This document shows, piece after piece, positions 1-64,000 of a stretch of 64,000 bases of DNA. Source of the stretch: an uncultured Chryseobacterium sp. (lineage in GTDB: Bacteria > Bacteroidota > Bacteroidia > Flavobacteriales > Weeksellaceae); the NCBI GenBank assembly GCA_913775525.1, contig CAJYLH010000041.1, positions 57,592 through 121,591 on the forward strand. The letters run 5' to 3'. The translations under genes and the position numbers were made by a program. The notes beneath the pieces were generated by a model that worked only from the letters and a program-made list of their open reading frames with translations, did no database searches and was not told the origin of the DNA. The first letter of the stretch is position 1. Each line of letters opens with the position of its first letter.

Positions 1-544
1 TAATACCGAAGATGACACAGATCCCCACTACAGAGAAGATGAAAATCCCAAGTATCTTCACGGTTTCGGAAATGGCATTCAGCGCCATTATTTTGTAAAA
101 ATCCTGTTTGATAATGAAATATCCCCTGAATGCGGTAAGTGACCGGTACAGCATTCCGGCAAGCGTCAGTACGAAACCGAGATTTATTGACCTGATGATA
201 AAAATGTTGGTATTAGGGATGGACCTCGGCGGGAAAATTGACGGGTTGATGCTGGCTACCACAAATAAAGCAGTGAGGTGGGCAACAGAGTTGGTGATCT
301 TAGAATCATAAATGGACTTGATGATCGGATATTTCTGTTCATTATGAAAAAAACGGAAAATAATATTGATCACCGGTTTACAAATGAAGTCTATAATGAA
401 AAATACCGCCAGCAACAGCGCTAATTTTGTAATCATATGAAAAAACCAGTCGAGGCCTAAAGGCGATATACGGCTGATATAGTCGTACAGCTGATAACTT
501 ATGTCCTGGAAAAAATCTTTGGTATCCTGTATTTCATCTTTCAT
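1..544 (-). CDS. MscS-like mechanosensitive channel (3' part outside window)
   Basis: The minus strand is open from an ATG at 542-544 to the window edge, 181 codons without a stop. The product begins MKDEIQDTKDFFQDI and has at least four hydrophobic segments, separated by a basic loop containing FRFFHNEQKYPIIKSIYDSK. This resembles the N-terminal membrane part of YbdG-type MscS channels, which release solutes on osmotic downshock from the inner membrane. The pore helix and the cytoplasmic beta domain would lie beyond base 1, so the family call rests on the membrane half only. It is transcribed away from the DUF456 gene, with about 210 bp of unremarkable AT-rich DNA between them. Confidence 0.6.
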   Translation of the reverse strand, partial: MKDEIQDTKDFFQDISYQLYDYISRISPLGLDWFFHMITKLALLLAVFFIIDFICKPVINIIFRFFHNEQKYPIIKSIYDSKITNSVAHLTALFVVASINPSIFPPRSIPNTNIFIIRSINLGFVLTLAGMLYRSLTAFRGYFIIKQDFYKIMALNAISETVKILGIFIFSVVGICVIFGI

Positions 545-757
545 CACAGTAAATTTACAAATCTTAAACAACTGAATACCGCAGCAAAATTCTTTCCAAA
601 TATTTATGAAATCGCTTATCTAACATGAATTTTAACGGAATTATATTATTTCACAAATCATCAGGCCTCGTTATGCATCTGTTTTGGAATTATTTTGGTA
701 GTGAGATTGTCTAAGATATATTTTATTTTCCCGATCTGAATAAGACATACTGATATT

Positions 758-1249
758 ATGGATACTATACTTATTGATATTCTCTGCCTGGTCCTTTTAT
801 TTTTAGGAATGCTAGGAACATTTCTTCCGGTGCTGCCCGGCTTGCTTTTGAGCATCTGCGGCCTGCTGATCTATAAATTCGGGACCGATGCCGATCTTCC
901 GATGCTCTATATTTGGGTTTTCGGGGCGCTGACTGCCATTTCAGTGGTGCTTAACTATGTGATCCCGGCCAAAACCACTCAGAAATATGGCGGAACCCGA
1001 TGGGGAAGCATCGGATCTGTTATCGGGACTATTGTAGGGATGTTCTTACCGATTCCGCTGGGTTTCCTGATCGGGATGTTCGCCGGAGTATTTATCGGTG
1101 AGCTTCTTCATGACAGCAGGGACATGAATAAAGCCCTGAAATCCACCAAAGGTGCTTTTATAGGATTCATTTACGGTACAGGTTTCAGCCTGGTGGTAGG
1201 TGTGGCAATGTTTTTGGTGGTTATCCTGGATATGTTAAACATAATCTGA
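758..1249 (+). CDS. DUF456 family membrane protein
   Basis: A 163-residue, very hydrophobic protein with about four membrane helices. It has the glycine-rich pattern of DUF456 proteins: LPVLPGLLLSICGLLIY near the N terminus, a GGTRWGSIGSVIGTIVGMF segment in the middle and GVFIGELLHDSRDMNKALKS before the last helices. The family is widespread in bacteria and has no established function. Its stop codon overlaps the start of the next gene in TGATG, so the two are probably translated from one message. Confidence 0.85.
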   Translation: MDTILIDILCLVLLFLGMLGTFLPVLPGLLLSICGLLIYKFGTDADLPMLYIWVFGALTAISVVLNYVIPAKTTQKYGGTRWGSIGSVIGTIVGMFLPIPLGFLIGMFAGVFIGELLHDSRDMNKALKSTKGAFIGFIYGTGFSLVVGVAMFLVVILDMLNII

Positions 1250-1752
1250 TGAGTATGATTCCTAAAACCATTTTATTCAGTATCGGTCTAATGTCCTTAC
1301 TGAACTGTAATACACGGAAAGAAGCCAACGTAAAAAATGCTTCTTCAATTAATACCCCACAAACAGCTATGAACAGTAGTTCTGCAAAAGATAATGCCCT
1401 GATCAATCTTTCGGAAGGTGAAAATAAATTCCTGAAAGCATATGACATGAATGTCACATTCAGAGGAGTTTCTGAGGACAGCCGCTGTCCGGAGGGCGTG
1501 AATTGCATCTGGGCCGGCGTTGCTGTAGCCCAGGTAGAAGTCATGGGTACCGCTACCCGCCCGGTTATCCTTAACCTGGCCAGTACGGAAAACCCGGGAA
1601 GGAACTACCACCAGTCTGCCGACTTTAACGGATACACGATTACGTTAAAAACAATCGCACCCTACCCTGCCTCAGCAGAAGGAACGAGTGCTTTAAAAGG
1701 AAAATATACCATCGGTATTTCTATTCAGAAGTCCGATGCTACCACGAAATAG
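1249..1752 (+). CDS. Secreted lipoprotein, conserved Bacteroidota type
   Basis: A 167-residue protein whose N terminus carries a signal sequence ending in a lipobox-like SLLNC, so it is probably a lipoprotein. The mature part contains SRCPEGVNCIWAG, a two-cysteine motif seen in small exported proteins of Bacteroidota; the pair could form a disulfide. Function is unknown. It starts inside the stop of the DUF456 gene. Its last 14 bp overlap the 3' end of the convergent ung gene. Confidence 0.7.
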   Translation: MSMIPKTILFSIGLMSLLNCNTRKEANVKNASSINTPQTAMNSSSAKDNALINLSEGENKFLKAYDMNVTFRGVSEDSRCPEGVNCIWAGVAVAQVEVMGTATRPVILNLASTENPGRNYHQSADFNGYTITLKTIAPYPASAEGTSALKGKYTIGISIQKSDATTK

Positions 1753-2380
1753 GTTTCTTGCCTTTGGAGATAAGGTATTCGTTGATTTTCGAGAAAGGTT
1801 TGCTTCCGAAAAATCCCCTGTGTACGGAAAACGGAGACGGATGCGCAGATTTCAGGATAAAATGCTTAGCCGGATCAATCAGTTCGGCTTTTTTCTGTGC
1901 AAAAGCACCCCATAAAACAAATACGACATTTTCTTTTTTGTCTGAAATTTCCTTAATGATGAAGTCGGTGAACTTCTCCCATCCCAGATCTTTATGGGAA
2001 TTGGGTGAATGGGCACGCACAGTTAATGTAGCATTCAACATCAATACCCCTTGTTTTCCCCAGTCATCGAGCTCTTTGGAAGTCCTGACAACACCGAGAT
2101 CATCCTTTAATTCTATAAAAATATTTTTCAGTGAAGGCGGTGCCGCAACCTGTTCAGAAACAGAAAAGCATAATCCGTTGGCCTGATAATCATTATGGTA
2201 GGGATCCTGCCCTAAAATCACCACTTCAATATCATCAAAAGGAGTAATTTCAAGTGCCCTGAAAATCTGGCTTTTTGGCGGGAACACTTTTGTAGTTGCA
2301 TATTCCTGCTTTACTTTTTCCCAAAGATTGGTAAAGTAAGGCGTATTTTTTATCGGAGCTAAAACTTCTGTCCAGGTCAT
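1739..2380 (-). CDS. ung: Uracil-DNA glycosylase (family 1)
   Basis: This 213-residue protein removes uracil from DNA at the first step of base excision repair. The water-activating motif GQDPYH is at about residues 57-62, the uracil-specificity stretch ANGLCFSV follows, and the C-terminal DNA-intercalation loop is HPSPFS, a small variant of the usual HPSPLS. Length matches bacterial Ung. The start ATG at 2378-2380 gives the usual N terminus (MTWTEVLAPIKNTPYF). The 3' end overlaps the convergent lipoprotein gene by 14 bp, so neither gene has room for a separate terminator. Confidence 0.97.
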   Translation of the reverse strand: MTWTEVLAPIKNTPYFTNLWEKVKQEYATTKVFPPKSQIFRALEITPFDDIEVVILGQDPYHNDYQANGLCFSVSEQVAAPPSLKNIFIELKDDLGVVRTSKELDDWGKQGVLMLNATLTVRAHSPNSHKDLGWEKFTDFIIKEISDKKENVVFVLWGAFAQKKAELIDPAKHFILKSAHPSPFSVHRGFFGSKPFSKINEYLISKGKKPISW

Positions 2381-2418
2381 TATTTTAATTTGAAAATGAT
2401 TTAATTTGTAAATGATTT

Positions 2419-2562
2419 TTAGTAATCTTTTTTTATTAATTTAAAATATTCATCAAAGAAAACTGCTGTTTCATCCTGAGGAATATCATAAGGTTCGCTG
2501 AAGGTAATATCAATTTTCTTGCCTTTATAAGCAGAGGTATTCGATATGTAAATATGTGCCAT
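2419..2562 (-). pseudogene. Small ORF, probable gene relic
   Basis: A 47-codon frame (begins MAHIYISNTSAYKG, ends YFKLIKKDY) lies in the 340-bp gap between ung and the GNAT gene. Upstream on the same strand, at about 2590-2700, there is another short stretch with protein-like composition (MLNRIRSAKEKALIVEKNG) that ends in a stop and is not in frame with it. Two broken pieces side by side suggest a decayed gene rather than a working small protein. I do not recognise the parent family. The rest of the gap holds nothing else I can identify. Confidence 0.35.
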
Positions 2563-2719
2563 TAACACTCAAGAATAAGCTGCTCAAGAAAATCTACCAT
2601 TCTTTTCCACAATCAAAGCTTTCTCTTTTGCAGATCTTATTCTGTTCAGCATAATGGAAGTGTTTCCAAGAGCACGGATTCATGGGATTTCAATGGATAC
2701 GTAAACAAATATACTGAAT

Positions 2720-3238
2720 TTAAAAATGAGCCTGCATGTTCTTAAGGCTGAAAACCAGATGTTCGGGAAATCCCTCTTCTTTTTTATTTTGTTTCAGAGC
2801 AAAGTGATGTTTCAGCAGCAAAGCTTTTGAAGGCTCATTCAGCGTATGGGTAACAGCCAGAATTTCATGCAGCTTCAGATCATCAAATCCATACGGTAAA
2901 ACTATATCCAGTACTTCTGACATGATCCCTTTCCTGTGGTATGCCGGCAGCAGCTCGTATCCTATCTCGGCGGTTTTTCGGTCTTCGGAAAAATTCAGGA
3001 AACAAAGGGTACCGATTAAGCCGGGCTGATCTTTGTATGAAATCCCGAAATACATCGTCTGTCCGTTTTTGGTCCTTTCTCTAATAGTTAAAATAAACTG
3101 CAGTGCCTCGTAATTGGTTGTAGGCGGATTCCGGGTCAGGAATCGGTTGATGGCAGCATTGCTGCGGATCTTCAGGATATCTTCGGTATGGCTTTCGTTG
3201 ATCTCTTTCAACACTAAACGTTCGGTTTGGAGGTTCAT
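2720..3238 (-). CDS. GNAT N-acetyltransferase, RimJ/RimL type
   Basis: A 172-residue acetyl-CoA-dependent acyltransferase. The opening LQTERLVLKEINESHTEDIL is typical of the RimJ/RimL (acetyltransf_3) subgroup. The middle contains GTLCFLNFSEDRKTAEIGYEL and then YHRKGIMSEVLDIVLPYGF, which corresponds to the acetyl-CoA-binding Q/RxxGxG/A region. RimJ/RimL enzymes acetylate ribosomal-protein N termini, but many relatives act on small molecules or antibiotics, so the substrate is open. It is a single gene, divergent from mutS2. Confidence 0.85.
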   Translation of the reverse strand: MNLQTERLVLKEINESHTEDILKIRSNAAINRFLTRNPPTTNYEALQFILTIRERTKNGQTMYFGISYKDQPGLIGTLCFLNFSEDRKTAEIGYELLPAYHRKGIMSEVLDIVLPYGFDDLKLHEILAVTHTLNEPSKALLLKHHFALKQNKKEEGFPEHLVFSLKNMQAHF

Positions 3239-3334
3239 CGTATTAAATATGGCGCAGAGTGAAACTAATTATTTTCAGGGGTTTCAAAATATTCAAATTA
3301 AGGCATTTTCAAATTAACATTCATATTTTCTCAC

Positions 3335-3342
3335 TAAATTTG
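3335..3342 (+). promoter_or_regulatory. TAnnTTTG -7 box before mutS2
   Basis: TAAATTTG matches the Bacteroidota -7 consensus. Only four bases separate its last G from the GTG start of mutS2, so the message would be leaderless or nearly so. Confidence 0.55.
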
Positions 3343-3346
3343 TACT

Positions 3347-5494
3347 GTGTATATAAATAAAGAAGATTTAAACGAATTAGAGTTTCCGCAATTGCTCGCG
3401 GAAATAGCTCCATTTGCCTATTCTCCCAAAACAAGAGAAAAAATTCTTCAGCTCCTGCCGATGACGATTGACGAGGCAGAAATTTCCCTGAAAAAAACAT
3501 CAGAATACCTGTCGAGTTTTGAAAGCTCAAATGCAGTTCCGTTTGATGAGTATGAGGATATTGAAAATGAGCTGAAACTGATGCTGATTGAAAATTACCG
3601 CCTTGAAAACAGTGCATTCATCAAGATAAAAACCTTAACGGAACAGATCGGGAAACTCCAGAAGTTTTTTCCTACCATGCCGGAGACCTTTCCAACCTTA
3701 ATGAAAGATGCCGGTGTGCTGGAATTTAAAAAAGAGATCATAGATAAGGTAGATAAGGTCTTTAACCGTTTCGGCGAAGTAAAAAGTGAAGCTTCACCGA
3801 TCCTGAAAGAACTGAGAACTGAAATCCAGCATGCTAAAAAAGCGATTCAGGAAAACTTTAACCGCGCATTATTCAATTACGGCCAGAGTGATTTCCTGGA
3901 TGATATCCGCGAAACCATTATAGAAGACCAGAGGGTTCTGGCTGTAAAATCAGGATTTAAGAAGCGGGTTCCGGGCAGGGTCCTCGGGCTTTCCAAAACA
4001 GGATCGATTACGTATATCCAGCCGGACAGTGTGGTAAAGCATTATTTTAAGCTGAAGGAAAACCAGGAAGAAGAGAAAAAGGAGATTGATAAGATCCTCA
4101 GGAAACTGACGGCAGAACTTTCAGAGTTCCAGCCTCAGCTCTGGAGGTACCAGATGTATATTTTCGACCTGGATCTGACCCGGGCAAAAGCTAAATTTGC
4201 AGAACTGATCAACGGAGTTTTACCGAAAATCAACCGTCATAAAACCTTGCGGTTACGGGAAGCCTTCCACCCTTTGCTATTCCTGAGAAACAAAGCGGAA
4301 AACAAAAAGATTTTCCCGCAGACCCTGACCCTGACAGATCACAACAGAATCATCTGTATCTCCGGACCGAATGCAGGAGGAAAATCCATCACCCTGAAAA
4401 CGGTAGGACTGCTTCAGCTGATGATCCAGAGCGGAATCCTGGTTCCCGTACATCCGAAATCAGAAATGTTTTTCTTTGAAAAGATCATGACTGATATCGG
4501 GGATAACCAGTCGATTGAAAACCACCTGTCCACCTATTCTTCAAGACTGAAAAAAATGGGCGGCATCATCCGGGAAGCAGATGCCAATACCCTTTTGCTG
4601 ATTGATGAGTTCGGTACCGGTTCAGACCCTGAATTGGGCGGTGCACTGGCAGAAAGCTTCCTTGAGTTTTTCTATGATAAAAAGAGTTTTGCCATCATCA
4701 CCACGCACTATACCAATATCAAACTGGTGGTGGAACAGCTTCCGAATGCAGAAAATGCAGCCATGCTTTTCAATGAAGAAACCCTGGAACCGATGTATAA
4801 GCTTGAAGTAGGACAGGCCGGAAGCTCCTTTACTTTTGAGGTTGCTGAAAAGAATAAAATCCCAAGGTTCATCATTCATTCTGCCAAGAAAAAGGTTGAG
4901 CACGATATTGTGAACCTGGATAAGACCATCGTTAAGCTCCAGCAGGAAAAATTTGAAGTTGAAAAACTGAAATCCGACCTGGCGGAACGAAAGGAATCGG
5001 TAGAAGATAAACGGGACAACCTGCAAAAGCTGAATGATCAGCTGCAGCAGAAACTGTTCAACTTCCAGAAGCTTTATGAAGAGGAACACCGCAAGCTTCA
5101 ATTCGGGAATAAGATTGAAACGTTTATCGACAGCTATGTCAAAGGAAAATCCAGGAAAGATGTTGTTAAGGATTTCGTAAAAATCCTGGAGCAGGAGAAA
5201 TTCAGGAAAGTGGGTGCCGATAAGGATGAATCCAAACGCCTGCAGGTGGTAAAACGTAAAATCACCCAGCAGCTGAAAAAAGAGGATGTACAGGAACGGA
5301 TTGCCGAAACCAACGAAAAGCTGGAGGAAAAAATCAAGACCGAACGGGCTTTATGGATGAAAGAAGGCCAGCGGGTACGGATTAAAGGCAGTACCAGTGT
5401 AGGAACCATCGAAAAAGTTTCCAAAAATAAAGTGATTGTTAATTACGGGACTTTTAAGACGACGATTAATGCGGATGAACTGGAGCGTATATGA
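3347..5494 (+). CDS. mutS2: MutS2-family DNA-binding ATPase without Smr domain
   Basis: A 715-residue MutS2-like protein. An N-terminal core/clamp region with long helices comes first, then the ATPase: Walker A GPNAGGKSITLKTVG at about residues 340-355, a Walker B-like LLLIDEFGTGSDPELGGALAE, and a switch histidine in AIITTHYTN. A long coiled coil follows at about 520-610. The C terminus is a short beta-type region ending TTINADELERI; the Smr nuclease domain found in Bacillus MutS2 (about 785 residues) is absent. MutS2 proteins act on recombination intermediates or collided ribosomes, not in mismatch repair. The start is GTG: an in-frame TAA lies just upstream, and the next ATG, at residue 39, would delete conserved sequence. 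Confidence 0.9.
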   Translation: MYINKEDLNELEFPQLLAEIAPFAYSPKTREKILQLLPMTIDEAEISLKKTSEYLSSFESSNAVPFDEYEDIENELKLMLIENYRLENSAFIKIKTLTEQIGKLQKFFPTMPETFPTLMKDAGVLEFKKEIIDKVDKVFNRFGEVKSEASPILKELRTEIQHAKKAIQENFNRALFNYGQSDFLDDIRETIIEDQRVLAVKSGFKKRVPGRVLGLSKTGSITYIQPDSVVKHYFKLKENQEEEKKEIDKILRKLTAELSEFQPQLWRYQMYIFDLDLTRAKAKFAELINGVLPKINRHKTLRLREAFHPLLFLRNKAENKKIFPQTLTLTDHNRIICISGPNAGGKSITLKTVGLLQLMIQSGILVPVHPKSEMFFFEKIMTDIGDNQSIENHLSTYSSRLKKMGGIIREADANTLLLIDEFGTGSDPELGGALAESFLEFFYDKKSFAIITTHYTNIKLVVEQLPNAENAAMLFNEETLEPMYKLEVGQAGSSFTFEVAEKNKIPRFIIHSAKKKVEHDIVNLDKTIVKLQQEKFEVEKLKSDLAERKESVEDKRDNLQKLNDQLQQKLFNFQKLYEEEHRKLQFGNKIETFIDSYVKGKSRKDVVKDFVKILEQEKFRKVGADKDESKRLQVVKRKITQQLKKEDVQERIAETNEKLEEKIKTERALWMKEGQRVRIKGSTSVGTIEKVSKNKVIVNYGTFKTTINADELERI

Positions 5495-5589
5495 TCCTTT
5501 TGAATTTGAAAATCCGGTAATTTGAAAGTGATATGATTAATCCGTAAGATATCAAAAATGATACTTTCTTATGGTGATGTATAATAAAA

Positions 5590-5615
5590 AAGAGTGCTCA
5601 TTGCCGAGCACTCTT
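5590..5615. terminator. Bidirectional terminator between mutS2 and T9SS protein
   Basis: A perfect 10-bp stem (AAGAGTGCTC / GAGCACTCTT) with a 6-nt loop sits between two convergent genes. It has A-runs on its left and T-runs on its right, so it can terminate both strands. Confidence 0.85.
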
Positions 5616-5620
5616 TTGTT

Positions 5621-6718
5621 TTATTTTTTGATCAGCTTAAGGCGTGTGACCTTATCATGATGTTTAACCTGTATAAAATAGATGCCTTTTACCAGGTGTC
5701 GCACATCTATTTTCTGCTCTGAAATTTTTCCTGTACTGATCTTTTGCCCTGCTGCATTATAAATTTCAAATTCATTTCCGGAAATGTCTGAGATATGTAT
5801 GATATCCGAGGCAGGATTAGGGTAAATACTGGCATGGCTCACTGTACCGGTTTCGGAGGCGGAAAGACTAGCATCCTCTGATATATACACTCCATAATCT
5901 TCCACTTCCCCATAAGTGAATGTTCCGCAAACGGGACTTGTATAGGTTTCGCTTATTATAACCCTCATGGCAACACCGCAGCCTGATCCTGTCTGGAATG
6001 CGGTTGAGGGAACAGCAAATGACGAACTGACGGCAGATGAACCGGATGAATTGGAGACTAATATCATTTCTGAATCCTGAAACGTTCCATCAGCATTAAA
6101 ATCGATCCACGCTCTTACCGATGCCGTGCCCGGAGTTGCCTGCCACGTCTTGGAGACTGAGATGATATTATTGGTACTTCCCAGAAACAGCTGAACTTTT
6201 CGGGACGGGTCCGGACGGTAGTCTGTATACGTTGAAGCCCCGGAATTGCTTACCATAGGAGTAAGACCTGTCCCTGAAGGAGTTACCGTAACATTGGAAA
6301 TATGCATGACTTCTGCACCTGCGGAAGCAGCTGCACAATAATTCAGCGCGGTAGTAAAAGTGATCATAGAGGATGGTAATCCTGTTAAACCATTGCATAT
6401 CTTAGCAACATATACCTCATAGGAAGTGCAGGGGGCTAAGTTAGTCAGCGCACAATAGCCAATCCCGGACGACGAAAAGATGACAGACCAGGCATTGCTG
6501 TCCACTGGCCTGAATCGTACCACATAGTTTGGTGTATTGGGATCAAATGTCCAGTTTATCACTGCAGAATTCATCGTAATAAAACTGGCATGCACATTGT
6601 CCGGCGGTTGATTATCGCAGAAAATATCGGATGAGGATTCGTTTACAGTATTACTATTACACTTAAAAAGAGATATTCCTGAAAACAGCACTAAGAAATA
6701 AAATAGACTTTTTATCAT
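5621..6718 (-). CDS. Secreted GEVED-domain protein with T9SS type A sorting domain
   Basis: A 365-residue exported protein. It has an N-terminal signal sequence, possibly with a lipobox (SLFKC), then a fibronectin type III-like module (VHASFITMNSAVINWTF to EVYVAKICNG), then a GEVED domain recognisable from its closing motif GTFTYGEVEDYGVYI. The last 70 or so residues form a type IX secretion sorting domain: IYPNPASDIIHI, then IYNAAGQKI and LVKGIYFIQV. Such proteins cross the outer membrane by T9SS and often act in adhesion or degradation. I chose the ATG at 6716-6718 over a GTG two codons upstream. No enzymatic domain is visible. Confidence 0.85.
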   Translation of the reverse strand: MIKSLFYFLVLFSGISLFKCNSNTVNESSSDIFCDNQPPDNVHASFITMNSAVINWTFDPNTPNYVVRFRPVDSNAWSVIFSSSGIGYCALTNLAPCTSYEVYVAKICNGLTGLPSSMITFTTALNYCAAASAGAEVMHISNVTVTPSGTGLTPMVSNSGASTYTDYRPDPSRKVQLFLGSTNNIISVSKTWQATPGTASVRAWIDFNADGTFQDSEMILVSNSSGSSAVSSSFAVPSTAFQTGSGCGVAMRVIISETYTSPVCGTFTYGEVEDYGVYISEDASLSASETGTVSHASIYPNPASDIIHISDISGNEFEIYNAAGQKISTGKISEQKIDVRHLVKGIYFIQVKHHDKVTRLKLIKK

Positions 6719-6846
6719 GACCACTTACCGTTTAAATTATTTTTTTCTAAATATAGTGAATTAAATATATTAAACTGTACTGTACGAATAAAATAAAACA
6801 TCAGCATTACATTTTAATTATCTTTACGGAATAAGTTCGGTTAAAA

Positions 6847-7125
6847 ATGATCAGACACTTTACCATTCTCCGGATTTTTTATCTGAAACTGCTGATTCCA
6901 TCAGTTTTCATTTCCCTGCTGTTATCTCTTCAGGGCGGATTCAGTGTTTCTGATTTCGGATTATGTTTTCTGCTGACTCTCCCTTTGCTGCATTATTTTG
7001 TTTATGAGCTGAGACTGAAAAATGAATATGCATTCTATGCCCATTTCGGATTCTCAAGACCATTCCTCTGGATGCTGACGGGTATACTGAGCATCACTAC
7101 CAATCTTATTACCACATTCCTATGA
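6847..7125 (+). CDS. Small membrane protein paired with an ABC ATPase
   Basis: A 92-residue protein, mostly hydrophobic, with about three helices. Its stop overlaps the start of the following ABC ATPase gene (ATGAG), so the two are probably made together. It is far too short for a normal ABC permease. It may be a reduced membrane partner or an accessory subunit. The family is not recognised. Confidence 0.65.
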   Translation: MIRHFTILRIFYLKLLIPSVFISLLLSLQGGFSVSDFGLCFLLTLPLLHYFVYELRLKNEYAFYAHFGFSRPFLWMLTGILSITTNLITTFL

Positions 7126-7784
7126 GCCTGCTTCACATTGACAGCATCACCAAAACATATGGCGAGAAAAGAATTCTGCAGGATATCTATATCCGTTCCG
7201 AGACAGGAAACATTACGGGGATTTTAGGGAGAAACGGCTCGGGAAAATCCACGCTGCTTAATATTATTTCCGGACAGGAAAAAGGGGATACAGGGTTTAT
7301 CCGGATGGATGACCATGTGATCAGAAATCAAAGAGACCGGGCAGGCAGAATAGCGTATCTCCCTCAGCATTCTTTTCTTCCCAAACGCATAAAGATCAAA
7401 AAACTGATCCCTTTATTTTGCGGCCGGAAAAATATTGAACGGTTATCTGCATCAGGCCTGATCCAGCCTATTCTCAATGAAGTTCCGGGAAATCTTTCAG
7501 CAGGCGAAAAAAGGATTGCGGAAGCACTGCTGATTCTGTATTCAGATTCCGGGTTCATTCTTCTGGATGAACCTTTCAGCGGTCTTTCCCCGAAAGTCAC
7601 CTCAGAGCTTCAGCAGATCATCAAAGAACAGTCGGGGCAAAAAGGAATTATAATTTCCGATCATCATTTTCAGGAGGTCTGGGATGTTTCAGATCATGTT
7701 TACCTGATGTCCGGAGGGTCTCTGAAACCTGTCAGGGATTTCAGTGAATTACACAAGAATAAGTATCTGCCGGAGAGCATTTAA
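7122..7784 (+). CDS. ABC transporter ATP-binding protein
   Basis: A 220-residue nucleotide-binding subunit with all ABC signatures: Walker A GRNGSGKST at about residues 36-44, Q-loop in AYLPQHSF, signature NLSAGEKR, Walker B FILLDEPFSGLSP and the switch histidine in IISDHHFQ. The protein hydrolyses ATP to drive transport or another membrane process. The only co-transcribed partner in view is the 92-residue membrane protein upstream. A secreted protein with its own promoter follows 29 bp later. Substrate unknown. Confidence 0.85.
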   Translation: MSLLHIDSITKTYGEKRILQDIYIRSETGNITGILGRNGSGKSTLLNIISGQEKGDTGFIRMDDHVIRNQRDRAGRIAYLPQHSFLPKRIKIKKLIPLFCGRKNIERLSASGLIQPILNEVPGNLSAGEKRIAEALLILYSDSGFILLDEPFSGLSPKVTSELQQIIKEQSGQKGIIISDHHFQEVWDVSDHVYLMSGGSLKPVRDFSELHKNKYLPESI

Positions 7785-7789
7785 TTTTA

Positions 7790-7797
7790 TATCTTTG
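7790..7797 (+). promoter_or_regulatory. TAnnTTTG -7 box before secreted protein gene
   Basis: TATCTTTG lies 16 nt before the first ATG of the next gene, right after the ABC ATPase stop, so that gene probably has its own promoter. Confidence 0.5.
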
Positions 7798-7813
7798 AGC
7801 TTTAAAAAGATTC

Positions 7814-8614
7814 ATGATGAATTCCGCAACCAAAACATTATACGCTTCCGTTTTCACCATTTTTTCTCTGGCTTTTGCACAGGGACAGTCTAAAGTACCG
7901 TTCGGAGTAGTAAAAGCTGAAGAAGGATATGCCATGGTCCGTGTGCCGAAGGACAATTACCGGAAGATTGTTGATAAGATCCGGATGCGTAAAGGTGATG
8001 TTTTTGTATATGTGAAACCGGCACCCGGGGAAACGGAATGGATCTGGATCAAATATCCTGAGAAACAGGACGACGGCAAACCTTTTGTGCGCTATGAAAC
8101 TTTGGATAAGGAAGGAATGGTGAATAAAGACCGCATCGCGTTTATCGACCAGCTCCCACAGTTTACCCCATCCAAATCCAAGAATGGAAGATCACTCATT
8201 TTTACCGACAACAGCAATCCCAAAATCCCGGCATCCCAGAGGTCCAAAGTGATTATTGACGTCTACCCCTCCAATGCCGGCTACCGCAAACAGGAAAAAG
8301 ATGCCAACGGAAATATCCTGACCATTGATAAAGTAAAACCTTGGGGCATCAGCAGCCAGCTGCCGGAAGGGATGACGGAGATCAAGTCCATCCGCGTGCA
8401 GCAGCCCGGAAGAGGATCCGTATTTGTTCGGGAAGCCATTAAAAATATGTTCCAGCCCACCATGGATTTCAATAATGTAGGCGTAACTTCCATTGACAAT
8501 GACCATATTTTCCTTTATATGATCAACGGGTCAGGTGAAAACCGTTATACTACGCTATGGACAATTAAGGAAGGAAGGGTGATCAGCCAGATCATTTATA
8601 AAAATCCTGAATAA
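7814..8614 (+). CDS. Secreted protein of unknown function
   Basis: A 266-residue protein with a signal peptide (LYASVFTIFSLAFAQGQS). The first part of the mature protein (GVVKAEEGYAMVRVPKDN, FVYVKPAPGETEWIWIKYP) has a beta-rich, SH3-like look. The second part, after about residue 120, could be a separate beta domain. I do not recognise the family. The ATG at 7814 is followed at once by a second ATG, and either could be used. It is followed by the cobalamin riboswitch transcript, which has a separate promoter. Confidence 0.65.
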   Translation: MMNSATKTLYASVFTIFSLAFAQGQSKVPFGVVKAEEGYAMVRVPKDNYRKIVDKIRMRKGDVFVYVKPAPGETEWIWIKYPEKQDDGKPFVRYETLDKEGMVNKDRIAFIDQLPQFTPSKSKNGRSLIFTDNSNPKIPASQRSKVIIDVYPSNAGYRKQEKDANGNILTIDKVKPWGISSQLPEGMTEIKSIRVQQPGRGSVFVREAIKNMFQPTMDFNNVGVTSIDNDHIFLYMINGSGENRYTTLWTIKEGRVISQIIYKNPE

Positions 8615-8638
8615 TCTTTTCTTTTCACGTTTTATCCG

Positions 8639-8646
8639 TACTTTTG
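8639..8646 (+). promoter_or_regulatory. TAnnTTTG -7 box driving the riboswitch transcript
   Basis: TACTTTTG lies about 30 nt before the first conserved riboswitch sequence, a fitting distance for a transcript that begins with the aptamer. Confidence 0.6.
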
Positions 8647-8669
8647 CACTGAAAAGTTTTAACGCTTAT

Positions 8670-8832
8670 TCATCACAGGAACCGGTTCTGCTTAACGCAG
8701 ATGAAAAGGGAATCGTGTGCAAATCACGAACTGTCGCGCAACTGTAAGTACCTTATATCTTTATTGATGATCCACTGTGCGGAAGCATGGGAAGGAAATA
8801 AAGACGGTATGAGTCAGGAGACCTGCCTTTCC
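8670..8832 (+). promoter_or_regulatory. Cobalamin riboswitch
   Basis: The conserved segments of the adenosylcobalamin aptamer appear in order: an AACCGGTT stem region near 8680, AAAAGGGAATCGTGTGCAAA (8704-8723), GAACTGTCGCGCAACTGTAA (8728-8747), the CACTGTG and GGGAAGG segments (8773-8795) and the B12 box AGTCAGGAGACCTGCC (8812-8827). In Bacteroidota such elements normally control btuB-like receptors or cobalamin-related metabolism. Here the next gene on the strand is an acyl-CoA thioesterase. No clear terminator hairpin is visible after the box, so control is probably translational. Confidence 0.93.
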
Positions 8833-8957
8833 TTTATACAAAAAACTTTCGCGATCTGAAGTTGATTGATCTGATGAATGCTTACGGGAACATGCTGTGT
8901 TCCTGCTGTCATTATTCTGCTCAACGGCTCCTTTCGCGTTCATATAATAATGCAATA

Positions 8958-9341
8958 ATGACAACAGAAGAAAGAATTGAAGCCTCGGAAACCAGAATTT
9001 TTAAAGCCGTTTTCCCAAACACCACCAATCATTACGATACCCTTTTCGGAGGGACTGCCATGCAGCTGATGGATGAAGTAGCCTTTATTACCGCTACGCG
9101 TTTTGCCCGGAAAAGGGTGGTTACGGTAAGCAGCGATAAGATCGACTTTAAAAAACCGATTCCTGCCGGGACCATTGTAGAACTGATCGGTAAAGTAGCA
9201 CATGTGGGAACCACCAGTATGAAGGTGAGCGTTGAGATTTACACGGAACAGATGTATTCTTATGAGCGCGAAAAAGCTATTGTCGGGGATTTCACTTTTG
9301 TATCCATCGATGAATTCAAGAAACCAACTCCTATATTATAA
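8958..9341 (+). CDS. Acyl-CoA thioesterase (hotdog fold, YciA/BACH type)
   Basis: A 127-residue hotdog enzyme that hydrolyses acyl-CoA thioesters. NHYDTLFGGTAMQLMDEVAF carries the conserved N/HxxGxxFGG and catalytic Asp region, and VTVSSDKIDFKKPIPAG is the second conserved block. I chose the ATG at 8958 (MTTEERIEAS). An in-frame extension without stops reaches back to ATG 8874 and would add a cysteine-rich segment (MLCSCCHYSAQR) not expected in the family. The gene is the only one downstream of the cobalamin riboswitch and ends before a strong hairpin, so the riboswitch appears to act on it alone. Confidence 0.88.
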   Translation: MTTEERIEASETRIFKAVFPNTTNHYDTLFGGTAMQLMDEVAFITATRFARKRVVTVSSDKIDFKKPIPAGTIVELIGKVAHVGTTSMKVSVEIYTEQMYSYEREKAIVGDFTFVSIDEFKKPTPIL

Positions 9342-9352
9342 ATACATCAGTG

Positions 9353-9381
9353 GCTTGCGGCGGCCGGAGGCCGCCGCAAGC
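9353..9381. terminator. GC-rich perfect hairpin between convergent genes
   Basis: A perfect 13-bp stem, GCTTGCGGCGGCC paired with GGCCGCCGCAAGC across a GGA loop. It lies 12 bp after the thioesterase stop and 5 bp from the stop of the convergent HD-domain gene. It lacks a good T-run on either strand, so intrinsic termination is likely but not certain. Confidence 0.65.
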
Positions 9382-9385
9382 ATTA

Positions 9386-9982
9386 TTACAGCTCTTTGAC
9401 AAGCTTTTTATTGTCCAGGCATTTCGTCAGCAGCATTTCAAATGCCTCACCCATTTCATCGGAAGCTCTTCCAATGGCATTTTCAAGCATATTTCTTACC
9501 TGCTTTTCTGTTACGCCGGCTTCTGTCCAGCTTTTCCCTGACGTATGGGCATTCAGGATAAACGGCATGATACGGTCTATGGCACAGGCGAAAATAGCAT
9601 CCGGAGTCTGCTCTTCCTCAAACTCCAGCCAGAGGTTGAAAAATTCTGAGCGGATCGGTTCATCCAGGATCCCGAAAATATTCTTGGCCGATTGTTTTTC
9701 ACGTTCAAACTTCCCCACCATTGCCTGCTCGTCAAACAAAAACGTATCTCCGGCTTCAATTTCCACCAGGTCATGGATGGAAAGCATCCTGATGACCCGC
9801 AGAAGGTCGATATCCGCTCTGCATTTCGCGTACGGATAAAGAATCTGGGCAAGGATGATGATCTGCCAGGAATGTTCGGCCGTATTTTCACGCCGGGTAT
9901 CATCGGCATTGTAATTTCTTCTCTGTACATTTTTCAAAGCGTCTACGGCTAGGATAAAATCTATTTCCTTTTGTATTTTCAT
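9386..9982 (-). CDS. HD-domain hydrolase (YfbR/HDDC2-like)
   Basis: A 198-residue HD-superfamily metal hydrolase. The metal-binding residues appear as the His in NTAEHSWQ, HD in MLSIHDLVEIEAGDTF and a later Asp in ACAIDRIMPF. Relatives (YfbR, HDDC2) are nucleoside 5'-monophosphatases; substrate here is inferred only. An ATG at 10000 would add six residues, but a TATTTTTG promoter box lies inside that extension, so ATG 9982 (MKIQKEID) is the better start. It is transcribed towards the thioesterase. Confidence 0.8.
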   Translation of the reverse strand: MKIQKEIDFILAVDALKNVQRRNYNADDTRRENTAEHSWQIIILAQILYPYAKCRADIDLLRVIRMLSIHDLVEIEAGDTFLFDEQAMVGKFEREKQSAKNIFGILDEPIRSEFFNLWLEFEEEQTPDAIFACAIDRIMPFILNAHTSGKSWTEAGVTEKQVRNMLENAIGRASDEMGEAFEMLLTKCLDNKKLVKEL

Positions 9983-9986
9983 ACTG

Positions 9987-9994
9987 CAAAAATA
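9987..9994 (-). promoter_or_regulatory. TAnnTTTG -7 box of HD hydrolase gene
   Basis: TATTTTTG on the minus strand, four bases before ATG 9982. It decides the start codon and implies a leaderless message. Confidence 0.55.
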
Positions 9995-10048
9995 ATTCAT
10001 TTGAAGGTATCATATATATTCTTTACCTTTAGATAACAAATATTCAGT

Positions 10049-11389
10049 ATGCCTTCACCCTTCCACTACCCCACAGAAATTACCGGACTTGATAAGTTGT
10101 ATTCTTTATTAAAGGGGGTCAACCATCCACTGGAAGTCATCAGCAGGAACCACCGGATTGCCGGCGATCATTACTTCATCAATGCTTCCTTTGCTGATAA
10201 AAAGTTCATTTTTACGCAGGACCAGGAATTTGTGGAGTACATCCTGAAACAGAACCACAGGAATTATTTTAAATCTGAAATCCAGTCGGTCACCCTCAGG
10301 AAATACCTTGGAAAGGGACTGCTTACCAATAACGGGAAAGACTGGCTTCAGCAGCGGAGGCTCATACAGCCGGGGTTCAGCAAAGCAAAGATCAGCAGCC
10401 TGGTTTCCATCATGGAGGAAGAAATTGATCGATCGATGCTACTGTTTAAAGCACAGGAAGAAACAGACCTGTATCATTTTTTCCATCAGCTGGCTTTTGA
10501 TATCGTAGCCAAGACGCTGTTCAGTTCTGATATTGACCAGGCTAAAGTCCAGGAACTGGGCAGGATCATTACAGAAATTCAGGAATTTTTCACCAGGGAA
10601 GTACGGCTTCCTTTTTATACGAAGGCCATGGATATCCTCGGGATTACCCGGAAAAACATCCGCAAAAGTGAAGGCGCAAGAAAGATCATTCAGGAGATCC
10701 TGGATAAAAGGCGCGCATCCGGCGAAGAAAAGCATGATTTGCTTGACATGATGATCAATGCAAGATATGAAGATACCCAGCTTCCCATGACCGATGAACA
10801 GCTGGTGGATGAGATGCTTATCCTTTTTATCGCCGGACATGAAACGACAGCCAACGCATTAAGCTTTATCTTTTTTGAAATCAGCAGGCATCCTGAGGCA
10901 GAACAGGCTTTAAGGAATGAAATCTCCGGATTGGGCGAAGAGGTTTTCACTCCGGAATCCCTGATGAAAAAATCCTACACCGTCAATATCATTAAGGAAG
11001 CGATGCGTCTGCATCCGCCGGCATGGGGCATTGACCGGGAAGCACTAGAGGACGATCATTTCAAAGAATATTCCTGGGGAAAGGGTACTCAGATCATCCT
11101 GTACATCAGCGGCCTGCATAGGAACCCTAAATACTGGACAAATCCTGAGGCATTCATTCCGGAACGTTTTGACGATGAGAATGCCCGGAATTTTGCGTAT
11201 TATCCTTTCGGAGCCGGACCAAGACTATGCATCGGCGAACACTTTGCCATGATGGAAATGGTGCTGATCGTCCGTAAATTTTATCAGCAATTCAGCTTTA
11301 CCTCTTCTCACGACCAGGTAGAAAAGAAGGCATTGGTAACGCTAAGACCCATAAAGGTCTCCGGAAAAATTATACAAAATCCCATCTGA
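10049..11389 (+). CDS. Cytochrome P450
   Basis: A 446-residue soluble P450 monooxygenase. The I-helix oxygen-binding motif is AGHETTANALS, the K-helix ExxR lies in KEAMRLHPPAWG, the PERF motif is FIPERFDDEN, and the heme-binding loop is FGAGPRLCIGEHFA with the axial Cys. There is no signal peptide and no fused reductase, so it needs external ferredoxin or flavodoxin partners, none of which are adjacent. The general type resembles fatty-acid hydroxylating CYP102-like or CYP4-like P450s found in flavobacteria, but the substrate cannot be told from sequence. Monocistronic. Confidence 0.95.
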   Translation: MPSPFHYPTEITGLDKLYSLLKGVNHPLEVISRNHRIAGDHYFINASFADKKFIFTQDQEFVEYILKQNHRNYFKSEIQSVTLRKYLGKGLLTNNGKDWLQQRRLIQPGFSKAKISSLVSIMEEEIDRSMLLFKAQEETDLYHFFHQLAFDIVAKTLFSSDIDQAKVQELGRIITEIQEFFTREVRLPFYTKAMDILGITRKNIRKSEGARKIIQEILDKRRASGEEKHDLLDMMINARYEDTQLPMTDEQLVDEMLILFIAGHETTANALSFIFFEISRHPEAEQALRNEISGLGEEVFTPESLMKKSYTVNIIKEAMRLHPPAWGIDREALEDDHFKEYSWGKGTQIILYISGLHRNPKYWTNPEAFIPERFDDENARNFAYYPFGAGPRLCIGEHFAMMEMVLIVRKFYQQFSFTSSHDQVEKKALVTLRPIKVSGKIIQNPI

Positions 11390-11511
11390 ATAATTCTTTT
11401 CAGCACTTTCTTAAAACTCATTAAAAATTTATCGTATTGATTATCAAATAATTAACATAAAATAAAATATTTTTTCACTACTTTGTATTGCATAATACCA
11501 TTTTAATTACA

Positions 11512-11519
11512 TATCTTTG
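11512..11519 (+). promoter_or_regulatory. TAnnTTTG -7 box of the PadR-PspC operon
   Basis: TATCTTTG lies 75 nt before the PadR start. The leader contains GGTTC and GAACC arms around CTAGCTAG at about 11538-11558, a symmetric site that could be a regulator-binding site or a hairpin. Confidence 0.5.
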
Positions 11520-11594
11520 TAATGTAAAATCAGAGAAGGTTCAACTAGCTAGGAACCGGAGTCTGAAAATATAACTCATTAAAACTTATTAAAA

Positions 11595-11924
11595 ATGAAT
11601 ACCGAAAATACCAAAGCGCAAATGCGGAAAGGGATTCTGGAATTCTGTATTTTGAGTCTCATCAACCACCGGGAAATGTATGTGTCTGATCTTATTGATG
11701 AACTGAAAAAAGGAAAACTGGATGTCGTGGAAGGAACCCTCTACCCTCTCCTGACCAGACTTAAGAACGGAGAATTCCTCTCTTACCGTTGGGAAGAATC
11801 TACCGGAGGCCCACCCAGAAAGTATTACCAGATCACAGAAAAAGGAAAACTGTTTTTAGACGAACTCCAGAATACCTGGAATGACCTCACCAACTCGGTT
11901 AACCAAATTACTCAAAACCATTAA
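11595..11924 (+). CDS. PadR-family transcriptional regulator
   Basis: A 109-residue winged-helix regulator. It has KGILEFCILSLINHREMYVSD, then the recognition region DVVEGTLYPLLTRLKNGEFL and the wing SYRWEESTGGPPRKYYQITEKG, all typical of PadR. The C-terminal dimerisation helix is short, as in subfamily 2. PadR proteins of this type usually repress the next genes until an envelope or drug signal appears. The PspC-domain gene follows after 11 bp, so this is probably a self-regulated two-gene operon. Confidence 0.92.
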   Translation: MNTENTKAQMRKGILEFCILSLINHREMYVSDLIDELKKGKLDVVEGTLYPLLTRLKNGEFLSYRWEESTGGPPRKYYQITEKGKLFLDELQNTWNDLTNSVNQITQNH

Positions 11925-11935
11925 AAAACAAAGCT

Positions 11936-13657
11936 ATGAACAAGACACTCTCAATAGGACTCGCAGGTTTTTCTTTCACTATAGAAGAGCATGCTTATAT
12001 AAAACTCAGCGATTACCTCAATGCACTCCGGAGCTCACTGGATGCTGAAGAAGCAGACGAGGTAATGCACGACATCGAAATCAGGATGGTTGAAATCTTC
12101 AGGGATTCCATGTCCAAACGCGAAGTAATCAATGATACCGATGTAGAAAGGGTGATCGCACAGATCGGAAGCCCTGAAAAAATTGAAGAACAGGAAGAAG
12201 CTTACTATTCTGAAAAAAATACAAAAAAAACATATAATCCCGGAACTGAGTACGCACATAAAAAACAGCTCTTCCGTGATCCTGAAAAACAAAAAATAGC
12301 AGGGGTTTGTGCCGGGCTTGCTGCTTATTTCGGCATGGATATTACAGTAATGAGACTGATCTGGGTAGGCGCATTTCTATTCCTTTGGGTAGCACCAGGA
12401 TCTTCATTTTTGATCATTCTTCTTTATTTTATACTTTGGGCAGTGCTCCCTAAAGCTGAAACAGCATCAGATTTCTTAAAGATGAAAGGTAAACCGCTCA
12501 ACTTCGATAACCTAAAGGAAGAGTCCAGCAAACTGGTACAGTTTGCGAATGAAACTACTACAAGAGCAGGCGAGATCTATATTGAAAATAAACCTTATAT
12601 CAACAATGCCGGCAACGGAGTGTGGAATATACTGAAATACATCATCGGCGGAATCTTTGTCATTATGGCTGTAGGAAGTATTGTAGGAACTTTCGTAGTG
12701 TTCGGTTTGTTCGGGATCAATTCCAATTTCCCGGGAGCTAATGAGATTCGGTTTTATATGGATGACAATGGCATGGATAAAGTCCTGGTTGCAATAATGG
12801 TTATCGGTTCCCTGATCCCGGCGATTATCTTCAGCCTCCTGAGCATCAGAATTTTCTCCCCAAAAACAAAACTGAAAAATATCGGTTGGGTGCTGGGCGC
12901 ACTTTTCCTTAGTCTGATTGCATTAGGAAGCTATTTCGGTGTAAGCATGGGGAAGAGAGAAATGCTTTTCAGAGGACATAAGGAAGATACCGAAGAGATT
13001 GCCATTGATACCAAGTCTGATACATTATACGTAGATGTTAAGCAGGTTACTATTCCTCAGAACTTTACCGCATACGATGATGATCTTTATTCCGACAAAG
13101 TATCAGTATACAAAAAAGACTGGATCCACCTTGACGTAACAAGAAAGGCCGATGTAAAGGCGCCTTACCTGATCATCAAAAAAGAAGCTAAAGGATACAA
13201 TTTACCGTTGAATGTAAGTATTCCGGTGGATATCATAAACAACAGGATTATCCTTCCGAACTACATCAAATACCCTTATGACCACCGATTCAGAAGCTAC
13301 AATGTTGATTATGAACTTGTACTTCCTTTAAAAACCGTTGTCATTCCGGCAAAAAATGACGAAATCAGTTTTGACGGGGATCTCAATGCAGACGGAATCA
13401 ACGATAATGACCAGGAAAAGGATGAAGATGGAAACATCAGGATCGAGAAAAACAAGATTACCGTAAACGGATCTACCATCGAATACAATTCAGAAAATGA
13501 AGACAGCATCATTATTAACGGTAAAAAAGTTCCTGAATCTGAAGCTAACAAAGTGATGGATTCCATCAAGACCAACATCAAGAAAAGCTTCAAAAACAGA
13601 GATGTAGACATCAAGGTAAATGAAGGGAAAAATGAAATTTCTATAAAAACCAAATAA
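11936..13657 (+). CDS. PspC-domain membrane protein
   Basis: A 573-residue protein. An acidic helical N-terminal region (about 20-90) comes first, then a PspC domain at about 110-175 (LFRDPEKQKIAGVCAGLAAY, then a hydrophobic helix). Three or more further membrane helices lie at about 235-350, and a long C-terminal periplasmic beta region rich in Asp, Asn and Lys follows. PspC domains sense envelope stress in the phage-shock response. This PadR plus long PspC pairing is common in flavobacteria, but its signal is unknown. Within the C-terminal part, an Asp-rich stretch (DGDLNADGINDNDQEKDEDG) resembles a calcium-binding loop. Confidence 0.85.
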   Translation: MNKTLSIGLAGFSFTIEEHAYIKLSDYLNALRSSLDAEEADEVMHDIEIRMVEIFRDSMSKREVINDTDVERVIAQIGSPEKIEEQEEAYYSEKNTKKTYNPGTEYAHKKQLFRDPEKQKIAGVCAGLAAYFGMDITVMRLIWVGAFLFLWVAPGSSFLIILLYFILWAVLPKAETASDFLKMKGKPLNFDNLKEESSKLVQFANETTTRAGEIYIENKPYINNAGNGVWNILKYIIGGIFVIMAVGSIVGTFVVFGLFGINSNFPGANEIRFYMDDNGMDKVLVAIMVIGSLIPAIIFSLLSIRIFSPKTKLKNIGWVLGALFLSLIALGSYFGVSMGKREMLFRGHKEDTEEIAIDTKSDTLYVDVKQVTIPQNFTAYDDDLYSDKVSVYKKDWIHLDVTRKADVKAPYLIIKKEAKGYNLPLNVSIPVDIINNRIILPNYIKYPYDHRFRSYNVDYELVLPLKTVVIPAKNDEISFDGDLNADGINDNDQEKDEDGNIRIEKNKITVNGSTIEYNSENEDSIIINGKKVPESEANKVMDSIKTNIKKSFKNRDVDIKVNEGKNEISIKTK

Positions 13658-13825
13658 TAACCGGCAGAGAGTGGTTTGAAGGTGTGAATGGAAAGCAACC
13701 GTTTGAAATTCACACCCTTCTTCTCTCAGAAAAATAAAAAAACTGCTGTTTTGGTATTGATATTTCACCAAATAGTTTTATCTTCGTACAAAATTAATAA
13801 CCCCAACAAAAAAAACATCATCACA

Positions 13826-13888
13826 ATGGTACAGGTCGCATTAGAAATCGTAATAAAAGTCGTTGATTTCATCACCGGTTTGTTTTAA
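13826..13888 (+). CDS. Candidate 20-residue amphipathic peptide
   Basis: A short frame encodes MVQVALEIVIKVVDFITGLF. It stands alone in a 302-bp gap, preceded by TATCTTCG at about 13782-13789 (one mismatch to the -7 box, about 36 nt upstream) and followed by a clean terminator-like hairpin. Hydrophobic residues alternate with Glu, Lys and Asp so as to form one apolar helix face, as in delta-hemolysin-like or type I toxin peptides. Promoter, short frame and hairpin together look like a dedicated unit. Translation is not shown, and the family is not recognised. The rest of the gap holds nothing else clear. Confidence 0.45.
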   Translation: MVQVALEIVIKVVDFITGLF

Positions 13889-13912
13889 GAAATAATATTT
13901 CAATATATTTGT

Positions 13913-13939
13913 AAAGTATAACCACTTTGGTTATACTTT
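13913..13939 (+). terminator. Intrinsic terminator after the 20-residue peptide
   Basis: AAAGTATAACCA and TGGTTATACTTT form a perfect 12-bp stem around a CTT loop, followed by further T. A TATATTTG box (13904-13911) overlaps its left edge. If that box is the promoter of the following acyltransferase, the hairpin would lie at the very start of its leader instead. Confidence 0.7.
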
Positions 13940-13959
13940 TTTGCTTTAATGTAAGATCT

Positions 13960-14538
13960 ATGAAAACACTGATCGGCAAACTGCTGCTGAAGCTTATGGG
14001 CTGGAAAGTCGTTCTGCAGGGCGATGTTAACGTACTCAACCGGTGCATCCTTGTTGTGGCTCCCCATACGCATAATATGGAATACATCCTCGGCAACCTT
14101 GCCTACTGGTCCCTAAAAAAGCCCCTGAAAATCATTATCAAAGATGCCCATACCAAAGCATGGTACGGAAGTGCAGTACGAGGACTGGGCGGAATAGGCA
14201 TTGACAGGAGCCAGAAAAACGACCTGGTCAACTTCGTAGCCAAACAGTTTGAAAAGGATGATTTCAGCCTTGTGATTACGCCTGAAGGAACGCGGAGCTG
14301 GGTACCGAAATGGAGAAAAGGGTTTTACCATATGGCACTGGCAGCCAAAGTTCCCATTGTTCTGGCAGCCGGAGATTTTAAACGCAAAACCGTCTATCTG
14401 GGATACACCATTCCCTATGAAAGGATTGCTTCTGTTCCGTATGAGGAGATCATGGCAGAAATACAGGATTATTATATTAAAAATGACATCGGCCCGAAAG
14501 TGCCGGCCAACTGGAACCCGAATATTATGGGGAATTAG
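13960..14538 (+). CDS. 1-acylglycerol-phosphate acyltransferase-like protein
   Basis: A 192-residue PlsC-superfamily protein expected to transfer an acyl group to a lysophospholipid at the inner membrane. The second motif is clear (ITPEGTRSWVPKWRKGFYHM) and so is the later proline block (KVPIVLAA). The catalytic HX4D motif reads HTHNME in APHTHNMEYILGN, so the acidic residue is Glu instead of Asp. I chose ATG 13960 (MKTLIGKLLLKLMGW), which begins a typical amphipathic N terminus; an upstream in-frame start at 13927 falls inside the terminator hairpin. Confidence 0.82.
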   Translation: MKTLIGKLLLKLMGWKVVLQGDVNVLNRCILVVAPHTHNMEYILGNLAYWSLKKPLKIIIKDAHTKAWYGSAVRGLGGIGIDRSQKNDLVNFVAKQFEKDDFSLVITPEGTRSWVPKWRKGFYHMALAAKVPIVLAAGDFKRKTVYLGYTIPYERIASVPYEEIMAEIQDYYIKNDIGPKVPANWNPNIMGN

Positions 14539-14548
14539 GGGTTGGGTA

Positions 14549-14618
14549 AGATGCTAGATGTCAGATATTAGATATCAGATGTCAGACTTAAGACTTCAGA
14601 CATTAGACATTAGATTAT
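14549..14618. repeat. Heptanucleotide array, AGAYNNN type, ten units
   Basis: Ten consecutive 7-bp units, each beginning AGAT or AGAC (AGATGCT, AGATGTC, AGATATT and so on), start 10 bp after the acyltransferase stop. The first three or four bases of each unit are fixed and the last three vary. The same pattern occurs after the stops at 55114 and 59510. No coding or hairpin role is apparent. Confidence 0.85.
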
Positions 14619-14658
14619 TAATTATAGCTTACTAAAATTATAATATAATTGTAAACCA

Positions 14659-14721
14659 ATTACTCATTACCTATTACTCATTACTCATTACTTATTACCC
14701 ATTACTTATTACCCATTACTT
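14659..14721. repeat. Heptanucleotide array, ATTACYY type, nine units
   Basis: Nine uninterrupted 7-bp units (ATTACTC, ATTACCT, ATTACTT, ATTACCC) end 23 bp before the start of the thioesterase gene. The array lies where promoter or leader sequence would be expected, so unit-number changes could alter expression. Confidence 0.9.
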
Positions 14722-14744
14722 TTAAACAACTTAAATACAAAACC

Positions 14745-15170
14745 ATGCAGGGCACGAAGGAAGAAATACTGGCATACATCAACGATTGGGGTGACGAAAC
14801 ATTTCCGAAAACGCTTGACATCAAATTTACGGATATTGATCTTGAGAAGGAGACCTTAACCGCAACAATGCCCGTTTTGCCGAGAATACACCAGCCATTC
14901 GGAATTATGCACGGCGGGGCAAGCTGCGTACTCGCTGAAACCCTGGGATCAAGCCTGTCCAATATCTTTATCGACGGCGATAAATACTATGGAGTAGGCA
15001 CCAATATCAACACCAATCATTTAAGAAGTAAAAAAGACGGACTGGTTACAGGTTTTGTACGGTTCATCAGAAAAGGGAAATCCATGCACGTTTCGGAAAT
15101 TGAGATCCGTGACGAAAAAGGGCAGCTGATCAGCCACACTACAATGACGAATGCCATTATCCACAAATAA
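14745..15170 (+). CDS. PaaI/MenI-like hotdog thioesterase
   Basis: A 141-residue hotdog-fold thioesterase. The motif HQPFGIMHGGASCVLAETLG is the family signature (HGG followed by a catalytic Glu). YGVGTNINTNHLRSKKDGLV and a C-terminal TTMTNAII complete the fold. It is followed 14 bp later by a chorismate-utilising enzyme. In this setting the likely reaction is hydrolysis of 1,4-dihydroxy-2-naphthoyl-CoA in menaquinone synthesis (MenI role), though phenylacetyl-CoA-type relatives look similar. Confidence 0.8.
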   Translation: MQGTKEEILAYINDWGDETFPKTLDIKFTDIDLEKETLTATMPVLPRIHQPFGIMHGGASCVLAETLGSSLSNIFIDGDKYYGVGTNINTNHLRSKKDGLVTGFVRFIRKGKSMHVSEIEIRDEKGQLISHTTMTNAIIHK

Positions 15171-15184
15171 ATCCTTTCTGATCC

Positions 15185-16162
15185 GTGGTCTATTTTAAAT
15201 TCCCGTTCGATGAACAGCTGTACTCAACCGATGAAGATTCGAATGAAAACCAGATAAGCTTTCATCCTTTCAACGGTTCAGAGGCAATCCAATGTTCCGG
15301 AACGCTGATTCAGGTGAATGCAGGACACTCTAACAGCATACCGGATCTTTTTCAGCCATTGCCGGAAGAAGAACAGGTGTACAGGGAAGAAACCCGGGAA
15401 GAATATATTGACAATATTCATCAGGTGATCCGGCTCATTAAAGAAAAGAGCCTGCCTAAACTGGTGTATTCCAGAAGAAAAATAGTCGGCGGATTCAGTA
15501 AAATTGATCTTCAGACCAGCTTCAACAATCTTTGCGAAGCTTATCCGAATGCTTTCAGGTATATCTTCAATAATGGTGAACATTCATGGATGGGCGCATT
15601 CTCTGAGGTTCTGGGAAAATTCAATAAGTCTACCCATGAATTCGAAACCATGAGCCTTGCCGGTACCCTACCGGTTTCAGAAGCATGGACGGAAAAGGAA
15701 ATTGAGGAACAGAAGCCGGTTTCGGATTATATAAAAAATATTCTGGACCGTTACTCGAACGAAGTAAGCACTTCAGCAACCTATGACCATATTTCAGGCA
15801 ACATCAAGCATCTGAGAACGGATTTCAGGGCCAGGATAAAACCTGAAGACCTTGACCGGATCATAGCAGACCTCCACCCTACTCCTGCTGTTTGCGGAAT
15901 CCCAAAGGACTTCTGCAAAGAGCAGATTGAACGGACTGAAAAATATCCCCGCGAACTCTATGCCGGTTACATCAGGATTAAAACTGACGATACAGTACAG
16001 TATTATGTGAACCTGCGTTGTGCCAAACTGTTCAGGGACTCGGTTCATCTGTTTGTGGGCGGCGGTATCACCTCCCAGAGTTCTCCTGAAAAGGAATGGA
16101 GGGAAACAGAGCTTAAATCTGAAGCAATTTTAAAAAACCTGATCCTTTTATCATCTGAATAG
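15185..16162 (+). CDS. menF: Isochorismate synthase (chorismate-binding enzyme)
   Basis: A 325-residue member of the chorismate-utilising family. KLVYSRRKIVGGFSK marks the N-terminal half; ETMSLAGTLPVSEAWTEKE, HLRTDFRARI, HPTPAVCGIPKD and VGGGITSQSSPEKEWRETE are the ordered active-site blocks. It is shorter than MenF or EntC of E. coli (about 390-430), as is usual in Bacteroidota. The start is taken as GTG at 15185, as no closer ATG exists. Pairing with the MenI-like gene points to menaquinone rather than siderophore synthesis; menC lies 25 kb away on the other strand. Confidence 0.85.
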   Translation: MVYFKFPFDEQLYSTDEDSNENQISFHPFNGSEAIQCSGTLIQVNAGHSNSIPDLFQPLPEEEQVYREETREEYIDNIHQVIRLIKEKSLPKLVYSRRKIVGGFSKIDLQTSFNNLCEAYPNAFRYIFNNGEHSWMGAFSEVLGKFNKSTHEFETMSLAGTLPVSEAWTEKEIEEQKPVSDYIKNILDRYSNEVSTSATYDHISGNIKHLRTDFRARIKPEDLDRIIADLHPTPAVCGIPKDFCKEQIERTEKYPRELYAGYIRIKTDDTVQYYVNLRCAKLFRDSVHLFVGGGITSQSSPEKEWRETELKSEAILKNLILLSSE

Positions 16163-16293
16163 CCCGATCTTTTTGCTGAACTGGAACTTGGTTAAGGATT
16201 TAATGATGAGTAAGAAATAAGGCCAAGGATCAGACTGCACTGTCTGATTTTTTATTTAAATTCAAACTGACCATCCGATTGAGACCCAAAAAA

Positions 16294-16317
16294 ACCTCTT
16301 TCAAAAATGAAAGAGGT
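16294..16317 (-). terminator. Terminator of the marC operon
   Basis: ACCTCTTTCA / TGAAAGAGGT is a perfect 10-bp stem with an AAAA loop. On the minus strand it is followed by seven T, so it ends the transcript of the two membrane-protein genes. Confidence 0.85.
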
Positions 16318-16338
16318 CCGTATATAAAAATATTCCGA

Positions 16339-16533
16339 TTATTTCCTAACTCCTACTTTGCTCCACGTGTGCAATACGAAAAGCAAAATCAATCCGATCA
16401 CTGCCGATGCAATGGAAAATACAAATTTTGAGTTGTCTTCGGATAACATATCCGATTGCCAGTCTAAAGCGTAGATGTTAATCGCTGTAAAAACAATGAA
16501 CACTACCAAAAATACTTTATAAATCTTCTGCAT
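16339..16533 (-). CDS. Small two-helix membrane protein
   Basis: A 64-residue protein with two hydrophobic helices (KVFLVVFIVFTAINIYAL and FSIASAVIGLILLFVLHTW) joined by a polar loop. It starts 5 bp after the stop of marC and shares its terminator, so the two are co-expressed. Function unknown. Confidence 0.75.
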   Translation of the reverse strand: MQKIYKVFLVVFIVFTAINIYALDWQSDMLSEDNSKFVFSIASAVIGLILLFVLHTWSKVGVRK

Positions 16534-16538
16534 GATTT

Positions 16539-17141
16539 TTAAAAATTAATATAATTCTGCACCAGCTGTGCAAAGTTTGCCGTGAATAATTTAATTGAAA
16601 TGGCCAGCAGGATAATTCCGAAAACCTTCTGAAGGATAGCCAGTGTAGCCTCTCCCATTTTCTTCTCCATCCATTTCGCCGATTTCAGCACCAAATATAC
16701 GAAAATTGTATTGAGAATGATCCCTAAAATAATATTGATATCATGAAATTCAGCTCTTAACGATAATGTGGTGGTTAACGTTCCGGCACCCGCCACGAGC
16801 GGAAACGCAATGGGAACGATGGATGCCGCCTTTACTTCAGTGGTTTTATGAATCTCAATACCGAGGATCATTTCCAGCGCTATGACAAAAATCACAAATG
16901 CGCCGGCAATGGCAAAGGAATTCACATCCACTCCGATCAGCTTCAGGATCTTATTTCCTACAAACAGGAATACGATCATGATCAATCCGGCGGTAATCGA
17001 TGCCCTGCCGGCTTCTATCTGCCCGAATTTCTGCTGCAGGCTCACTACAATCGGCACAGAACCGATGATGTCAATTACGGCAAAAAGCACCATGAAGCAG
17101 GTGACAATTTCTTTTATCGAAAAACCATTAAAAATTTCCAT
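16539..17141 (-). CDS. MarC-family integral membrane protein
   Basis: A 200-residue protein with about six membrane helices of the MarC/UPF0056 family: it opens EIVTCFMVLFAVIDIIGSVP, has a mid-protein IVPIAFPLVAGAGTLTTTLSL, the family hallmark, and ends with helices in VFGIILLAISIKLFTANF. MarC was once linked to multiple antibiotic resistance in E. coli, later withdrawn; function is unknown. A TATTTTTG box at 17164-17171 on the minus strand, 22 nt before the ATG, is its likely promoter. Confidence 0.92.
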   Translation of the reverse strand: MEIFNGFSIKEIVTCFMVLFAVIDIIGSVPIVVSLQQKFGQIEAGRASITAGLIMIVFLFVGNKILKLIGVDVNSFAIAGAFVIFVIALEMILGIEIHKTTEVKAASIVPIAFPLVAGAGTLTTTLSLRAEFHDINIILGIILNTIFVYLVLKSAKWMEKKMGEATLAILQKVFGIILLAISIKLFTANFAQLVQNYINF

Positions 17142-17163
17142 CGTGTTGCTTTTAAAGATTTCG

Positions 17164-17171
17164 CAAAAATA
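17164..17171 (-). promoter_or_regulatory. TAnnTTTG -7 box of marC
   Basis: TATTTTTG on the minus strand, 22 nt before the marC start and just past the end of batD. Confidence 0.5.
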
Positions 17172-17185
17172 TGAAAATAAACTGA

Positions 17186-18916
17186 TTATTTGCTAATCTG
17201 TGAATAGAAATTAACGATGCCTGTTAAAAGATCATCCAGGGCTTCAGCAGATTTTACCGGAGCATATTTTTCAATCTGTATTTTCTGTAACAGATTCCTG
17301 TATTCTTCTGCGATAACAGTACCTTTATCAGATTCCAGGAAAACTCTCATAGCCTCTGAAGAATTCTGTTGATACTGCTTCCTGACTTCAGCATCCAGTT
17401 CATCTGCCGTTTGAAAGAATCTTTGATAATCGCAGCTATCTTTAAGATTTTCCAAATAACTGAAATAGTCGTTGATATCAGTCTTCATGCTCTCCCTGAT
17501 CCTTTCTTCAGTTTCCGCTACCGAACCTAATGAATCTGCCGGCGTAACTTTTTCAATTGTATGTTGCTTCTTCTTCCAGTTTCTGAATATCATATACACA
17601 CCAAATAGCCCTAAAAGAATCAGTACGTTAACCAGAAGTATATTCCAATGGAATTTATCTTTCTCTTTTACCTTGAATGAGGTGGTTTTCAGTACAGGAG
17701 TGTCAACGGTTTCAAGCAGGTTGTTGGTGTATTCATTGACCTTTTCCACTGTAGTACGGGCTTCCAGCACCTGTTCGTGGGACATGGCAGTCAACGCCAG
17801 CATTTTTTGTCCCAGATCTACATATTCTTTGTGTTCCGGGTTAAAAAAAGCGAACGGTTCTGTCTTTACTGATAGCAGTCCTGCCTTTCTTGGAATAACG
17901 ATATAATTAGCCAGGATTTCTCCTTTGATACCGGCAGTTCCCGGCACCACTTTAGACGTGATCTTTGGTGCAAACACCTCATAATCGGGTGAAGGAAGTA
18001 TTTTAGGCAGCTCCATATTCGTCAGGTTGCCTTCCCCGCTTACCTTGACGATAACATTGACCGGCTTTTTAGCCTCAATTCTTTCTTTGGACGTATTGTA
18101 AACACTGATATTAAAATCTCCCACAGCATTTTTAAAGCCTTCCGGAGATCCTTCCGGAAGCTTTTTGACGCTGAGCTTCACTTTATTGGAGGTGAGCTTA
18201 TTTTTATTGGAATAGGAATTCAGCGATGCCGTAACCGCCGGAATTTCAACAGAACCGGACTCATTAGGAAAGATCATGAACATGGCAACGACCTGGGAAG
18301 AAAGGTTTCCGGGAGCCGAAGGATCAATTTCAGACCTTGCAAAGCTCACGGGCTGCACATCCATATTTTCCTGATGAGGAAGACGGATGTTCTTCACCTT
18401 TCTGAAATTGTCTATATTCCTTGAGTAGACTTTCAGGACGGCAATGGTAGGCTGGTCCTGATATACCTCCTTATCCTGCACCTCCATATTCAGATAGACA
18501 TCGCCGGAGGCTGCCAGGGATTTTTTTTCAACGTCCCTTACCAAAATATCAAAAGGCTCCGTTTTATAGATCTTGTTATTGATGGTCACCAATACGGATC
18601 CTATTTTTACTTTGCCTTTTTTCTTTGGCTCCAGCGCTACACGGGTAATATACTGGGTAATTACAGTGTTGGTTTCGGGATCCATATAACCGCTGTTAAC
18701 GGATCCTGTTCCGATCATATTGAACTTTGACAGGTCAGGAAGCCTTATCGGGGTCTGCTGATTGTATTCGCTTCCGTTAAGCTCCAGAACGATCGTCAGA
18801 TTGACAATGTCTTTTCCGTTGTAATCGGTTTTATCAGGCGTTATGGTAAAGTTCACCTGTCCGTAAGCGGTTACGGATAGGAGAATCGCAAGTATGTAGG
18901 TTAATCTGTACTGCAT
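17186..18916 (-). CDS. batD: BatD-family membrane-anchored protein
   Basis: A 576-residue BatD protein. A signal peptide (YILAILLSVTAYGQ) comes first, then several Ig-like beta domains (residues about 20-410) opening VNFTITPDKTDYNGKDIVNL, a membrane helix at about 430-450 (WNILLVNVLILLGLFGVYMI) and a helical cytoplasmic tail. It is the last gene of the Bat operon, linked in Bacteroides to oxygen tolerance and probably envelope-protein quality control. Its ATG overlaps the batC stop (TAATG), which favours this start over a TTG two codons upstream. Confidence 0.9.
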   Translation of the reverse strand: MQYRLTYILAILLSVTAYGQVNFTITPDKTDYNGKDIVNLTIVLELNGSEYNQQTPIRLPDLSKFNMIGTGSVNSGYMDPETNTVITQYITRVALEPKKKGKVKIGSVLVTINNKIYKTEPFDILVRDVEKKSLAASGDVYLNMEVQDKEVYQDQPTIAVLKVYSRNIDNFRKVKNIRLPHQENMDVQPVSFARSEIDPSAPGNLSSQVVAMFMIFPNESGSVEIPAVTASLNSYSNKNKLTSNKVKLSVKKLPEGSPEGFKNAVGDFNISVYNTSKERIEAKKPVNVIVKVSGEGNLTNMELPKILPSPDYEVFAPKITSKVVPGTAGIKGEILANYIVIPRKAGLLSVKTEPFAFFNPEHKEYVDLGQKMLALTAMSHEQVLEARTTVEKVNEYTNNLLETVDTPVLKTTSFKVKEKDKFHWNILLVNVLILLGLFGVYMIFRNWKKKQHTIEKVTPADSLGSVAETEERIRESMKTDINDYFSYLENLKDSCDYQRFFQTADELDAEVRKQYQQNSSEAMRVFLESDKGTVIAEEYRNLLQKIQIEKYAPVKSAEALDDLLTGIVNFYSQISK

Positions 18917-19662
18917 TACCAATCTTTCTCGTTGCTTTCAGGCACCGAATAAGAGTTTTTATTTAATATCCTTTTGGCGGTTTCTTTTTCTTTCTCGCCT
19001 ATTTTATTCAATATGGAGTTTTCCACTTCTTTCGGCATATTGCCTTCATTGTTTTTTTTAGGTTCCTGGGTATCTCCCTGCGGGCCCTGTCCTTTATTCT
19101 GCTGCCCTTTGCCCTGATCCTGCTGCTGGTCTTTAGGATTACCATTCGGATCATCATTCTGCTGCTGGTCTTTGCCGCCGCCTCCTTTGCCTGATTTTTT
19201 CTGCTGGTCTTTTTTCTGCTTGTTTTCCTTATCCTTCAGCATGGCAATCTCATAATTTTTGCGGGTAGCTTCACTGTAAGGCTGCTGCTTAAGAGACTGT
19301 TTGTAATATTGGGCCGCTTTTTCAGGATTATTGGTCTGCATGTAGGTATTGCCGAGGTTATGGAGCGCAGCCGCTTTATCCGGAATGGTCTGGGCGAGAC
19401 TTTGTGCCTTTTCAAATTCCGCTCTGGCTTCTTCGTACTTTTTCTGCTTGTAGAGGGCATTACCAAGATTATAATGAGCCGTAAAATCTTTAGGATTGGA
19501 TTTAAGCGCGTCTAAATACTTTCCGGACGCCCCGGAATAATCTTTACCGTTGAACTTCTGGTTGCCTTCGAATACCAGCGTCTTATAGCTTTTCTGCCCA
19601 AAAAGGAATTCCGGGAACATCAAAGTAATAAGAAACGATAAAAAAATAAATTTAGTATTCAT
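18916..19662 (-). CDS. batC: BatC-like TPR protein
   Basis: A 248-residue exported protein: signal peptide (FIFLSFLITLMFPEFLFGQ), then three TPR motifs (FTAHYNLGNALYKQKKYEEA; ALHNLGNTYMQTNNPEKAAQ; the first repeat is weaker) and a low-complexity tail rich in Lys, Gln, Gly and Asn from about residue 150. TPRs are protein-interaction modules, and in Bat operons this protein probably links BatA/B to BatD. I chose ATG 19662 over a TTG three codons upstream, because a TAATTTTG promoter box covers that region. The 86-bp gap after batB fits an internal promoter. Confidence 0.88.
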   Translation of the reverse strand: MNTKFIFLSFLITLMFPEFLFGQKSYKTLVFEGNQKFNGKDYSGASGKYLDALKSNPKDFTAHYNLGNALYKQKKYEEARAEFEKAQSLAQTIPDKAAALHNLGNTYMQTNNPEKAAQYYKQSLKQQPYSEATRKNYEIAMLKDKENKQKKDQQKKSGKGGGGKDQQQNDDPNGNPKDQQQDQGKGQQNKGQGPQGDTQEPKKNNEGNMPKEVENSILNKIGEKEKETAKRILNKNSYSVPESNEKDW

Positions 19663-19668
19663 CTTGTG

Positions 19669-19676
19669 CAAAATTA
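19669..19676 (-). promoter_or_regulatory. Internal TAnnTTTG box before batC
   Basis: TAATTTTG on the minus strand, six bases before the batC ATG, in the largest gap of the Bat operon after the MoxR end. It could give extra, leaderless batC-batD message. Confidence 0.5.
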
Positions 19677-19748
19677 TTCCTTTATATGTTAATAAACAGG
19701 GGATTATTTGTTAAAGTTGGGTTAAAGTAAAAGCAATCAGACTCTGCA

Positions 19749-20756
19749 TCAGACATTAAGATCTCTTTTAGGATTAAACAGGTAAATCAGCATAAAGAAA
19801 AAGATGGAAACTGCGAGGAAGTACTGATAGTAATGATTGGCGTTCTGGGATTTCACCAATGTCTCCGATGAAGCGGCATTTCTGGCCAGAGCATCAATAA
19901 TCCTTTCGGGGGCCTCATTGATATTATTACCGTCGATATAGGTTCCGCCGGTAGCTTCTGCCATCTTTCTGAGGGCACCCGTCTGCCTTTTGGAAATCAC
20001 GGTCTGGCCGTTCATATCGGTTTTATAGCCCATCAGCTGCCCGAAGACATATTCCGGTACAGGAGCGCCTTCATCCGACCCTATCCCAACTGAGTTAATG
20101 GTAATCCCTTCCCTTTTAGCGAGCTGTATGGCTGCACCGTCATTCCCTTCATTATCTTCCCCATCGCTCAGCAGGATCACTTTCCTGGACCCTTTGGCAA
20201 CGTTCTTAAATTTGTCTGCAGCGACGCGGATGGCTTTCAGGAAATCCGTCCCCTGGATCTGCATGGAACTGGTTTCAATGGCATCGATATAAGTTTCCGC
20301 AGAATTATAATCTGTCGTAAGCGGCATGATGGAATTGGCTTCACCGGCAAAAATGACGATCCCCACTTTATCATTCTTCATTTTCTGCATGGTTCCCACC
20401 ATCAGGTTCTTGGCTTCAGTCAGGCGGCTGGGCTGTATATCTTCCGCATTCATGGAATTGGAAACATCGAGCAGAAAAATCACATTGTTCAGCCTCTGAT
20501 TGGTTTTTACCACTTCAGAACCATTCAGAAGGTCAATAATGGAAAAGATCAGAAACAGCGTCCCCAGAAGATACAGGGCCGGAAAAAACTTCGTAAAACC
20601 GGATTTTTTTTCAAACAGCTGATCATGGAACCGGCTGTCGGCAAACAATTCCCTTCTCTTCTTCTTCCATTTCAGGTACCGCACCATTAAGACAGCCAGC
20701 AGCGGCAACAGCAACAGCAGCAGTACATACCAGTAATTTCCCAAATACCACTCCAT
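19749..20756 (-). CDS. batB: BatB-like von Willebrand A-domain membrane protein
   Basis: A 335-residue protein with N-terminal helices at about 10-25 and 55-75, a vWA domain at about 85-290 and a C-terminal helix before NPKRDLNV. The metal-ion-dependent adhesion site is intact: DVSNSMNAED (DxSxS), later a Thr in GTDFLKA, and LLSDGEDNEGN. The domain binds a divalent metal and probably a protein partner on the periplasmic or cytoplasmic face. The start codon overlaps the batA stop (TGATG), so the two are coupled. Confidence 0.92.
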   Translation of the reverse strand: MEWYLGNYWYVLLLLLLPLLAVLMVRYLKWKKKRRELFADSRFHDQLFEKKSGFTKFFPALYLLGTLFLIFSIIDLLNGSEVVKTNQRLNNVIFLLDVSNSMNAEDIQPSRLTEAKNLMVGTMQKMKNDKVGIVIFAGEANSIMPLTTDYNSAETYIDAIETSSMQIQGTDFLKAIRVAADKFKNVAKGSRKVILLSDGEDNEGNDGAAIQLAKREGITINSVGIGSDEGAPVPEYVFGQLMGYKTDMNGQTVISKRQTGALRKMAEATGGTYIDGNNINEAPERIIDALARNAASSETLVKSQNANHYYQYFLAVSIFFFMLIYLFNPKRDLNV

Positions 20757-21748
20757 CAGCTCAAAATTTTATAAAACAACCATCTCATGAAAGCATCCAG
20801 AACCAGGGTTGCCAAAGCGATCCAGAGGAAAATCTTGAAATATTCCTCATAATTATACAGTTTGGAAACTTTTACGTCCGATTTTTCAAGCTGGTTGATT
20901 TCGTTGTATACTTCTTCCAGGCTGCTGTTTGAGGTAGCCCTGAAATATTTTCCACCGGTCATCTGAGCAATTTCCCTCAGAATAGGCTCATCAATCTTCA
21001 CTTCCGCTTCGGTAAATACCAGTTCACCGAAAATATCCAGTTGGGTAGGCATCAGTGCGTATCCATTGGTACCGATTCCGATAGCATATACTTTAATGTT
21101 GTTATTTTTAGCCAGCTCAGCAGCCAATTGCGGTGACATGGCATTCTCTATTGTATTCACCCCATCCGTCATCAGAATGATGATCTTGCTCTTCGCTTTG
21201 CTGTTTTTAAGGTGGTTAACTGCCACTGAAAGTCCTTCTCCGATCGCTGTTCCGGGCTGAAGCTCCAGGGGGTTCAGGTTTTTAAGCTCATCGATGACGA
21301 CCTGGTGGTCCGAAGTTACCGGCACTTTGGTAAAAGCCTCTCCGGAATAGGTGACCAGACCTAAGCGGTCATTGGGCCTTTTCTCCACAAACTTAATGGC
21401 GATATCTTTCAGGGCTGTAAGCCGGTCAGGCGTCAGATCCTTGGCAAGCATACTCAGCGATACGTCTACGGACAGCATAATGTCGATTCCCTTGGTATCG
21501 TCACGGTCCTGCGATATGGTAAAAGTTCGCGGCCTCGCCATGGCGATGATAAGTGCGGAGAGAATGATGTACTTGGACAGTTTAAGGAAAAACAATACTG
21601 CTTGTATTCCTCCGCTGGCCTGCATATTTTTAACGGTAGGCACTTTAATACCCTTTCTCTTACTGCTGCTGATATCCCTGAACAGTACCGGGATAAGCAG
21701 GATGAAGAGGAGCAGGAACCACGGACTATAAAACTCGAAATTAAACAT
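20756..21748 (-). CDS. batA: BatA-like von Willebrand A-domain membrane protein
   Basis: A 330-residue vWA membrane protein. Two N-terminal helices flank the RDISSSKRKGIKVP segment, and the vWA domain at about 85-290 has DVSLSMLAKD (DxSxS), a Thr in PGTAIGEGLS and MTDGVNTIENA. A helix near the C terminus follows. Together with BatB it forms the membrane core of the Bat system. Its ATG lies inside the end of the upstream gene (8-bp overlap), so the operon is tightly coupled. Confidence 0.92.
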   Translation of the reverse strand: MFNFEFYSPWFLLLFILLIPVLFRDISSSKRKGIKVPTVKNMQASGGIQAVLFFLKLSKYIILSALIIAMARPRTFTISQDRDDTKGIDIMLSVDVSLSMLAKDLTPDRLTALKDIAIKFVEKRPNDRLGLVTYSGEAFTKVPVTSDHQVVIDELKNLNPLELQPGTAIGEGLSVAVNHLKNSKAKSKIIILMTDGVNTIENAMSPQLAAELAKNNNIKVYAIGIGTNGYALMPTQLDIFGELVFTEAEVKIDEPILREIAQMTGGKYFRATSNSSLEEVYNEINQLEKSDVKVSKLYNYEEYFKIFLWIALATLVLDAFMRWLFYKILS

Positions 21749-22685
21749 CCTTCCTTAAGTTTTCAAATTCAATATCCTTGGACGATCTCTTTACAAATGC
21801 AGTCATATCTGCCAAATCTTTTTCCATGGTCCGCTGGTCCGGGAAGGTCTTGGCAAATTTCACCAGGTCTCCCCTCAGGAAAATATCTTCCACCACTTTT
21901 TCATTTTCTATCGAAATGGTATTGTTCTTTTTCATCACATCAATCAGGTCGTCGGTCAGCAAGACGTCTGCCGGCAGATGATACTGACGGCTGATAAAGT
22001 TCCTGGAAATATCGATCAGCTCAACATAGAAAGAGCGGTAATTCCCGGTTTCAATATATTTTTTCTTTTTAAGGGAATCGAGTTCCTTCAGGGTCTGGTT
22101 GGTTGCAACCACCGGTGAGCTTTTAACCTTCCTGCCCCATTTGACAAAAGCAATGATGACAATAATCAGCGCGATAAGGGCAATGGCAGCGAGCACATAA
22201 AATTTGTAGAGCTCCCAGTAGTCCTTGATTTCTAGCTTCACTTCCTTATTTTTCATGATATCGCTGATCTGGTCTCCTTTCTGGGCCGTATTAATGACAT
22301 CTATTTCATAAGGAATGGTTTTCAGAACGCGGTCGCCAACTTTAAATTCAAGTTCAGGAATGGTAAATTTCCCTTCTTCAAATACGGCAAACTCAATTTT
22401 TCTTTCGTAAGTGTCTGCATTCTGTCCGATGCTGTCTTTGGTTTCTTCAAAATGAAAAGGCAGAAGTTCGTTTTTCGCAGCAGCTGTAACCTGACTTCCG
22501 TTCAGGTTGTCAATCTTCACGGTGAAATGGTCAACTTCGCCTAAGGCAATGGTTTTCTTCTCAAGATTGGAAGAAAGGATCTGCGGAAAAACATGAGCGC
22601 AGATAAGAAGACAAAATATAAATAATAGTTTCTTCAATGGTTCTTTTACATTTAAACAATATCCCTGTTGTTCCGAAGCGTCCAT
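21741..22685 (-). CDS. Bat operon accessory membrane protein
   Basis: A 314-residue protein with an N-terminal signal sequence, a beta-rich periplasmic part (about 35-150), one membrane helix at about 165-185 (LAAIALIALIIVIIAF) and a helical cytoplasmic tail. It lies between DUF58 and batA, where DUF4381-like proteins occur in other MoxR-Bat operons. The ATG at 22685 puts 16 polar residues before the signal peptide; a TTG at 22635-22637 would give a cleaner start (MKKLLFIFCLLICAHVFPQ) and may be the real one. Confidence 0.75.
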   Translation of the reverse strand: MDASEQQGYCLNVKEPLKKLLFIFCLLICAHVFPQILSSNLEKKTIALGEVDHFTVKIDNLNGSQVTAAAKNELLPFHFEETKDSIGQNADTYERKIEFAVFEEGKFTIPELEFKVGDRVLKTIPYEIDVINTAQKGDQISDIMKNKEVKLEIKDYWELYKFYVLAAIALIALIIVIIAFVKWGRKVKSSPVVATNQTLKELDSLKKKKYIETGNYRSFYVELIDISRNFISRQYHLPADVLLTDDLIDVMKKNNTISIENEKVVEDIFLRGDLVKFAKTFPDQRTMEKDLADMTAFVKRSSKDIEFENLRKDV

Positions 22686-22713
22686 ACCAATGGATATCCC
22701 GGCAGGTCAGGTT

Positions 22714-23577
22714 TTATTTTTTCTGAAAATAATTATACAGCATCCTGGAATAGTCCGTGCCGGTACTGATATTCATAAAGCCTGCCGAACTGTTGGCAAA
22801 ATCTTCTTCCAGAGCTTTTAATTTCTGTTTCTGTGCTTCGGCAAAAGTATAACGCCAGCGCGCACTGGAAGTATTGGCCCAGATCTGTTTTCCTGTTTCG
22901 GAATCATACAGCAGGGCATATCCCACATCCGGAATGGCATTATCTTTTTCATCATAAATACGCAATCCCAATAACTGATGCTTTTTGGAAGCCACCCTCA
23001 GCATTTTGGAATCGTATGCATCCTCAAAATCCGAAAAAAGGAATACAAGAGATTTCTTTTTGAAAATCCCCATCATGTATTCCAGAGCTTTGTCCACTTT
23101 GGATTCAGCCGGAACATAATCTGCTGTAAGGATCATGCTGATGATGGAAAGGATATGTTTCCTGCCCTTCTGCGGCGGAATTACTTTATATACCTTATCA
23201 GCAAACAGGATCAGCCCAACTTTGTCGTTATTTCCTGCGGCAGAAAATCCTAAACTGGCGGCAATTTCGGCTACGTATTCCCTTTTCAGCTGGGTTTTGG
23301 TCCCGTAATCCATGGAGGCGGAAATATCCACCACCAGCATCATCGTGAGTTCCCGTTCCTCTTCCATCACCTTGACGAAAGGTTCCCTGAAACGCGCCGT
23401 TTTATTCCAGTCGATCCTACGGATCTCATCCCCGAACTGGTAAGGCCGCACTTCTGAGAATGTCATCCCCTGTCCTTTAAAAGCACTGTGATATTGTCCC
23501 ATTAAAGTAGCCTCCGTCTTTTTACGGGTACGGATTTCTATCTGCTTTACTTTTTTTACAATATCTTTAATCTGCAT
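22714..23577 (-). CDS. DUF58 domain protein
   Basis: A 287-residue DUF58 protein, a vWA-like family that accompanies MoxR ATPases. The hallmark VRPYQFGDEIRRIDWNKTARF is at about residues 40-60, followed by LVVDISASMDYGT (a MIDAS-like DxSxS). There is no membrane helix. DUF58 proteins are thought to be clients or adaptors of MoxR during maturation of the vWA membrane proteins encoded downstream. It is followed 28 bp later by the accessory gene. Confidence 0.92.
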   Translation of the reverse strand: MQIKDIVKKVKQIEIRTRKKTEATLMGQYHSAFKGQGMTFSEVRPYQFGDEIRRIDWNKTARFREPFVKVMEEERELTMMLVVDISASMDYGTKTQLKREYVAEIAASLGFSAAGNNDKVGLILFADKVYKVIPPQKGRKHILSIISMILTADYVPAESKVDKALEYMMGIFKKKSLVFLFSDFEDAYDSKMLRVASKKHQLLGLRIYDEKDNAIPDVGYALLYDSETGKQIWANTSSARWRYTFAEAQKQKLKALEEDFANSSAGFMNISTGTDYSRMLYNYFQKK

Positions 23578-23630
23578 GGTCTAATACCGCATTCAAAACA
23601 AAGTTAAACTCAGGTTATTTTTTATATTGG

Positions 23631-24086
23631 TTATTTCAATTCTATCGAAACATTCAGCCATTCATCATCAAATTTCGGATTGTACTTTTTATAGAAATTG
23701 ATGGCCGGTTCATTCCAGTTCAGCACCTGAAAAACCATTCCGGTGTACTTATGGGCCTTACCGTATTCCAGCGTAGCCTCAAACAGCAGCTTTCCGATAT
23801 TCTTTCCGCGCAACCTTTCCGTTACCACCAGATCTTCAAGATACAATCTTTTGCCTTTCCAGGTCGAATACCGGTTATAATATAATGAGATCCCGACAAT
23901 TTCTTCATTAAGTTCAGCAACAAAGGCGCCCCATACAGGAGAGGGACCAAAGCCGTCTTCCGTGAACTGCACGAGATCAAGGGTAACTTCATGCAGGGCT
24001 TTTTCAAAAGCAGCAAGTTCCCTGATCAACTCCAGCATTGAGGCACAATCTTCCCTAACCGCCTTTCTGATGGCTACTCCGTCCAT
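23631..24086 (-). CDS. GNAT N-acetyltransferase inside the MoxR-Bat operon
   Basis: A 151-residue GNAT enzyme resembling spermidine/diamine acetyltransferases: AVREDCASMLELIRELAAFE, then YLEDLVVTERLRGKNIGKLL (acetyl-CoA-binding RxxGxG) and MVFQVLNWNEPAINFYKKY. Its ATG overlaps the moxR stop (TAATG) and the DUF58 gene follows after 53 bp, so it is transcribed with the Bat genes. An acetyltransferase is not a core Bat component. Its presence may be functional or only positional. Confidence 0.88.
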   Translation of the reverse strand: MDGVAIRKAVREDCASMLELIRELAAFEKALHEVTLDLVQFTEDGFGPSPVWGAFVAELNEEIVGISLYYNRYSTWKGKRLYLEDLVVTERLRGKNIGKLLFEATLEYGKAHKYTGMVFQVLNWNEPAINFYKKYNPKFDDEWLNVSIELK

Positions 24087-25090
24087 TATGGTGCCTGTAT
24101 TTTTGCTAAAATCCTGTTGATGATCTCTTCGGTTGAAATTTCTTCTGCTTCCGCTTCAAAAGTAAGCCCGATCCTGTGCCTCAGGATATCCTTAGCCAGT
24201 TCTTTGACATCTTCCGGAATAACGAAAGCCCTTCCTCTAAGGAAAGCATACGCCCTTGAAGCAATGGCTAGATTGATGGAAGCCCTTGGTGATGCTCCGA
24301 ATCCGATATAATTTTTCAGTTCGGAAAGCCCGTAATTTTCAGGATAACGGGTAGCAAACACCATATCCAGGATATATTTTTCTATCTTTTCATCCAGGTA
24401 AATCTGATTGATGATTTCTTTGGCTTCAACAATATCCTGTAAACCGATTACCGGATTCACATTCGGCTGATGCGATGTGGAAACCATCCTCATGACCGTT
24501 CTTTCATCCTCAAATTCCGGATAGTCAATTTTACATTTCAGCATAAAGCGGTCGCTCTGTGCTTCAGGAAGAAGGTAAGTTCCCTCCTGGTCAATCGGGT
24601 TCTGGGTGGCCAGTACAAGGAAAGGCTTCGGCAGCTTCATAGTTTCATCACCGATCGTCACCTGTTTCTCCTGCATTACTTCCAGAAGTGCCGACTGCAC
24701 TTTAGCCGGAGCACGGTTAATCTCATCTGCGAGCACGAAATTGGCAAAGACCGGACCTTTCTTTATGGAGAAATCGTTATCCTTGATATTGTAGATCATA
24801 GTCCCGACCACATCTGCAGGGAGGAGGTCCGGAGTAAACTGGATCCGTGAAAACTCTCCGTGAACCGCATCTGCCAGTGTTTTGATGGCCAGCGTTTTGG
24901 CGAGACCGGGCACACCTTCCAACAGGACGTGGCCGTTACCCAAAAGGCCAACCAACAGGCGGTCTATCATGTATTGCTGGCCGATAATCACTTTGTTGAT
25001 TTCCTGGCGCAGCAGGGTAAAGAGATAATTTTTTTCCTTTACTTTTTCCGTCAGTTGACGGATATCTTCAGCCTGATATGTATCTGACAT
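24086..25090 (-). CDS. MoxR-family AAA+ ATPase
   Basis: A 334-residue AAA+ ATPase. Walker A-like LLEGVPGLAKTL, Walker B VLADEINRAPAKVQSALLE, sensor 1 FLVLATQNPIDQEGTYLLPE and the arginine region SPRASINLAIASRAYAFLRG are all typical of MoxR. It acts as a chaperone for metal-binding vWA proteins, here BatA/B. The start is set at ATG 25090 (MSDTYQAED); an upstream in-frame start at 25135 would add an unlikely hydrophobic segment. First gene of the operon, and 250 bp of plain AT-rich DNA separate it from DinB. Confidence 0.93.
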   Translation of the reverse strand: MSDTYQAEDIRQLTEKVKEKNYLFTLLRQEINKVIIGQQYMIDRLLVGLLGNGHVLLEGVPGLAKTLAIKTLADAVHGEFSRIQFTPDLLPADVVGTMIYNIKDNDFSIKKGPVFANFVLADEINRAPAKVQSALLEVMQEKQVTIGDETMKLPKPFLVLATQNPIDQEGTYLLPEAQSDRFMLKCKIDYPEFEDERTVMRMVSTSHQPNVNPVIGLQDIVEAKEIINQIYLDEKIEKYILDMVFATRYPENYGLSELKNYIGFGASPRASINLAIASRAYAFLRGRAFVIPEDVKELAKDILRHRIGLTFEAEAEEISTEEIINRILAKIQAP

Positions 25091-25326
25091 AGTTCGTTTT
25101 AAAATAATGGGTAAATTTCTGATAAATACTTGCATTAATCAACATAATCGATGCCATTTTCTAGTTAAAGTTTGTTAAATATTCCAGCATTAATAATAGC
25201 TCCTGAGCAGCAGACAGACTGCGGTACAAGACCATAATTCCTTTTTTTCATAAAAATCTATAAATTTTACATCAAACCCAGGTTCAAAAATTGTCATTTC
25301 CAGTTTATTAAACTATTTTTGGTGAT

Positions 25327-25334
25327 TAAATTTG
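25327..25334 (+). promoter_or_regulatory. TAnnTTTG -7 box of DinB gene
   Basis: TAAATTTG, six bases before ATG 25341. It overlaps a possible in-frame TTG start at 25332 and so rules that start out. Confidence 0.55.
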
Positions 25335-25340
25335 TGCAAA

Positions 25341-25811
25341 ATGAACTATCATTTTCAGGCCCACAGACAGGTCAGAAAAAACCTTCTGGATATTTTACAG
25401 AATATATCCTATGAAGACCTTTTGCTGATTCCGGACGGTTTCAACAATAATATTTACTGGAATATTGCCCATACCGTGGCTACACAGCAGCTTTTGCATT
25501 ATTACCTGAGCGGAAATCCCTTCAGAATAGATAAATACTGGATCGAAACGTACAAGAAGGGAACCCTTCCTAATCTCAATGTCCAAAAATCTGAGATAGA
25601 AGACCTTGAATTTTTGCTAACGGAAACCTCCAAAATCCTGATGAAAGATTATGACAGTGACTTCTTTTCAGACTATACGCCTTACACCACAAGTTTCGGA
25701 ATGGATCTGAAGAGCATTCAGGATGCCATTATTTTCAATAATATGCACGAAAGCCTGCATTACGGCTATGCCATGGCTCAGAAGAGGGCCATTTTAGGAG
25801 AAAAATATTAG
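25341..25811 (+). CDS. DinB-family protein
   Basis: A 156-residue four-helix protein of the DinB/YfiT superfamily. The three metal-ligand positions appear as His in YWNIAHTVATQQLLHYY and the pair in MHESLHYGYAMAQ (HxxxH). Family members include metal-dependent thiol transferases that use bacillithiol or mycothiol, which would suit a cell that also has YpdA. The function here is not known. Monocistronic, with an apparently leaderless message. Confidence 0.85.
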   Translation: MNYHFQAHRQVRKNLLDILQNISYEDLLLIPDGFNNNIYWNIAHTVATQQLLHYYLSGNPFRIDKYWIETYKKGTLPNLNVQKSEIEDLEFLLTETSKILMKDYDSDFFSDYTPYTTSFGMDLKSIQDAIIFNNMHESLHYGYAMAQKRAILGEKY

Positions 25812-25958
25812 TACGCATAACAATCAGTACATCTTTTAGATGTAAAATTCCTGAAATACTATTATCTGATCTGATGTTCCATCGAGAGATATCCAAAAGA
25901 CTTCCGGAGGTAAGCCCAGGTATAATACAATTCAGGACAACCTTTATAGAGAAATTTA

Positions 25959-26720
25959 ATGAATACGAACAACGATAAAAAAGACGATTTTATTTTCGGG
26001 CTCCGTCCCGTCATTGAGGCTATTGAAGCAGGAAAGACCATTGATAAAATTTTTGTGCAGAATGCGCTTCAGGGACCGATTTATGCAGAACTGAAGGCCG
26101 TGCTCGCCCAGAATAAAATCCGTCCGAACTACGTTCCGGTAGAGAAGCTGAACCGTTTTACGAGGAAAAACCACCAGGGCGTGGTAGCATTCATTTCAGA
26201 TGTGCCGTTCCATAAAATTGAAGACCTGGTATCTCAGCTTTTCGAAGAGGGAAAAACGCCTTTCTTACTGATCTTGGACCGGCTTACCGATGTGAGGAAT
26301 TTCGGTGCCATCTGCCGTACGGCAGAATGTGTGGGTATTGATGCAGTCATTATTCCTGAAAAAGGAGCAGCCCCTATCAATTCCGATGCGATCAAAACAT
26401 CAGCAGGAGGTATTTACAATATTAAAATCTGCAAGGAGCCCAATCTTGCTCATGTAGTGGATTTCCTTCAGCAAAGCGGGATATCTGTTTTTGCCGCCAG
26501 CGAAAAAGCCCAGAAGCTCATCTACGATGTTAACTTTACAGAACCTTGTGCTGTTGTCATGGGCAATGAAGAAACAGGGATCTCAAAAGAAGTGCTCCAC
26601 CATGCAGATGAGAAAATAAAGCTGCCGATAGAAGGAAAGACCCAATCACTGAATGTGTCCGTAGCCTGCGGTGCCATCCTGTATGAAGCCGTACGACAGA
26701 AGACGGTAAAAATCAATTAA
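25959..26720 (+). CDS. rlmB: 23S rRNA 2'-O-methyltransferase (SpoU family, RlmB-like)
   Basis: A 253-residue SPOUT methyltransferase, expected to methylate G2251 of 23S rRNA. An N-terminal substrate-binding domain opens DDFIFGLRPVIEAIEAGKTI. The three SpoU motifs follow: LDRLTDVRNFGAICRTAE, VVMGNEETGISKEVL and LPIEGKTQSLNVSVACGAIL, the last two forming the knotted SAM site. Length matches RlmB. The DUF6263-like lipoprotein gene follows after 24 bp. Confidence 0.93.
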   Translation: MNTNNDKKDDFIFGLRPVIEAIEAGKTIDKIFVQNALQGPIYAELKAVLAQNKIRPNYVPVEKLNRFTRKNHQGVVAFISDVPFHKIEDLVSQLFEEGKTPFLLILDRLTDVRNFGAICRTAECVGIDAVIIPEKGAAPINSDAIKTSAGGIYNIKICKEPNLAHVVDFLQQSGISVFAASEKAQKLIYDVNFTEPCAVVMGNEETGISKEVLHHADEKIKLPIEGKTQSLNVSVACGAILYEAVRQKTVKIN

Positions 26721-26744
26721 TCAACAACAATCAAAAGCAATTTA

Positions 26745-27791
26745 ATGAAAAACATAGCAGCAATCGCGCTTATCTCCATAGCCCTGGTATCGTGTAAAAA
26801 GGAAACCGCGACAGTCACCAAAGTAGATCCCAAAACCGGAAAAACGGTTACGGTGGAAGTACCCGCAGATTCCGTAGCGAAAGTGGAAGCCAATCCCGCC
26901 ATTAAAGATTCAGCAGGCATTTATAAGCAGACCTTTAAACTGGAAAAAGGAAAAACCTATCCGCTGACCACTTACCAAAGGGATGTAAAAACGATGACTG
27001 ACCCTAAAGGCAAAACCTTAAACGGGATCAGTGAGTCTACCGATGAAATGACGTTTACGGTGAACGACATCAAAGGCAATGTGTACGATATCACTCTTAA
27101 CCTTATTGCCAAAAGGAATTCCCAGACTTCTCAGGGCAAAACCGTAGTGGTGGATACCAAACAGCCGATACCTAAAGAAGATGACCTTAAAATGATCTGG
27201 AACATCAACCGTGCGCTTACCGGAAACAAACTGAGCATGAAAATGGACGACAAAGGAAAGGTAATTTCAATTACCGGTTTTGAGCCCGTCTACACCAAAG
27301 TTTCCAATGCCGTAGGAACACTGATCAAAGATGCCGACCAGAAAGCAGGTATTGTTGCCAGCCTGAAAGAGACCTTCAACGAAAAAGTACTGCGGGACCA
27401 GTTCAATAAAAATCTGACCATCATCCCTAAGAAGGGAGTGAAGATCGGGGAAAAATGGTCGACTTCTGAAAATGCGGATGCCGGCGGTAAAATTAAGGTA
27501 ACTTCCAATTACGTCCTGAAAAGCGTAGGCAACGGCATTGCAGAAATTTCCGTAACCGGAGGAATTCCCAAGAAAACCGAAAAGCAGGCACAGGGTCCCG
27601 TTACCCACAGCCTGAGCAGCGAACTGACCCAGAATGGAACGATAAAGTTTGATGAAAACACGGGCTGGATCACTAACCAGAATATCAATGTAAAAACAAC
27701 GCAGGTAGAAACCATTTCAGACGGAAAACAGTCACAGTCTATGCAGAGCGTAACCAACTCTTCCGTTATGGTGAATCCGTCTGCAAAATAA
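26745..27791 (+). CDS. Envelope lipoprotein, DUF6263-like
   Basis: A 348-residue exported protein with a lipobox (IALVSC) at residues 10-15. The mature part begins with a Lys/Thr/Val-rich linker and then a large beta-rich domain (LEKGKTYPLTTYQRDV to the C terminus). The composition resembles DUF6263 proteins of flavobacteria, but this call is from memory of the family and not proven. It lies between rlmB and a small membrane protein and probably shares their transcript. Confidence 0.65.
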   Translation: MKNIAAIALISIALVSCKKETATVTKVDPKTGKTVTVEVPADSVAKVEANPAIKDSAGIYKQTFKLEKGKTYPLTTYQRDVKTMTDPKGKTLNGISESTDEMTFTVNDIKGNVYDITLNLIAKRNSQTSQGKTVVVDTKQPIPKEDDLKMIWNINRALTGNKLSMKMDDKGKVISITGFEPVYTKVSNAVGTLIKDADQKAGIVASLKETFNEKVLRDQFNKNLTIIPKKGVKIGEKWSTSENADAGGKIKVTSNYVLKSVGNGIAEISVTGGIPKKTEKQAQGPVTHSLSSELTQNGTIKFDENTGWITNQNINVKTTQVETISDGKQSQSMQSVTNSSVMVNPSAK

Positions 27792-27808
27792 TATAGACAG
27801 TCGAAATC

Positions 27809-28039
27809 ATGAAGTATATTTTTGAGCTGGTACTCATTACCATCATTATTTATTTTGTGTGGAACATCCTGAAGAGGATTTTCTTTAAAAAGTTCCACAG
27901 CTATATGTTTAATCAGGACCAGAATACCAGAACCAGACAGCAGCAGGATATTCACAACTCAGATAAGGAAACGAACAAAGGCCTGAACTGGGATGCGGAA
28001 ACGGTGGAGTACGAAGAGGTAAAGGAAGAGAAAAAATAA
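27809..28039 (+). CDS. DUF4834-like small membrane protein
   Basis: A 76-residue protein with one N-terminal membrane helix (LVLITIIIYFVWNILKRIFF) and a charged cytoplasmic tail rich in Gln, Glu, Lys and Asn. This layout matches DUF4834 of Bacteroidota. It starts 17 bp after the lipoprotein stop and is followed by a terminator. Confidence 0.7.
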   Translation: MKYIFELVLITIIIYFVWNILKRIFFKKFHSYMFNQDQNTRTRQQQDIHNSDKETNKGLNWDAETVEYEEVKEEKK

Positions 28040-28046
28040 ATAACCC

Positions 28047-28079
28047 AACCCTTTCAGAGTTTCGGATTCTGAAAGGGTT
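28047..28079 (+). terminator. Terminator after DUF4834-like gene
   Basis: AACCCTTTCAGA / TCTGAAAGGGTT is a perfect 12-bp stem with a 9-nt loop, placed 7 bp after the stop. The T-run is weak. The same stem core recurs at 36281-36314. Confidence 0.75.
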
Positions 28080-28097
28080 CTCAAATTAAATTAATGT

Positions 28098-30641
28098 ATG
28101 CTTAAAAAAAATAAAAACCTGGTTTTCATTCTGGCAAGTCTGGTGGTATTCATCATTCTTGCTTTTGTCTATGCCAGTCCCGTACTCAGCGGAAAACAGC
28201 TGTTCCAGCATGATATCGTACAATACAGGGGCGGTGCCAAGGAGCTCCTGGACTACCGTGCCGATACCGGAAAGGAAACTTACTGGAGCGACTCTATGTT
28301 CGGGGGAATGCCTACCTATCAGATGGGAAGCCAGTTTAAAGGCGATGTGATCAAGAAGATCGACAGCTGGCTGAATTTCCTGCCGAGACCTGTGAATTAC
28401 CTTTTCCTGCTTTTTGCCGGATTTTTCTTTTTGGGGATAGTAGCCGTACGAAACTGGAAATATGCACTTCTGGGTGCCACCTTTTTCGGGCTATCCACTT
28501 ATTTTTACATCATTATCGCAGCAGGGCATAACGGAAAAGTGAATACCATTGAGTATTTCGCCCCTCTCCTCGCCGGAATACTTCTGGTGTACATCCGGAA
28601 ACAGTATATCTGGGGATTCATTGTAACGACATTATTCATGGGACTTCAGGTTGCTGCAAACCATCCGCAGATGACCTATTACCTGTTTCTGGCATTAGGA
28701 TTTTTATTCCTTTCTGAACTCATCAGGACCATCCAGAAGAAAACACCGGTAAAACATTTCCTTATTTCTTCGGGAATTATAGCGGCTTCATGCCTGATCG
28801 GGGTTGGAATGAATTCCCAGAGGATCATGGCCAATTCGGAATATATAAAAGAAACCGTACGCGGAAAACAGATCCTGACAAACGAAAGCAGTACGTCCGG
28901 TAAATCCGGTATGGATAAAGAAAGCATGCTGATGTGGAGCTACGGCCAGCTGGAAACCCTGAACCTGTTCATCCCGAGACTGATGGGCGGCGGGACACAG
29001 GAGCCTGAAGGAAAAGAAATGATGAACCGCGTACAGGAACTGGTGCAGGAAAATGTATCGAGCCAGGCTGAAATGGACCGTATTTCCAAAGGCTTCAGCG
29101 GCATGACTTACTGGGGAGACCAGCCCGGAACTTCCGGACCTGCCTATCAGGGAGCCATTGTCTGTTTCCTTGCGGTGTTAGGATTTTTCTTTGCCGGCAG
29201 AAAATACAGGTACTGGATCCTCGGAGCGTCAGTACTGACTATCCTGCTCGCCTGGGGAAGCAATTTCATGCCTCTGTCAGATTTCTTTATTGATTATGTA
29301 CCGTTTTATAATAAATTCAGGGCTCCGTCATCCATTCTGGTAGTCGTAGAGCTCCTCTTCCCGCTGATTGCCATCATCGGGCTTTATAAGTTTTTCACTG
29401 ATGAAAAACTTACTGAAGAATACAAACAGAAGATTCTCTTATACGTCAGCGGTGCAACTTTAGGCCTGCTGCTGATCCTATTATTCTTCGGGAAATCTCT
29501 CTTGGGCTTCCATACGGCAAACGAAAAGATGTACTTCCCGCCTTTCCTTATGGATTACCTGGTGGAAGAACGGTATAAGCTGTTCAGGATTGATGCAATC
29601 AAAGCGTTTTTCTATGTAGCGATAGCTGCTGCTGCCCTGTTCATGGTGCTGAAAAACAAGCTCAGCCAGAACGTAGCGCTGATCATCATCGGAGCAGTAA
29701 GCCTTTTTGATTTATGGACCGTAAACAAACGTTACCTGAATGACGGGAATTACGTGGACAAGGTTTTTGCAGAAAATCCTTTCCAGACAGAAACTTCAGA
29801 GCTTTTACAAGAAAAAGTGCAGGGCAATCCTAACCTGGAACCTCTCCTGGCACATGTCAATGTCAACAAAACTCTGGAAACCATCGCAGAAAAAGACCAG
29901 ACCCATTACCGGATCTTCAATAATATCCTGGGTACATTCAGTGAAACCAATACCTCCTACTTCAAATCATCCATCGGAGGATACCATGCGGTGAAACTGA
30001 GAAGGTACGATGATATTATCAATGAATACTTCCAGGTTATGGATTCGGTAAAGGTACCGAATGTCCTCAACCTGCTCAATGCCAAATACTGGGTCGTTGG
30101 CGGGCCGGAACAGCCTCAGGCGCTTCCGAACCCTAAAGCGAACGGAAATGCATGGCTGGTAAGTGATATCAAATTTGCCAATACCCCTAATGAGGAAATT
30201 AAATCCATCGGAATCATCAACAGTAAAAAAACGGCGGTTGTTGCGGCCTCTGACCGGAAATACTTTGACGGCAAACCTGTTCAGGCAGATCCGGCGGCGT
30301 TCATCAACCTGACGAAATATCAGCCGAATGAACTGGAATTCGAATCCCAGTCTAAAACGCCGCAATTAGCTGTCTTTTCTGAAATTTACTATCCTCACGG
30401 ATGGAAAATGTTTGTGGATGAAAAAGAAGTCCCTTACATCAAGGCAGATTACCTGCTGCGTGCCGTGCATGTTCCGGCCGGAGCCCATAATATCCGTATG
30501 GTATTTGAACCTGAAGTAATTGAAAAGGGGAAATGGATATCCCTGTTGTGCTTCGGGCTGTTCATCCTGTTGAGCGGTGCAGGAATTTTCTGGATCAATA
30601 AAAATAAAAAACGGGAAATTACCGTTGAGGAAAAAATATAA
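28098..30641 (+). CDS. YfhO-family membrane protein (glycosyltransferase-like)
   Basis: An 847-residue protein with roughly a dozen membrane helices and a large C-terminal periplasmic region. The N terminus (a first helix, then FQHDIVQYRGGAKELLDYR and YWSDSMFGGMPTYQMG) matches YfhO proteins. In Gram-positives these are multi-pass enzymes that decorate lipoteichoic acid; in Bacteroidota they are abundant and their target is unknown. The C-terminal part ends in a further helix (WISLLCFGLFILLSGAGIFW). A GT4 glycosyltransferase gene follows, so an envelope glycan role is plausible. Confidence 0.88.
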   Translation: MLKKNKNLVFILASLVVFIILAFVYASPVLSGKQLFQHDIVQYRGGAKELLDYRADTGKETYWSDSMFGGMPTYQMGSQFKGDVIKKIDSWLNFLPRPVNYLFLLFAGFFFLGIVAVRNWKYALLGATFFGLSTYFYIIIAAGHNGKVNTIEYFAPLLAGILLVYIRKQYIWGFIVTTLFMGLQVAANHPQMTYYLFLALGFLFLSELIRTIQKKTPVKHFLISSGIIAASCLIGVGMNSQRIMANSEYIKETVRGKQILTNESSTSGKSGMDKESMLMWSYGQLETLNLFIPRLMGGGTQEPEGKEMMNRVQELVQENVSSQAEMDRISKGFSGMTYWGDQPGTSGPAYQGAIVCFLAVLGFFFAGRKYRYWILGASVLTILLAWGSNFMPLSDFFIDYVPFYNKFRAPSSILVVVELLFPLIAIIGLYKFFTDEKLTEEYKQKILLYVSGATLGLLLILLFFGKSLLGFHTANEKMYFPPFLMDYLVEERYKLFRIDAIKAFFYVAIAAAALFMVLKNKLSQNVALIIIGAVSLFDLWTVNKRYLNDGNYVDKVFAENPFQTETSELLQEKVQGNPNLEPLLAHVNVNKTLETIAEKDQTHYRIFNNILGTFSETNTSYFKSSIGGYHAVKLRRYDDIINEYFQVMDSVKVPNVLNLLNAKYWVVGGPEQPQALPNPKANGNAWLVSDIKFANTPNEEIKSIGIINSKKTAVVAASDRKYFDGKPVQADPAAFINLTKYQPNELEFESQSKTPQLAVFSEIYYPHGWKMFVDEKEVPYIKADYLLRAVHVPAGAHNIRMVFEPEVIEKGKWISLLCFGLFILLSGAGIFWINKNKKREITVEEKI

Positions 30642-30648
30642 ATACAAT

Positions 30649-30679
30649 TGCGGGGCTTCATGAAAATGACAGCCCCGCA
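30649..30679 (+). terminator. Hairpin between yfhO-like and glycosyltransferase genes
   Basis: TGCGGGGCT / AGCCCCGCA, a perfect 9-bp stem with a 13-nt loop, lies 7 bp after the YfhO stop. It has no T-run, so read-through into the glycosyltransferase gene is possible. Confidence 0.5.
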
Positions 30680-30710
30680 TCATGAAGAATCATAACCGTG
30701 TTTTATCATT

Positions 30711-32024
30711 ATGCAGCAGAAAAAAGTTCTTATCATCACCTATTACTGGCCACCTGCAGGCGGACCGGGCGTACAGAGATGGCTGAAGTTCGCTAAATAC
30801 CTTCCGGAATTCGGGTGGGAACCGGTCATCTATACTCCTGAAAACCCAAGTTATCCATTGATAGACGAAAGCCTGATGAGCGACGTGCCTCATGATATTG
30901 AAATCATCAGAACGAAAATCTGGGAACCGTACCAGCTGGCAGAAAAGCTGAATAAGAACAATAAAAAATTCAAGGCCGGCCAGTTCGATGTCGGTAAAAA
31001 CCAAAGCTGGAAATCCAGGCTTTCCATCTGGGTACGGGGTAATTTCTTTATTCCCGATGCCCGGGTATTCTGGGTTAATCCATCTGTGAAATTCCTGGAA
31101 CGCTACCTGCAAGAGCATGCCATTGATGTGATCGTTACTTCAGGGCCGCCCCACTCGCTTCACCTGATCGGTTTAAGCCTTAAGAAAAAGTTCGGTCACC
31201 TGAAATGGATTGCAGATTTCCGGGATCCGTGGACGGAAATTTCATATTATAAACACCTCAAGCTCACTTCCCGTTCAGACATGAAACACCGCCGGCTTGA
31301 AAAAGAAGTTTTCGCAAAGGCTGACCTTACCTTAGCCACCAGCTACAGCGATGCGGACAATTTCCGTAACAACGGAGCCCATGCCTTATGCATTACCAAC
31401 GGATTTGATGAAACCGATGCCGAAAAGAGCGGAAAAAGTACAGGTAAAGAAACTGCCGGAGATAAGTTCACATTAAGCTACATCGGTGTCCTGGAGCAAC
31501 TCCGGAATCCTGAGATCCTATGGAATGTACTGCTTTCACTCGTAGAGTCACAACCGGATTTTGCCCGGAATTTCCAGCTGAAATTCGCTGGCAGGATAGA
31601 TAACAGGATTCTTGATTTCCTGATGGCCTCAAACCTTAAAAGCCACATAACCAATCTGGGTTACGTTTCCCACGACAAGGCTGTTGAAGAAATGAGTCAC
31701 TCAGACCTGCTTTTAATTACCAATTTCCCTGATCCTGCATCGAAAGGCATTATTCCCGGGAAGATTTTCGAATACCTTGCTACCGGGAAGCAGATCATCT
31801 CTTTCGGCCCGGAAGAAGCTGATGTGGCTAAAATCCTGGATGAAAGCCAATCGGGAAAACACTTCAGTTACAAGGATGCTGAAGCTGTGAAAATTTTCAT
31901 CCTGGAACAGTTCAACAACTGGAAAAACGGGATCATCCCGGAAAATATCCGTAATATCAGTCAGTTTTCAAGGAAGCATTTAACCGGTACATTAGCGGAA
32001 GTCCTGGATCAGATGGTCCACTGA
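30711..32024 (+). CDS. GT4-type glycosyltransferase
   Basis: A 437-residue GT-B fold glycosyltransferase. The N-terminal acceptor domain begins YYWPPAGGPGVQRWLKFAKY, a pattern typical of Bacteroidota family 4 enzymes. The donor-binding domain has YIGVLEQLRNPEILWNVLLS, LGYVSHDKAVEEMSHSDLLL and the EX7E-like region GIIPGKIFEYLATGKQIISF. It transfers a sugar from a nucleotide donor to a surface polysaccharide or lipid; the sugar cannot be read from the sequence. Its 3' end overlaps a convergent lipoprotein gene by 16 bp. Confidence 0.9.
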   Translation: MQQKKVLIITYYWPPAGGPGVQRWLKFAKYLPEFGWEPVIYTPENPSYPLIDESLMSDVPHDIEIIRTKIWEPYQLAEKLNKNNKKFKAGQFDVGKNQSWKSRLSIWVRGNFFIPDARVFWVNPSVKFLERYLQEHAIDVIVTSGPPHSLHLIGLSLKKKFGHLKWIADFRDPWTEISYYKHLKLTSRSDMKHRRLEKEVFAKADLTLATSYSDADNFRNNGAHALCITNGFDETDAEKSGKSTGKETAGDKFTLSYIGVLEQLRNPEILWNVLLSLVESQPDFARNFQLKFAGRIDNRILDFLMASNLKSHITNLGYVSHDKAVEEMSHSDLLLITNFPDPASKGIIPGKIFEYLATGKQIISFGPEEADVAKILDESQSGKHFSYKDAEAVKIFILEQFNNWKNGIIPENIRNISQFSRKHLTGTLAEVLDQMVH

Positions 32025-32647
32025 TCATTGATGATGGCGGTAAGGTAATATGTTCCCTGGTAAGGTTCAAAAACCATACGAAGCGTTTTCCAGTCCATTT
32101 CATGATCCGCATCAGGGGATTTGATGTAGTTTTCTGTAAAATCGGCTTCTTTATATACTTCTCTGAGGTTGTTTAAGGAATTCCCTGCCCCGCTGAATTC
32201 ATTAAAGGTTAATTTTCCGGTGGTAAAATCTTTGGAGTACACCCATTTAGAAAGGTAATCCCTGAGGCTTGCTTTGTATAAATCTCCGGATCCGTCCATG
32301 GCTCCCCAGGTAAACAGGGTTTTGGAAGGCAGGTATTTTTCAAATTCTGCCCTGGTAAAATGCTTGTCTTCCTTGGGACTAACAAACGCATACATGGAGA
32401 ATGTAATGCCTTTTTCAGGATGGATGTAGGCTGAAAGCTTATCGTATTGCTTATTTTTCAGGATCTGCAGAATCTCGTTATTTAGCCGGGTAATGGCTTC
32501 TTCCCTGTTCATTTCCGGTTGGTTTTCTCCTGAAACGTTCTGCTCTGTCCGAGTACTGTCCTGTTGGTTTGCCACAGGCTTTTTCGGTGCTTTTTTACAT
32601 CCGAGGATACTTCCTGCGATAATCAGTGCCATGAGTATCTTTTTCAT
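32009..32647 (-). CDS. Lipoprotein of unknown function
   Basis: A 212-residue exported protein with a clear lipobox (IIAGSILGC) after a lysine-bearing N terminus. A Pro/Gln/Asn linker (about 20-55) leads to a compact alpha/beta domain (ITRLNNEILQILKNKQYDKL to LTAIINDQWTI) that looks NTF2-like or SnoaL-like by length and layout, though this is a guess. I chose ATG 32647 over an upstream start at 32719 because it opens the signal sequence directly. The 3' end overlaps the convergent glycosyltransferase gene. Confidence 0.72.
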   Translation of the reverse strand: MKKILMALIIAGSILGCKKAPKKPVANQQDSTRTEQNVSGENQPEMNREEAITRLNNEILQILKNKQYDKLSAYIHPEKGITFSMYAFVSPKEDKHFTRAEFEKYLPSKTLFTWGAMDGSGDLYKASLRDYLSKWVYSKDFTTGKLTFNEFSGAGNSLNNLREVYKEADFTENYIKSPDADHEMDWKTLRMVFEPYQGTYYLTAIINDQWTI

Positions 32648-32776
32648 TTGTCTTTTTGTTTTGCTATACAGCACCAAATCCGGTGCCATTGATGAGGATA
32701 TGAACGGTAAAAGTATCATCTCTGTTTACGGTTTTTGTTCTTCTGGAAGGATGGTATATAATTTATAAATACATTG

Positions 32777-32784
32777 TACCTTTG
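32777..32784 (+). promoter_or_regulatory. TAnnTTTG -7 box of ypdA-like gene
   Basis: TACCTTTG, four bases before ATG 32789, so the transcript is probably leaderless. Confidence 0.55.
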
Positions 32785-32788
32785 TTAT

Positions 32789-33757
32789 ATGGAAATGCTG
32801 GATATTCTTATCATAGGAGGCGGCCCGATCGGCCTGAACTGTGCGCTGGAAGCACGGAAACATCACCTGAACTATATCATCATAGAGAAAGGCACCATTG
32901 TCAATTCCCTGTATCATTATCCTTTATACATGAAGTTTTTTTCCACTGCGGAAAAGCTTGAAATCGGTGAGATCCCGTTTATTTCTGCGGCCACCAAACC
33001 GGGAAGGCAGGAAGCACTGGAATATTACCAGGGCATTACCAGGCAGAAAGACCTCAATATTCGTCTGTACGAAAAGGTATTAAATGTTATACACCATGAA
33101 GGATACTTTGAAATCAGGACGACAAAAGCCTCCTATCAGGCTAAAAATGTAATTATCGCTACGGGATTTTATGACATTCCGAACCTGATGGATATTCCAG
33201 GAGAAGAACTGCCGAAAGTACAGCATTATTACACTGAGCCCTATCCTTATGCTCAGCAGAAAATAGTGGTTGTAGGGTCAAGCAATTCAGCCGTAGATGC
33301 CGCTCTGGAAACGTACAGAAAAGGTGCTGAAGTCACGATGATCATCCGGCATGCGGAAATTTCTCCTACCGTGAAATACTGGGTGAAACCGGACATTGAA
33401 AACAGGATTGCAGAAGGAAGCATCAAAGCACATTTTCATTCGGCACTTGTAGAAATTAAGGAACATTCCGTTGTGTTCCGGGATGAAAGCGGGACACTTC
33501 GGGAAATCGACAATGATTTTGTGCTGGCGATGACTGGTTATCTTCCCGATTTTGATTTCCTCAAAAACTCCGGAATAGAATTGCAGGGTGATTGTTTAAA
33601 TCCGTTCTACCATCCGGAAACGATGGAAACCAATGTGAAAAACCTTTACCTGGCCGGTGTTGTGTGTGGAGGAAAAGACACCCACCTTTGGTTCATTGAA
33701 AATTCCAGGATACATGCTGAGATGATTGTACGTAATATTCTTTCAGCGTCAAAATAA
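32789..33757 (+). CDS. ypdA: YpdA-family putative bacillithiol disulfide reductase
   Basis: A 322-residue flavoprotein with two Rossmann motifs: the FAD site DILIIGGGPIGLNCALEA at the N terminus and the NADPH site VVVGSSNSAVDAALE at about 158-172. It lacks the CxxC redox pair of thioredoxin reductase, as YpdA does. In Firmicutes YpdA reduces oxidised bacillithiol, a thiol also made in many Bacteroidota. The start is ATG 32789 (MEMLDIL) next to the promoter box; ATG 32795 is also possible. Monocistronic. Confidence 0.88.
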   Translation: MEMLDILIIGGGPIGLNCALEARKHHLNYIIIEKGTIVNSLYHYPLYMKFFSTAEKLEIGEIPFISAATKPGRQEALEYYQGITRQKDLNIRLYEKVLNVIHHEGYFEIRTTKASYQAKNVIIATGFYDIPNLMDIPGEELPKVQHYYTEPYPYAQQKIVVVGSSNSAVDAALETYRKGAEVTMIIRHAEISPTVKYWVKPDIENRIAEGSIKAHFHSALVEIKEHSVVFRDESGTLREIDNDFVLAMTGYLPDFDFLKNSGIELQGDCLNPFYHPETMETNVKNLYLAGVVCGGKDTHLWFIENSRIHAEMIVRNILSASK

Positions 33758-33804
33758 TCCTTTATAATGAACATAAAGCGTAAGTCTGACATTTTTCCCC
33801 TGAC

Positions 33805-35835
33805 CTAAAACTCAACTTTAACCCCGAATACAAAATTCCTTTTTGCCGCCGGATTGTAAAACCGGTTTCCGAACGCATTGATGTCAAATCCTGAAATATA
33901 CTCCTCATTATACAGGTTCTGAACCTGTAGCTGCAGGCTCACTTTTGTGCCTTCAAATAAGAGCGGATATCTAAACTGGATATTGCCTATGAAACCGGAT
34001 TCCGACCATACCGAATTGCCATCATTCAAAGGAATTCCTGAGGTGTAAAAATGGGAATAGTCCATGGACAGTTTTTTGAACAAGGTAAAATTCAGTAAAG
34101 AGCTGAGTGTCGTTTTGGGAACGCCTGTCAGTTCATTTCCGGAAAAGTCGTTTTGATTCTGCCGGTAGTCTCTGAAAGTGAAATCATAGAAGCTGCCTGA
34201 AAACCGGAACCGGAAATGGCTCAGGAAACGATTCCTGAGATTGAAATTCCTGGATTCCAGGAGCAGTTCCAGGCCTTTCTGAACGGTTCCGCCTGCATTC
34301 ACAAAATATTCCTGTCCGGCTTCGTTCTGCCTCCGTACAATAGCATCATTCAGCCTGAAATCAAAATAGCTTCCTTCTACAAAAACAGCATTCCCGAACT
34401 CTTTCCGGATCCCGATTTCCTTATTCCAGCCATATTCGGGATGAAGCCCGAGGTTGAATTCCTGATTGGAAGACCGGATTTCCTCATTAGTGGGTGCCGA
34501 ATTCCCTTTCCCGATTTTAGCCCTCACCGAAAGCCTTTTGGTAATAAGATATGTCAGTCCGAAATTCGGAAGCCATTGATTCTTAAAATGGACATTTCCC
34601 CGTTGACTGCCCGGGAAAAGCCGTTCCCATTCATAGGTATTGGAATTCAGGCTGAGAGAAACGTCCGTAAACAGCCGGTCGTAAATGTTGAGCTTTTGGG
34701 AAATAAAGTAAAATCCAGACCTGTTGTTAATCCGGTCAAAATTCTGCGGGTTCCCTTCAGATCCTTTGTTGTTATCGTAATTTTTAACCAGGATATCATT
34801 CAGTCCGCCTTCAAAACCCAGCCGGTAAGCCAGTGAAATGTTCTCCCAGTTCTTTTCATAATTGAAATGGGTCCTTACAGCAACATTCTTCTCAAAACGG
34901 TTTTCAAAATTGGTGATAAAAGGGTTTTCAAAATCTACATAAGATCCCTGGACCATTGTAAAATGGGAAAATTCCGGGGTGAACTGATACTCGTGGGAAA
35001 TTCCTGCCAGAATCATCCGGTTACGGATGCCTGCATGCTTTTCCCGGGCTCCCGGCGTAGTTTTGGTGGCTGGTCTTGCCTGTTTTCTGTTGGACTGCAT
35101 CTGTTCCAGGGTCAGTCCGCCCGGCGTTTCATAGTCAAGATCACCCAAAAGCAGCACCGCTTTCAGATTCCCTTTTTCCGAGTACCGGAAATGATCTTTA
35201 AGGAATACCTGCTTCCGCTGAACGGATGACTGCTCACGGTAAGAATCTGTGCGGTAATAATTCTGGAATAGTTCAATAAAATGCTTTCCCAGCTGTCTTG
35301 AAATATCAATGTTCTGACTGAACATTCCATAGCTTCCAATCGCTGCGCCGGCAGAATGATGTTCCGTATTCCGGGTCTGAAGAAGCACCGTTCCGCCTGT
35401 TACCGCTCCGTAATCACCGCTTTCGGGACCTTTATATACTTCCATCCTGTCGATAAGCTCAGGCGAAATGATATTGAAATAGGTATTGCCTGAAGCATCG
35501 GACAGGATAAAATCATCCAGGTATACTTTTATGTTCCGTACCCCGAAAGGAGATCTGAGCGTACTGCCACGGACGGAGATCCTGTAGCTGCCCGGAGAAC
35601 GTTCTTCCATTCTGGCTCCCGGAACCTGATTAAAGGATTCCAGCAATCTTTCCGGGGTATTCTGATTCAACAGGGTCCCGGAAACAACAGCAGCAGATTT
35701 GGTAGAAGCCATGAAAGGGACCGGTTTCTTATAGGCATCAATCCGCACTTCCGATATCAGTGTTGCAGAATCTTTTTCCTGAGCATTCAGGGCAGAACCG
35801 GAAAATACAGTAAGCAGCAAGTATAGTTTCGTCAT
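33805..35835 (-). CDS. TonB-dependent outer-membrane receptor
   Basis: A 676-residue receptor. It has a short signal peptide (LYLLLTVFSGSALNA), a plug domain (residues about 45-160, with NTPERLLESFNQVPGARMEE, YRISVRGSTLRSPFGVRNIK and YGAVTGGTVLLQTRN) and a 22-strand-type barrel ending in Phe (FVFGVKVEF). The carboxypeptidase-like N-terminal domain of SusC proteins is missing, and there is no SusD partner, so it is a classical receptor for iron chelates, cobalamin or a similar ligand. No Fur box or riboswitch is seen upstream. The ligand is unknown. Confidence 0.92.
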   Translation of the reverse strand: MTKLYLLLTVFSGSALNAQEKDSATLISEVRIDAYKKPVPFMASTKSAAVVSGTLLNQNTPERLLESFNQVPGARMEERSPGSYRISVRGSTLRSPFGVRNIKVYLDDFILSDASGNTYFNIISPELIDRMEVYKGPESGDYGAVTGGTVLLQTRNTEHHSAGAAIGSYGMFSQNIDISRQLGKHFIELFQNYYRTDSYREQSSVQRKQVFLKDHFRYSEKGNLKAVLLLGDLDYETPGGLTLEQMQSNRKQARPATKTTPGAREKHAGIRNRMILAGISHEYQFTPEFSHFTMVQGSYVDFENPFITNFENRFEKNVAVRTHFNYEKNWENISLAYRLGFEGGLNDILVKNYDNNKGSEGNPQNFDRINNRSGFYFISQKLNIYDRLFTDVSLSLNSNTYEWERLFPGSQRGNVHFKNQWLPNFGLTYLITKRLSVRAKIGKGNSAPTNEEIRSSNQEFNLGLHPEYGWNKEIGIRKEFGNAVFVEGSYFDFRLNDAIVRRQNEAGQEYFVNAGGTVQKGLELLLESRNFNLRNRFLSHFRFRFSGSFYDFTFRDYRQNQNDFSGNELTGVPKTTLSSLLNFTLFKKLSMDYSHFYTSGIPLNDGNSVWSESGFIGNIQFRYPLLFEGTKVSLQLQVQNLYNEEYISGFDINAFGNRFYNPAAKRNFVFGVKVEF

Positions 35836-35948
35836 CGCTATAGATTAGCAAAAACTGTTCTTTTTATGCTGATCAGAGCAAATTGCCAAAAGACTTTAAC
35901 ATTAAAAAGCAGTAGATTAATGGATGGTACTCAAAATGATCTGATTTT

Positions 35949-36167
35949 TCAGGATAACTTTACCAGTTCAGGAAGGGAAATTCCCAGCGCATTGGCTAAT
36001 TCCAGTAAAGTATAGAGGGTAGGATTGACTTTACCGTTTTCCAGTTTTTCAATGGCCTGACGGTCTTTGTTGCAGGCACTGGCAAGATCAGACTGGCTCC
36101 AGCCCTTCTGTTCACGAAGTTCAATGATACGCGCACCTGATGCTTTTTTCAGTTGATCTCTGTTCAT
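35949..36167 (-). CDS. XRE-family helix-turn-helix regulator
   Basis: A 72-residue Cro/C1-type DNA-binding protein. ARIIELREQKGWSQSDLASA, then CNKDRQAIEKLENGKVNPTL, forms the HTH, and LLELANALGISLPELVKL closes the domain. There is no other domain, so it binds as a dimer of bare HTHs. A symmetric site lies just upstream of its start. It stands between a TonB receptor and an MFS exporter gene, all on the minus strand. Target unknown. Confidence 0.9.
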   Translation of the reverse strand: MNRDQLKKASGARIIELREQKGWSQSDLASACNKDRQAIEKLENGKVNPTLYTLLELANALGISLPELVKLS

Positions 36168-36176
36168 GATTCAAAT

Positions 36177-36194
36177 GTCAGCCAATTTGCTGAC
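36177..36194 (-). promoter_or_regulatory. Candidate operator of the XRE gene
   Basis: GTCAGC-CAATTT-GCTGAC is a perfect 6-bp inverted repeat with a 6-bp spacer, 9 bp upstream of the XRE ATG. Size and position suit autoregulation by an HTH dimer. Confidence 0.45.
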
Positions 36195-36280
36195 GAAAAT
36201 ATCACATAATGATATAACAATAATCAGATCAAGAAAATTAAAAGCATTTGAATTCTATATACCTTTTCATTATAAATGTA

Positions 36281-36314
36281 TTAACCCTTTCAGTACTTAA
36301 ACTGAAAGGGTTAA
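36281..36314 (-). terminator. Terminator of the MFS gene
   Basis: TTAACCCTTTCAGT / ACTGAAAGGGTTAA, a perfect 14-bp stem with a 6-nt loop, lies 16 bp after the MFS stop on the minus strand. There is no strong T-run. Confidence 0.7.
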
Positions 36315-36330
36315 TGGTAAATCTGGCAGA

Positions 36331-37560
36331 TTAATTGTGTATTTCTTTCTTATGACGGAGCATCCAAGGCACAACATAATAAAATGCAATGGCAACGGTG
36401 GTTAGCACCACTCCAGTCCCGATCCACAAGGCTGTAAAACCGAATTTTTCGGCAATAAAAGTTCCGAGGGAAGGCGTAATGATGAATGCAATAGAAAAGG
36501 AGATCCCGGTGAGTCCCATATAGGCACCTTTATTATCTTTTCCCGCACGTAACGCTGTGATGGTCGACATAAATGGCAATGCCCAGATTTCCCCCACACA
36601 GAGCAGGCTCATGGAAACCACCAAGGCAACCATATGATGGCTTAATCCCAACAGTGCATAGGACAAACCACAGATCAGGGTTCCCAAAAACATGGTTACA
36701 GCCAGGCTGAAATATTTTTCGGCTACCTGCACCAGCCCCATTTCCAGCAATACCACTAAAAATCCGCTGTACCCCAGGATATACCCTATATTCTGCTGGC
36801 TCAGGTGAGCAGAATCCTTATAGAAAATCGTAAGGGTACTGAACAGCTGAAAGAAGCAGATGGAAAATACCATGCACAGGAAGCAGTACACCATGAATTT
36901 GCTGTCACGGTAAGGCGAACCTTCTTTTTTTAACCCAATAGCTTCCTTTACTTTTTTAACTTTCAGCCTGGCCAGCTTATTACGCTTCCTGAAGAAGACA
37001 ATATACAAGATCCCCGCAAGTAAAGCCGTAAGTGCATTGCTCAAAAACAGGAACTCGTAAGAAATCGCTGAAAGAATCCCTCCTAAAGCCGGTCCGATGG
37101 AGAACCCCAGGTTTACGGCCATACGGTTCAGTGAGAACGCACGGGTAATATTTTCCGGTTTCGCATATTTTGTAATAGCCACAGAATTCGCAGGCCGGAA
37201 GGATTCGCTTACAATACTCTGGAGCAGGATAATGGCTGCAACCCCCGCTTCTGTATTGAAAACAGGAATCAGGCAGAACAGAGGCACGCTCAGCAATAGG
37301 CTGAAGTACTGCACCTTATATTCCCCTATTTTATCGGTAATGAATCCTCCCAGCCAGGAACCGATCACGGAACCGATGCCGAAGAAGCTCAGTACAATAC
37401 CGGTATTTTCTATGCTGAAATGCAGGTGGTTGATCATATACACCCCCAGGAATGGCAATACCATGGAACCTGAGCGGTTGATCAGCATCACCAGGGCAAG
37501 CATCCAGCTTTCGGTGGAAAGTCCTTTAAAGGAGTTGGTATAAAGGCGTATCAGTTTCAT
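36331..37560 (-). CDS. MFS transporter (drug efflux type)
   Basis: A 409-residue, 12-helix major facilitator protein. Helices 1-3 include GSMVLPFLGVYMINH and the MFS loop motif GSWLGGFITDKIGEYKVQ between helices 2 and 3 (GGxxxDRxGRRx-like). The central basic loop is FRKRNKLARLKVKKVKEA, and the C-terminal half ends with a basic tail. Proteins of this type usually export drugs or metabolites by proton antiport. It follows the XRE regulator's opposite neighbour and precedes a GC-rich hairpin leader (37598-37622). Confidence 0.9.
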   Translation of the reverse strand: MKLIRLYTNSFKGLSTESWMLALVMLINRSGSMVLPFLGVYMINHLHFSIENTGIVLSFFGIGSVIGSWLGGFITDKIGEYKVQYFSLLLSVPLFCLIPVFNTEAGVAAIILLQSIVSESFRPANSVAITKYAKPENITRAFSLNRMAVNLGFSIGPALGGILSAISYEFLFLSNALTALLAGILYIVFFRKRNKLARLKVKKVKEAIGLKKEGSPYRDSKFMVYCFLCMVFSICFFQLFSTLTIFYKDSAHLSQQNIGYILGYSGFLVVLLEMGLVQVAEKYFSLAVTMFLGTLICGLSYALLGLSHHMVALVVSMSLLCVGEIWALPFMSTITALRAGKDNKGAYMGLTGISFSIAFIITPSLGTFIAEKFGFTALWIGTGVVLTTVAIAFYYVVPWMLRHKKEIHN

Positions 37561-37722
37561 AATTTTTATTTTTAATCATGTGTTTGTATGTTTTAAAAAG
37601 CCCGACAGCCGCAGCCCGGCTTGAACGGAGCTCTTTTTTATTGTATGGCATTGTGCTGAGGCAAATAAAAAAAGCGGGAGTGGAAGACGGAAAAAGCTGC
37701 CCAAAACTATTTCACATAAAAA

Positions 37723-37745
37723 ACAGGGCTTAATATAAGCCCTGT
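37723..37745 (-). terminator. Terminator of glnS
   Basis: ACAGGGCTTA / TAAGCCCTGT, a perfect 10-bp stem with a 3-nt loop, lies 26 bp after the glnS stop. On the minus strand it is followed by TTTTTT. Confidence 0.85.
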
Positions 37746-37771
37746 CCATTGATCATACTATATAAATATTT

Positions 37772-39445
37772 TTACTCCGGCTTATAAGAGTCTTTTAACG
37801 TCACAGTTCTGTTGAAAACCAATTTATCCTCTGCAGAATCCTGGTCTTTTGTGAAATAACCAATTCTCTGGAACTGAAGGGGCTCACCCACAGCTGCGCC
37901 TTTAAGACCCGGCTCTGCAAATCCCTGTACTGAAGTTACGGACTCAGGATTGATAAAGTTGAGGAAATCCACCTCTTTCTCAGCATCAGGCTGCTCTACA
38001 GTAAAGAGTCTGTCGTAATTCCTTACTTCTACCGGAATCGCATGCTTGGCCGAAACCCAGTGAATGGTTCCCTTCACTTTCCTGAGGCTTTCCTCCGTTC
38101 CGCTTCCTGACTTGGACTTTTCGTCATACGTAGCATAGATGGTTGTAATTTCCCCGTTTTCATCCTTCTCTACCCTTTCACCTTTGATGATGTAGGCAGA
38201 TTTTAAACGGACTTCCCCACCTAATTTAAGCCTGAAGAATTTATTGTTGGCTTCTTCCTTGAAGTCTTCACGTTCGATATACAATTCTCTTGAAAACGGT
38301 ATCTCCCTGGTTCCTGCATCTTCCTGCTCAGGATTATTTTCCGTTTCCAGCCATTCTTCTTTTCCTTCAGGATAATTTTCAATGACCAGTTTAATAGGGT
38401 CCACCACCGTCATTACCCTTTTGGCAACTTTGTTCAGGTCTTCCCGGACACAGAATTCTAGTAACTGGATCTCAATGAGGTTTTCCCTTTTGGCAACCCC
38501 TACTTTTTCTATAAAGTTCCTGATCGAGGCAGGCGTATATCCTTTTCTCCTCATTCCCGAAATGGTAGGCATCCTCGGATCATCCCAGCCATTGACCACT
38601 TTCTCGGCAATCAGCCTCTGCAGTTTACGCTTGGAAGTAATCATGTACGAAACATTCATCCTGGCAAATTCCCTCTGCTTAGGAGCGATTTTAGAATCGT
38701 CATATACCTGTTCCAGGTACCAGTTATATAATGGCCTGTGGTTTTCGAACTCCAGAGAGCACAGTGAATGCGAAACCTGCTCTATATAATCAGATTCCCC
38801 GTGGGCCCAATCGTACATCGGATAAATTTTCCATGAAGAACCGGTTCTGTGGTGAGGCCTTTTCAGAATCCTGTACATCACAGGGTCCCTCATGTTCATA
38901 TTCGGCGAAACCATATCTATCTTTGCACGCAATGACATGGAGCCTTCTTCAAACTCACCGTTTTTCATCCTTTCAAACAGGTCCAGCGATTCTTCTGCCG
39001 GACGGTTTCTGTATGGGGATTCCACTCCGGGTTCGGCAGGATTTTTACGCTGTTCTGTAATCAGTTCAGACGGCTGTTCATCCACATAGGCTTTTCCTTC
39101 TTTAATAAGCTGTACCGCCCAATCATAAAGCTGCTGGAAGTAATCTGATGTGTACAGGATTTTATCCCATTTGAACCCTAACCATTCAACATCTTTAATG
39201 ATGGAGTCCACGAATTCCTGTTCTTCTTTCTCAGGATTCGTATCGTCAAAACGAAGGTTAACGGGAGCATTGTACTTTTCGCCCAGACCGAAGTTGATGC
39301 AGATAGCCTTGGTATGGCCTACATGCAGGTAACCGTTTGGTTCAGGCGGAAAACGGAAACGGATCTGTTCTTTGTTCAGACCGTTCGCCAGATCATCTTC
39401 TATGATTTGCTCAATAAAATTGAGTGATTTTTTTTCTTCTTCCAT
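37772..39445 (-). CDS. glnS: Glutamine--tRNA ligase
   Basis: A 557-residue class I aminoacyl-tRNA synthetase that charges tRNA-Gln. The opening FRFPPEPNGYLHVGHTKAIC contains the HIGH-type motif HVGH, and the KMSKS counterpart is MITSKRKL. LRFDDTNPEKEEQEFVDSI and MYDWAHGESDYIEQVSHSLC are further GlnS hallmarks that separate it from GluRS. A C-terminal anticodon-binding beta barrel is present. Length matches E. coli GlnS (554). Having GlnS, this organism need not rely on the transamidation route for tRNA-Gln. Confidence 0.97.
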   Translation of the reverse strand: MEEEKKSLNFIEQIIEDDLANGLNKEQIRFRFPPEPNGYLHVGHTKAICINFGLGEKYNAPVNLRFDDTNPEKEEQEFVDSIIKDVEWLGFKWDKILYTSDYFQQLYDWAVQLIKEGKAYVDEQPSELITEQRKNPAEPGVESPYRNRPAEESLDLFERMKNGEFEEGSMSLRAKIDMVSPNMNMRDPVMYRILKRPHHRTGSSWKIYPMYDWAHGESDYIEQVSHSLCSLEFENHRPLYNWYLEQVYDDSKIAPKQREFARMNVSYMITSKRKLQRLIAEKVVNGWDDPRMPTISGMRRKGYTPASIRNFIEKVGVAKRENLIEIQLLEFCVREDLNKVAKRVMTVVDPIKLVIENYPEGKEEWLETENNPEQEDAGTREIPFSRELYIEREDFKEEANNKFFRLKLGGEVRLKSAYIIKGERVEKDENGEITTIYATYDEKSKSGSGTEESLRKVKGTIHWVSAKHAIPVEVRNYDRLFTVEQPDAEKEVDFLNFINPESVTSVQGFAEPGLKGAAVGEPLQFQRIGYFTKDQDSAEDKLVFNRTVTLKDSYKPE

Positions 39446-39473
39446 GACTAGCTTTTTATATAAAAAAGGTCCA

Positions 39474-39481
39474 CAAAGTTA
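39474..39481 (-). promoter_or_regulatory. TAnnTTTG -7 box of glnS
   Basis: TAACTTTG on the minus strand, 28 nt before the glnS ATG. Confidence 0.5.
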
Positions 39482-39861
39482 TGGAAAATTTAGGGTTTAT
39501 GAAAAACTTCTTTTATAAGCATCAATAAAGGAATTGTGACAGGCGGCTGAGGCTATGACATAGCACTGTCCTATTTTTCTAATTTATGTGACATATCCAG
39601 ACAGTATGGCAATTTTATGGCTTGCAAAATTTAACTGACAAATATCATACGTAAGATCATTATATATTATTAAATACCCGTATCCATGGGCTTTCACGAA
39701 GGAAAAATCATTAAACAGGGATTTTTATGAGATACATCCAGACAAACTACCAATCAACTGATAAATAACACCTTAAATACATTTACCAGCAATAATTCAC
39801 GTATTTGAAATGACTTATAAATTATCAGGCTAAAATTAAATTATCGAATCAATCCTTTCAT

Positions 39862-39877
39862 TGGCATAGATATTGCA
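39862..39877 (+). promoter_or_regulatory. Sigma-54-type promoter
   Basis: TGGCATAGATATTGCA matches the -24/-12 consensus: TGGCA, then TTGCA, with exactly ten bases between GG and GC. It lies 47 nt before a 25-codon frame in a 597-bp region with no other gene. I found no second match of this quality in the window. Confidence 0.65.
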
Positions 39878-39924
39878 ACATCTCCTTCTGTAGAGAATTA
39901 CACGGTAAACCAAAATTTCAAATA

Positions 39925-40002
39925 ATGAAAAATCTTAAGCTAAAGTTTTCACATTTCTTAGAAAACATTAAACGGGCCATTTTCGTGACTAACGAAGTAT
40001 AA
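39925..40002 (+). CDS. Candidate 25-residue peptide under sigma-54-type control
   Basis: A 25-codon frame, ATG at 39925 and TAA at 40000-40002, starts MKNLKLKFSHFLENIKRA and ends IFVTNEV. The basic, amphipathic opening resembles leader regions of bacteriocin-like or other ribosomal peptide precursors of flavobacteria, which often begin MKNLKK, but no double-Gly site and no modification enzyme are present here. Its main support is the sigma-54-type promoter just upstream. It could also be only the decayed start of a longer gene. The 400 bp before the promoter hold nothing else I recognise. Confidence 0.4.
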   Translation: MKNLKLKFSHFLENIKRAIFVTNEV

Positions 40003-40042
40003 TGGCTAGGATTTAGGGAAGATTAACACATTTCCGAAAAAT

Positions 40043-41047
40043 TTATTGCTTAAAATAAAGATGTTCCCCTCTCAAGTCCAGATAATTATCGAAATTATTG
40101 GTAAACAAGCCTCCTGTGCCTAAGCCCTGAGGCTTATTGTTCTTTTTCGTATAGGTGTATTGTGCTATGGAATTAAGTCCGATATTGCTTTCCAGAGCAG
40201 AGGTAATCCACCAGTCAATGTTACTCTTTTCAGCCAGTTCAATCCATTCATCACAGCCCCTGAAACCTCCTACAAGAGCCGGTTTAAGAATGATATATTG
40301 CGGCTGTATTCTTTCCAGCATTTCTGCTTTTTCCTCTGCGCCTGTGATTCCGATCAATTCCTCATCCAGTGCTATAGGAGTTGGTGTATTCAGACATAAT
40401 TCTGCCATATGCATCCAATGCCCGGCTTTAATAGGCTGCTCAATGGAATGGATATCCAGGTCTGCCAGCTGTTGTAAAACCACCCCTGCCTGTTCTCTTG
40501 AAAATGCACCGTTGGCATCCACGCGCAGCTCCAGGAGGTCCCGTGAGAATTTATCCCGCAGCTCATGAAGAATCCGGTGTTCAGATTGCCAGTCTGTCCC
40601 TATTTTAAGTTTGATGCAATGAAATCCCTGGTCCAGTTTATCCTGTATCTGCTCTTCCATAAACTGAACATCCCCCATCCAGATGAGGCCGTTGATGATA
40701 ATCGAAACCTTTCGTTCGGTGAATTTACTGGGAAAATACAGGTTTCCTCCATGTTTCAGATTGAGCATGGCCTGTTCATAGCCAAACCATATGGAAGGAT
40801 AGTCTTTGAGCTCCTCATATAAATCATCAGGGGACTGATGGATATTAAGACAAAGCCATTGTAGTTTTTCTTCATAATCCGGCCGGTCGTCAAAGCTTAG
40901 TCCTCTGAATAAAGCACATTCCCCTACTCCTTTCTTTTCCTGATCTGAAACCTCAAGGATAAAGGTTTCCTTTTCATGCAAAACGCCTCGGGAAGTTCCT
41001 CCCGGGCGCTTAAATTCTAACTTATATCTGAAATATTCTGCTTTCAT
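40043..41047 (-). CDS. menC: o-Succinylbenzoate synthase
   Basis: A 334-residue enolase-superfamily enzyme of menaquinone synthesis, which dehydrates SHCHC to o-succinylbenzoate. The catalytic lysine lies in [11 protein letters not shown] (KxK), the metal ligands in LRVDANGAF and IHSIEQPI, and IALDEELIG is a third conserved block. An N-terminal capping domain opens [21 protein letters not shown]. The ATG overlaps the fbp stop (ATGA), so the two are co-translated although their pathways differ. Related genes menF and a menI candidate lie at 14.7-16.2 kb. Confidence 0.88.
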
Positions 41048-42063
41048 TCTTTTACACTGTCAATTCTCATAAATTCTTCTGCTTTTTCCACCATCTTTAT
41101 GTTTCCGCAGAAAAACGGTATTCTCTGGTGCAGTTCCGTAGGTTCAATTTCCAGGATCCTTCTGAAACCGTCTGTAGCTTTACCGCCTGCCTGCTCTGCC
41201 AGGAAGGCCATCGGATTGCACTCATACAGCAATCTCAGCTTTCCGTTCGGCGCCTGTGAGTAAGAAGGATAGATATAAATTCCTCCCTTAAGCATATTCC
41301 TGTGGAAATCTGCAACAAGTGAACCAATGTATCTCGAAGTATACGGCCGGTCTCCTTCTTCCATCTGGCAATATTTAAGATAATTTTTTACGCCCTGTGG
41401 GAATTTGATATAATTGCCTTCGTTGATAGAATAGATCTTACCATTTTCAGGGAATCTCATATTCGGATGGGAAAGGTAATAGGTTCCTAAAGAAGGATCC
41501 AGTGTAAATCCGTTCACGCCGTTGCCGGTGGTATACACAATCATGGTAGAAGAACCATACACTACATATCCTGCTGCGATCTGGTTAATCCCTTTTTGCA
41601 GGAAATCTTCGAGCTGAACCGGTGTCCCCGGCTCCGTCACTCTTCTGTAGATGGAAAAGATGGTCCCTACGGAAACATTGACATCAATATTGGAAGATCC
41701 GTCCAATGGATCAATAAGAACAACATATTTGCTCAGGTGCCCGTTACCCATGCATTTGATATCGATAAAATCGTCATTCTCTTCAGATGCAATTCCACAG
41801 ACTACCTCCCTTTGTGATAAAGCGGTAATGAAAATATCATTGGCCATTACATCGAGTTTCTGCTGCTCTTCTCCCTGTACATTCTGGCTGCCTACCTTTC
41901 CGATGATATCGGCAATCCCGGCTTTATTAACCTCCCTGTTAACCACCTTTGAAGCCAGCCTAATTGCGCTGAGAAGCCGTGAAAGCTCTCCTGTTGAATA
42001 CTGAAAATCGTCCTGCTTATCAATGATGAATTCCCCTAATGTCTGTAGTATCTGATCTGGCAT
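41044..42063 (-). CDS. fbp: Fructose-1,6-bisphosphatase, class 1
   Basis: A 339-residue class 1 FBPase for gluconeogenesis. Metal ligands are in [12 protein letters not shown] and the hallmark [20 protein letters not shown]. The substrate-binding region includes [21 protein letters not shown], and the C-terminal block has [20 protein letters not shown]. The start was moved to ATG 42063 ([13 protein letters not shown]), which agrees with other class 1 enzymes; the upstream in-frame ATG at 42108 adds 15 residues not expected in the family. First gene of an fbp-menC pair. Confidence 0.95.
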
Positions 42064-42385
42064 ATTTTGCTTTTTATGATTTGCCTCAAATTTCGTAAAA
42101 TTTATCACATATGAAAGGTTTTTAGAACAAAAGACACTAATGCCTGTTTTTCAATTATATACAGAATTATAAAATGCTTTACTGATTGTTTTCACACGCT
42201 TGTGCTTCACTTTTTAACAGGCTAAGAAAGTAAAAACTAATGATATCCCGCCCGGTTTATATTTTAATAAAATCTTAATTCTGAGTTTTCGGTCTGCATT
42301 TTCATATCTCACCGTAAATTTATAATTTTGACAACCGAAAAAAAACACCTGCATTTAATCTAACAATTTTATTTTTAATATTTTA
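42064..42385. other. Divergent fbp/lysC intergenic region
   Basis: 322 bp between two divergent starts. It holds the lysC promoter box (42323-42330) and, on the minus strand, GAAATTTG at about 42089-42096, one mismatch to the -7 box, which may serve fbp. I see no terminator, RNA or small gene in it. Confidence 0.5.
42323..42330 (+). promoter_or_regulatory. TAnnTTTG -7 box of lysC
   Basis: TAATTTTG, 55 nt before the lysC ATG. Confidence 0.5.
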
Positions 42386-43624
42386 ATGAAAATTTTCAAG
42401 TTTGGCGGTGCATCAGTAAAAGATGCCGAGAGTGTAAAGAATGTATCTATGGTGCTGAAAAGCCAGGGATTTTCCAAATGCCTGCTGGTTATTTCCGCTA
42501 TGGGTAAAACGACGAATGATCTTGAAAAAGTGGTAGAACTTTATTTCAAGAAAGATAACTATCAGGCCGAAATTGAAAAGATAAAACATAAACATATCGG
42601 TATTGCAGAGGGGCTTTTTAATCAGGGCCATGCTGTTTTTGCTGAAATCAACCTGTTTTTTGATGATATAGATTCTTTCCTGAGAAGGAACAAATCTCCG
42701 AATTATAACTTTGTCTATGACCAGGTAGTAAGCTGCGGGGAAATGATTTCCACCAAAATTGTGAGCGAATACCTCAACGAAATCCAGTTTACCAACCAGT
42801 GGCTGGATGCAAGGGATTATGTAAAGACAGACAACTCTTACCGTGAAGGGGTTGTTGACTGGGATAAAACGGAAGAATTCATTTCCACCCTGAGCAGGGA
42901 TATCTGCTATGTCACACAAGGTTTCATCGGGTCCGACGACAATAATTTCACAGTAACGCTTGGGCGTGAAGGTTCCGATTATTCTGCGGCGATTTTTGCC
43001 TACTGCCTGAATGCAGAAGCCATGACGATCTGGAAAGATGTACCGGGTGTCATGACCGGAGATCCAAGGAAATTCCAGAATGTATCCCTCCTTTCCCATA
43101 TTTCCTATGAAGAGGCCATTGAAATGGCATATTACGGGGCGAGCGTCATCCACCCTAAAACACTGCAGCCTTTACAGCAGAAAAACATCCCGTTCTATGT
43201 AAAATCGTTTATTGATCCTACCAAAGAAGGAACAAAAGTAGGGGCTTCAGAAAAGAACCTGAGTGAAGAATCATACATTTTAAAAGAAAATCAGACCTTA
43301 CTGAAAATTTCCACCCGGGATTTTTCATTTATCGCAGAAGACCATATGAGCCTGATTTTCGGATACCTTTCCAAATATAAAATTAAAGTGTCCCTGATGC
43401 AGAATTCTGCCATCTCACTGGCGTTATGCCTGGAGGATAAATTCAATACTGCTGAAGAGCTGAATCTTGAGCTTCAGAAAGTATTTAAAACAGACCTGAT
43501 TAAAAATGTATCTTTGTTTACGGTAAGAAATGCTAAGATGGACCATATCGACCAATTTTATCAGGAAAAAAACGTATTGCTGGAACAGATTTCCAAAAAT
43601 ACGCTTCAAATGGTAACACAATAA
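42386..43624 (+). CDS. lysC: Aspartate kinase, monofunctional
   Basis: A 412-residue aspartokinase. It begins MKIFKFGGASVKDAESVKNV, with the KFGG nucleotide motif at its start. VVSCGEMISTKIVSEYL, FTVTLGREGSDYSAAIFAYC and WKDVPGVMTGDPR follow as the ATP/aspartate site. The last 110 residues form ACT domains for feedback control. It is not fused to homoserine dehydrogenase. It catalyses the first step to lysine, threonine and methionine. The OlsF-like gene follows after 22 bp on the same strand. Confidence 0.95.
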   Translation: MKIFKFGGASVKDAESVKNVSMVLKSQGFSKCLLVISAMGKTTNDLEKVVELYFKKDNYQAEIEKIKHKHIGIAEGLFNQGHAVFAEINLFFDDIDSFLRRNKSPNYNFVYDQVVSCGEMISTKIVSEYLNEIQFTNQWLDARDYVKTDNSYREGVVDWDKTEEFISTLSRDICYVTQGFIGSDDNNFTVTLGREGSDYSAAIFAYCLNAEAMTIWKDVPGVMTGDPRKFQNVSLLSHISYEEAIEMAYYGASVIHPKTLQPLQQKNIPFYVKSFIDPTKEGTKVGASEKNLSEESYILKENQTLLKISTRDFSFIAEDHMSLIFGYLSKYKIKVSLMQNSAISLALCLEDKFNTAEELNLELQKVFKTDLIKNVSLFTVRNAKMDHIDQFYQEKNVLLEQISKNTLQMVTQ

Positions 43625-43646
43625 AACTAATAGCGACTAAACACAC

Positions 43647-45488
43647 ATGAGTTTAATTTCGAAAAACGATCTGATCAAAGCTTCCGGTTTAAGCAAACTG
43701 GGATTTCTCAAGAATCCTGTAGCCTCTGCCATTATGAGTGTTGCCAAAATCAATGAAGTCAACAAACTGTATAATACCCTTAAGGATAAGGAAGGAAAAG
43801 ACTTTTTCGACTCATTTGTAAGAGAAAGAAACCTCAGCTATATCGCTTTTGAAGAAGACCTTGCGAAAATCCCCAAGACAGGACCTTTTATCCTGGTTTC
43901 CAACCATCCTCTTGGTGCTATCGACGGAATTCTGATGTGCAAGATCCTCACGGAAGTCCGTCCGGATTTCAAGGTGATGGGCAATTTCCTGCTGGAAAAA
44001 ATAAAGCCTATGGAACCGTATGTGATTTCCGTCAATCCGTTTGAAGGAAGAAAAGAAGCATACAGCAGTTCTTCCGGGATGCGGGAGACCCTTAAGCATT
44101 TACAGAACGGAGGCTGCGTAGGGATTTTCCCTGCGGGAGAAGTATCCAACAAGAACAATCCCTATGGCGAAATTCTGGATAAAGACTGGGAAAAGCCTGC
44201 ATTAAAGCTGATCCGTGCGGCCAAGGTACCTGTGGTACCCATGTATTTCCACGCCAAAAACAGCCGTCTCTTCTATCAGTTATCAAAATTACACCCTAAC
44301 CTCCAGACGCTGATGCTGCCTGCGGAAATGATGAATGAGCGGGAAGACCCTATCAGGATCCGTTTCGGAAGGCCAATTTCGGTAAAAGCCATGGATGAAA
44401 TGGAAACTATTGAAGAGCTTGGCGAATTCCTGAAACGCAAAGTGTACATGATGAAATCCTATTATGAAAAAAGGAAATCTCTGGCACAGGCCATTAACCT
44501 GAAAAATCTTTCGGTTAAATTCCCTTTGCTGAAAGAGGAGAATATCGTCCAGAACATCATTGATGAAACCCCGAAAGAGGATATCCTTCAGGACATCCGC
44601 AAACTTAAGGATACGGATAAAATGCTTTTCAGGAACGGAAATTATGAAGTCTACTTTACCAATTATGAGGAAATTCCTTCAATCATGAGGGAAATCGGGC
44701 GCCAGCGTGAGCTGACTTTCCGCGCCGTGGGCGAAGGCAGTAACCTTCCTTTTGACCTGGATGAATATGATAAGCATTACCACCACCTTTTTCTTTGGGA
44801 CAGCACTGCAGAACGCCTTGTAGGCGCTTACAGGATGGCACTGGGTAAGGAAGTCATGAAGAAATCCGGCATTAAAGGATTTTATACAAGTTCCCTGTTT
44901 GAATTTGAACAGGATATCCATCCTTTCTTTAAGAAAGTGATTGAAATGGGAAGAGCCTATATCTGCCAGGATTACCAGCAAAAGCCTTTGCCATTATTCC
45001 TTTTATGGAGGGGAATCGTGCACGTATGCCTGAGAAATCCGGATCATAAATTCCTGATGGGCGGCGTGAGCATATCCAATAAATTCTCTGAATTCTCAAA
45101 GTCCCTGATGATTGAATTCATGCGTTCCAACTATTTCGATTCTGCGGTAGCCCAATACATTACTCCGAGAAATGAGTATAAAGTAAAGCTCCGTGACCGG
45201 GATAAGCACCTGTTCTTTGACGAAATGGAATCTGACCTGAATAAACTGGATAAGATCATCGACGATTTGGAACCGGAACTGAGGCTTCCCGTCCTGATTA
45301 AAAAGTATATTAAGCAGAATGCCAAGGTTATTGCTTTTAACGTGGACCCGAATTTCAATGATGCGATAGACGGCCTGATGTACATCAGGATCAGTGATCT
45401 TCCCGAAAGCACCATCAAACCGGTATTGGAAGAGATGAGTGAACAGATCAGGAAGGAACAGGAAAATAATCCGGCTGAAAATCAATAG
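43647..45488 (+). CDS. olsF: OlsF-like bifunctional acyltransferase
   Basis: A 613-residue two-domain protein. The N-terminal PlsC-like domain has HX4D in LVSNHPLGAIDGILMCK (about residues 85-100), NPFEGRKEAYSSSSG, the glycerophosphate-site motif GIFPAGEVS and VPVVPMYFHAKN. The C-terminal part (about 330-560) is GNAT/autoinducer-synthase-like, with RQRELTFRAVGEGSNLPFDL and LVGAYRMALGKEV. This matches OlsF, which makes ornithine or glycine lipids: the C-terminal half N-acylates the amino acid and the N-terminal half O-acylates the product. Bacteroidota use such aminolipids in the outer membrane. Confidence 0.85.
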   Translation: MSLISKNDLIKASGLSKLGFLKNPVASAIMSVAKINEVNKLYNTLKDKEGKDFFDSFVRERNLSYIAFEEDLAKIPKTGPFILVSNHPLGAIDGILMCKILTEVRPDFKVMGNFLLEKIKPMEPYVISVNPFEGRKEAYSSSSGMRETLKHLQNGGCVGIFPAGEVSNKNNPYGEILDKDWEKPALKLIRAAKVPVVPMYFHAKNSRLFYQLSKLHPNLQTLMLPAEMMNEREDPIRIRFGRPISVKAMDEMETIEELGEFLKRKVYMMKSYYEKRKSLAQAINLKNLSVKFPLLKEENIVQNIIDETPKEDILQDIRKLKDTDKMLFRNGNYEVYFTNYEEIPSIMREIGRQRELTFRAVGEGSNLPFDLDEYDKHYHHLFLWDSTAERLVGAYRMALGKEVMKKSGIKGFYTSSLFEFEQDIHPFFKKVIEMGRAYICQDYQQKPLPLFLLWRGIVHVCLRNPDHKFLMGGVSISNKFSEFSKSLMIEFMRSNYFDSAVAQYITPRNEYKVKLRDRDKHLFFDEMESDLNKLDKIIDDLEPELRLPVLIKKYIKQNAKVIAFNVDPNFNDAIDGLMYIRISDLPESTIKPVLEEMSEQIRKEQENNPAENQ

Positions 45489-45546
45489 GTTTTTGATTTC
45501 TGCTAAAAAAATACGGTTAATATTTGCTTCATAAACAAAAACGCAG

Positions 45547-45554
45547 TACTTTTG
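45547..45554 (+). promoter_or_regulatory. TAnnTTTG -7 box of tRNA-Phe copy 1
   Basis: TACTTTTG, 39 nt before the tRNA, with TTTG about 19 nt further upstream as a -33 element. The box is repeated exactly before copy 2. Confidence 0.65.
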
Positions 45555-45593
45555 CAACACTTTAAAACAAAGAAGTAACACAACAACCATAAT

Positions 45594-45666
45594 GGTTTCT
45601 TAGCTCAGTTGGTAGAGCAATGGATTGAAAATCCATGTGTCCCTGGTTCGATTCCTGGAGAAACCA
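45594..45666 (+). tRNA. tRNA-Phe (GAA), copy 1
   Basis: A 73-nt cloverleaf: acceptor GGTTTCT / AGAAACC, D stem GCTC/GAGC, anticodon stem ATGGA/TCCAT with loop TTGAAAA (anticodon GAA), a 5-nt variable loop, T stem CCTGG/CCTGG-complement around TTCGATT, and discriminator A. CCA is not encoded. It lies downstream of olsF and opens the duplicated segment. Confidence 0.97.
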
Positions 45667-45670
45667 CTTG

Positions 45671-45696
45671 AAAACCTCTGATGAGTCAGAGGTTTT
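45671..45696 (+). terminator. Terminator of tRNA-Phe copy 1
   Basis: AAAACCTCTGA / TCAGAGGTTTT, an 11-bp stem with TGAG loop and a run of seven T, 4 bp after the tRNA. Confidence 0.92.
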
Positions 45697-45819
45697 TTTG
45701 TTTTTTGCAACCAGCATCCGTTTCAAATAGAACAGGTTATGGTGGTTATTTTTTAAGGAATGGCTCAGATTCAAAATCTAATTCGTAACTATTTAATTGA
45801 TACACTTGATGAGAAAGGA

Positions 45820-47469
45820 TCATTTTTTCCTAAAAGCCTCTATCTGAGAACATAAAACCAGCTTTGAAAGATCAATCTCCAATGGATGCTGACTTTCATT
45901 AATTACCCTCAGCGTCGTGTTATCCAAATCAAATTGTTCAACGAAACAATAGTAAAGCGTCCTTAAAAGCATTTTTTGATTTATATCTTCCTTCTTATGC
46001 AGATTAAAATACAGCTTAGGATATTTATCACTTGTTAAGTGGAGAGAAAGCATCTGCTCCTCTCCATAAAAATGGATACCGGCTCCCCATCCGCTCAGCC
46101 GTTTTACCCTTCCTTTATTTGAAATAGCATATTTACCTTCAAAACCCGGTAATGGCTTCCAGCACTCATCCGGTAAATCTTTTAGGGATAAATCCAATAT
46201 GGGAGGCAGATTCTTTTTATCGATCCGGGGTTTGCCCAGCTTTTCCCAAAGCAGGGCGTTAAATACTTTTTTGTTATTAAGAACTGTCCTTACCTGTGTA
46301 GCTAACTGTTTATTTCTTTCCGTAAGGATATCTGTAAAAGACTGCAATGTGATCTTTGAAATATCGATATCCCAGTGAGGATAACTTGCGTTCTGAACGA
46401 TCAACGTTTTATTTTTAAGATCAAACTGTTCAATAAAACAGTAATAAAGCATCCGGATAATGGTTATGCTATACGTTCTTCCTTCACTGGCTAGCGTAAT
46501 ATAAAGAGCGTATTTTTCATTCCCGGACTTGCGTACAGAGAGTGACATGATATGCTCTTTCCAAAAAGTCGGGGTTTTACCATGGGTCCATGTATTCAAT
46601 CGCTTTACTCTTCCTTTATTTGAAATAGCAAAATACTGTTCGAGATCGGGAACCGGCTTCCAGTATTCTCCGGGAAGATCATTCAACGACAAATTCATAC
46701 AGGCCGGAGGGTTGCTTTCATCTATAGTGGGCTGCCCGAGCTTCTTCCATAAATTTGTATTGAGTATTTTATCCGGTTTATTTTTTTTTGTCTCCGGTGC
46801 AAAATCTTTCTTAACGGGTGTATATTCTTTTTCAAACCACAAAAATTTCCCTGCAGTAAATCTTTTTTTATTGATTACTGACAAAATATGAACAGGATTA
46901 ATTCCCAGAGTTTTACCTGCCTCATAAATATTTTCATAACTGGCCACAAAATCACCTTCAACCGTGTATTGGCTTACTGCCTGCCGGTAATTTCCTTTTT
47001 TTCCTCTCCCTGTATCCATCGACTTACTATGCAGCTTGCCTACTGTCAGCTTCTCCAGATTGCTAAAATGTACATGAAAATGATTATCATCCTTAAAAGA
47101 GATAAGAAATGAAAGATCATCCATATTGAATTTTTCAACAAAATGATAATACACCAAACGCGCTACTGACCTTCCATATTGTTTTCCTTCGATACAAAGG
47201 TTACATTTGACACTATAAAAATAAGCCTGCAAGTACTTATTAAAATACCTGAAAGCCTGTAGTTTCAAAATTTTATCTTTAAGCCGATTTACTCCTCCAT
47301 AATAATTTACAACACATCGCTCCAGGCTTTTTAAACGCCCATAATTTGAAATAGCATAATTTTCAAAATCTTCTACGGTCTTCCATTCCTCTCCCGGGAG
47401 ATCTTCCAGGGAAAGATTGGAAAGTACAGTGTTTACATATTCATCTCCTGATTCTGTTGGCAGTTTCAT
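45820..47469 (-). CDS. Protein of three NUMOD4/HNH-like modules, catalysis apparently lost
   Basis: A 549-residue protein made of three related modules of about 120 residues (near 19-140, 259-381 and 426-547). Each opens with a NUMOD4 motif, as in WKPVPDLEQYFAISNKGRVK, and closes with an LYYCFIEQFDL block and a degenerate HNH_3-like tail. Between modules 1 and 2 is a NUMOD1-like helix region (YENIYEAGKTLGINPVHIL). NUMOD motifs bind DNA in homing endonucleases. The expected catalytic HxD/HNH residues are replaced in every module (ISFKDDN, VQNASYP, INESQHP), so it may bind but not cut DNA. Start at ATG 47469. No immunity-like gene is nearby. Confidence 0.75.
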   Translation of the reverse strand: MKLPTESGDEYVNTVLSNLSLEDLPGEEWKTVEDFENYAISNYGRLKSLERCVVNYYGGVNRLKDKILKLQAFRYFNKYLQAYFYSVKCNLCIEGKQYGRSVARLVYYHFVEKFNMDDLSFLISFKDDNHFHVHFSNLEKLTVGKLHSKSMDTGRGKKGNYRQAVSQYTVEGDFVASYENIYEAGKTLGINPVHILSVINKKRFTAGKFLWFEKEYTPVKKDFAPETKKNKPDKILNTNLWKKLGQPTIDESNPPACMNLSLNDLPGEYWKPVPDLEQYFAISNKGRVKRLNTWTHGKTPTFWKEHIMSLSVRKSGNEKYALYITLASEGRTYSITIIRMLYYCFIEQFDLKNKTLIVQNASYPHWDIDISKITLQSFTDILTERNKQLATQVRTVLNNKKVFNALLWEKLGKPRIDKKNLPPILDLSLKDLPDECWKPLPGFEGKYAISNKGRVKRLSGWGAGIHFYGEEQMLSLHLTSDKYPKLYFNLHKKEDINQKMLLRTLYYCFVEQFDLDNTTLRVINESQHPLEIDLSKLVLCSQIEAFRKK

Positions 47470-47593
47470 TTTCCGAAGTTCTTTTTTGTAAATTATTTGA
47501 TTTAAGTACCGTCTAATGTAGCACAAGTTTTACAATATCAGTTATTTTTTTTGTCCAGATCATATGAACCGGAAACTATTCAACAACAAAAAA

Positions 47594-47619
47594 GCAGAAT
47601 GAGTAATGGGTCATTCTGC
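47594..47619 (-). terminator. Terminator between tssD and NUMOD4 gene
   Basis: GCAGAATGA / TCATTCTGC, a perfect 9-bp stem with an 8-nt loop, followed on the minus strand by six T. It lies 29 bp after the TssD stop. Confidence 0.8.
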
Positions 47620-47647
47620 CTGATGTGTCAGCTTGTATGCTGATTAA

Positions 47648-48055
47648 TTATTTCATTGGCCATGCTCCATCGTAAGAAGAGTTGCCCAGATCAATCTTTT
47701 CTGCGCTAACCACGAAACTGATGTACATGCTGTTATCGTCTACAGCATCAAAATCTACCTCGTGCTGGATGACGTAACCATTGGTCCATTTCAGTGTTGT
47801 TAATGTTCCTTCCTCATGAGATTTATTAAAGGTTACTTCTCCTTCGGTAGGCTTGTATTTACCGTTCAGCAAACTTTCCAGGATATCTGATTTATCAGTC
47901 GCTTCTACAGTAATCTTGATGAGTGCATTGGAAGGATCTGATGCTACACGTCCTGAAACGTCCGTGGATCTCGATACGCTGTAATTAAGTTTTAACAGCT
48001 TTTGTGCTTCCCCATTGTTGAATTTTAAAATTCCTCTAGAATTCATTTCTGCCAT
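47648..48055 (-). CDS. T6SS tube protein TssD (Hcp-like), orphan
   Basis: A 135-residue protein of the Bacteroidota TssD type: MNSRGILKFNNGEAQKLLKL, then YSVSRSTDVSGRVASDPSNA, then EGTLTTLKWTNGYVIQHEVDF and a C-terminal block ending SSYDGAWPMK. TssD forms hexameric rings stacked as the inner tube of subtype iii type VI secretion systems, and variant copies can carry effectors. No other T6SS gene is in the window, so this is an orphan copy. The next gene in the direction of transcription is the NUMOD4-module protein. Confidence 0.85.
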   Translation of the reverse strand: MAEMNSRGILKFNNGEAQKLLKLNYSVSRSTDVSGRVASDPSNALIKITVEATDKSDILESLLNGKYKPTEGEVTFNKSHEEGTLTTLKWTNGYVIQHEVDFDAVDDNSMYISFVVSAEKIDLGNSSYDGAWPMK

Positions 48056-48108
48056 GATGTGTAAATTTTAATGGTTAATATTCTGTGATTGTTTATTTTG
48101 TATACCAC

Positions 48109-48116
48109 CAAATTTA
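48109..48116 (-). promoter_or_regulatory. TAnnTTTG -7 box of tssD
   Basis: TAAATTTG on the minus strand, 53 nt before the TssD ATG. Confidence 0.55.
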
Positions 48117-48335
48117 GATGGAATAACAATAAGTAAGTATAATTTGCACTTAAATTTTAAAAAGTGTAGTAATTCTACGATTTTCAAACCTCTGAATATG
48201 ATCGTATTGAAGTGAGAACCGGTAACAGGACGGCAGTGATCTAAAAATTTTAGAGCAAATCACTTGCATGGTATTGTAAAATAATATACTTTTGCAACAC
48301 TTTAAAACAATGAAGTAACACAACAACCCTATAAT

Positions 48336-48408
48336 GGTTTCTTAGCTCAGTTGGTAGAGCAATGGATTGAAAATCCATGTGTCCCTGGTTCGATTCCTGG
48401 AGAAACCA
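48336..48408 (+). tRNA. tRNA-Phe (GAA), copy 2
   Basis: Identical over all 73 nt to the tRNA at 45594-45666, including anticodon GAA and discriminator A. It has its own promoter box (48287-48294) and its own terminator. Confidence 0.97.
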
Positions 48409-48412
48409 CTTG

Positions 48413-48438
48413 AAAACCTCTGATTGCTCAGAGGTTTT
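48413..48438 (+). terminator. Terminator of tRNA-Phe copy 2
   Basis: Same 11-bp stem as after copy 1, with loop TTGC, followed by seven T. Confidence 0.92.
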
Positions 48439-48512
48439 TTTGTTTTTAATCCGATATTTGAAACGCCTCACAGATCAAAATCTGTAAACCTTTATAAAGA
48501 TCATCAGACCTA

Positions 48513-49082
48513 TTATAATTCCAGCAACACTTTTCCTGAATTCCAGACGGTTGCAAACTCACCGTTTAAATTGGCGAGAGCGGTTAAATGAATCAGTTCC
48601 GCATCATATTTTTCACCGTTAATCCCGATCCTGTCAAAAGCAGCCGTTGCATCAGAAATTACGTAGGTTTCATACCCAAAGTTCCCTGCCATCCTTGCAG
48701 TGGTGGAAACACAATGATTCGTGGTGATTCCCACGATGACCAGAGTGTGGATATCCTGTACGTCCAACTGTTCTTTTAAATCAGTTCCGATAAAAGCACT
48801 GTTCACATTTTTGGTGATGACAGGTTCCCCTGGAAGGGGCAGTACTTCATCACTGAACTGAAATCCGTGATGGGACTCATGGAGCCTGGAATCCTTATTG
48901 GTGGAACTGTGCCTGATGTGGAAAACCGGAAGTTTAAGTTCCCTCCAGCTTTCCAGCAGCCTTCCACAGATTTTTTCTGCATCTTTATTATTCCTGTTGC
49001 CTCCCCAGTAATCATCATCCAGGAAACCCTTCTGAACATCAACCAGAATCAGAGCCGGTTTCTTATCACTTAATATACCCAT
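48513..49082 (-). CDS. Isochorismatase-family cysteine hydrolase
   Basis: A 189-residue hydrolase of the isochorismatase/nicotinamidase superfamily. Catalytic Asp lies in LILVDVQKGFLDDDYWGG, the Lys region in VITKNVNSAFIGTDL, and the nucleophile Cys in IVGITTNHCVSTTARMAGN. Substrates of the family include nicotinamide and other amides. It follows an alpha/beta hydrolase gene by 23 bp, so the two form an operon, with an HxlR regulator divergent from it. The 74 bp after it lead to the second tRNA-Phe terminator. Confidence 0.9.
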   Translation of the reverse strand: MGILSDKKPALILVDVQKGFLDDDYWGGNRNNKDAEKICGRLLESWRELKLPVFHIRHSSTNKDSRLHESHHGFQFSDEVLPLPGEPVITKNVNSAFIGTDLKEQLDVQDIHTLVIVGITTNHCVSTTARMAGNFGYETYVISDATAAFDRIGINGEKYDAELIHLTALANLNGEFATVWNSGKVLLEL

Positions 49083-49105
49083 GGTAACTTATTTTGAAAT
49101 GTTAA

Positions 49106-50047
49106 TCAGAACATACGGCTGTGAAGAAATTCATTATACCGGTCAGTCAAAGGAGCTTCAAACAGATCAAATACATGGATTGCTCCGGGAATTACCCAAA
49201 GTTCAGTAGGAACTCCTGCCTGGTAAAGCAGCTGGGAAAATTCAATTCCCTCGTCCCGTAAAGGATCAAGCTCGCAGGCAATAATAGTGGTTCTCGGAAG
49301 ATTTTTAAAATCATCATAGTTGGTGAGGTCCGCATACCGGATGCTTTTGTCCTTATCATCGTTTCCTAAAAAATGGGCCCAGGCAATTTCAGCATATTTC
49401 CGGTTCCATATCGGCGCATCTGTAAATTCTTTCATAGAAGACGTATCCAGCCTGTTGTGGATTACCGGATACAGCAAAAACTGATGTTTTATGTTTTTGA
49501 TTCCCTGATCATTGGCCATCTGCGTAACTGCCGCTGCAAGATGCCCGCCCGCACTGCCACCGAAAACAGTGAGATTTTGCGGGTTGATACCCAATTGCTC
49601 TTCACCATTCTTAATCGTCCATTGCAATGCATCAAAGCCATCCTGCACCGGAACCGGGAACCTGTATTGCGGAGAAAGCCTGTAATCTACGGAAATAACC
49701 GTAGCATGCAGCTTTGCTGCGATCTCAAACATCTGCTTGTCCACCTGCTCCGGAAGCCCGAAAATATACCCTCCTCCATGAAAATAAATGATGGTCCTGT
49801 TCCTGTCGAACTTTTCCGGCTGGTAAACATGAAGCCTTATCTGGTGGTCATCACCGGAACTCTTTACAAAAATATCTTTTACCGTGATGTCGTCAGGTGC
49901 AGTAATGGAATAGGTTTTTGCCAGATTTTCTTTTTCTTCCTGAATGAGTTCCGGATGATGAAGAAATTCATTTTCGTCCAGTTCCAGTGAAAACGGAAAG
50001 CGGTCTATGCTTTCTTTCAGGTTCTGATCTATTCTGTTTAAATCCAT
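49106..50047 (-). CDS. Alpha/beta hydrolase (HSL-type esterase)
   Basis: A 313-residue esterase/lipase of the hormone-sensitive lipase group. The oxyanion motif is IIYFHGGGYIFG, the nucleophile Ser lies in TVFGGSAGGHLAAAV, the Asp in TIIACELDPLRDEG and the His near the C terminus in IPGAIHVFDL. The full triad is present. No signal peptide, so it acts in the cytoplasm on small esters. It is divergent from the HxlR gene, which may control it and the downstream cysteine hydrolase. Confidence 0.9.
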   Translation of the reverse strand: MDLNRIDQNLKESIDRFPFSLELDENEFLHHPELIQEEKENLAKTYSITAPDDITVKDIFVKSSGDDHQIRLHVYQPEKFDRNRTIIYFHGGGYIFGLPEQVDKQMFEIAAKLHATVISVDYRLSPQYRFPVPVQDGFDALQWTIKNGEEQLGINPQNLTVFGGSAGGHLAAAVTQMANDQGIKNIKHQFLLYPVIHNRLDTSSMKEFTDAPIWNRKYAEIAWAHFLGNDDKDKSIRYADLTNYDDFKNLPRTTIIACELDPLRDEGIEFSQLLYQAGVPTELWVIPGAIHVFDLFEAPLTDRYNEFLHSRMF

Positions 50048-50187
50048 AATGCTTGTGTTTTTGGAATATAAAATTATGTATTTTCTGGTAGTACCGATTG
50101 CGGTTTATTTTATTGTGTAAATTTATATAATCAATAAACAGCAGCCAATACAACCGCTAATTGTATGAAACGAACAAAAATGTAAGT

Positions 50188-50550
50188 ATGAAAATTAAAG
50201 AGTCTTCTACCAATCATGAGAATAAGAAAGATTTAGAACAGAGCTGCTCAGAAATCTATGCAGTAAACCTGATCAGCGGAAGATGGATCCTTTCCATCTG
50301 CTATTGCCTTAGGCAAGGTACACTCAGATTTTCCGAGCTCAAAAACAGGATGCCGAATATCAGTGAACGGATGCTTACCATGCAGTTGAAAAAAATGGAA
50401 GCAGAGCTGTTGATTTACAAGACAGTGTACGCGGAAGTTCCTCCTAGAACCGAATATGGATTAACCGCAACAGGAAAAAAATTAATCCCAATCCTTGATG
50501 AGCTGGAAATATGGGGCAAAGAACATAAAAAGCTGAAAAATGAACTCTAA
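50188..50550 (+). CDS. HxlR-family transcriptional regulator
   Basis: A 120-residue winged-helix regulator: the conserved Cys in EQSCSEIYAVNLISGRWIL, then LRFSELKNRMPNISERMLTM, then VPPRTEYGLTATGKKLIPIL, all typical HxlR blocks. The single N-terminal Cys can act as a redox or electrophile sensor in relatives. I chose ATG 50188 over a TTG at 50161. The 140-bp region shared with the hydrolase operon contains GCGGTT and AACCGC half-sites about 50 bp apart, which could be its operator. Confidence 0.85.
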   Translation: MKIKESSTNHENKKDLEQSCSEIYAVNLISGRWILSICYCLRQGTLRFSELKNRMPNISERMLTMQLKKMEAELLIYKTVYAEVPPRTEYGLTATGKKLIPILDELEIWGKEHKKLKNEL

Positions 50551-50674
50551 TTGGGAATAGACTTATCGATATTAAATATACCGGCATCGTAAAACCCTAA
50601 CAATAATTAACATAATACCGGGTAGTGGTTTACAGGGAAATTAATTATCTTCGCCCTTTAATTTATTTGGAACA

Positions 50675-51850
50675 ATGAAGAAGATCATCTCCGGATTATT
50701 TCTGTGTATAGGGGTATTGATATTTTCCCAGGAATCCATCCAGTTTCAGGATGTGCCTTTCAAAGACCTTATTGCAAAAGCGAAGAAAGAAAATAAAATT
50801 ATCTTTATCGATGCCTATGCATCCTGGTGCGGCCCCTGTAAGATGATGGAGAGAAATGTATTTACCAAAAAACCTGTCGGAGACTATTTCAATACCAATT
50901 TCGTGAATGCGAGATTCGATATGGAAAAAGGAGAAGGAAGGGAAATTGCGGCCAAATTCGGAGTGAGATCCTACCCTACTTATCTCTTCCTGAATGGTGA
51001 CGGAGAGCTTGTATCACAAAACTTCGGGTATATGGAAGAAAGCCTGTTCCTATCGATGGCTCAGGATGTTAATTCACCCAACAATAAAAAAGGTTCATTG
51101 AAGGACAGGTTTGCCAAAGGGGAAAAAGACCCGGAATTCCTGATCAACATCATGAAGCTGAACTCCAGTTCCGATTTTGATTTCGCCAAAAAAGCGTCAG
51201 AAAGATATTTTGAAAATAAAAAAGCAACCGATGAGCTTTCCAAAGAAGATATCGGCTACCTTCTTTTTTTCCTGAAGTCAAGTGAAGATGACAATTATAA
51301 GGTTTTCACAGCAAGGAAAGCACAGATTATCCAACAGCTTCCGGAAGAAACCTATAAGCAGTTTGATAACCAGCTGAAGCTCGCCAAAATTGTGGAACAG
51401 TCTATTGATGATAAGACTAAAACCATTAACAGCGCTTACTTTATGAAAGCAGCGGAGCCGTTGGTAGGTACGTATGACGCCACCCTAAAGCTCAATCAGA
51501 CCAAGCTGGCGTATTATGAGCAGAATGCCAATTTTCCTGAATATGAAAAGGCGGCCCTGGAATATTATAAAAACTCAGATTCCTTTGAACCGAATGAACT
51601 GCTGAAAGCGGCATGGATATTTTCGGAACATGTGAAGAATACTGCATCCCTGAAAAAGGCGGCAGAATGGGCGGAAAAATCCGTTATGAGAGGAGAAACA
51701 TCTGAGAACACCTATATCCTTGCGAAACTGTATTTTTTAACCGGAAATATGGAAATGGCCAAAACCTATGCGGAAATGGCCAAGAAGATGGCCATCCAGT
51801 CAGGCAAAGATGCCTCGCTTTCAGAAGACTTACTTAATCAGATAAAATAA
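50675..51850 (+). CDS. Exported thioredoxin-domain protein with helical C-terminal part
   Basis: A 391-residue protein. A signal peptide (ISGLFLCIGVLIFS) is followed by a thioredoxin-like domain with the redox motif YASWCGPCKMMERNVF at about residues 46-61 and cis-Pro in VRSYPTYLFL. From about 150 to the end it is helical, with TPR-like features (ENTYILAKLYFLTGNMEMAK). It probably acts on thiols in the periplasm. A TATCTTCG box (50646-50653) lies 21 nt upstream. Two further genes follow at 5-bp and 1-bp spacing, making an operon. Confidence 0.85.
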   Translation: MKKIISGLFLCIGVLIFSQESIQFQDVPFKDLIAKAKKENKIIFIDAYASWCGPCKMMERNVFTKKPVGDYFNTNFVNARFDMEKGEGREIAAKFGVRSYPTYLFLNGDGELVSQNFGYMEESLFLSMAQDVNSPNNKKGSLKDRFAKGEKDPEFLINIMKLNSSSDFDFAKKASERYFENKKATDELSKEDIGYLLFFLKSSEDDNYKVFTARKAQIIQQLPEETYKQFDNQLKLAKIVEQSIDDKTKTINSAYFMKAAEPLVGTYDATLKLNQTKLAYYEQNANFPEYEKAALEYYKNSDSFEPNELLKAAWIFSEHVKNTASLKKAAEWAEKSVMRGETSENTYILAKLYFLTGNMEMAKTYAEMAKKMAIQSGKDASLSEDLLNQIK

Positions 51851-51855
51851 CACAG

Positions 51856-52479
51856 ATGAAATATACTTTATTAACCGCAGCTTTAACCCTGTTGGTATCA
51901 GGAAATATTCATGCTCAGGAACAGGAGTCATCCAAAAGCCTTTACATCAAAGGAAATGCATTATTTATTCCAATAGGAGTTCTTAACGCAGGGGTAGAAT
52001 ACCAGCTCAGCAAGAAATATACTTTACAGGGAGATATTTTTATTTCTCCATGGAAATCATTTGCGGGGCATGAGTTTCAGTATTATTCTGTTTCTGCAGA
52101 AGGGAGGTATTATTTTGATGAAGCTTTCAGGCACTGGTATGTCGGAGCTAATATAGCGACTTCGGCTTTTGTCCTGCAGAAGTGGAATTACTGGAAAGCC
52201 GGGGTGTACGAAAATAAAGAAACCGGTGAAAAGTATGAAAATTCAGAACTGTATCAGAGAGGACATTCGGTCATTTTCGGAATCACAGCCGGGTACCAGT
52301 TTAACCTTTCAGAACGATGGAATATTGACATCTACGCCACGGCCGGGACATCCCAGGATTTTTACAAAGGGTATGAAAGAAGCACCGGAAGGCGCTACGA
52401 TTCTGCCCAGAAATTCAATAAAAGCGGTGAAATTCTGCCTTACAGGGGGGGCGTAATGATTTCCTATAAACTCAAATAA
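51856..52479 (+). CDS. DUF3575-type outer-membrane beta-barrel protein
   Basis: A 207-residue exported protein. After a signal peptide (LLTAALTLLVSGNIHAQ), alternating beta strands form what looks like an eight-strand barrel, with LYIKGNALFIPIGVLNAGVE at the start, DIFISPWKSFAGHEF, and a C terminus YRGGVMISYKLK. The layout fits DUF3575 proteins of Bacteroidota. It is the second gene of the thioredoxin-protein operon. Function unknown. Confidence 0.78.
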   Translation: MKYTLLTAALTLLVSGNIHAQEQESSKSLYIKGNALFIPIGVLNAGVEYQLSKKYTLQGDIFISPWKSFAGHEFQYYSVSAEGRYYFDEAFRHWYVGANIATSAFVLQKWNYWKAGVYENKETGEKYENSELYQRGHSVIFGITAGYQFNLSERWNIDIYATAGTSQDFYKGYERSTGRRYDSAQKFNKSGEILPYRGGVMISYKLK

Positions 52480-52480
52480 T

Positions 52481-52687
52481 ATGAAACTATTCGGACAAAA
52501 ACACCTGATCATCTGTGCCATTACCTTTGTCATCCTTTTCCTGATGAATTATATCGGGAATGATTTGCCTGACAAGTTACAGAGAGCGCTTCTAACGGCA
52601 TTTGCAGGGGTAATCGGTTTATCTATAGGGCTTATCATCTATAACAGGGGCAAGAATGATAACCAGCCTCCTCAGAATTTTGACTAG
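52481..52687 (+). CDS. Small two-helix membrane protein
   Basis: A 68-residue protein with two membrane helices (LIICAITFVILFLMNYIG and ALLTAFAGVIGLSIGLIIY) and a polar tail. It starts 1 bp after the DUF3575 stop. Its stop TAG overlaps the stop of the convergent NamZ gene in the palindrome CTAG, so the two genes end on the same four bases. Confidence 0.7.
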   Translation: MKLFGQKHLIICAITFVILFLMNYIGNDLPDKLQRALLTAFAGVIGLSIGLIIYNRGKNDNQPPQNFD

Positions 52688-53880
52688 TCCTGATATACGA
52701 CATACTTACTTCTGATCTTTTCGAACTTTTCAAGATCCGGCTGCCAGGATTTTTTAATATCCGAAACTGATGTCCCTTTAATGATCTGTTTTCTCAGTTC
52801 ATCTGTACCCGCAAGCTTATCAAACCAAAGGTTTTTGAGGAAAAAATCCTGTCCTGGATTTTTATAATGTTGATATGCCTTGATCACCCATTCCAGATTC
52901 AGTGCACGCAGGTCTCCAGGATACTCAGAAAGATTCTCTCCGTAACATAATTTACCGTTCAGGAACGGGTCTTTAGCTCCGGCATTTGGTTTTGGAGTGA
53001 ATGAATAAGGCAAACCTTTCGTCCATGGAGAGCCGTAAATCTGAAAAGGCAGAGACGTTCCCCTACCCACAGAAACCTGGGTACCTTCAAAAAAGCACAG
53101 GCTTGGATAAAGATTGATTGACTTATCGTTCGGAAGATTAGGAGAAGGCTTATCTGAAATAGCGTAGCGCTGTTTTTTATGGTAGTTTTTCATCGATACC
53201 AGGGTATACTTAGCCTGAATGCCATTCTTCAGCCATTTTTCACCATTCACCATTTTCCCATACTCACCAATGGTAAGCCCGTATACCACCGGAACTTCAT
53301 GGAGACCAACAAAACTGGACCATTTCTGTCTCAGTACAGGTCCGTCCGTGTATCCGTCATGGGGATTGGGCCTGTCCAGCACCATGACCTCAACATTATT
53401 TTCAGCCGCAGCTTCCATAAGATAGGTAAGCGTTGAAATATAGGTATAAAACCTGACGCCAACATCCTGAATATCGAATACGACAATATCAATTCCTTTT
53501 AATTGTTCAGGCGTAGGTTTTTTGTTATTTCCGTACAGAGAAATAACAGGAATCCCGGTCTTGGCATCAGTACCGTTCTTTACGGTCTCACCGGCATCCG
53601 CATCTCCCCGGAAGCCATGTTCAGGAGCGAAGATAGATTTGATACGGATGTTATTTTTAATCAGGAAATCTACCAGATAAGTTCTGTCATGCATCAGCCC
53701 GGTCTGATTGGTCACAACACCAACCGTCTTATTTCTGAGCAGGGGAATGTATTTTTCCGGCTGGTCGGCTCCTGTCGCAAAGCCGGATTCCTTCTGAGCC
53801 TGAGAATAACATTGGTTGAATACTCCTAAAAAAATTAGGCAAATAAAAAGTAAATTTTTAATTTTGAAATCTAAATTCAT
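52684..53880 (-). CDS. namZ: NamZ-type exo-beta-N-acetylmuramidase (DUF1343)
   Basis: A 398-residue exported protein of the NamZ/DUF1343 family, which releases N-acetylmuramic acid from peptidoglycan fragments. A signal peptide (LLFICLIFLGVFNQCYSQ) leads to NKTVGVVTNQTGLM, IFAPEHGFRGDADAGE, FDIQDVGVRFYTYISTLTYL and MVLDRPNPHDGYTDGP, all conserved. I chose ATG 53880, which opens the signal peptide; an upstream start at 54102 would run through the divergent permease gene. A TATCTTTG box at 53926-53933 on the minus strand is its likely promoter. Confidence 0.92.
   Translation of the reverse strand: MNLDFKIKNLLFICLIFLGVFNQCYSQAQKESGFATGADQPEKYIPLLRNKTVGVVTNQTGLMHDRTYLVDFLIKNNIRIKSIFAPEHGFRGDADAGETVKNGTDAKTGIPVISLYGNNKKPTPEQLKGIDIVVFDIQDVGVRFYTYISTLTYLMEAAAENNVEVMVLDRPNPHDGYTDGPVLRQKWSSFVGLHEVPVVYGLTIGEYGKMVNGEKWLKNGIQAKYTLVSMKNYHKKQRYAISDKPSPNLPNDKSINLYPSLCFFEGTQVSVGRGTSLPFQIYGSPWTKGLPYSFTPKPNAGAKDPFLNGKLCYGENLSEYPGDLRALNLEWVIKAYQHYKNPGQDFFLKNLWFDKLAGTDELRKQIIKGTSVSDIKKSWQPDLEKFEKIRSKYVVYQD
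53859..53866 (+). promoter_or_regulatory. TAnnTTTG -7 box of the permease, inside namZ
   Basis: TAATTTTG on the plus strand, 18 nt before the TTG start at 53885. It lies within the signal-peptide codons of namZ. Confidence 0.45.
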
Positions 53881-53884
53881 AAAC

Positions 53885-55114
53885 TTGAGCTTTCCTTTAT
53901 ATTTCTCCAGAAAAATAGCACTTTCCAAAGATAACAAAAATAACCTTTCGAGGGTGATTATCTTTATCGGCAGGCTCTCCGTGGCACTCGGAATCATTGT
54001 TTCCCTGATCACGGTTTCTACGGGTTTCGGCTCAAAAAAAGCCATAAAGGAAAGACTGGCAGATTTCAGCGGCCACATTACCATAAAATCCACGCGGTCC
54101 AATTCTTCCTACAATACATCTGTCCTGGACAATAATGGCCTTGAGCTTAATAAAATCAAAGCACTGCCGGATGTGCAGAGTGTTCAGAAATATGCCATGG
54201 TCACAGGGATTATGCGCAACGAACATAATTTTGCCGGCGTGATCTTTAAAGGAGTCGGAAAAGATTTCGACAGCCTGCGTTTTAAAAAATTCCTCATCGC
54301 AGGAACCACTCCTAGAATAACGGAACAGGGCTACAACAACGGCATTACCATTTCGCAGAAAGTGGCCAATGACCTTCACCTGAAAGTCAAAGACAGCATT
54401 GTCACCATCTTTTCAAAAACAGATCAGAAACCTGTTTACAGGAAATTTGAAGTGGTGGGCATTTACAAGACAGATATTAAAATGATTGATGACCAGTTCG
54501 TGATTGGCGACATCAACCAGGTCAGGAAAATCCAGGATATGAAACCAAATGAAGCAGGCGGAATCGACATTTTCCTTGACAATGTAAACGACATCGATGC
54601 TGTTTTTCCGGAGGTTGAACAACTGATCGGCTATAAGAATTATGCTGAAAAAGCAACCGAAAAATACCCTCAGATTACCGACTGGATCAGTATTTTCGAT
54701 ACCAATATTGCGCTGATCATCGTCATTATGCTGATCGTTGTGGTCATCAATATCATTATGGTCCTTTTAATCCTGATTATTGAACGCACCAATTCCATCG
54801 GACTTCTTAAAACGCTGGGTGCAAGCAATGCGCAGATCCGGGCTACATTCATCAATTATACGCTGATCATCATGGTTCCAGGGCTTTTATGCGGAAACCT
54901 GATTGGCATCGGATTGTTGCTGCTTCAGAAATTCCTGGGCATTATCCGGCTGAATCCTGAAAATTATTATGTCAGTACCGTTCCTGTAGACCTTAATCCT
55001 GTGGCCATCATTTCCATCTCCCTGGGAATCCTTCTTATTTCCGGCCTCGCCCTCATTATTCCGAGTTATCTGATCAGTAAGATTTCTCCGGTGAAGGCGA
55101 TTAAGTATAATTAG
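53885..55114 (+). CDS. FtsX/LolE-type ABC permease
   Basis: A 409-residue permease: an N-terminal helix (FIGRLSVALGIIVSLITVST), a large periplasmic MacB-PCD-like domain (about 55-270) and three C-terminal helices containing RTNSIGLLKTLGASNAQIRA, the FtsX-family hallmark. This layout is shared with LolC/E lipoprotein release and MacB-type exporters. No ATPase gene is adjacent. There is no ATG near the conserved start; TTG at 53885 (MSFPLYFSRKIALSKDNK) is chosen because it follows the promoter box. Longer TTG starts at 53864 and 53816 exist. Confidence 0.85.
   Translation: MSFPLYFSRKIALSKDNKNNLSRVIIFIGRLSVALGIIVSLITVSTGFGSKKAIKERLADFSGHITIKSTRSNSSYNTSVLDNNGLELNKIKALPDVQSVQKYAMVTGIMRNEHNFAGVIFKGVGKDFDSLRFKKFLIAGTTPRITEQGYNNGITISQKVANDLHLKVKDSIVTIFSKTDQKPVYRKFEVVGIYKTDIKMIDDQFVIGDINQVRKIQDMKPNEAGGIDIFLDNVNDIDAVFPEVEQLIGYKNYAEKATEKYPQITDWISIFDTNIALIIVIMLIVVVINIIMVLLILIIERTNSIGLLKTLGASNAQIRATFINYTLIIMVPGLLCGNLIGIGLLLLQKFLGIIRLNPENYYVSTVPVDLNPVAIISISLGILLISGLALIIPSYLISKISPVKAIKYN
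53926..53933 (-). promoter_or_regulatory. TAnnTTTG -7 box of namZ, inside the permease gene
   Basis: TATCTTTG on the minus strand, 45 nt before the namZ ATG. It lies within the first codons of the divergent permease. Confidence 0.5.
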
Positions 55115-55119
55115 GGGTT

Positions 55120-55175
55120 AGATTTTAGATAGCAGATGCTAGACTTCAGATTTCAGACTTTAGATGATAGACTTT
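55120..55175. repeat. Heptanucleotide array, AGAYNNN type, eight units
   Basis: Eight consecutive 7-bp units (AGATTTT, AGATAGC, AGATGCT, AGACTTC and so on) start 5 bp after the permease stop. Same pattern and same placement as the array at 14549. Confidence 0.85.
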
Positions 55176-55270
55176 TGGCAGGAGGTTTTGGGGCATGGGT
55201 TGCAAAGATGTTATCACAGTTCTGACTGATCTCCAGTACCTGTTTGGTTTTTCATTATAATTTAAAGCCG

Positions 55271-55278
55271 TATCTTTG
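55271..55278 (+). promoter_or_regulatory. TAnnTTTG -7 box of the cysteine synthase gene
   Basis: TATCTTTG, 20 nt before the ATG, with TTTGG about 25 nt further upstream. Confidence 0.55.
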
Positions 55279-55298
55279 CGGCGTTTATATAACGATTT

Positions 55299-56282
55299 AT
55301 GAAATACGCTAACAATATTCTTGAAACGATAGGAAATACGCCCCTGGTAAAGCTGAATAAAGTGCTGGGAGAAGATTTCCCCGCGCTGGTTCTGGCCAAA
55401 GTGGAAACCTTCAATCCGGGAAATTCCGTAAAAGACAGAATGGCTGTCAAAATGATCGAAGATGCCGAAAAAGACGGCAGGCTGAAGCCGGGAGGGACTA
55501 TCATTGAAGGCACTTCCGGAAATACCGGAATGGGACTTGCCCTTGCAGCCATCATCAAAGGCTACAAATGTATTTTTGTAACGAATTCAAAACAATCCAA
55601 AGAAAAATGCGATATCCTGCGTGCCGTAGGTGCTGAAGTTATCGTATGCCCTACTGATGTAAAACCTACCGATCCTCGTTCCTATTATTCCGTTTCCAAA
55701 AGACTGGCTACCGAAACGGAAAACGGATGGTATGTCAATCAATATGATAATTTATCCAACAGAGCTGCTCATTATGAGTCAACCGCTCCTGAAATCTGGG
55801 AACAGACAGATGGCAAACTGACCCATTTTGTGGTAGGTGCAGGAACAGGAGGTACCATTACAGGATGCGGAATGTTTTTTAAGGAAAAAAATCCGGGTAT
55901 CAAAGTTATCGGTGTGGATACTTATGGTTCTATCCTGAAAGAGTATCATGAAACCGGTGAGCTTCACTATGATCATGCCTATACTTACATCACGGAAGGA
56001 ATCGGGGAAGATATCATTCCTGACAATTACGACATGTCCATCATAGACCACTTTGAAAAGGTAACAGATAAAGATGGTGCTCTTTACGCAAGAAAACTGG
56101 CTAAAGAAGAAGGTATTTTCTGCGGTTACTCTGCCGGAAGCGCCATCGCTTCACTGGTACAGATGAAAGACCAGTTCACGAAAGATGATGTCATTGTTGT
56201 TTTGCTCCATGACCACGGCTCAAGATACGTAGGTAAAGTATATAACGATGAATGGATGAGAGAAATGGGCTGGCTTGACTAA
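55299..56282 (+). CDS. PLP-dependent cysteine/cystathionine beta-synthase
   Basis: A 327-residue fold-type II PLP enzyme. The Schiff-base Lys lies in FNPGNSVKDRMAVKMIE, the substrate loop is EGTSGNTGMGLALAA, and the phosphate loop is VVGAGTGGTITGCG. The stretch GEDIIPDNYDMSIIDHFEKV is more typical of cystathionine beta-synthase than of CysK, but no CBS regulatory domain is present. It makes cysteine from O-acetylserine and sulfide, or cystathionine from serine and homocysteine. Monocistronic with promoter and terminator in place. Confidence 0.92.
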   Translation: MKYANNILETIGNTPLVKLNKVLGEDFPALVLAKVETFNPGNSVKDRMAVKMIEDAEKDGRLKPGGTIIEGTSGNTGMGLALAAIIKGYKCIFVTNSKQSKEKCDILRAVGAEVIVCPTDVKPTDPRSYYSVSKRLATETENGWYVNQYDNLSNRAAHYESTAPEIWEQTDGKLTHFVVGAGTGGTITGCGMFFKEKNPGIKVIGVDTYGSILKEYHETGELHYDHAYTYITEGIGEDIIPDNYDMSIIDHFEKVTDKDGALYARKLAKEEGIFCGYSAGSAIASLVQMKDQFTKDDVIVVLLHDHGSRYVGKVYNDEWMREMGWLD

Positions 56283-56307
56283 GCATGCTTTTTTCTAACC
56301 ATAAAAA

Positions 56308-56337
56308 AACCAGGGCACAAATCCATGTGCCCTGGTT
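56308..56337. terminator. Bidirectional terminator
   Basis: AACCAGGGCACA / TGTGCCCTGGTT, a perfect 12-bp stem with a 6-nt loop, flanked by A-runs and T-runs, lies between the convergent synthase and YcxB-like genes. Confidence 0.92.
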
Positions 56338-56339
56338 TT

Positions 56340-56870
56340 TTATTTATTATCCATATAATTCTTAATGGCCTTTTTTAAGTACTGATAATCACTGTTACTC
56401 ATAGCTGCTGCGGGAAACATATAACTGTATTTACCCTCCAGCGCTATGTATTTTTCCTGAATGTCAAAATGCGTAAACTCTTTCCATTCACTGGTTTCCT
56501 TCTCGCCGTCTATATTTACGATAAAGAAATTCCCATCCATCCTGATTTCATATATTTTGCATCTGTCCAGAGTGTTCAGGTAAGCATTGACCTGCTTTTT
56601 CCATCTTGATACTTTATTGATGCTCACGGACAGAAAAACGGCACACAACAGAAAAAGAAAGCTGACAAAATATAAAATCCCTGATTTCTCTTTACTGAAT
56701 TCATCCCTGAACAGAAATAAGATCAAAAGAATCAGCGCGGTGATCATGGTCGTTACTGTTTTCCCTCGGGTTGTTGAAGAGAAAAACAAGCTTCCCTGAT
56801 TTCCGCTGAAGTAAATTTCTTCAAAATACGAACGTTCTGTTTTCAATGCAATCACTTTTTCTTCACTCAT
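56340..56870 (-). CDS. YcxB-like membrane protein
   Basis: A 176-residue protein with two central membrane helices (TTMITALILLILFLF and ILYFVSFLFLLCAVFLSVSI) and a C-terminal domain with a WKEFTHFDIQEKYIAL stretch and FPAAAMSNSDYQYLKKAI. This matches the layout of YcxB-like proteins, whose function is unknown. Single gene; its stop lies 2 bp from the shared terminator. Confidence 0.7.
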   Translation of the reverse strand: MSEEKVIALKTERSYFEEIYFSGNQGSLFFSSTTRGKTVTTMITALILLILFLFRDEFSKEKSGILYFVSFLFLLCAVFLSVSINKVSRWKKQVNAYLNTLDRCKIYEIRMDGNFFIVNIDGEKETSEWKEFTHFDIQEKYIALEGKYSYMFPAAAMSNSDYQYLKKAIKNYMDNK

Positions 56871-56993
56871 ACTATTATCTATCCTGCAAAGCTAACCAAT
56901 TGGGTTGATATGAGCTGATTAAATACCTGCTAAAGATGCATTATCCTTACTTTTCTGATGAGTTTAAGATCTTACTGGTTAATGAATCAGAGA

Positions 56994-57296
56994 TTATCCT
57001 TCTTCATACCGGCTGCCTATGGCGGCCAGTTTGGTCATCAGCTCACGGTTTTTCTGTTTCATATCTTCAAGCTTTTTCAGCATTTCATGGATCACCTCCA
57101 GTCCGGGGAGGTTAATTTCCAGGTCATAATGCCAGTTGGCAAATTTTTCAAATGCAGGCAGGTCCTCGTACATAAGGTAACTTGTTTCATTTTCCGTCTT
57201 CACGGTGAGGAGGCCATTATCCACAAGGTCATTGAAAAATGTAATTTCGATATTGTATATTTTTACGAGTTCTTCCCTCGATATTCTTTCAGTCAT
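56994..57296 (-). CDS. cbpM: Chaperone modulator CbpM
   Basis: A 100-residue MerR-like helical protein: ISREELVKIYNIEITFFNDL, YLMYEDLPAFEKFANWHYDL and a C-terminal coiled coil (VIHEMLKKLEDMKQKNREL). CbpM binds the J-domain of CbpA and blocks its interaction with DnaK. It starts 3 bp after the cbpA stop, the same order as in E. coli, which supports the call. Confidence 0.9.
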   Translation of the reverse strand: MTERISREELVKIYNIEITFFNDLVDNGLLTVKTENETSYLMYEDLPAFEKFANWHYDLEINLPGLEVIHEMLKKLEDMKQKNRELMTKLAAIGSRYEEG

Positions 57297-57299
57297 GGC

Positions 57300-58214
57300 T
57301 CAGGAATTTTTCAGTTGTTCAAAAAGTTCTTTCTGTTTATCGGTAAGCTGGGTCGGGATCTTTACATCATAGGTAACCAGGAGGTCCCCGTAATGCCCTT
57401 CTTTTTTGTACACCGGAAATCCTTTTCCTTTCAAACGTACCGTTGTCCCATTCTGGGTTCCGGGTTTTACTTTTAGGTTGACACTGCCTTCAAGCGTTTT
57501 TATGTTAACCTCTCCTCCAAGCACTGCCGTATACAGATCAATGCTCACCTTGGTTTTCAGATTGTCTCCTACCCTTTCAAAATCAGGATCTGCAGGAATA
57601 TTAAAGGTTATAAACAAATCCCCGGAAGGGCCGCCGTTAACTCCCGGTCCGCCATGTCCTTTCAGCTTGATCTGCTGACCGTCATAGACCCCGGCAGGAA
57701 TGGTAATCCTTACTTTCTTTCCGTTGATTTCAAAAGTTTGCGGATGGGTAACAGCAGCATCCCTCAGGTTCAGGTTCAGCTCAGCATGGACATCCTGCCC
57801 TTTGAATTTTCCTGAAGCACTTCCGCGTGAGCTTCTTCCGAAACCGCCACCGCCGCCGAACATGCTCTGAAAGAAGTCGGAAAAATCTTCACCTTCCCCA
57901 AAATCGGCACCGGAGAATCCTCCTCCGCCGAAATCCTGACCCTGATATTGCCTTTGCTGTTGCTGCTGTGCTTTTTCATATTCCTCTCCGTGTTTCCAGT
58001 GCTCGCCATATTTATCATATTTGGCCCGGTTTTCGGGATTGCTCAGCACTTCATTGGCTTCATTGAGTTCTTTGAATTTTCTCTCTGCTTCTTTATCCCC
58101 GGGATTGAGATCAGGATGAAGCTTCCGGGCCAGTTTCCGGTACGCTTTTTTGATATCATCCTGTGTAGCGTTCTTATCTACGCCCAGAATGCTGTAGTAA
58201 TCTATATAAGCCAT
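57300..58214 (-). CDS. cbpA: DnaJ-type co-chaperone CbpA
   Basis: A 304-residue class B J-protein. The J-domain (about residues 4-68) has the HPD tripeptide in [16 protein letters not shown] Gly/Phe-rich linker ([20 protein letters not shown]) follows at about 90-135, then two C-terminal beta domains ([40 protein letters not shown]). The zinc finger of DnaJ is absent, as in CbpA. It stimulates DnaK ATPase activity. It is divergent from the symporter gene and is followed by cbpM. Confidence 0.93.
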
Positions 58215-58282
58215 AGAACAGTGTTTTCTGAAAAATCAGCAAATTTGATGCTGAAATCATGTATAAAAATGTTAAATAAAGC

Positions 58283-58290
58283 TATCTTTG
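58283..58290 (+). promoter_or_regulatory. TAnnTTTG -7 box of the symporter gene
   Basis: TATCTTTG, 14 nt before the ATG, in the short region between divergent cbpA and symporter genes. Confidence 0.5.
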
Positions 58291-58304
58291 GTTAAAAGCA
58301 GTAT

Positions 58305-59510
58305 ATGAAAGAGGTATTGAAGAATTATTCCGGCATTCTCTGGTTGTTGTCCGGTATCGTATTGGGAAGCATCATCGGAATCGCTGCTCCGGGAACTATA
58401 CCTTACCTGAAACCTCTGGGTGATATTTTCCTGAACCTTCTTTTTGTAAGTGTCGTTCCGCTCGTCTTCTTTGCCGTGGCCAATTCCATAGCTTCGCTTG
58501 AGCAGCAATCTGAATTCGGGAAAATAGTTTTTACCATGATCCTCACTTTTCTGCTGTTCATCATTATTGCGGCGCTTTTTACCATCGGTGCGGTTTACCT
58601 GTTTCCGGTTTCCGGAATCAGCGGAAGTGCGGAAGCCCTTGCAGAAACGGCTTCTGAAGACAGCTGGGGGAACCGGATCGTCAGTTTTTTTACGGTAGGT
58701 GAGTTTACAGAACTCTTTTCCCGTAAAAATATGCTTGCCTTGCTGATCTTTGCTTTCCTCACTGGTTTTGCGGCCAGGAAGTCCGGTGAACAGGGACATG
58801 CCTTCAGGATGTTTATGGCTTCGGGATATGAGGTCATGAAAGAGCTGCTGCTGATCATTATGAAACTGGCTCCCATCGGGCTGGGTGCTTATTTTGCGTA
58901 TCAGGTAGCGACTTTAGGCCCGCAACTGTTCGGTTTCTACGCCAAACCTCTCGGCCTGTATTATATTGCAGGAATCGTTTATTTCTTTGTATTTTTTTCC
59001 CTCTATGCTTTTGTTTCCGATCCCAAAAGCGGAATCAGGAATTTCTGGGGCAACGCGGCCTATCCTACTTTAACAGCTTTGAGTACCTGCAGCAGCTTTG
59101 CTACCATGCCTGCCAATCTCCAGGCTGCCGCAAAAATAGGTATCCCCAATGCGATTTCAAACCTTGTGATTCCTATTGGTACTACATTGCATAAAAACGG
59201 ATCTTCCATGTCTTCGATCATTAAAATCTATGTAGCGTTTATGATTATCGGCCGGGATTTTTTTGAACCTACGAATTTATTGCTGGCCCTTGGGATTACT
59301 GTTTTTGTAAGCATTGTAGCCGGAGGAATTCCCAATGGCGGGTACATCGGGGAAATGCTGATGATTTCAGTTTACAAGCTGCCACAGGAGGCTGTTCCTG
59401 CCGTGATTATTATCGGAACGCTCGTTGATCCGTTAGCTACGGTTCTGAATGCCGTGGGACAGGTGGTGGCTGCGATGTTTGTGAACAGGTTTGTGAAGGT
59501 CGAGGTTTGA
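58305..59510 (+). CDS. Dicarboxylate/amino acid:cation symporter (DAACS)
   Basis: A 401-residue sodium- or proton-coupled symporter of the GltP/DctA family. It has eight helices plus re-entrant loops; the first Ser-rich loop signature is AYPTLTALSTCSSFATMPAN, followed by GTTLHKNGSSMSS and, near the end, IIGTLVDPLATVLNAVGQVV. It takes up glutamate, aspartate or C4-dicarboxylates across the inner membrane. Slightly shorter than E. coli GltP (437). Monocistronic. Confidence 0.93.
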   Translation: MKEVLKNYSGILWLLSGIVLGSIIGIAAPGTIPYLKPLGDIFLNLLFVSVVPLVFFAVANSIASLEQQSEFGKIVFTMILTFLLFIIIAALFTIGAVYLFPVSGISGSAEALAETASEDSWGNRIVSFFTVGEFTELFSRKNMLALLIFAFLTGFAARKSGEQGHAFRMFMASGYEVMKELLLIIMKLAPIGLGAYFAYQVATLGPQLFGFYAKPLGLYYIAGIVYFFVFFSLYAFVSDPKSGIRNFWGNAAYPTLTALSTCSSFATMPANLQAAAKIGIPNAISNLVIPIGTTLHKNGSSMSSIIKIYVAFMIIGRDFFEPTNLLLALGITVFVSIVAGGIPNGGYIGEMLMISVYKLPQEAVPAVIIIGTLVDPLATVLNAVGQVVAAMFVNRFVKVEV

Positions 59511-59518
59511 AAATTTTA

Positions 59519-59553
59519 GATTATAGATTTTAAATTTTAGATTCTGGATTTTG
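59519..59553. repeat. Heptanucleotide array, AGAYNNN type, five units (degenerate)
   Basis: AGATTAT, AGATTTT, AAATTTT, AGATTCT, GGATTTT: five 7-bp units starting 8 bp after the symporter stop. Two have a changed first or second base. Same placement as the arrays at 14549 and 55120. Confidence 0.7.
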
Positions 59554-59568
59554 AGTGTGTTGTATTGG

Positions 59569-59952
59569 TTATTCACTTCTTTTGACCGGTTCCAGGTTTT
59601 CATATTCTTCAGAGGTGAAGAGCCGGTATTCTACCCGGAATGTTTTGCCTAAAGGGGTTTCCAGGGAAAAGCCTCCCGGCCCGAAACCATCGGTAACATC
59701 CAGGGTGAAGTGGGAATATTTCCAGTACTCGAACAGATCGCGGTCGATCCAGAATTCATGGCCGTTAATCGTTCCGATCATGGCATCGTTCATCCTGGGA
59801 AAAAACCCTCCTTTCTCAAAGCACTGGGGCTGGGTTCCTTCGCAACAGCCGCCGGCCTGATAGAACATCAGCTCCCCATACTTTTTTTCAAGTTCCCAGA
59901 TAACTTCCAATGCTTTTTCTGTGGCGGACAGCCTTGATATTTTAGTCTGCAT
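59569..59952 (-). CDS. DUF779 protein linked to aldehyde dehydrogenase
   Basis: A 127-residue protein with the cysteine-rich motif YQAGGCCEGTQPQCFEKGGF and a C-terminal GFGPGGFSLETPLGKTFRV, both typical of DUF779. Genes of this family commonly sit beside aldehyde dehydrogenases, as here, and may have a metal- or redox-linked role. The start is set to ATG 59952 (MQTKISRLSAT); an upstream in-frame start at 59988 adds a basic tail. It follows aldehyde dehydrogenase after a 355-bp gap filled by hairpins and a GC-rich element. Confidence 0.85.
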   Translation of the reverse strand: MQTKISRLSATEKALEVIWELEKKYGELMFYQAGGCCEGTQPQCFEKGGFFPRMNDAMIGTINGHEFWIDRDLFEYWKYSHFTLDVTDGFGPGGFSLETPLGKTFRVEYRLFTSEEYENLEPVKRSE

Positions 59953-60078
59953 AATTTTGTTTTTATTGTTCGTCCTTAAGAGTCTCAATGGTTAATCTCT
60001 GCAAATGCCGGGCAAAACCATCCGGGCTCATTTAATGAGGATTGCATTCTGTGAGATGTTCATTACCGAAAGGATTTA

Positions 60079-60109
60079 AAAATCCGGCAAAATAAACTTG
60101 CCGGATTTT
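60079..60109. terminator. Hairpin between ALDH and DUF779 genes
   Basis: AAAATCCGGCAA / TTGCCGGATTTT, a perfect 12-bp stem with a 7-nt loop, A-flanked and T-flanked on both strands. It should end transcripts coming from the aldehyde dehydrogenase side. Confidence 0.75.
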
Positions 60110-60170
60110 CAGGATACCAGATGCTCCCATCCGATATGTATCCCTTAAGATTATCGTGGTCCTTTTGCGT

Positions 60171-60285
60171 GAGGGATAGGAAGGGCGGCGAGGAACGAGC
60201 CGGTGCGCAGCGAAGCGGAGCACCGAAACGAAGTGCAGCCCTAGATAGCCCGGCCGCCTTCACCGTTGCAAAACGGTGAAGACGG
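60171..60285. repeat. GC-rich structured intergenic element
   Basis: About 115 bp, far richer in GC than its surroundings. Visible structure: CGGTGC (60201-60206) pairs with GCACCG (60220-60225), AAGGGCGGC near 60180 can pair with GCCGCCTT (60253-60260) with one bulge, and TTCACCGTT / AACGGTGAA (60259-60280) is a 9-bp stem with a GCAA loop. Purine-rich AGCGAAGCGGAG-type segments and GATAGCCCGG resemble elements I recall between genes of other flavobacteria, but no name can be confirmed here. It lies 28 bp after the aldehyde dehydrogenase stop. Confidence 0.65.
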
Positions 60286-60307
60286 ACACGCCATCAATTA
60301 TTAAAAA

Positions 60308-61837
60308 TTAAAAGAAACCTAATTTGTTCTTGTTGTACGAAATCAGCATATTTTTGGTCTGACGGTAATGATCCAGCATCATTTTATGGTTCTCCCTGCC
60401 GATTCCCGATTGTTTATATCCTCCGAACGGTGCTCCTGCCGGATAGGAATGGTACTGGTTTACCCAAACCCTTCCCGCCTGGATCTTTCTCGGAATGTTA
60501 TACAACTGGTGTGCATCCCTTGTCCAGACTCCTGCGCCTAAACCATAAATGGTATCATTGGCAATTTTAATGGCTTCCTCTTCATCTTTAAAGGTCGTGA
60601 ATGCCAATACCGGCCCGAAGATTTCCTCCTGGAAGATCCTCATCCTGTTATTCCCTTTAAAAATGGTCGGCTGGATGTAATACCCGTTTTCCAGTCCGTC
60701 TCCTACATGGTTGACGTCTCCTCCGGTCAGTACTTCCGCTCCTTCTTCTTTTCCAAGCTTGATGTATGAAAGGATCTTATCTTTCTGGATCTGTGAAGCC
60801 TGTGCACCCATCATAACGGTTTTATCTAAAGGATTTCCTACTTTGATGGCTTTTACCCTTTCGATCACTTTTTCTATGAAGGCATCTGCAATATCCTCCT
60901 GTACAAGCAGCCTGGACGGGCAGGTACAGATTTCCCCCTGGTTCAGGGCAAATAATACCGCCCCTTCAACAGCTTTGTCTAAAAACTCGTCGTCAGCAGC
61001 CATTACTGAACTGAAGAAAACGTTCGGAGATTTCCCTCCTAATTCCAGGGTTACCGGAATGATATTTTCCGTAGCATACTGCATTACCAGCCTTCCTGTA
61101 GCGGTAGACCCTGTAAATGCTGCTTTGGATACTTTAGGATTGGTGACCAGCGCCCTTCCGAGTTCCGCTCCGAAACCATTAACGATATTAACGACACCCG
61201 CCGGTAATAAGTCTCCGATAAGCTCCATAAGGACCAAAATGGAAATGGGTGTACTTTCTGCCGGTTTCAGTACCACGCAGTTTCCTGCTGCGAGAGCCGG
61301 AGCCAGCTTCCATACTGCCATCAGGATCGGGAAATTCCACGGGATGATCTGCGCGATAACGCCCAGCGGTTCATGAACGATTAGGGATACGGTATCTTTA
61401 TCCAGTTCGTTATGCGAGCCTTCCTCTGCCCGGATCACTGATGCAAAATACCTGAAATGGTCAATAGCCAGTGGGATATCGGCAGCAAGCGTTTCACGCA
61501 CAGCCTTACCATTATCAATGGTTTCTACGGTAGCCAGGTATTCCAGGTTCTGCTCTATCCGGTCAGCAATTTTGTTCAGGATCACGCTCCGTTCCGTAGA
61601 GGAAGTATCTTTCCAGGTCTGAAAAGCTTTTTCAGCAGCATTCACTGCCAGTTCGAGGTCTTCTTTGGAAGAATGGGCCGCCTGCGTAAATACTTTCCCG
61701 TCTACTGGGGAAACGACATCAAAATACTGCCCGTTTACCGGCGCCGTAAATTGTCCGTTGATATAATTGTCATATTTTCCTTTGAATTCAGGCCACTGTA
61801 AAAGTGTGCCGGACTGTTGTTCTGTCGTAGTGCTCAT
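60308..61837 (-). CDS. NAD(P)-dependent aldehyde dehydrogenase
   Basis: A 509-residue ALDH-superfamily enzyme. It has the cofactor region [33 protein letters not shown], the general base in [15 protein letters not shown], and the nucleophile Cys in [18 protein letters not shown]. The CTCPS sequence is typical of the AldB/ExaC group that oxidises acetaldehyde and similar aldehydes. Neighbours fit this: an AraC activator lies divergently upstream, and DUF779 downstream. Confidence 0.94.
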
Positions 61838-61989
61838 AACTGTGTTATTTGAATTTTAATTTTATACTATTACCAAATTACACATCTCGCAAAAAAACAG
61901 ATAGCACAATCGTACAGAAAAACTTCATAATCGTATCACATACCCCAATTTTATTATTTCATTAACAAAACTCCTGTGTTAAAATTGTT

Positions 61990-61997
61990 TATATTTG
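61990..61997 (+). promoter_or_regulatory. TAnnTTTG -7 box of the AraC gene
   Basis: TATATTTG, 30 nt before the AraC-family gene start. Confidence 0.5.
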
Positions 61998-62027
61998 GGT
62001 TAATATACCCATCAAAATGTTTCACTT

Positions 62028-62945
62028 ATGAATTCCAATAAGGTTTTACTCAACAGCCCAGCATTGAAAGCAGAAAAGCAGTTATCCACCCTCGTTGAAC
62101 ACCGGACAACATTCAACCTTAAGAACTGCGAATTCAGCATCTATGAAACCCACCGGGCGGCTTACGGCGTAAAACTGCACTTTGATAATATCGCTTTTAC
62201 CGCCATGCTCCGCGGCAAGAAACATATGAAACTGGAAGACAAAACAGGGTATTTTGATTATTTTCCCGGCGAAAGCATCCTTGTGGCTCCCGGCGAAACC
62301 ATGGTCATTGATTTTCCCGAAGCAGACGAAACCCCGTCCCAATGTATTTCCCTGAGCCTGAATCCCGATTTTATCGAGGATTCCCTTCAGCACCTGAATT
62401 ACCATCTTCCCAAAATCGACGAAACCTCGCAGTGGAACATGCAGCTGGATGAATATTTCCTGTTCAACAACCCGTCCCTCGCCTCTGCCACCAATAACAT
62501 CATGCGCATCGCTATGGACGATAATGCTCAAAAGGATATCATGGCCGATTTCGCCCTCAAGGAACTGCTGATCCGGCTGATGCAGACCCAGGCCCGAAGC
62601 ATGGTGGAAAAGAACATTTCACGGAACAAATCCCGCATCAGCTTCGCTGTGGATTATATCCGCAAAAACCTCCATCAGAAGCTGACTATAGAAAAGATTG
62701 CTGAATTTGTTTACGTCAGCAAATCCAATTTCTTCAAGCTGTTCAAAGAAGAGCTGGGCATTTCCCCCAATGATTTTATTTTACAGGAACGCATCAATCG
62801 CGCCAAAGAACTCCTGGCCACCCAGAACAGCATCAAAGAAACGGCTTTCAAGACCGGCTTCTCCGATGCAAATTATTTTACGCGGGTGTTTAAGCAATGG
62901 GTGGGTGTGACGCCGGGAAGTTATCGGGAGAGGAGGATGTTGTAG
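62028..62945 (+). CDS. AraC-family transcriptional regulator
   Basis: A 305-residue activator. A cupin-like sensing domain (about 25-130; LHFDNIAFTAMLRGKKHM, then YFPGESILVAPGETMVIDF) is followed by a helical linker and two HTH motifs: KLTIEKIAEFVYVSKSNFFK and IKETAFKTGFSDANYFTRVF. It is divergent from aldehyde dehydrogenase across about 190 bp, so it probably turns on that gene in response to an aldehyde or alcohol. Confidence 0.92.
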   Translation: MNSNKVLLNSPALKAEKQLSTLVEHRTTFNLKNCEFSIYETHRAAYGVKLHFDNIAFTAMLRGKKHMKLEDKTGYFDYFPGESILVAPGETMVIDFPEADETPSQCISLSLNPDFIEDSLQHLNYHLPKIDETSQWNMQLDEYFLFNNPSLASATNNIMRIAMDDNAQKDIMADFALKELLIRLMQTQARSMVEKNISRNKSRISFAVDYIRKNLHQKLTIEKIAEFVYVSKSNFFKLFKEELGISPNDFILQERINRAKELLATQNSIKETAFKTGFSDANYFTRVFKQWVGVTPGSYRERRML

Positions 62946-63002
62946 GATTTAAAAAATAAAATAAATATCCGTACTGTTGCAGAGGCTGTTTATGAAATTA
63001 AA

Positions 63003-63110
63003 TTATATTTTCTGAAGTTCCATAATGATTTGTTTTCTACCTAGAAATCTTAACGTTGAAGCCTCCTGATATAGACCATCATCTATCCAATCTCTTTTAC
63101 CCTCTGCTAA
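63003..63110 (-). pseudogene. C-terminal relic of a lost gene
   Basis: An open stretch of 35 codons on the minus strand, preceded by a stop and with no own start, reads LAEGKRDWIDDGLYQEASTL, continues RFLGRKQIIMELQKI and ends in TAA. The composition is protein-like and the ending looks like a natural C terminus. It lies just beyond the end of the 189-residue secreted-protein gene on the same strand. Parent family not recognised. Confidence 0.4.
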
Positions 63111-63150
63111 TTTTTATATTGGAATAGCATGCAGTAAAGTTTTTAATTAA

Positions 63151-63720
63151 CTATTTCAAATATAATTCAATAGGATCTGATGTAACTCTACCATCATAAA
63201 TATTAAACCCATCTGAATTTAATATATTTTCTTTTAATACTCTACCATTATAAACCAATCTAAAACTGACCATGCTTTTATGGTAAGCATCTTTTATTAA
63301 GTAATAATGTTTAAGGTTTTTATATTTCTCCCTGTCCTTTTCGAAAAAAATGGTTACCGGAATACTGGCTTCCAGTGTTTCACCAGGTTGAATAGCAAAA
63401 AAATCATCTTTTACGGCATTAAAATGAGGTGCAGAATAGTCACTGATTCCATAAGTCACGTTTTTAACCGTATATTTTCCTTTTACTGATAATGTTATGC
63501 TGTCTATCTCATATGCTTTGTTAAGGCTGTTTTGCTCTGTCAGATCATACTTATAGATAAGAAAAGTTTCTTTACAGCTATTCTTAAAGTTGATTTTCAT
63601 CCTGTCATTATCTTTTTCTTTCACTGTCATCGATATACATTTAGATTGTGACCACATGAATACCGGACAAAACAACAGGTATAAAATTAATAATTCTACT
63701 ATTCGTTTTTCTTTAGCCAT
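63151..63720 (-). CDS. Secreted protein of unknown function
   Basis: A 189-residue protein with a signal peptide (LLILYLLFCPVFMWSQ), then CISMTVKEKDNDRMKINFKN and a beta-rich domain with the pattern of an Ig-like fold (FLIYKYDLTEQN; FAIQPGETLEASIPVTIFF; SFRLVYNGRVL). I do not recognise the family. The surrounding DNA is AT-rich and holds relics of other genes, so this may be an accessory region. No promoter box is clear upstream. Confidence 0.65.
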   Translation of the reverse strand: MAKEKRIVELLILYLLFCPVFMWSQSKCISMTVKEKDNDRMKINFKNSCKETFLIYKYDLTEQNSLNKAYEIDSITLSVKGKYTVKNVTYGISDYSAPHFNAVKDDFFAIQPGETLEASIPVTIFFEKDREKYKNLKHYYLIKDAYHKSMVSFRLVYNGRVLKENILNSDGFNIYDGRVTSDPIELYLK

Positions 63721-63942
63721 TGCTTATATAGTGCTTTTTTTGGTGCGAGCAGCTTACTGACATCGTATTAACAACTTAAATCTATTTTTTACTTTCTAAA
63801 TCCTTACTGCCACGTGCGGCATCCAGGGATTTTAATATTTACAACGATTCGTTTGACTATTATTTTCTACATAATGAAGTCGTCTTGACTTTTGATAAAA
63901 AGCTGTTGACATTTTGAAATAAAAAAAGGGATTAGGAAATTT
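63721..63942. other. AT-rich gap with a possible second relic
   Basis: No complete gene. On the minus strand at 63782-63838 an 18-codon stretch reads ILKSLDAARGSKDLESKK and then a stop, which could be the tail of another lost gene. The far right (from about 63920) seems to belong to the insertion sequence. Confidence 0.3.
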
Positions 63943-64000
63943 GTGTCGCTAAACCAAAAAAAATCCCATCCCTTGTACAAAGTACTGAGCAAAGATACAA
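63943..64000 (+). CDS. Start of a transposase-like gene (cut by window edge)
   Basis: From GTG 63943 the frame is open to the edge and reads MSLNQKKSHPLYKVLSKDT. The YKVLSKDT ending resembles the N termini of IS4/IS5-type transposases of flavobacteria. TTG at 63973 is an alternative start. Upstream, AAAAAAAGGGAT and AAAAAAAATCCC surround the start region and may belong to the element's terminal repeat. Only 19 codons are visible, so the call is tentative. Confidence 0.4.
   Translation, partial: MSLNQKKSHPLYKVLSKDT

Follow-up and report, generated by a model that had tools for sequence, protein, structure and literature searches.

A mobile family of two- and three-module NUMOD4 proteins without the catalytic histidine in Chryseobacterium

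Introduction

Homing endonucleases are usually pictured as enzymes that either cut or decay. The window, which is the whole analysed stretch of 64,000 nucleotides from an uncultured Chryseobacterium sp. (contig CAJYLH010000041.1), carries a gene for a protein with three tandem modules of this kind, and it raises the question of whether such a protein still cuts DNA, is falling into decay, or has been kept for another use. A sequence-only reading of the locus had considered the product a modular DNA-binding protein, a T6SS cargo or a decayed mobile nuclease. Here we report the layout of the protein, the fate of its catalytic residues, the selection on its family and the way in which the gene moves.

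Results

Layout of the triple-module protein

The positions of the gene, its modules and its neighbours are given in Table 1. The open frame on the minus strand covers 45820-47526 (568 aa), and translation probably starts at 47469 (MKLPTE), the MKL at which four aligned relatives also begin. Pfam detected NUMOD4 in three stretches of the protein (PF07463, E 2.6e-30, 104.8 bits against a cut-off of 23.4). PHROG families labelled 'HNH endonuclease' also matched it, with a best E of 1.3e-33, and the only label obtained from PADLOC was 'homing endonuclease' (2.2e-14).

Table 1. Features in and around the triple-module gene, in window coordinates
Feature	Position	Strand	Remark
CDS, triple NUMOD4 protein, 549 aa	45820..47469	-	stop codon 45820-45822
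Module 1: NUMOD4 and degenerate HNH_3 tail	47023..47421	-	His position is F125; D127 and N137 kept
NUMOD4 of module 1	47248..47391	-	Pfam PF07463
NUMOD1-like segment after module 1	46897..46977	-	Pfam E 0.0054, under cut-off
Module 2: NUMOD4 and degenerate HNH tail	46318..46698	-	His position is N360; helix Asn replaced by Lys
NUMOD4 of module 2	46522..46668	-	Pfam
Module 3: NUMOD4 and degenerate HNH tail	45826..46197	-	His position is N524; helix Asn replaced by K536
NUMOD4 of module 3	46090..46167	-	Pfam
Approximate inserted unit, single gene with ~72 bp upstream and ~65 bp downstream	45745..47550		absent from G012
Direct repeat GTTATTTTTT, one insertion edge	45745..45754	+	possible target duplication
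Second GTTATTTTTT copy, other insertion edge	47541..47550	+	direct repeat
TACATTAG, where related triple-module copies have the promoter-like box TAAATTAG	47513..47520	-	
tRNA-Phe (GAA) beside the insertion	45594..45667	+	
tssD/Hcp gene, outside the unit	47648..48055	-	also in G012 without the insertion
Second tRNA-Phe copy	48336..48409	+	

HNH_3 was not found by Pfam in the window protein even at E 1. It was found in three intact single-module relatives at 3.2e-10 and 3.5e-10, both over the cut-off, and at 5.6e-5, the third, at 23.1 bits, falling slightly short of the cut-off (24.8). We compared tail profiles between the intact relatives, group g17 (L120-L123, from a related genus) and the three module types of the family (M1, M2 and M3). 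Taken stepwise, the comparison gave 98% from the intact sequences plus g17 to M1, 99% from M1 to M2 and 99.95% from M2 to M3; taken directly, the intact sequences plus g17 gave 94% with M2 and 70% with M3, and the three intact sequences alone gave 90%, 14% and 6% with the tails of M1, M2 and M3. Homology of all three tails to HNH_3 is thereby supported step by step. The layout expected from the sequence-only reading, three modules each with a NUMOD4 motif and an HNH_3-derived tail, was confirmed by the three Pfam hits and by this chain of profiles, while of the three profiles proposed as a check NUMOD4 was recovered three times, NUMOD1 only below its cut-off and HNH_3 not at all. The AlphaFold model (five sequences) was unusable (mean pLDDT 36.4, pTM 0.20), and a PDB sequence search returned nothing relevant, with no solved chain below E 0.43.

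Loss of the catalytic histidine

The residues were counted in an alignment of 173 modules from 77 proteins, comprising 19 full triples, 2 triples without module 1 (L058 and L115, counted for modules 2 and 3 only) and 56 doubles, one of them from a plasmid record and one from another genus. WIN_NUM (a duplicate of WIN_3), L064 and L070 (one module detected) and frames shorter than 330 aa, such as L051, L055 and L116, were dropped before counting. Near-identical copies were retained, so the counts are not independent.

The results showed that none of the 172 modules with a letter at the position carries the catalytic His, which is present in 3/3 intact and 4/4 g17 controls. In M1 the position may hold F, Y, C, S, T, P or A; all 76 M2 modules with a letter have Asn, and the 21 M3 modules have Asn (19) or Ser (2). 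A VHR His occurs in 1/173 aligned modules. All modules 1 (75/75 proteins) retain the Asn of the terminal helix (NLE); among the M2 and M3 modules with a letter there, Lys occupies the position in 85/96 and Asn in 9/96. The loss of the catalytic His is a property of the family and not a private decay of the window gene. The sequence-only reading had stated that no module keeps the expected catalytic His or Asn; this holds for the His in all three modules and for the helix Asn in modules 2 and 3, but not for the helix Asn of module 1, which is retained as N137. Homologues with intact HNH residues, which it had advised looking for, do exist, namely the three single-module relatives and g17, all of which keep the catalytic His. 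The g17 proteins keep the catalytic His and Asn residues (4/4) but have lost the VHR His (4/4), and they thus look intermediate. In every module the NUMOD4 core and its basic residues belong to the best-conserved parts, and in M2 the NUMOD4 residues S283, R287, K289, R290 and W294 are each present in 77/77.

Distribution, selection and module history

At E 1e-5, relatives occurred in 65 of 173 genomes of the genus (one genome per species), with up to 8 matches per genome when fragments are counted; the window's own genome (G000, 4.11 Mb) is among them and has one. A family-wide sample gave relatives in 61/296 genomes and 3/33 genera, and an order-wide sample, which overlaps with it and was searched at the stricter 1e-8, gave 19/346 genomes and 2/104 genera. 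A contig scan with a single protein as query confirmed 5 loci. Among the genomes searched, the family is nearly confined to one genus.

The family has two forms, one with two modules (~390-400 aa) and one with three (~550 aa), and across the family module spacing is near-constant and the module borders fall at almost identical residues. In a FastTree module tree rooted on the three intact modules, all M1 formed one clade (0.977), and M2 and M3 together formed another at lower support (0.643), in which M3 was nested as a clade of its own (0.953). Because M3 is a single clade within the M2 group, the third module must have arisen a single time, out of a module of the M2 type.

The family is under purifying selection. 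Over 116 pairs with a synonymous difference of 0.02-0.55, drawn from 74 frames that run without interruption for at least 370 codons, the median dN/dS was 0.18, the pairs not being independent of each other. The window protein and L038 differed with a dS of 0.80 and a dN of 0.142, and two close pairs gave dN/dS values of 0.47 and 0.49. Many family matches in the genus genomes are split or contain stops.

Insertion between tRNA-Phe and tssD

Judged with a 901-bp probe (95%), G012 is the nearest of the 173 genomes, and it has no match to the protein. It carries the acyltransferase gene, tRNA-Phe, tssD and tRNA-Phe without the triple-module gene, which makes it an empty site. Window segments 43100-45741 (94%) and 47541-48798 (90%) are contiguous in G012 save for 5 bp, indicating that a unit of ~1.8 kb, with borders uncertain by ~10-25 bp, was inserted between tRNA-Phe and tssD. 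The GTTATTTTTT repeat at the two edges is possibly a target duplication; it is short, T-rich and of low complexity, and may have arisen by chance. A second clean empty site was sought by comparing L095 with L169-L180 (tRNA-Met) and at L093 and L067, and none was found, the flanks being variable or rearranged.

Upstream of the gene, TTTG-N19-TAAATTAG, which we take to be a Bacteroidota-type promoter pattern, was present in 8/18 of the triple-form loci listed, and a looser pattern occurred in 12/78 loci, where shuffles gave 1.9. The window copy matches neither the full nor the looser pattern.

The tRNA-Phe gene and its flanks are duplicated (window 45547-45705 and 48287-48447, 161 bp, 96%), with tssD in between. 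In G013 (L167 2673-5969), a different insert of ~3.3 kb occupies the same tRNA-Phe/tssD spacer; near its end, 54 bp from the 3' region of tRNA-Phe are repeated, as at an integration hot spot. Near ~8307-8483 of L093 (query L093:7500-8800), two stretches of ~80-90 bp recur elsewhere in many genomes of the genus as a dispersed small repeat. Across the family, 6/78 copies have a tRNA gene no more than 500 bp away against 1.3 expected, and among 81 loci the neighbour clusters c1, c2 and c4 recur in 16, 14 and 11. In a scan of one or two members per cluster, c1 showed a T9SS sorting tail, c2 (two members) no Pfam match and c4 DUF6443. The closeness to tRNA genes and the recurring neighbours suggest insertion hot spots.

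Mobility and cassette arrays

The family gene moves as a short single-gene unit. L105 and L106, from different species, share 1,374 bp at 99.85% identity between unrelated flanks, and L101 and L103, also from different species, share 1,448 bp at 99.66%, again between unrelated flanks. One border of each pair coincides with the 14-bp motif TCTCAAAAAACGAT or a one-letter variant; the borders away from it are 5' in L101/L103 and 3' in L105/L106.

Around 78 copies, TCTCAAAAAACGAT (at most 1 mismatch) has 56 sites oriented like the gene and 3 oriented the other way. A co-oriented site lies within 250 bp of 14/78 copies and an anti-oriented one within that distance of none, and five copies, one of them a three-module gene (L053), have the motif on both sides. 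Other ORFs of at least 150 aa were near the motif in 28/560 cases over all loci and in 3/461 where the family gene is without it. The remaining 64/78 copies, the window's included, have no TCTCAAAAAACGAT within 250 bp. Among the ends of shared segments (at least 93% identity, 150-4,000 bp; L105 and L110 left out as covered by L238 and L251), 22/77 fall within 6 bp of TCTCAAAAAACGAT, two mismatches allowed, against 1.2 expected, and 55/77 are not at the motif.

The exact 16-mer AATCTCAAAAAACGAT occurs in 80/173 genomes, with one copy in the window's genome, and is often clustered in one orientation; its reversed control gave 2 matches in 173 rows. Co-oriented cassette arrays bounded by TCTCAAAAAACGAT were found across the genus (L238-L248, L250, L101, L053 and others), and they are possibly an undescribed exchange platform. 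The window insertion itself was rejected as a 14-bp cassette, as there is no clear TCTCAAAAAACGAT site in the window; the empty site of G012 holds only AAAAAACG on the minus strand, which is suggestive and was not counted. The window copy stands in no array.

The array cargo was assessed from 81 of 157 ORFs (co-oriented, at least 80 aa, without L249 and L251; one is a family member), its families being known from 25/96 of the Pfam and 25/124 of the PADLOC families listed. It includes three DUF1016/YhcG nucleases, three Mrr-type nucleases and single KAP, GmrSD and UvrD proteins, together with unrelated enzymes and transposases. A tyrosine recombinase stands at the array end in L101, L105/L238 and L239, and none was noticed by eye from the ORF starts in L241, L242, L244 and L247. 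At L238:12951-14767 the recombinase adjoins an IS91-type Y2 transposase, and ORFs with the same starts are present in L239; the recombinase may thus be incidental to the arrays, and its candidacy as the cassette integrase is doubtful. The L105 recombinase, the only one tested, scored 170 bits with the integron-integrase model TIGR02249 (cut-off 265). Folding of the 14-bp site like attC was not seen in a crude complementarity test (mean 5.82 against 5.48 in shuffles).

Discussion

The catalytic His is gone, the DNA-gripping parts are preserved and the family is mobile, so the protein appears to be a recycled DNA binder and not a broken enzyme. Our main reading, to which we give a probability of about 0.55, is that it is a nuclease-dead multi-module DNA-binding protein, from a family kept by selection and carried as a single-gene unit, which acts by occupying DNA and not by cutting it. 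Binding is predicted from what is known of the NUMOD4 family. Among the roles named by the sequence-only reading, a modular DNA-binding protein of dead modules is the one that the conserved NUMOD4, the missing His (0/172) and the purifying selection support best.

Evidence against a dead nuclease comes from module 1, which keeps D127, N137 and a conserved H109 (68/75), so that a weak or rewired nuclease is possible there. The protein would then be an active enzyme with a rewired metal site, for example M1 H109/D127/N129/N137 or M2 N360/W366 with D369/K372. Such a site would fit the conservation in M1 (n=75) of K126 (73), D127 (74), N129 (73) and N137 (75) and in M2 (n=77) of N360 (76) and W366 (75), as well as the intermediate-looking g17 with their catalytic His (4/4). 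We nevertheless consider it rather improbable, since the catalytic-His position is variable in M1, no His of M1 other than H109 reaches 90%, H109 itself sits in a YYHF segment away from the HNH His column, and both D369 and K372 of M2 are below 90%. Somewhat more improbable is a relic, that is, a homing endonuclease without its nuclease that decays neutrally and spreads solely by hitch-hiking on mobile DNA. The lost His, the many split or stop-containing matches and the high mobility are what such a relic would leave, but the replacement residues are conserved, the module spacing is near-constant and 74 frames of at least 370 codons are uninterrupted, and neutral decay is disfavoured by the median dN/dS. 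The label of a decayed mobile nuclease thus stands for homing-endonuclease-type descent and for mobility and falls for decay, as selection maintains the protein.

The arrays bring in an immunity-type reading, in which the protein is a cargo like that of rAID (recombinase-associated acquired interbacterial defence) arrays and binds an incoming nuclease toxin, protein to protein, instead of DNA. The co-oriented arrays with a conserved intergenic motif that hold some copies reproduce part of the rAID layout, as far as it is set out in the accessible part of PMC12247911, and the recurring clusters c1, c2 and c4 would also suit it. We consider this reading unlikely: the 25/96 Pfam families listed for the 81 array ORFs include nucleases and unrelated enzymes and no immunity family, the NUMOD4 residues are strongly conserved, and the protein, at 549 aa, is longer than the ~100-300 codons stated there for the genes of rAID arrays. 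The protein might also recognise target sites and steer its own insertion while another recombinase cuts and joins; the single-gene insertion, the excess of copies beside tRNA genes, and the opposite orientations of L070 and L095 beside one tRNA-Met neighbourhood would agree with this. But the window copy is without a clear 14-bp site, and other segments share the 14-bp boundaries, so such mobility needs no family protein, and we regard self-mobilisation as very unlikely. A T6SS cargo or effector tied to the adjacent tssD, which the sequence-only reading had considered, is scarcely credible. The gene lies downstream of tssD on the same strand, but tssD stands in G012 without it, and tblastn at 1e-6 found tssD in none of the 80 stretches around other copies (up to ~6 kb on each side, less at contig ends), with a positive control on L001 that worked. 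A general link is rejected on these grounds, and the tssD beside the window gene is a local coincidence. Two more tssD genes lie ~9 kb apart on contig C35 of the window's genome (46065-46445 and 55174-55551), and a T6SS locus may be there.

Under the reading of a nuclease-dead DNA-binding protein, the family would derive from NUMOD4-HNH_3 homing-endonuclease modules, the catalytic His having been lost in an ancestor. There would have been a form with two modules (M1, NUMOD1, linker, M2), and one duplication of an M2-type module, which the module tree supports, would have given the three-module form. In the lineage of the window, a single-gene unit entered the tRNA-Phe/tssD spacer, as the empty site shows, and in other species some copies stand in cassette arrays that are bounded by the motif and whose varied cargo is in part defence-like. 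Each NUMOD4, and NUMOD1, would contact DNA, with the degenerate HNH tails as docking or structural parts, and three linked modules would give a long and specific footprint. Occupying the DNA, the protein may serve as a repressor, or as a shield or silencer against mobile DNA that enters the cell or against homing nucleases related to it, the defence-like role being suggested only by the array neighbours.

A broader proposal, which we put forward tentatively and hold to be doubtful, is that Chryseobacterium domesticated homing-endonuclease modules into nuclease-dead two- and three-module DNA-binders that spread as single genes, partly in integron-like TCTCAAAAAACGAT cassettes, and protect the host by occupying or silencing invading mobile DNA. 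A whole family in which the cutting residue was lost and the DNA-gripping modules multiplied, and which is kept by selection and moves as single genes, would plainly illustrate how selfish nuclease modules can become DNA-binding proteins. Its members with one, two and three modules would form a series, made by nature, in which to study how specificity is built. The cassette arrays bounded by the 14-bp site could be a new gene-exchange platform in Bacteroidota.

Comparison with known systems

In the literature available to us, which is without most subscription journals, we found no publication on such a NUMOD4 and HNH family, none matching Chryseobacterium integrons or cassette arrays, and no description of an integron-like system with the 14-bp site TCTCAAAAAACGAT. 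The arrays resemble chromosomal integrons in that their cassettes stand in one orientation and are bounded by a repeated site; they differ in that the site is without attC-like complementarity by the crude test and the L105 recombinase is below the integron-integrase cut-off. The rAID arrays of Bacteroidales have, by definition, a tyrosine recombinase and short genes of one orientation with motifs between them, and their cargo is orphan immunity genes (PMC12247911). The arrays that hold some family copies share with them the co-oriented layout and the presence of a conserved intergenic motif; they differ in that a recombinase was seen by some arrays only and that the cargo, as far as listed, is mixed.

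The g17 proteins share NUMOD4, an HNH-derived tail, NUMOD1 and the lost VHR His with the family but have a single NUMOD4, one and four NUMOD1 (two proteins scanned) and intact HNH His and Asn residues. A scan of viral contigs with two short peptide patterns confirmed no relative. The likeness to the phage NUMOD4-HNH_3(-NUMOD1) homing endonucleases (I-HmuI-like) lies in module 1, which has the same domain order of NUMOD4, HNH tail and NUMOD1 and is 28-31% identical in this part among the 20 phage records listed, such as Streptococcus phage Javan220 and Bacteroides phage BS162P1. In contrast to these single-module phage enzymes, the Chryseobacterium family is bacterial and nearly genus-specific, has two or three modules, and carries the catalytic His in none of the modules examined.
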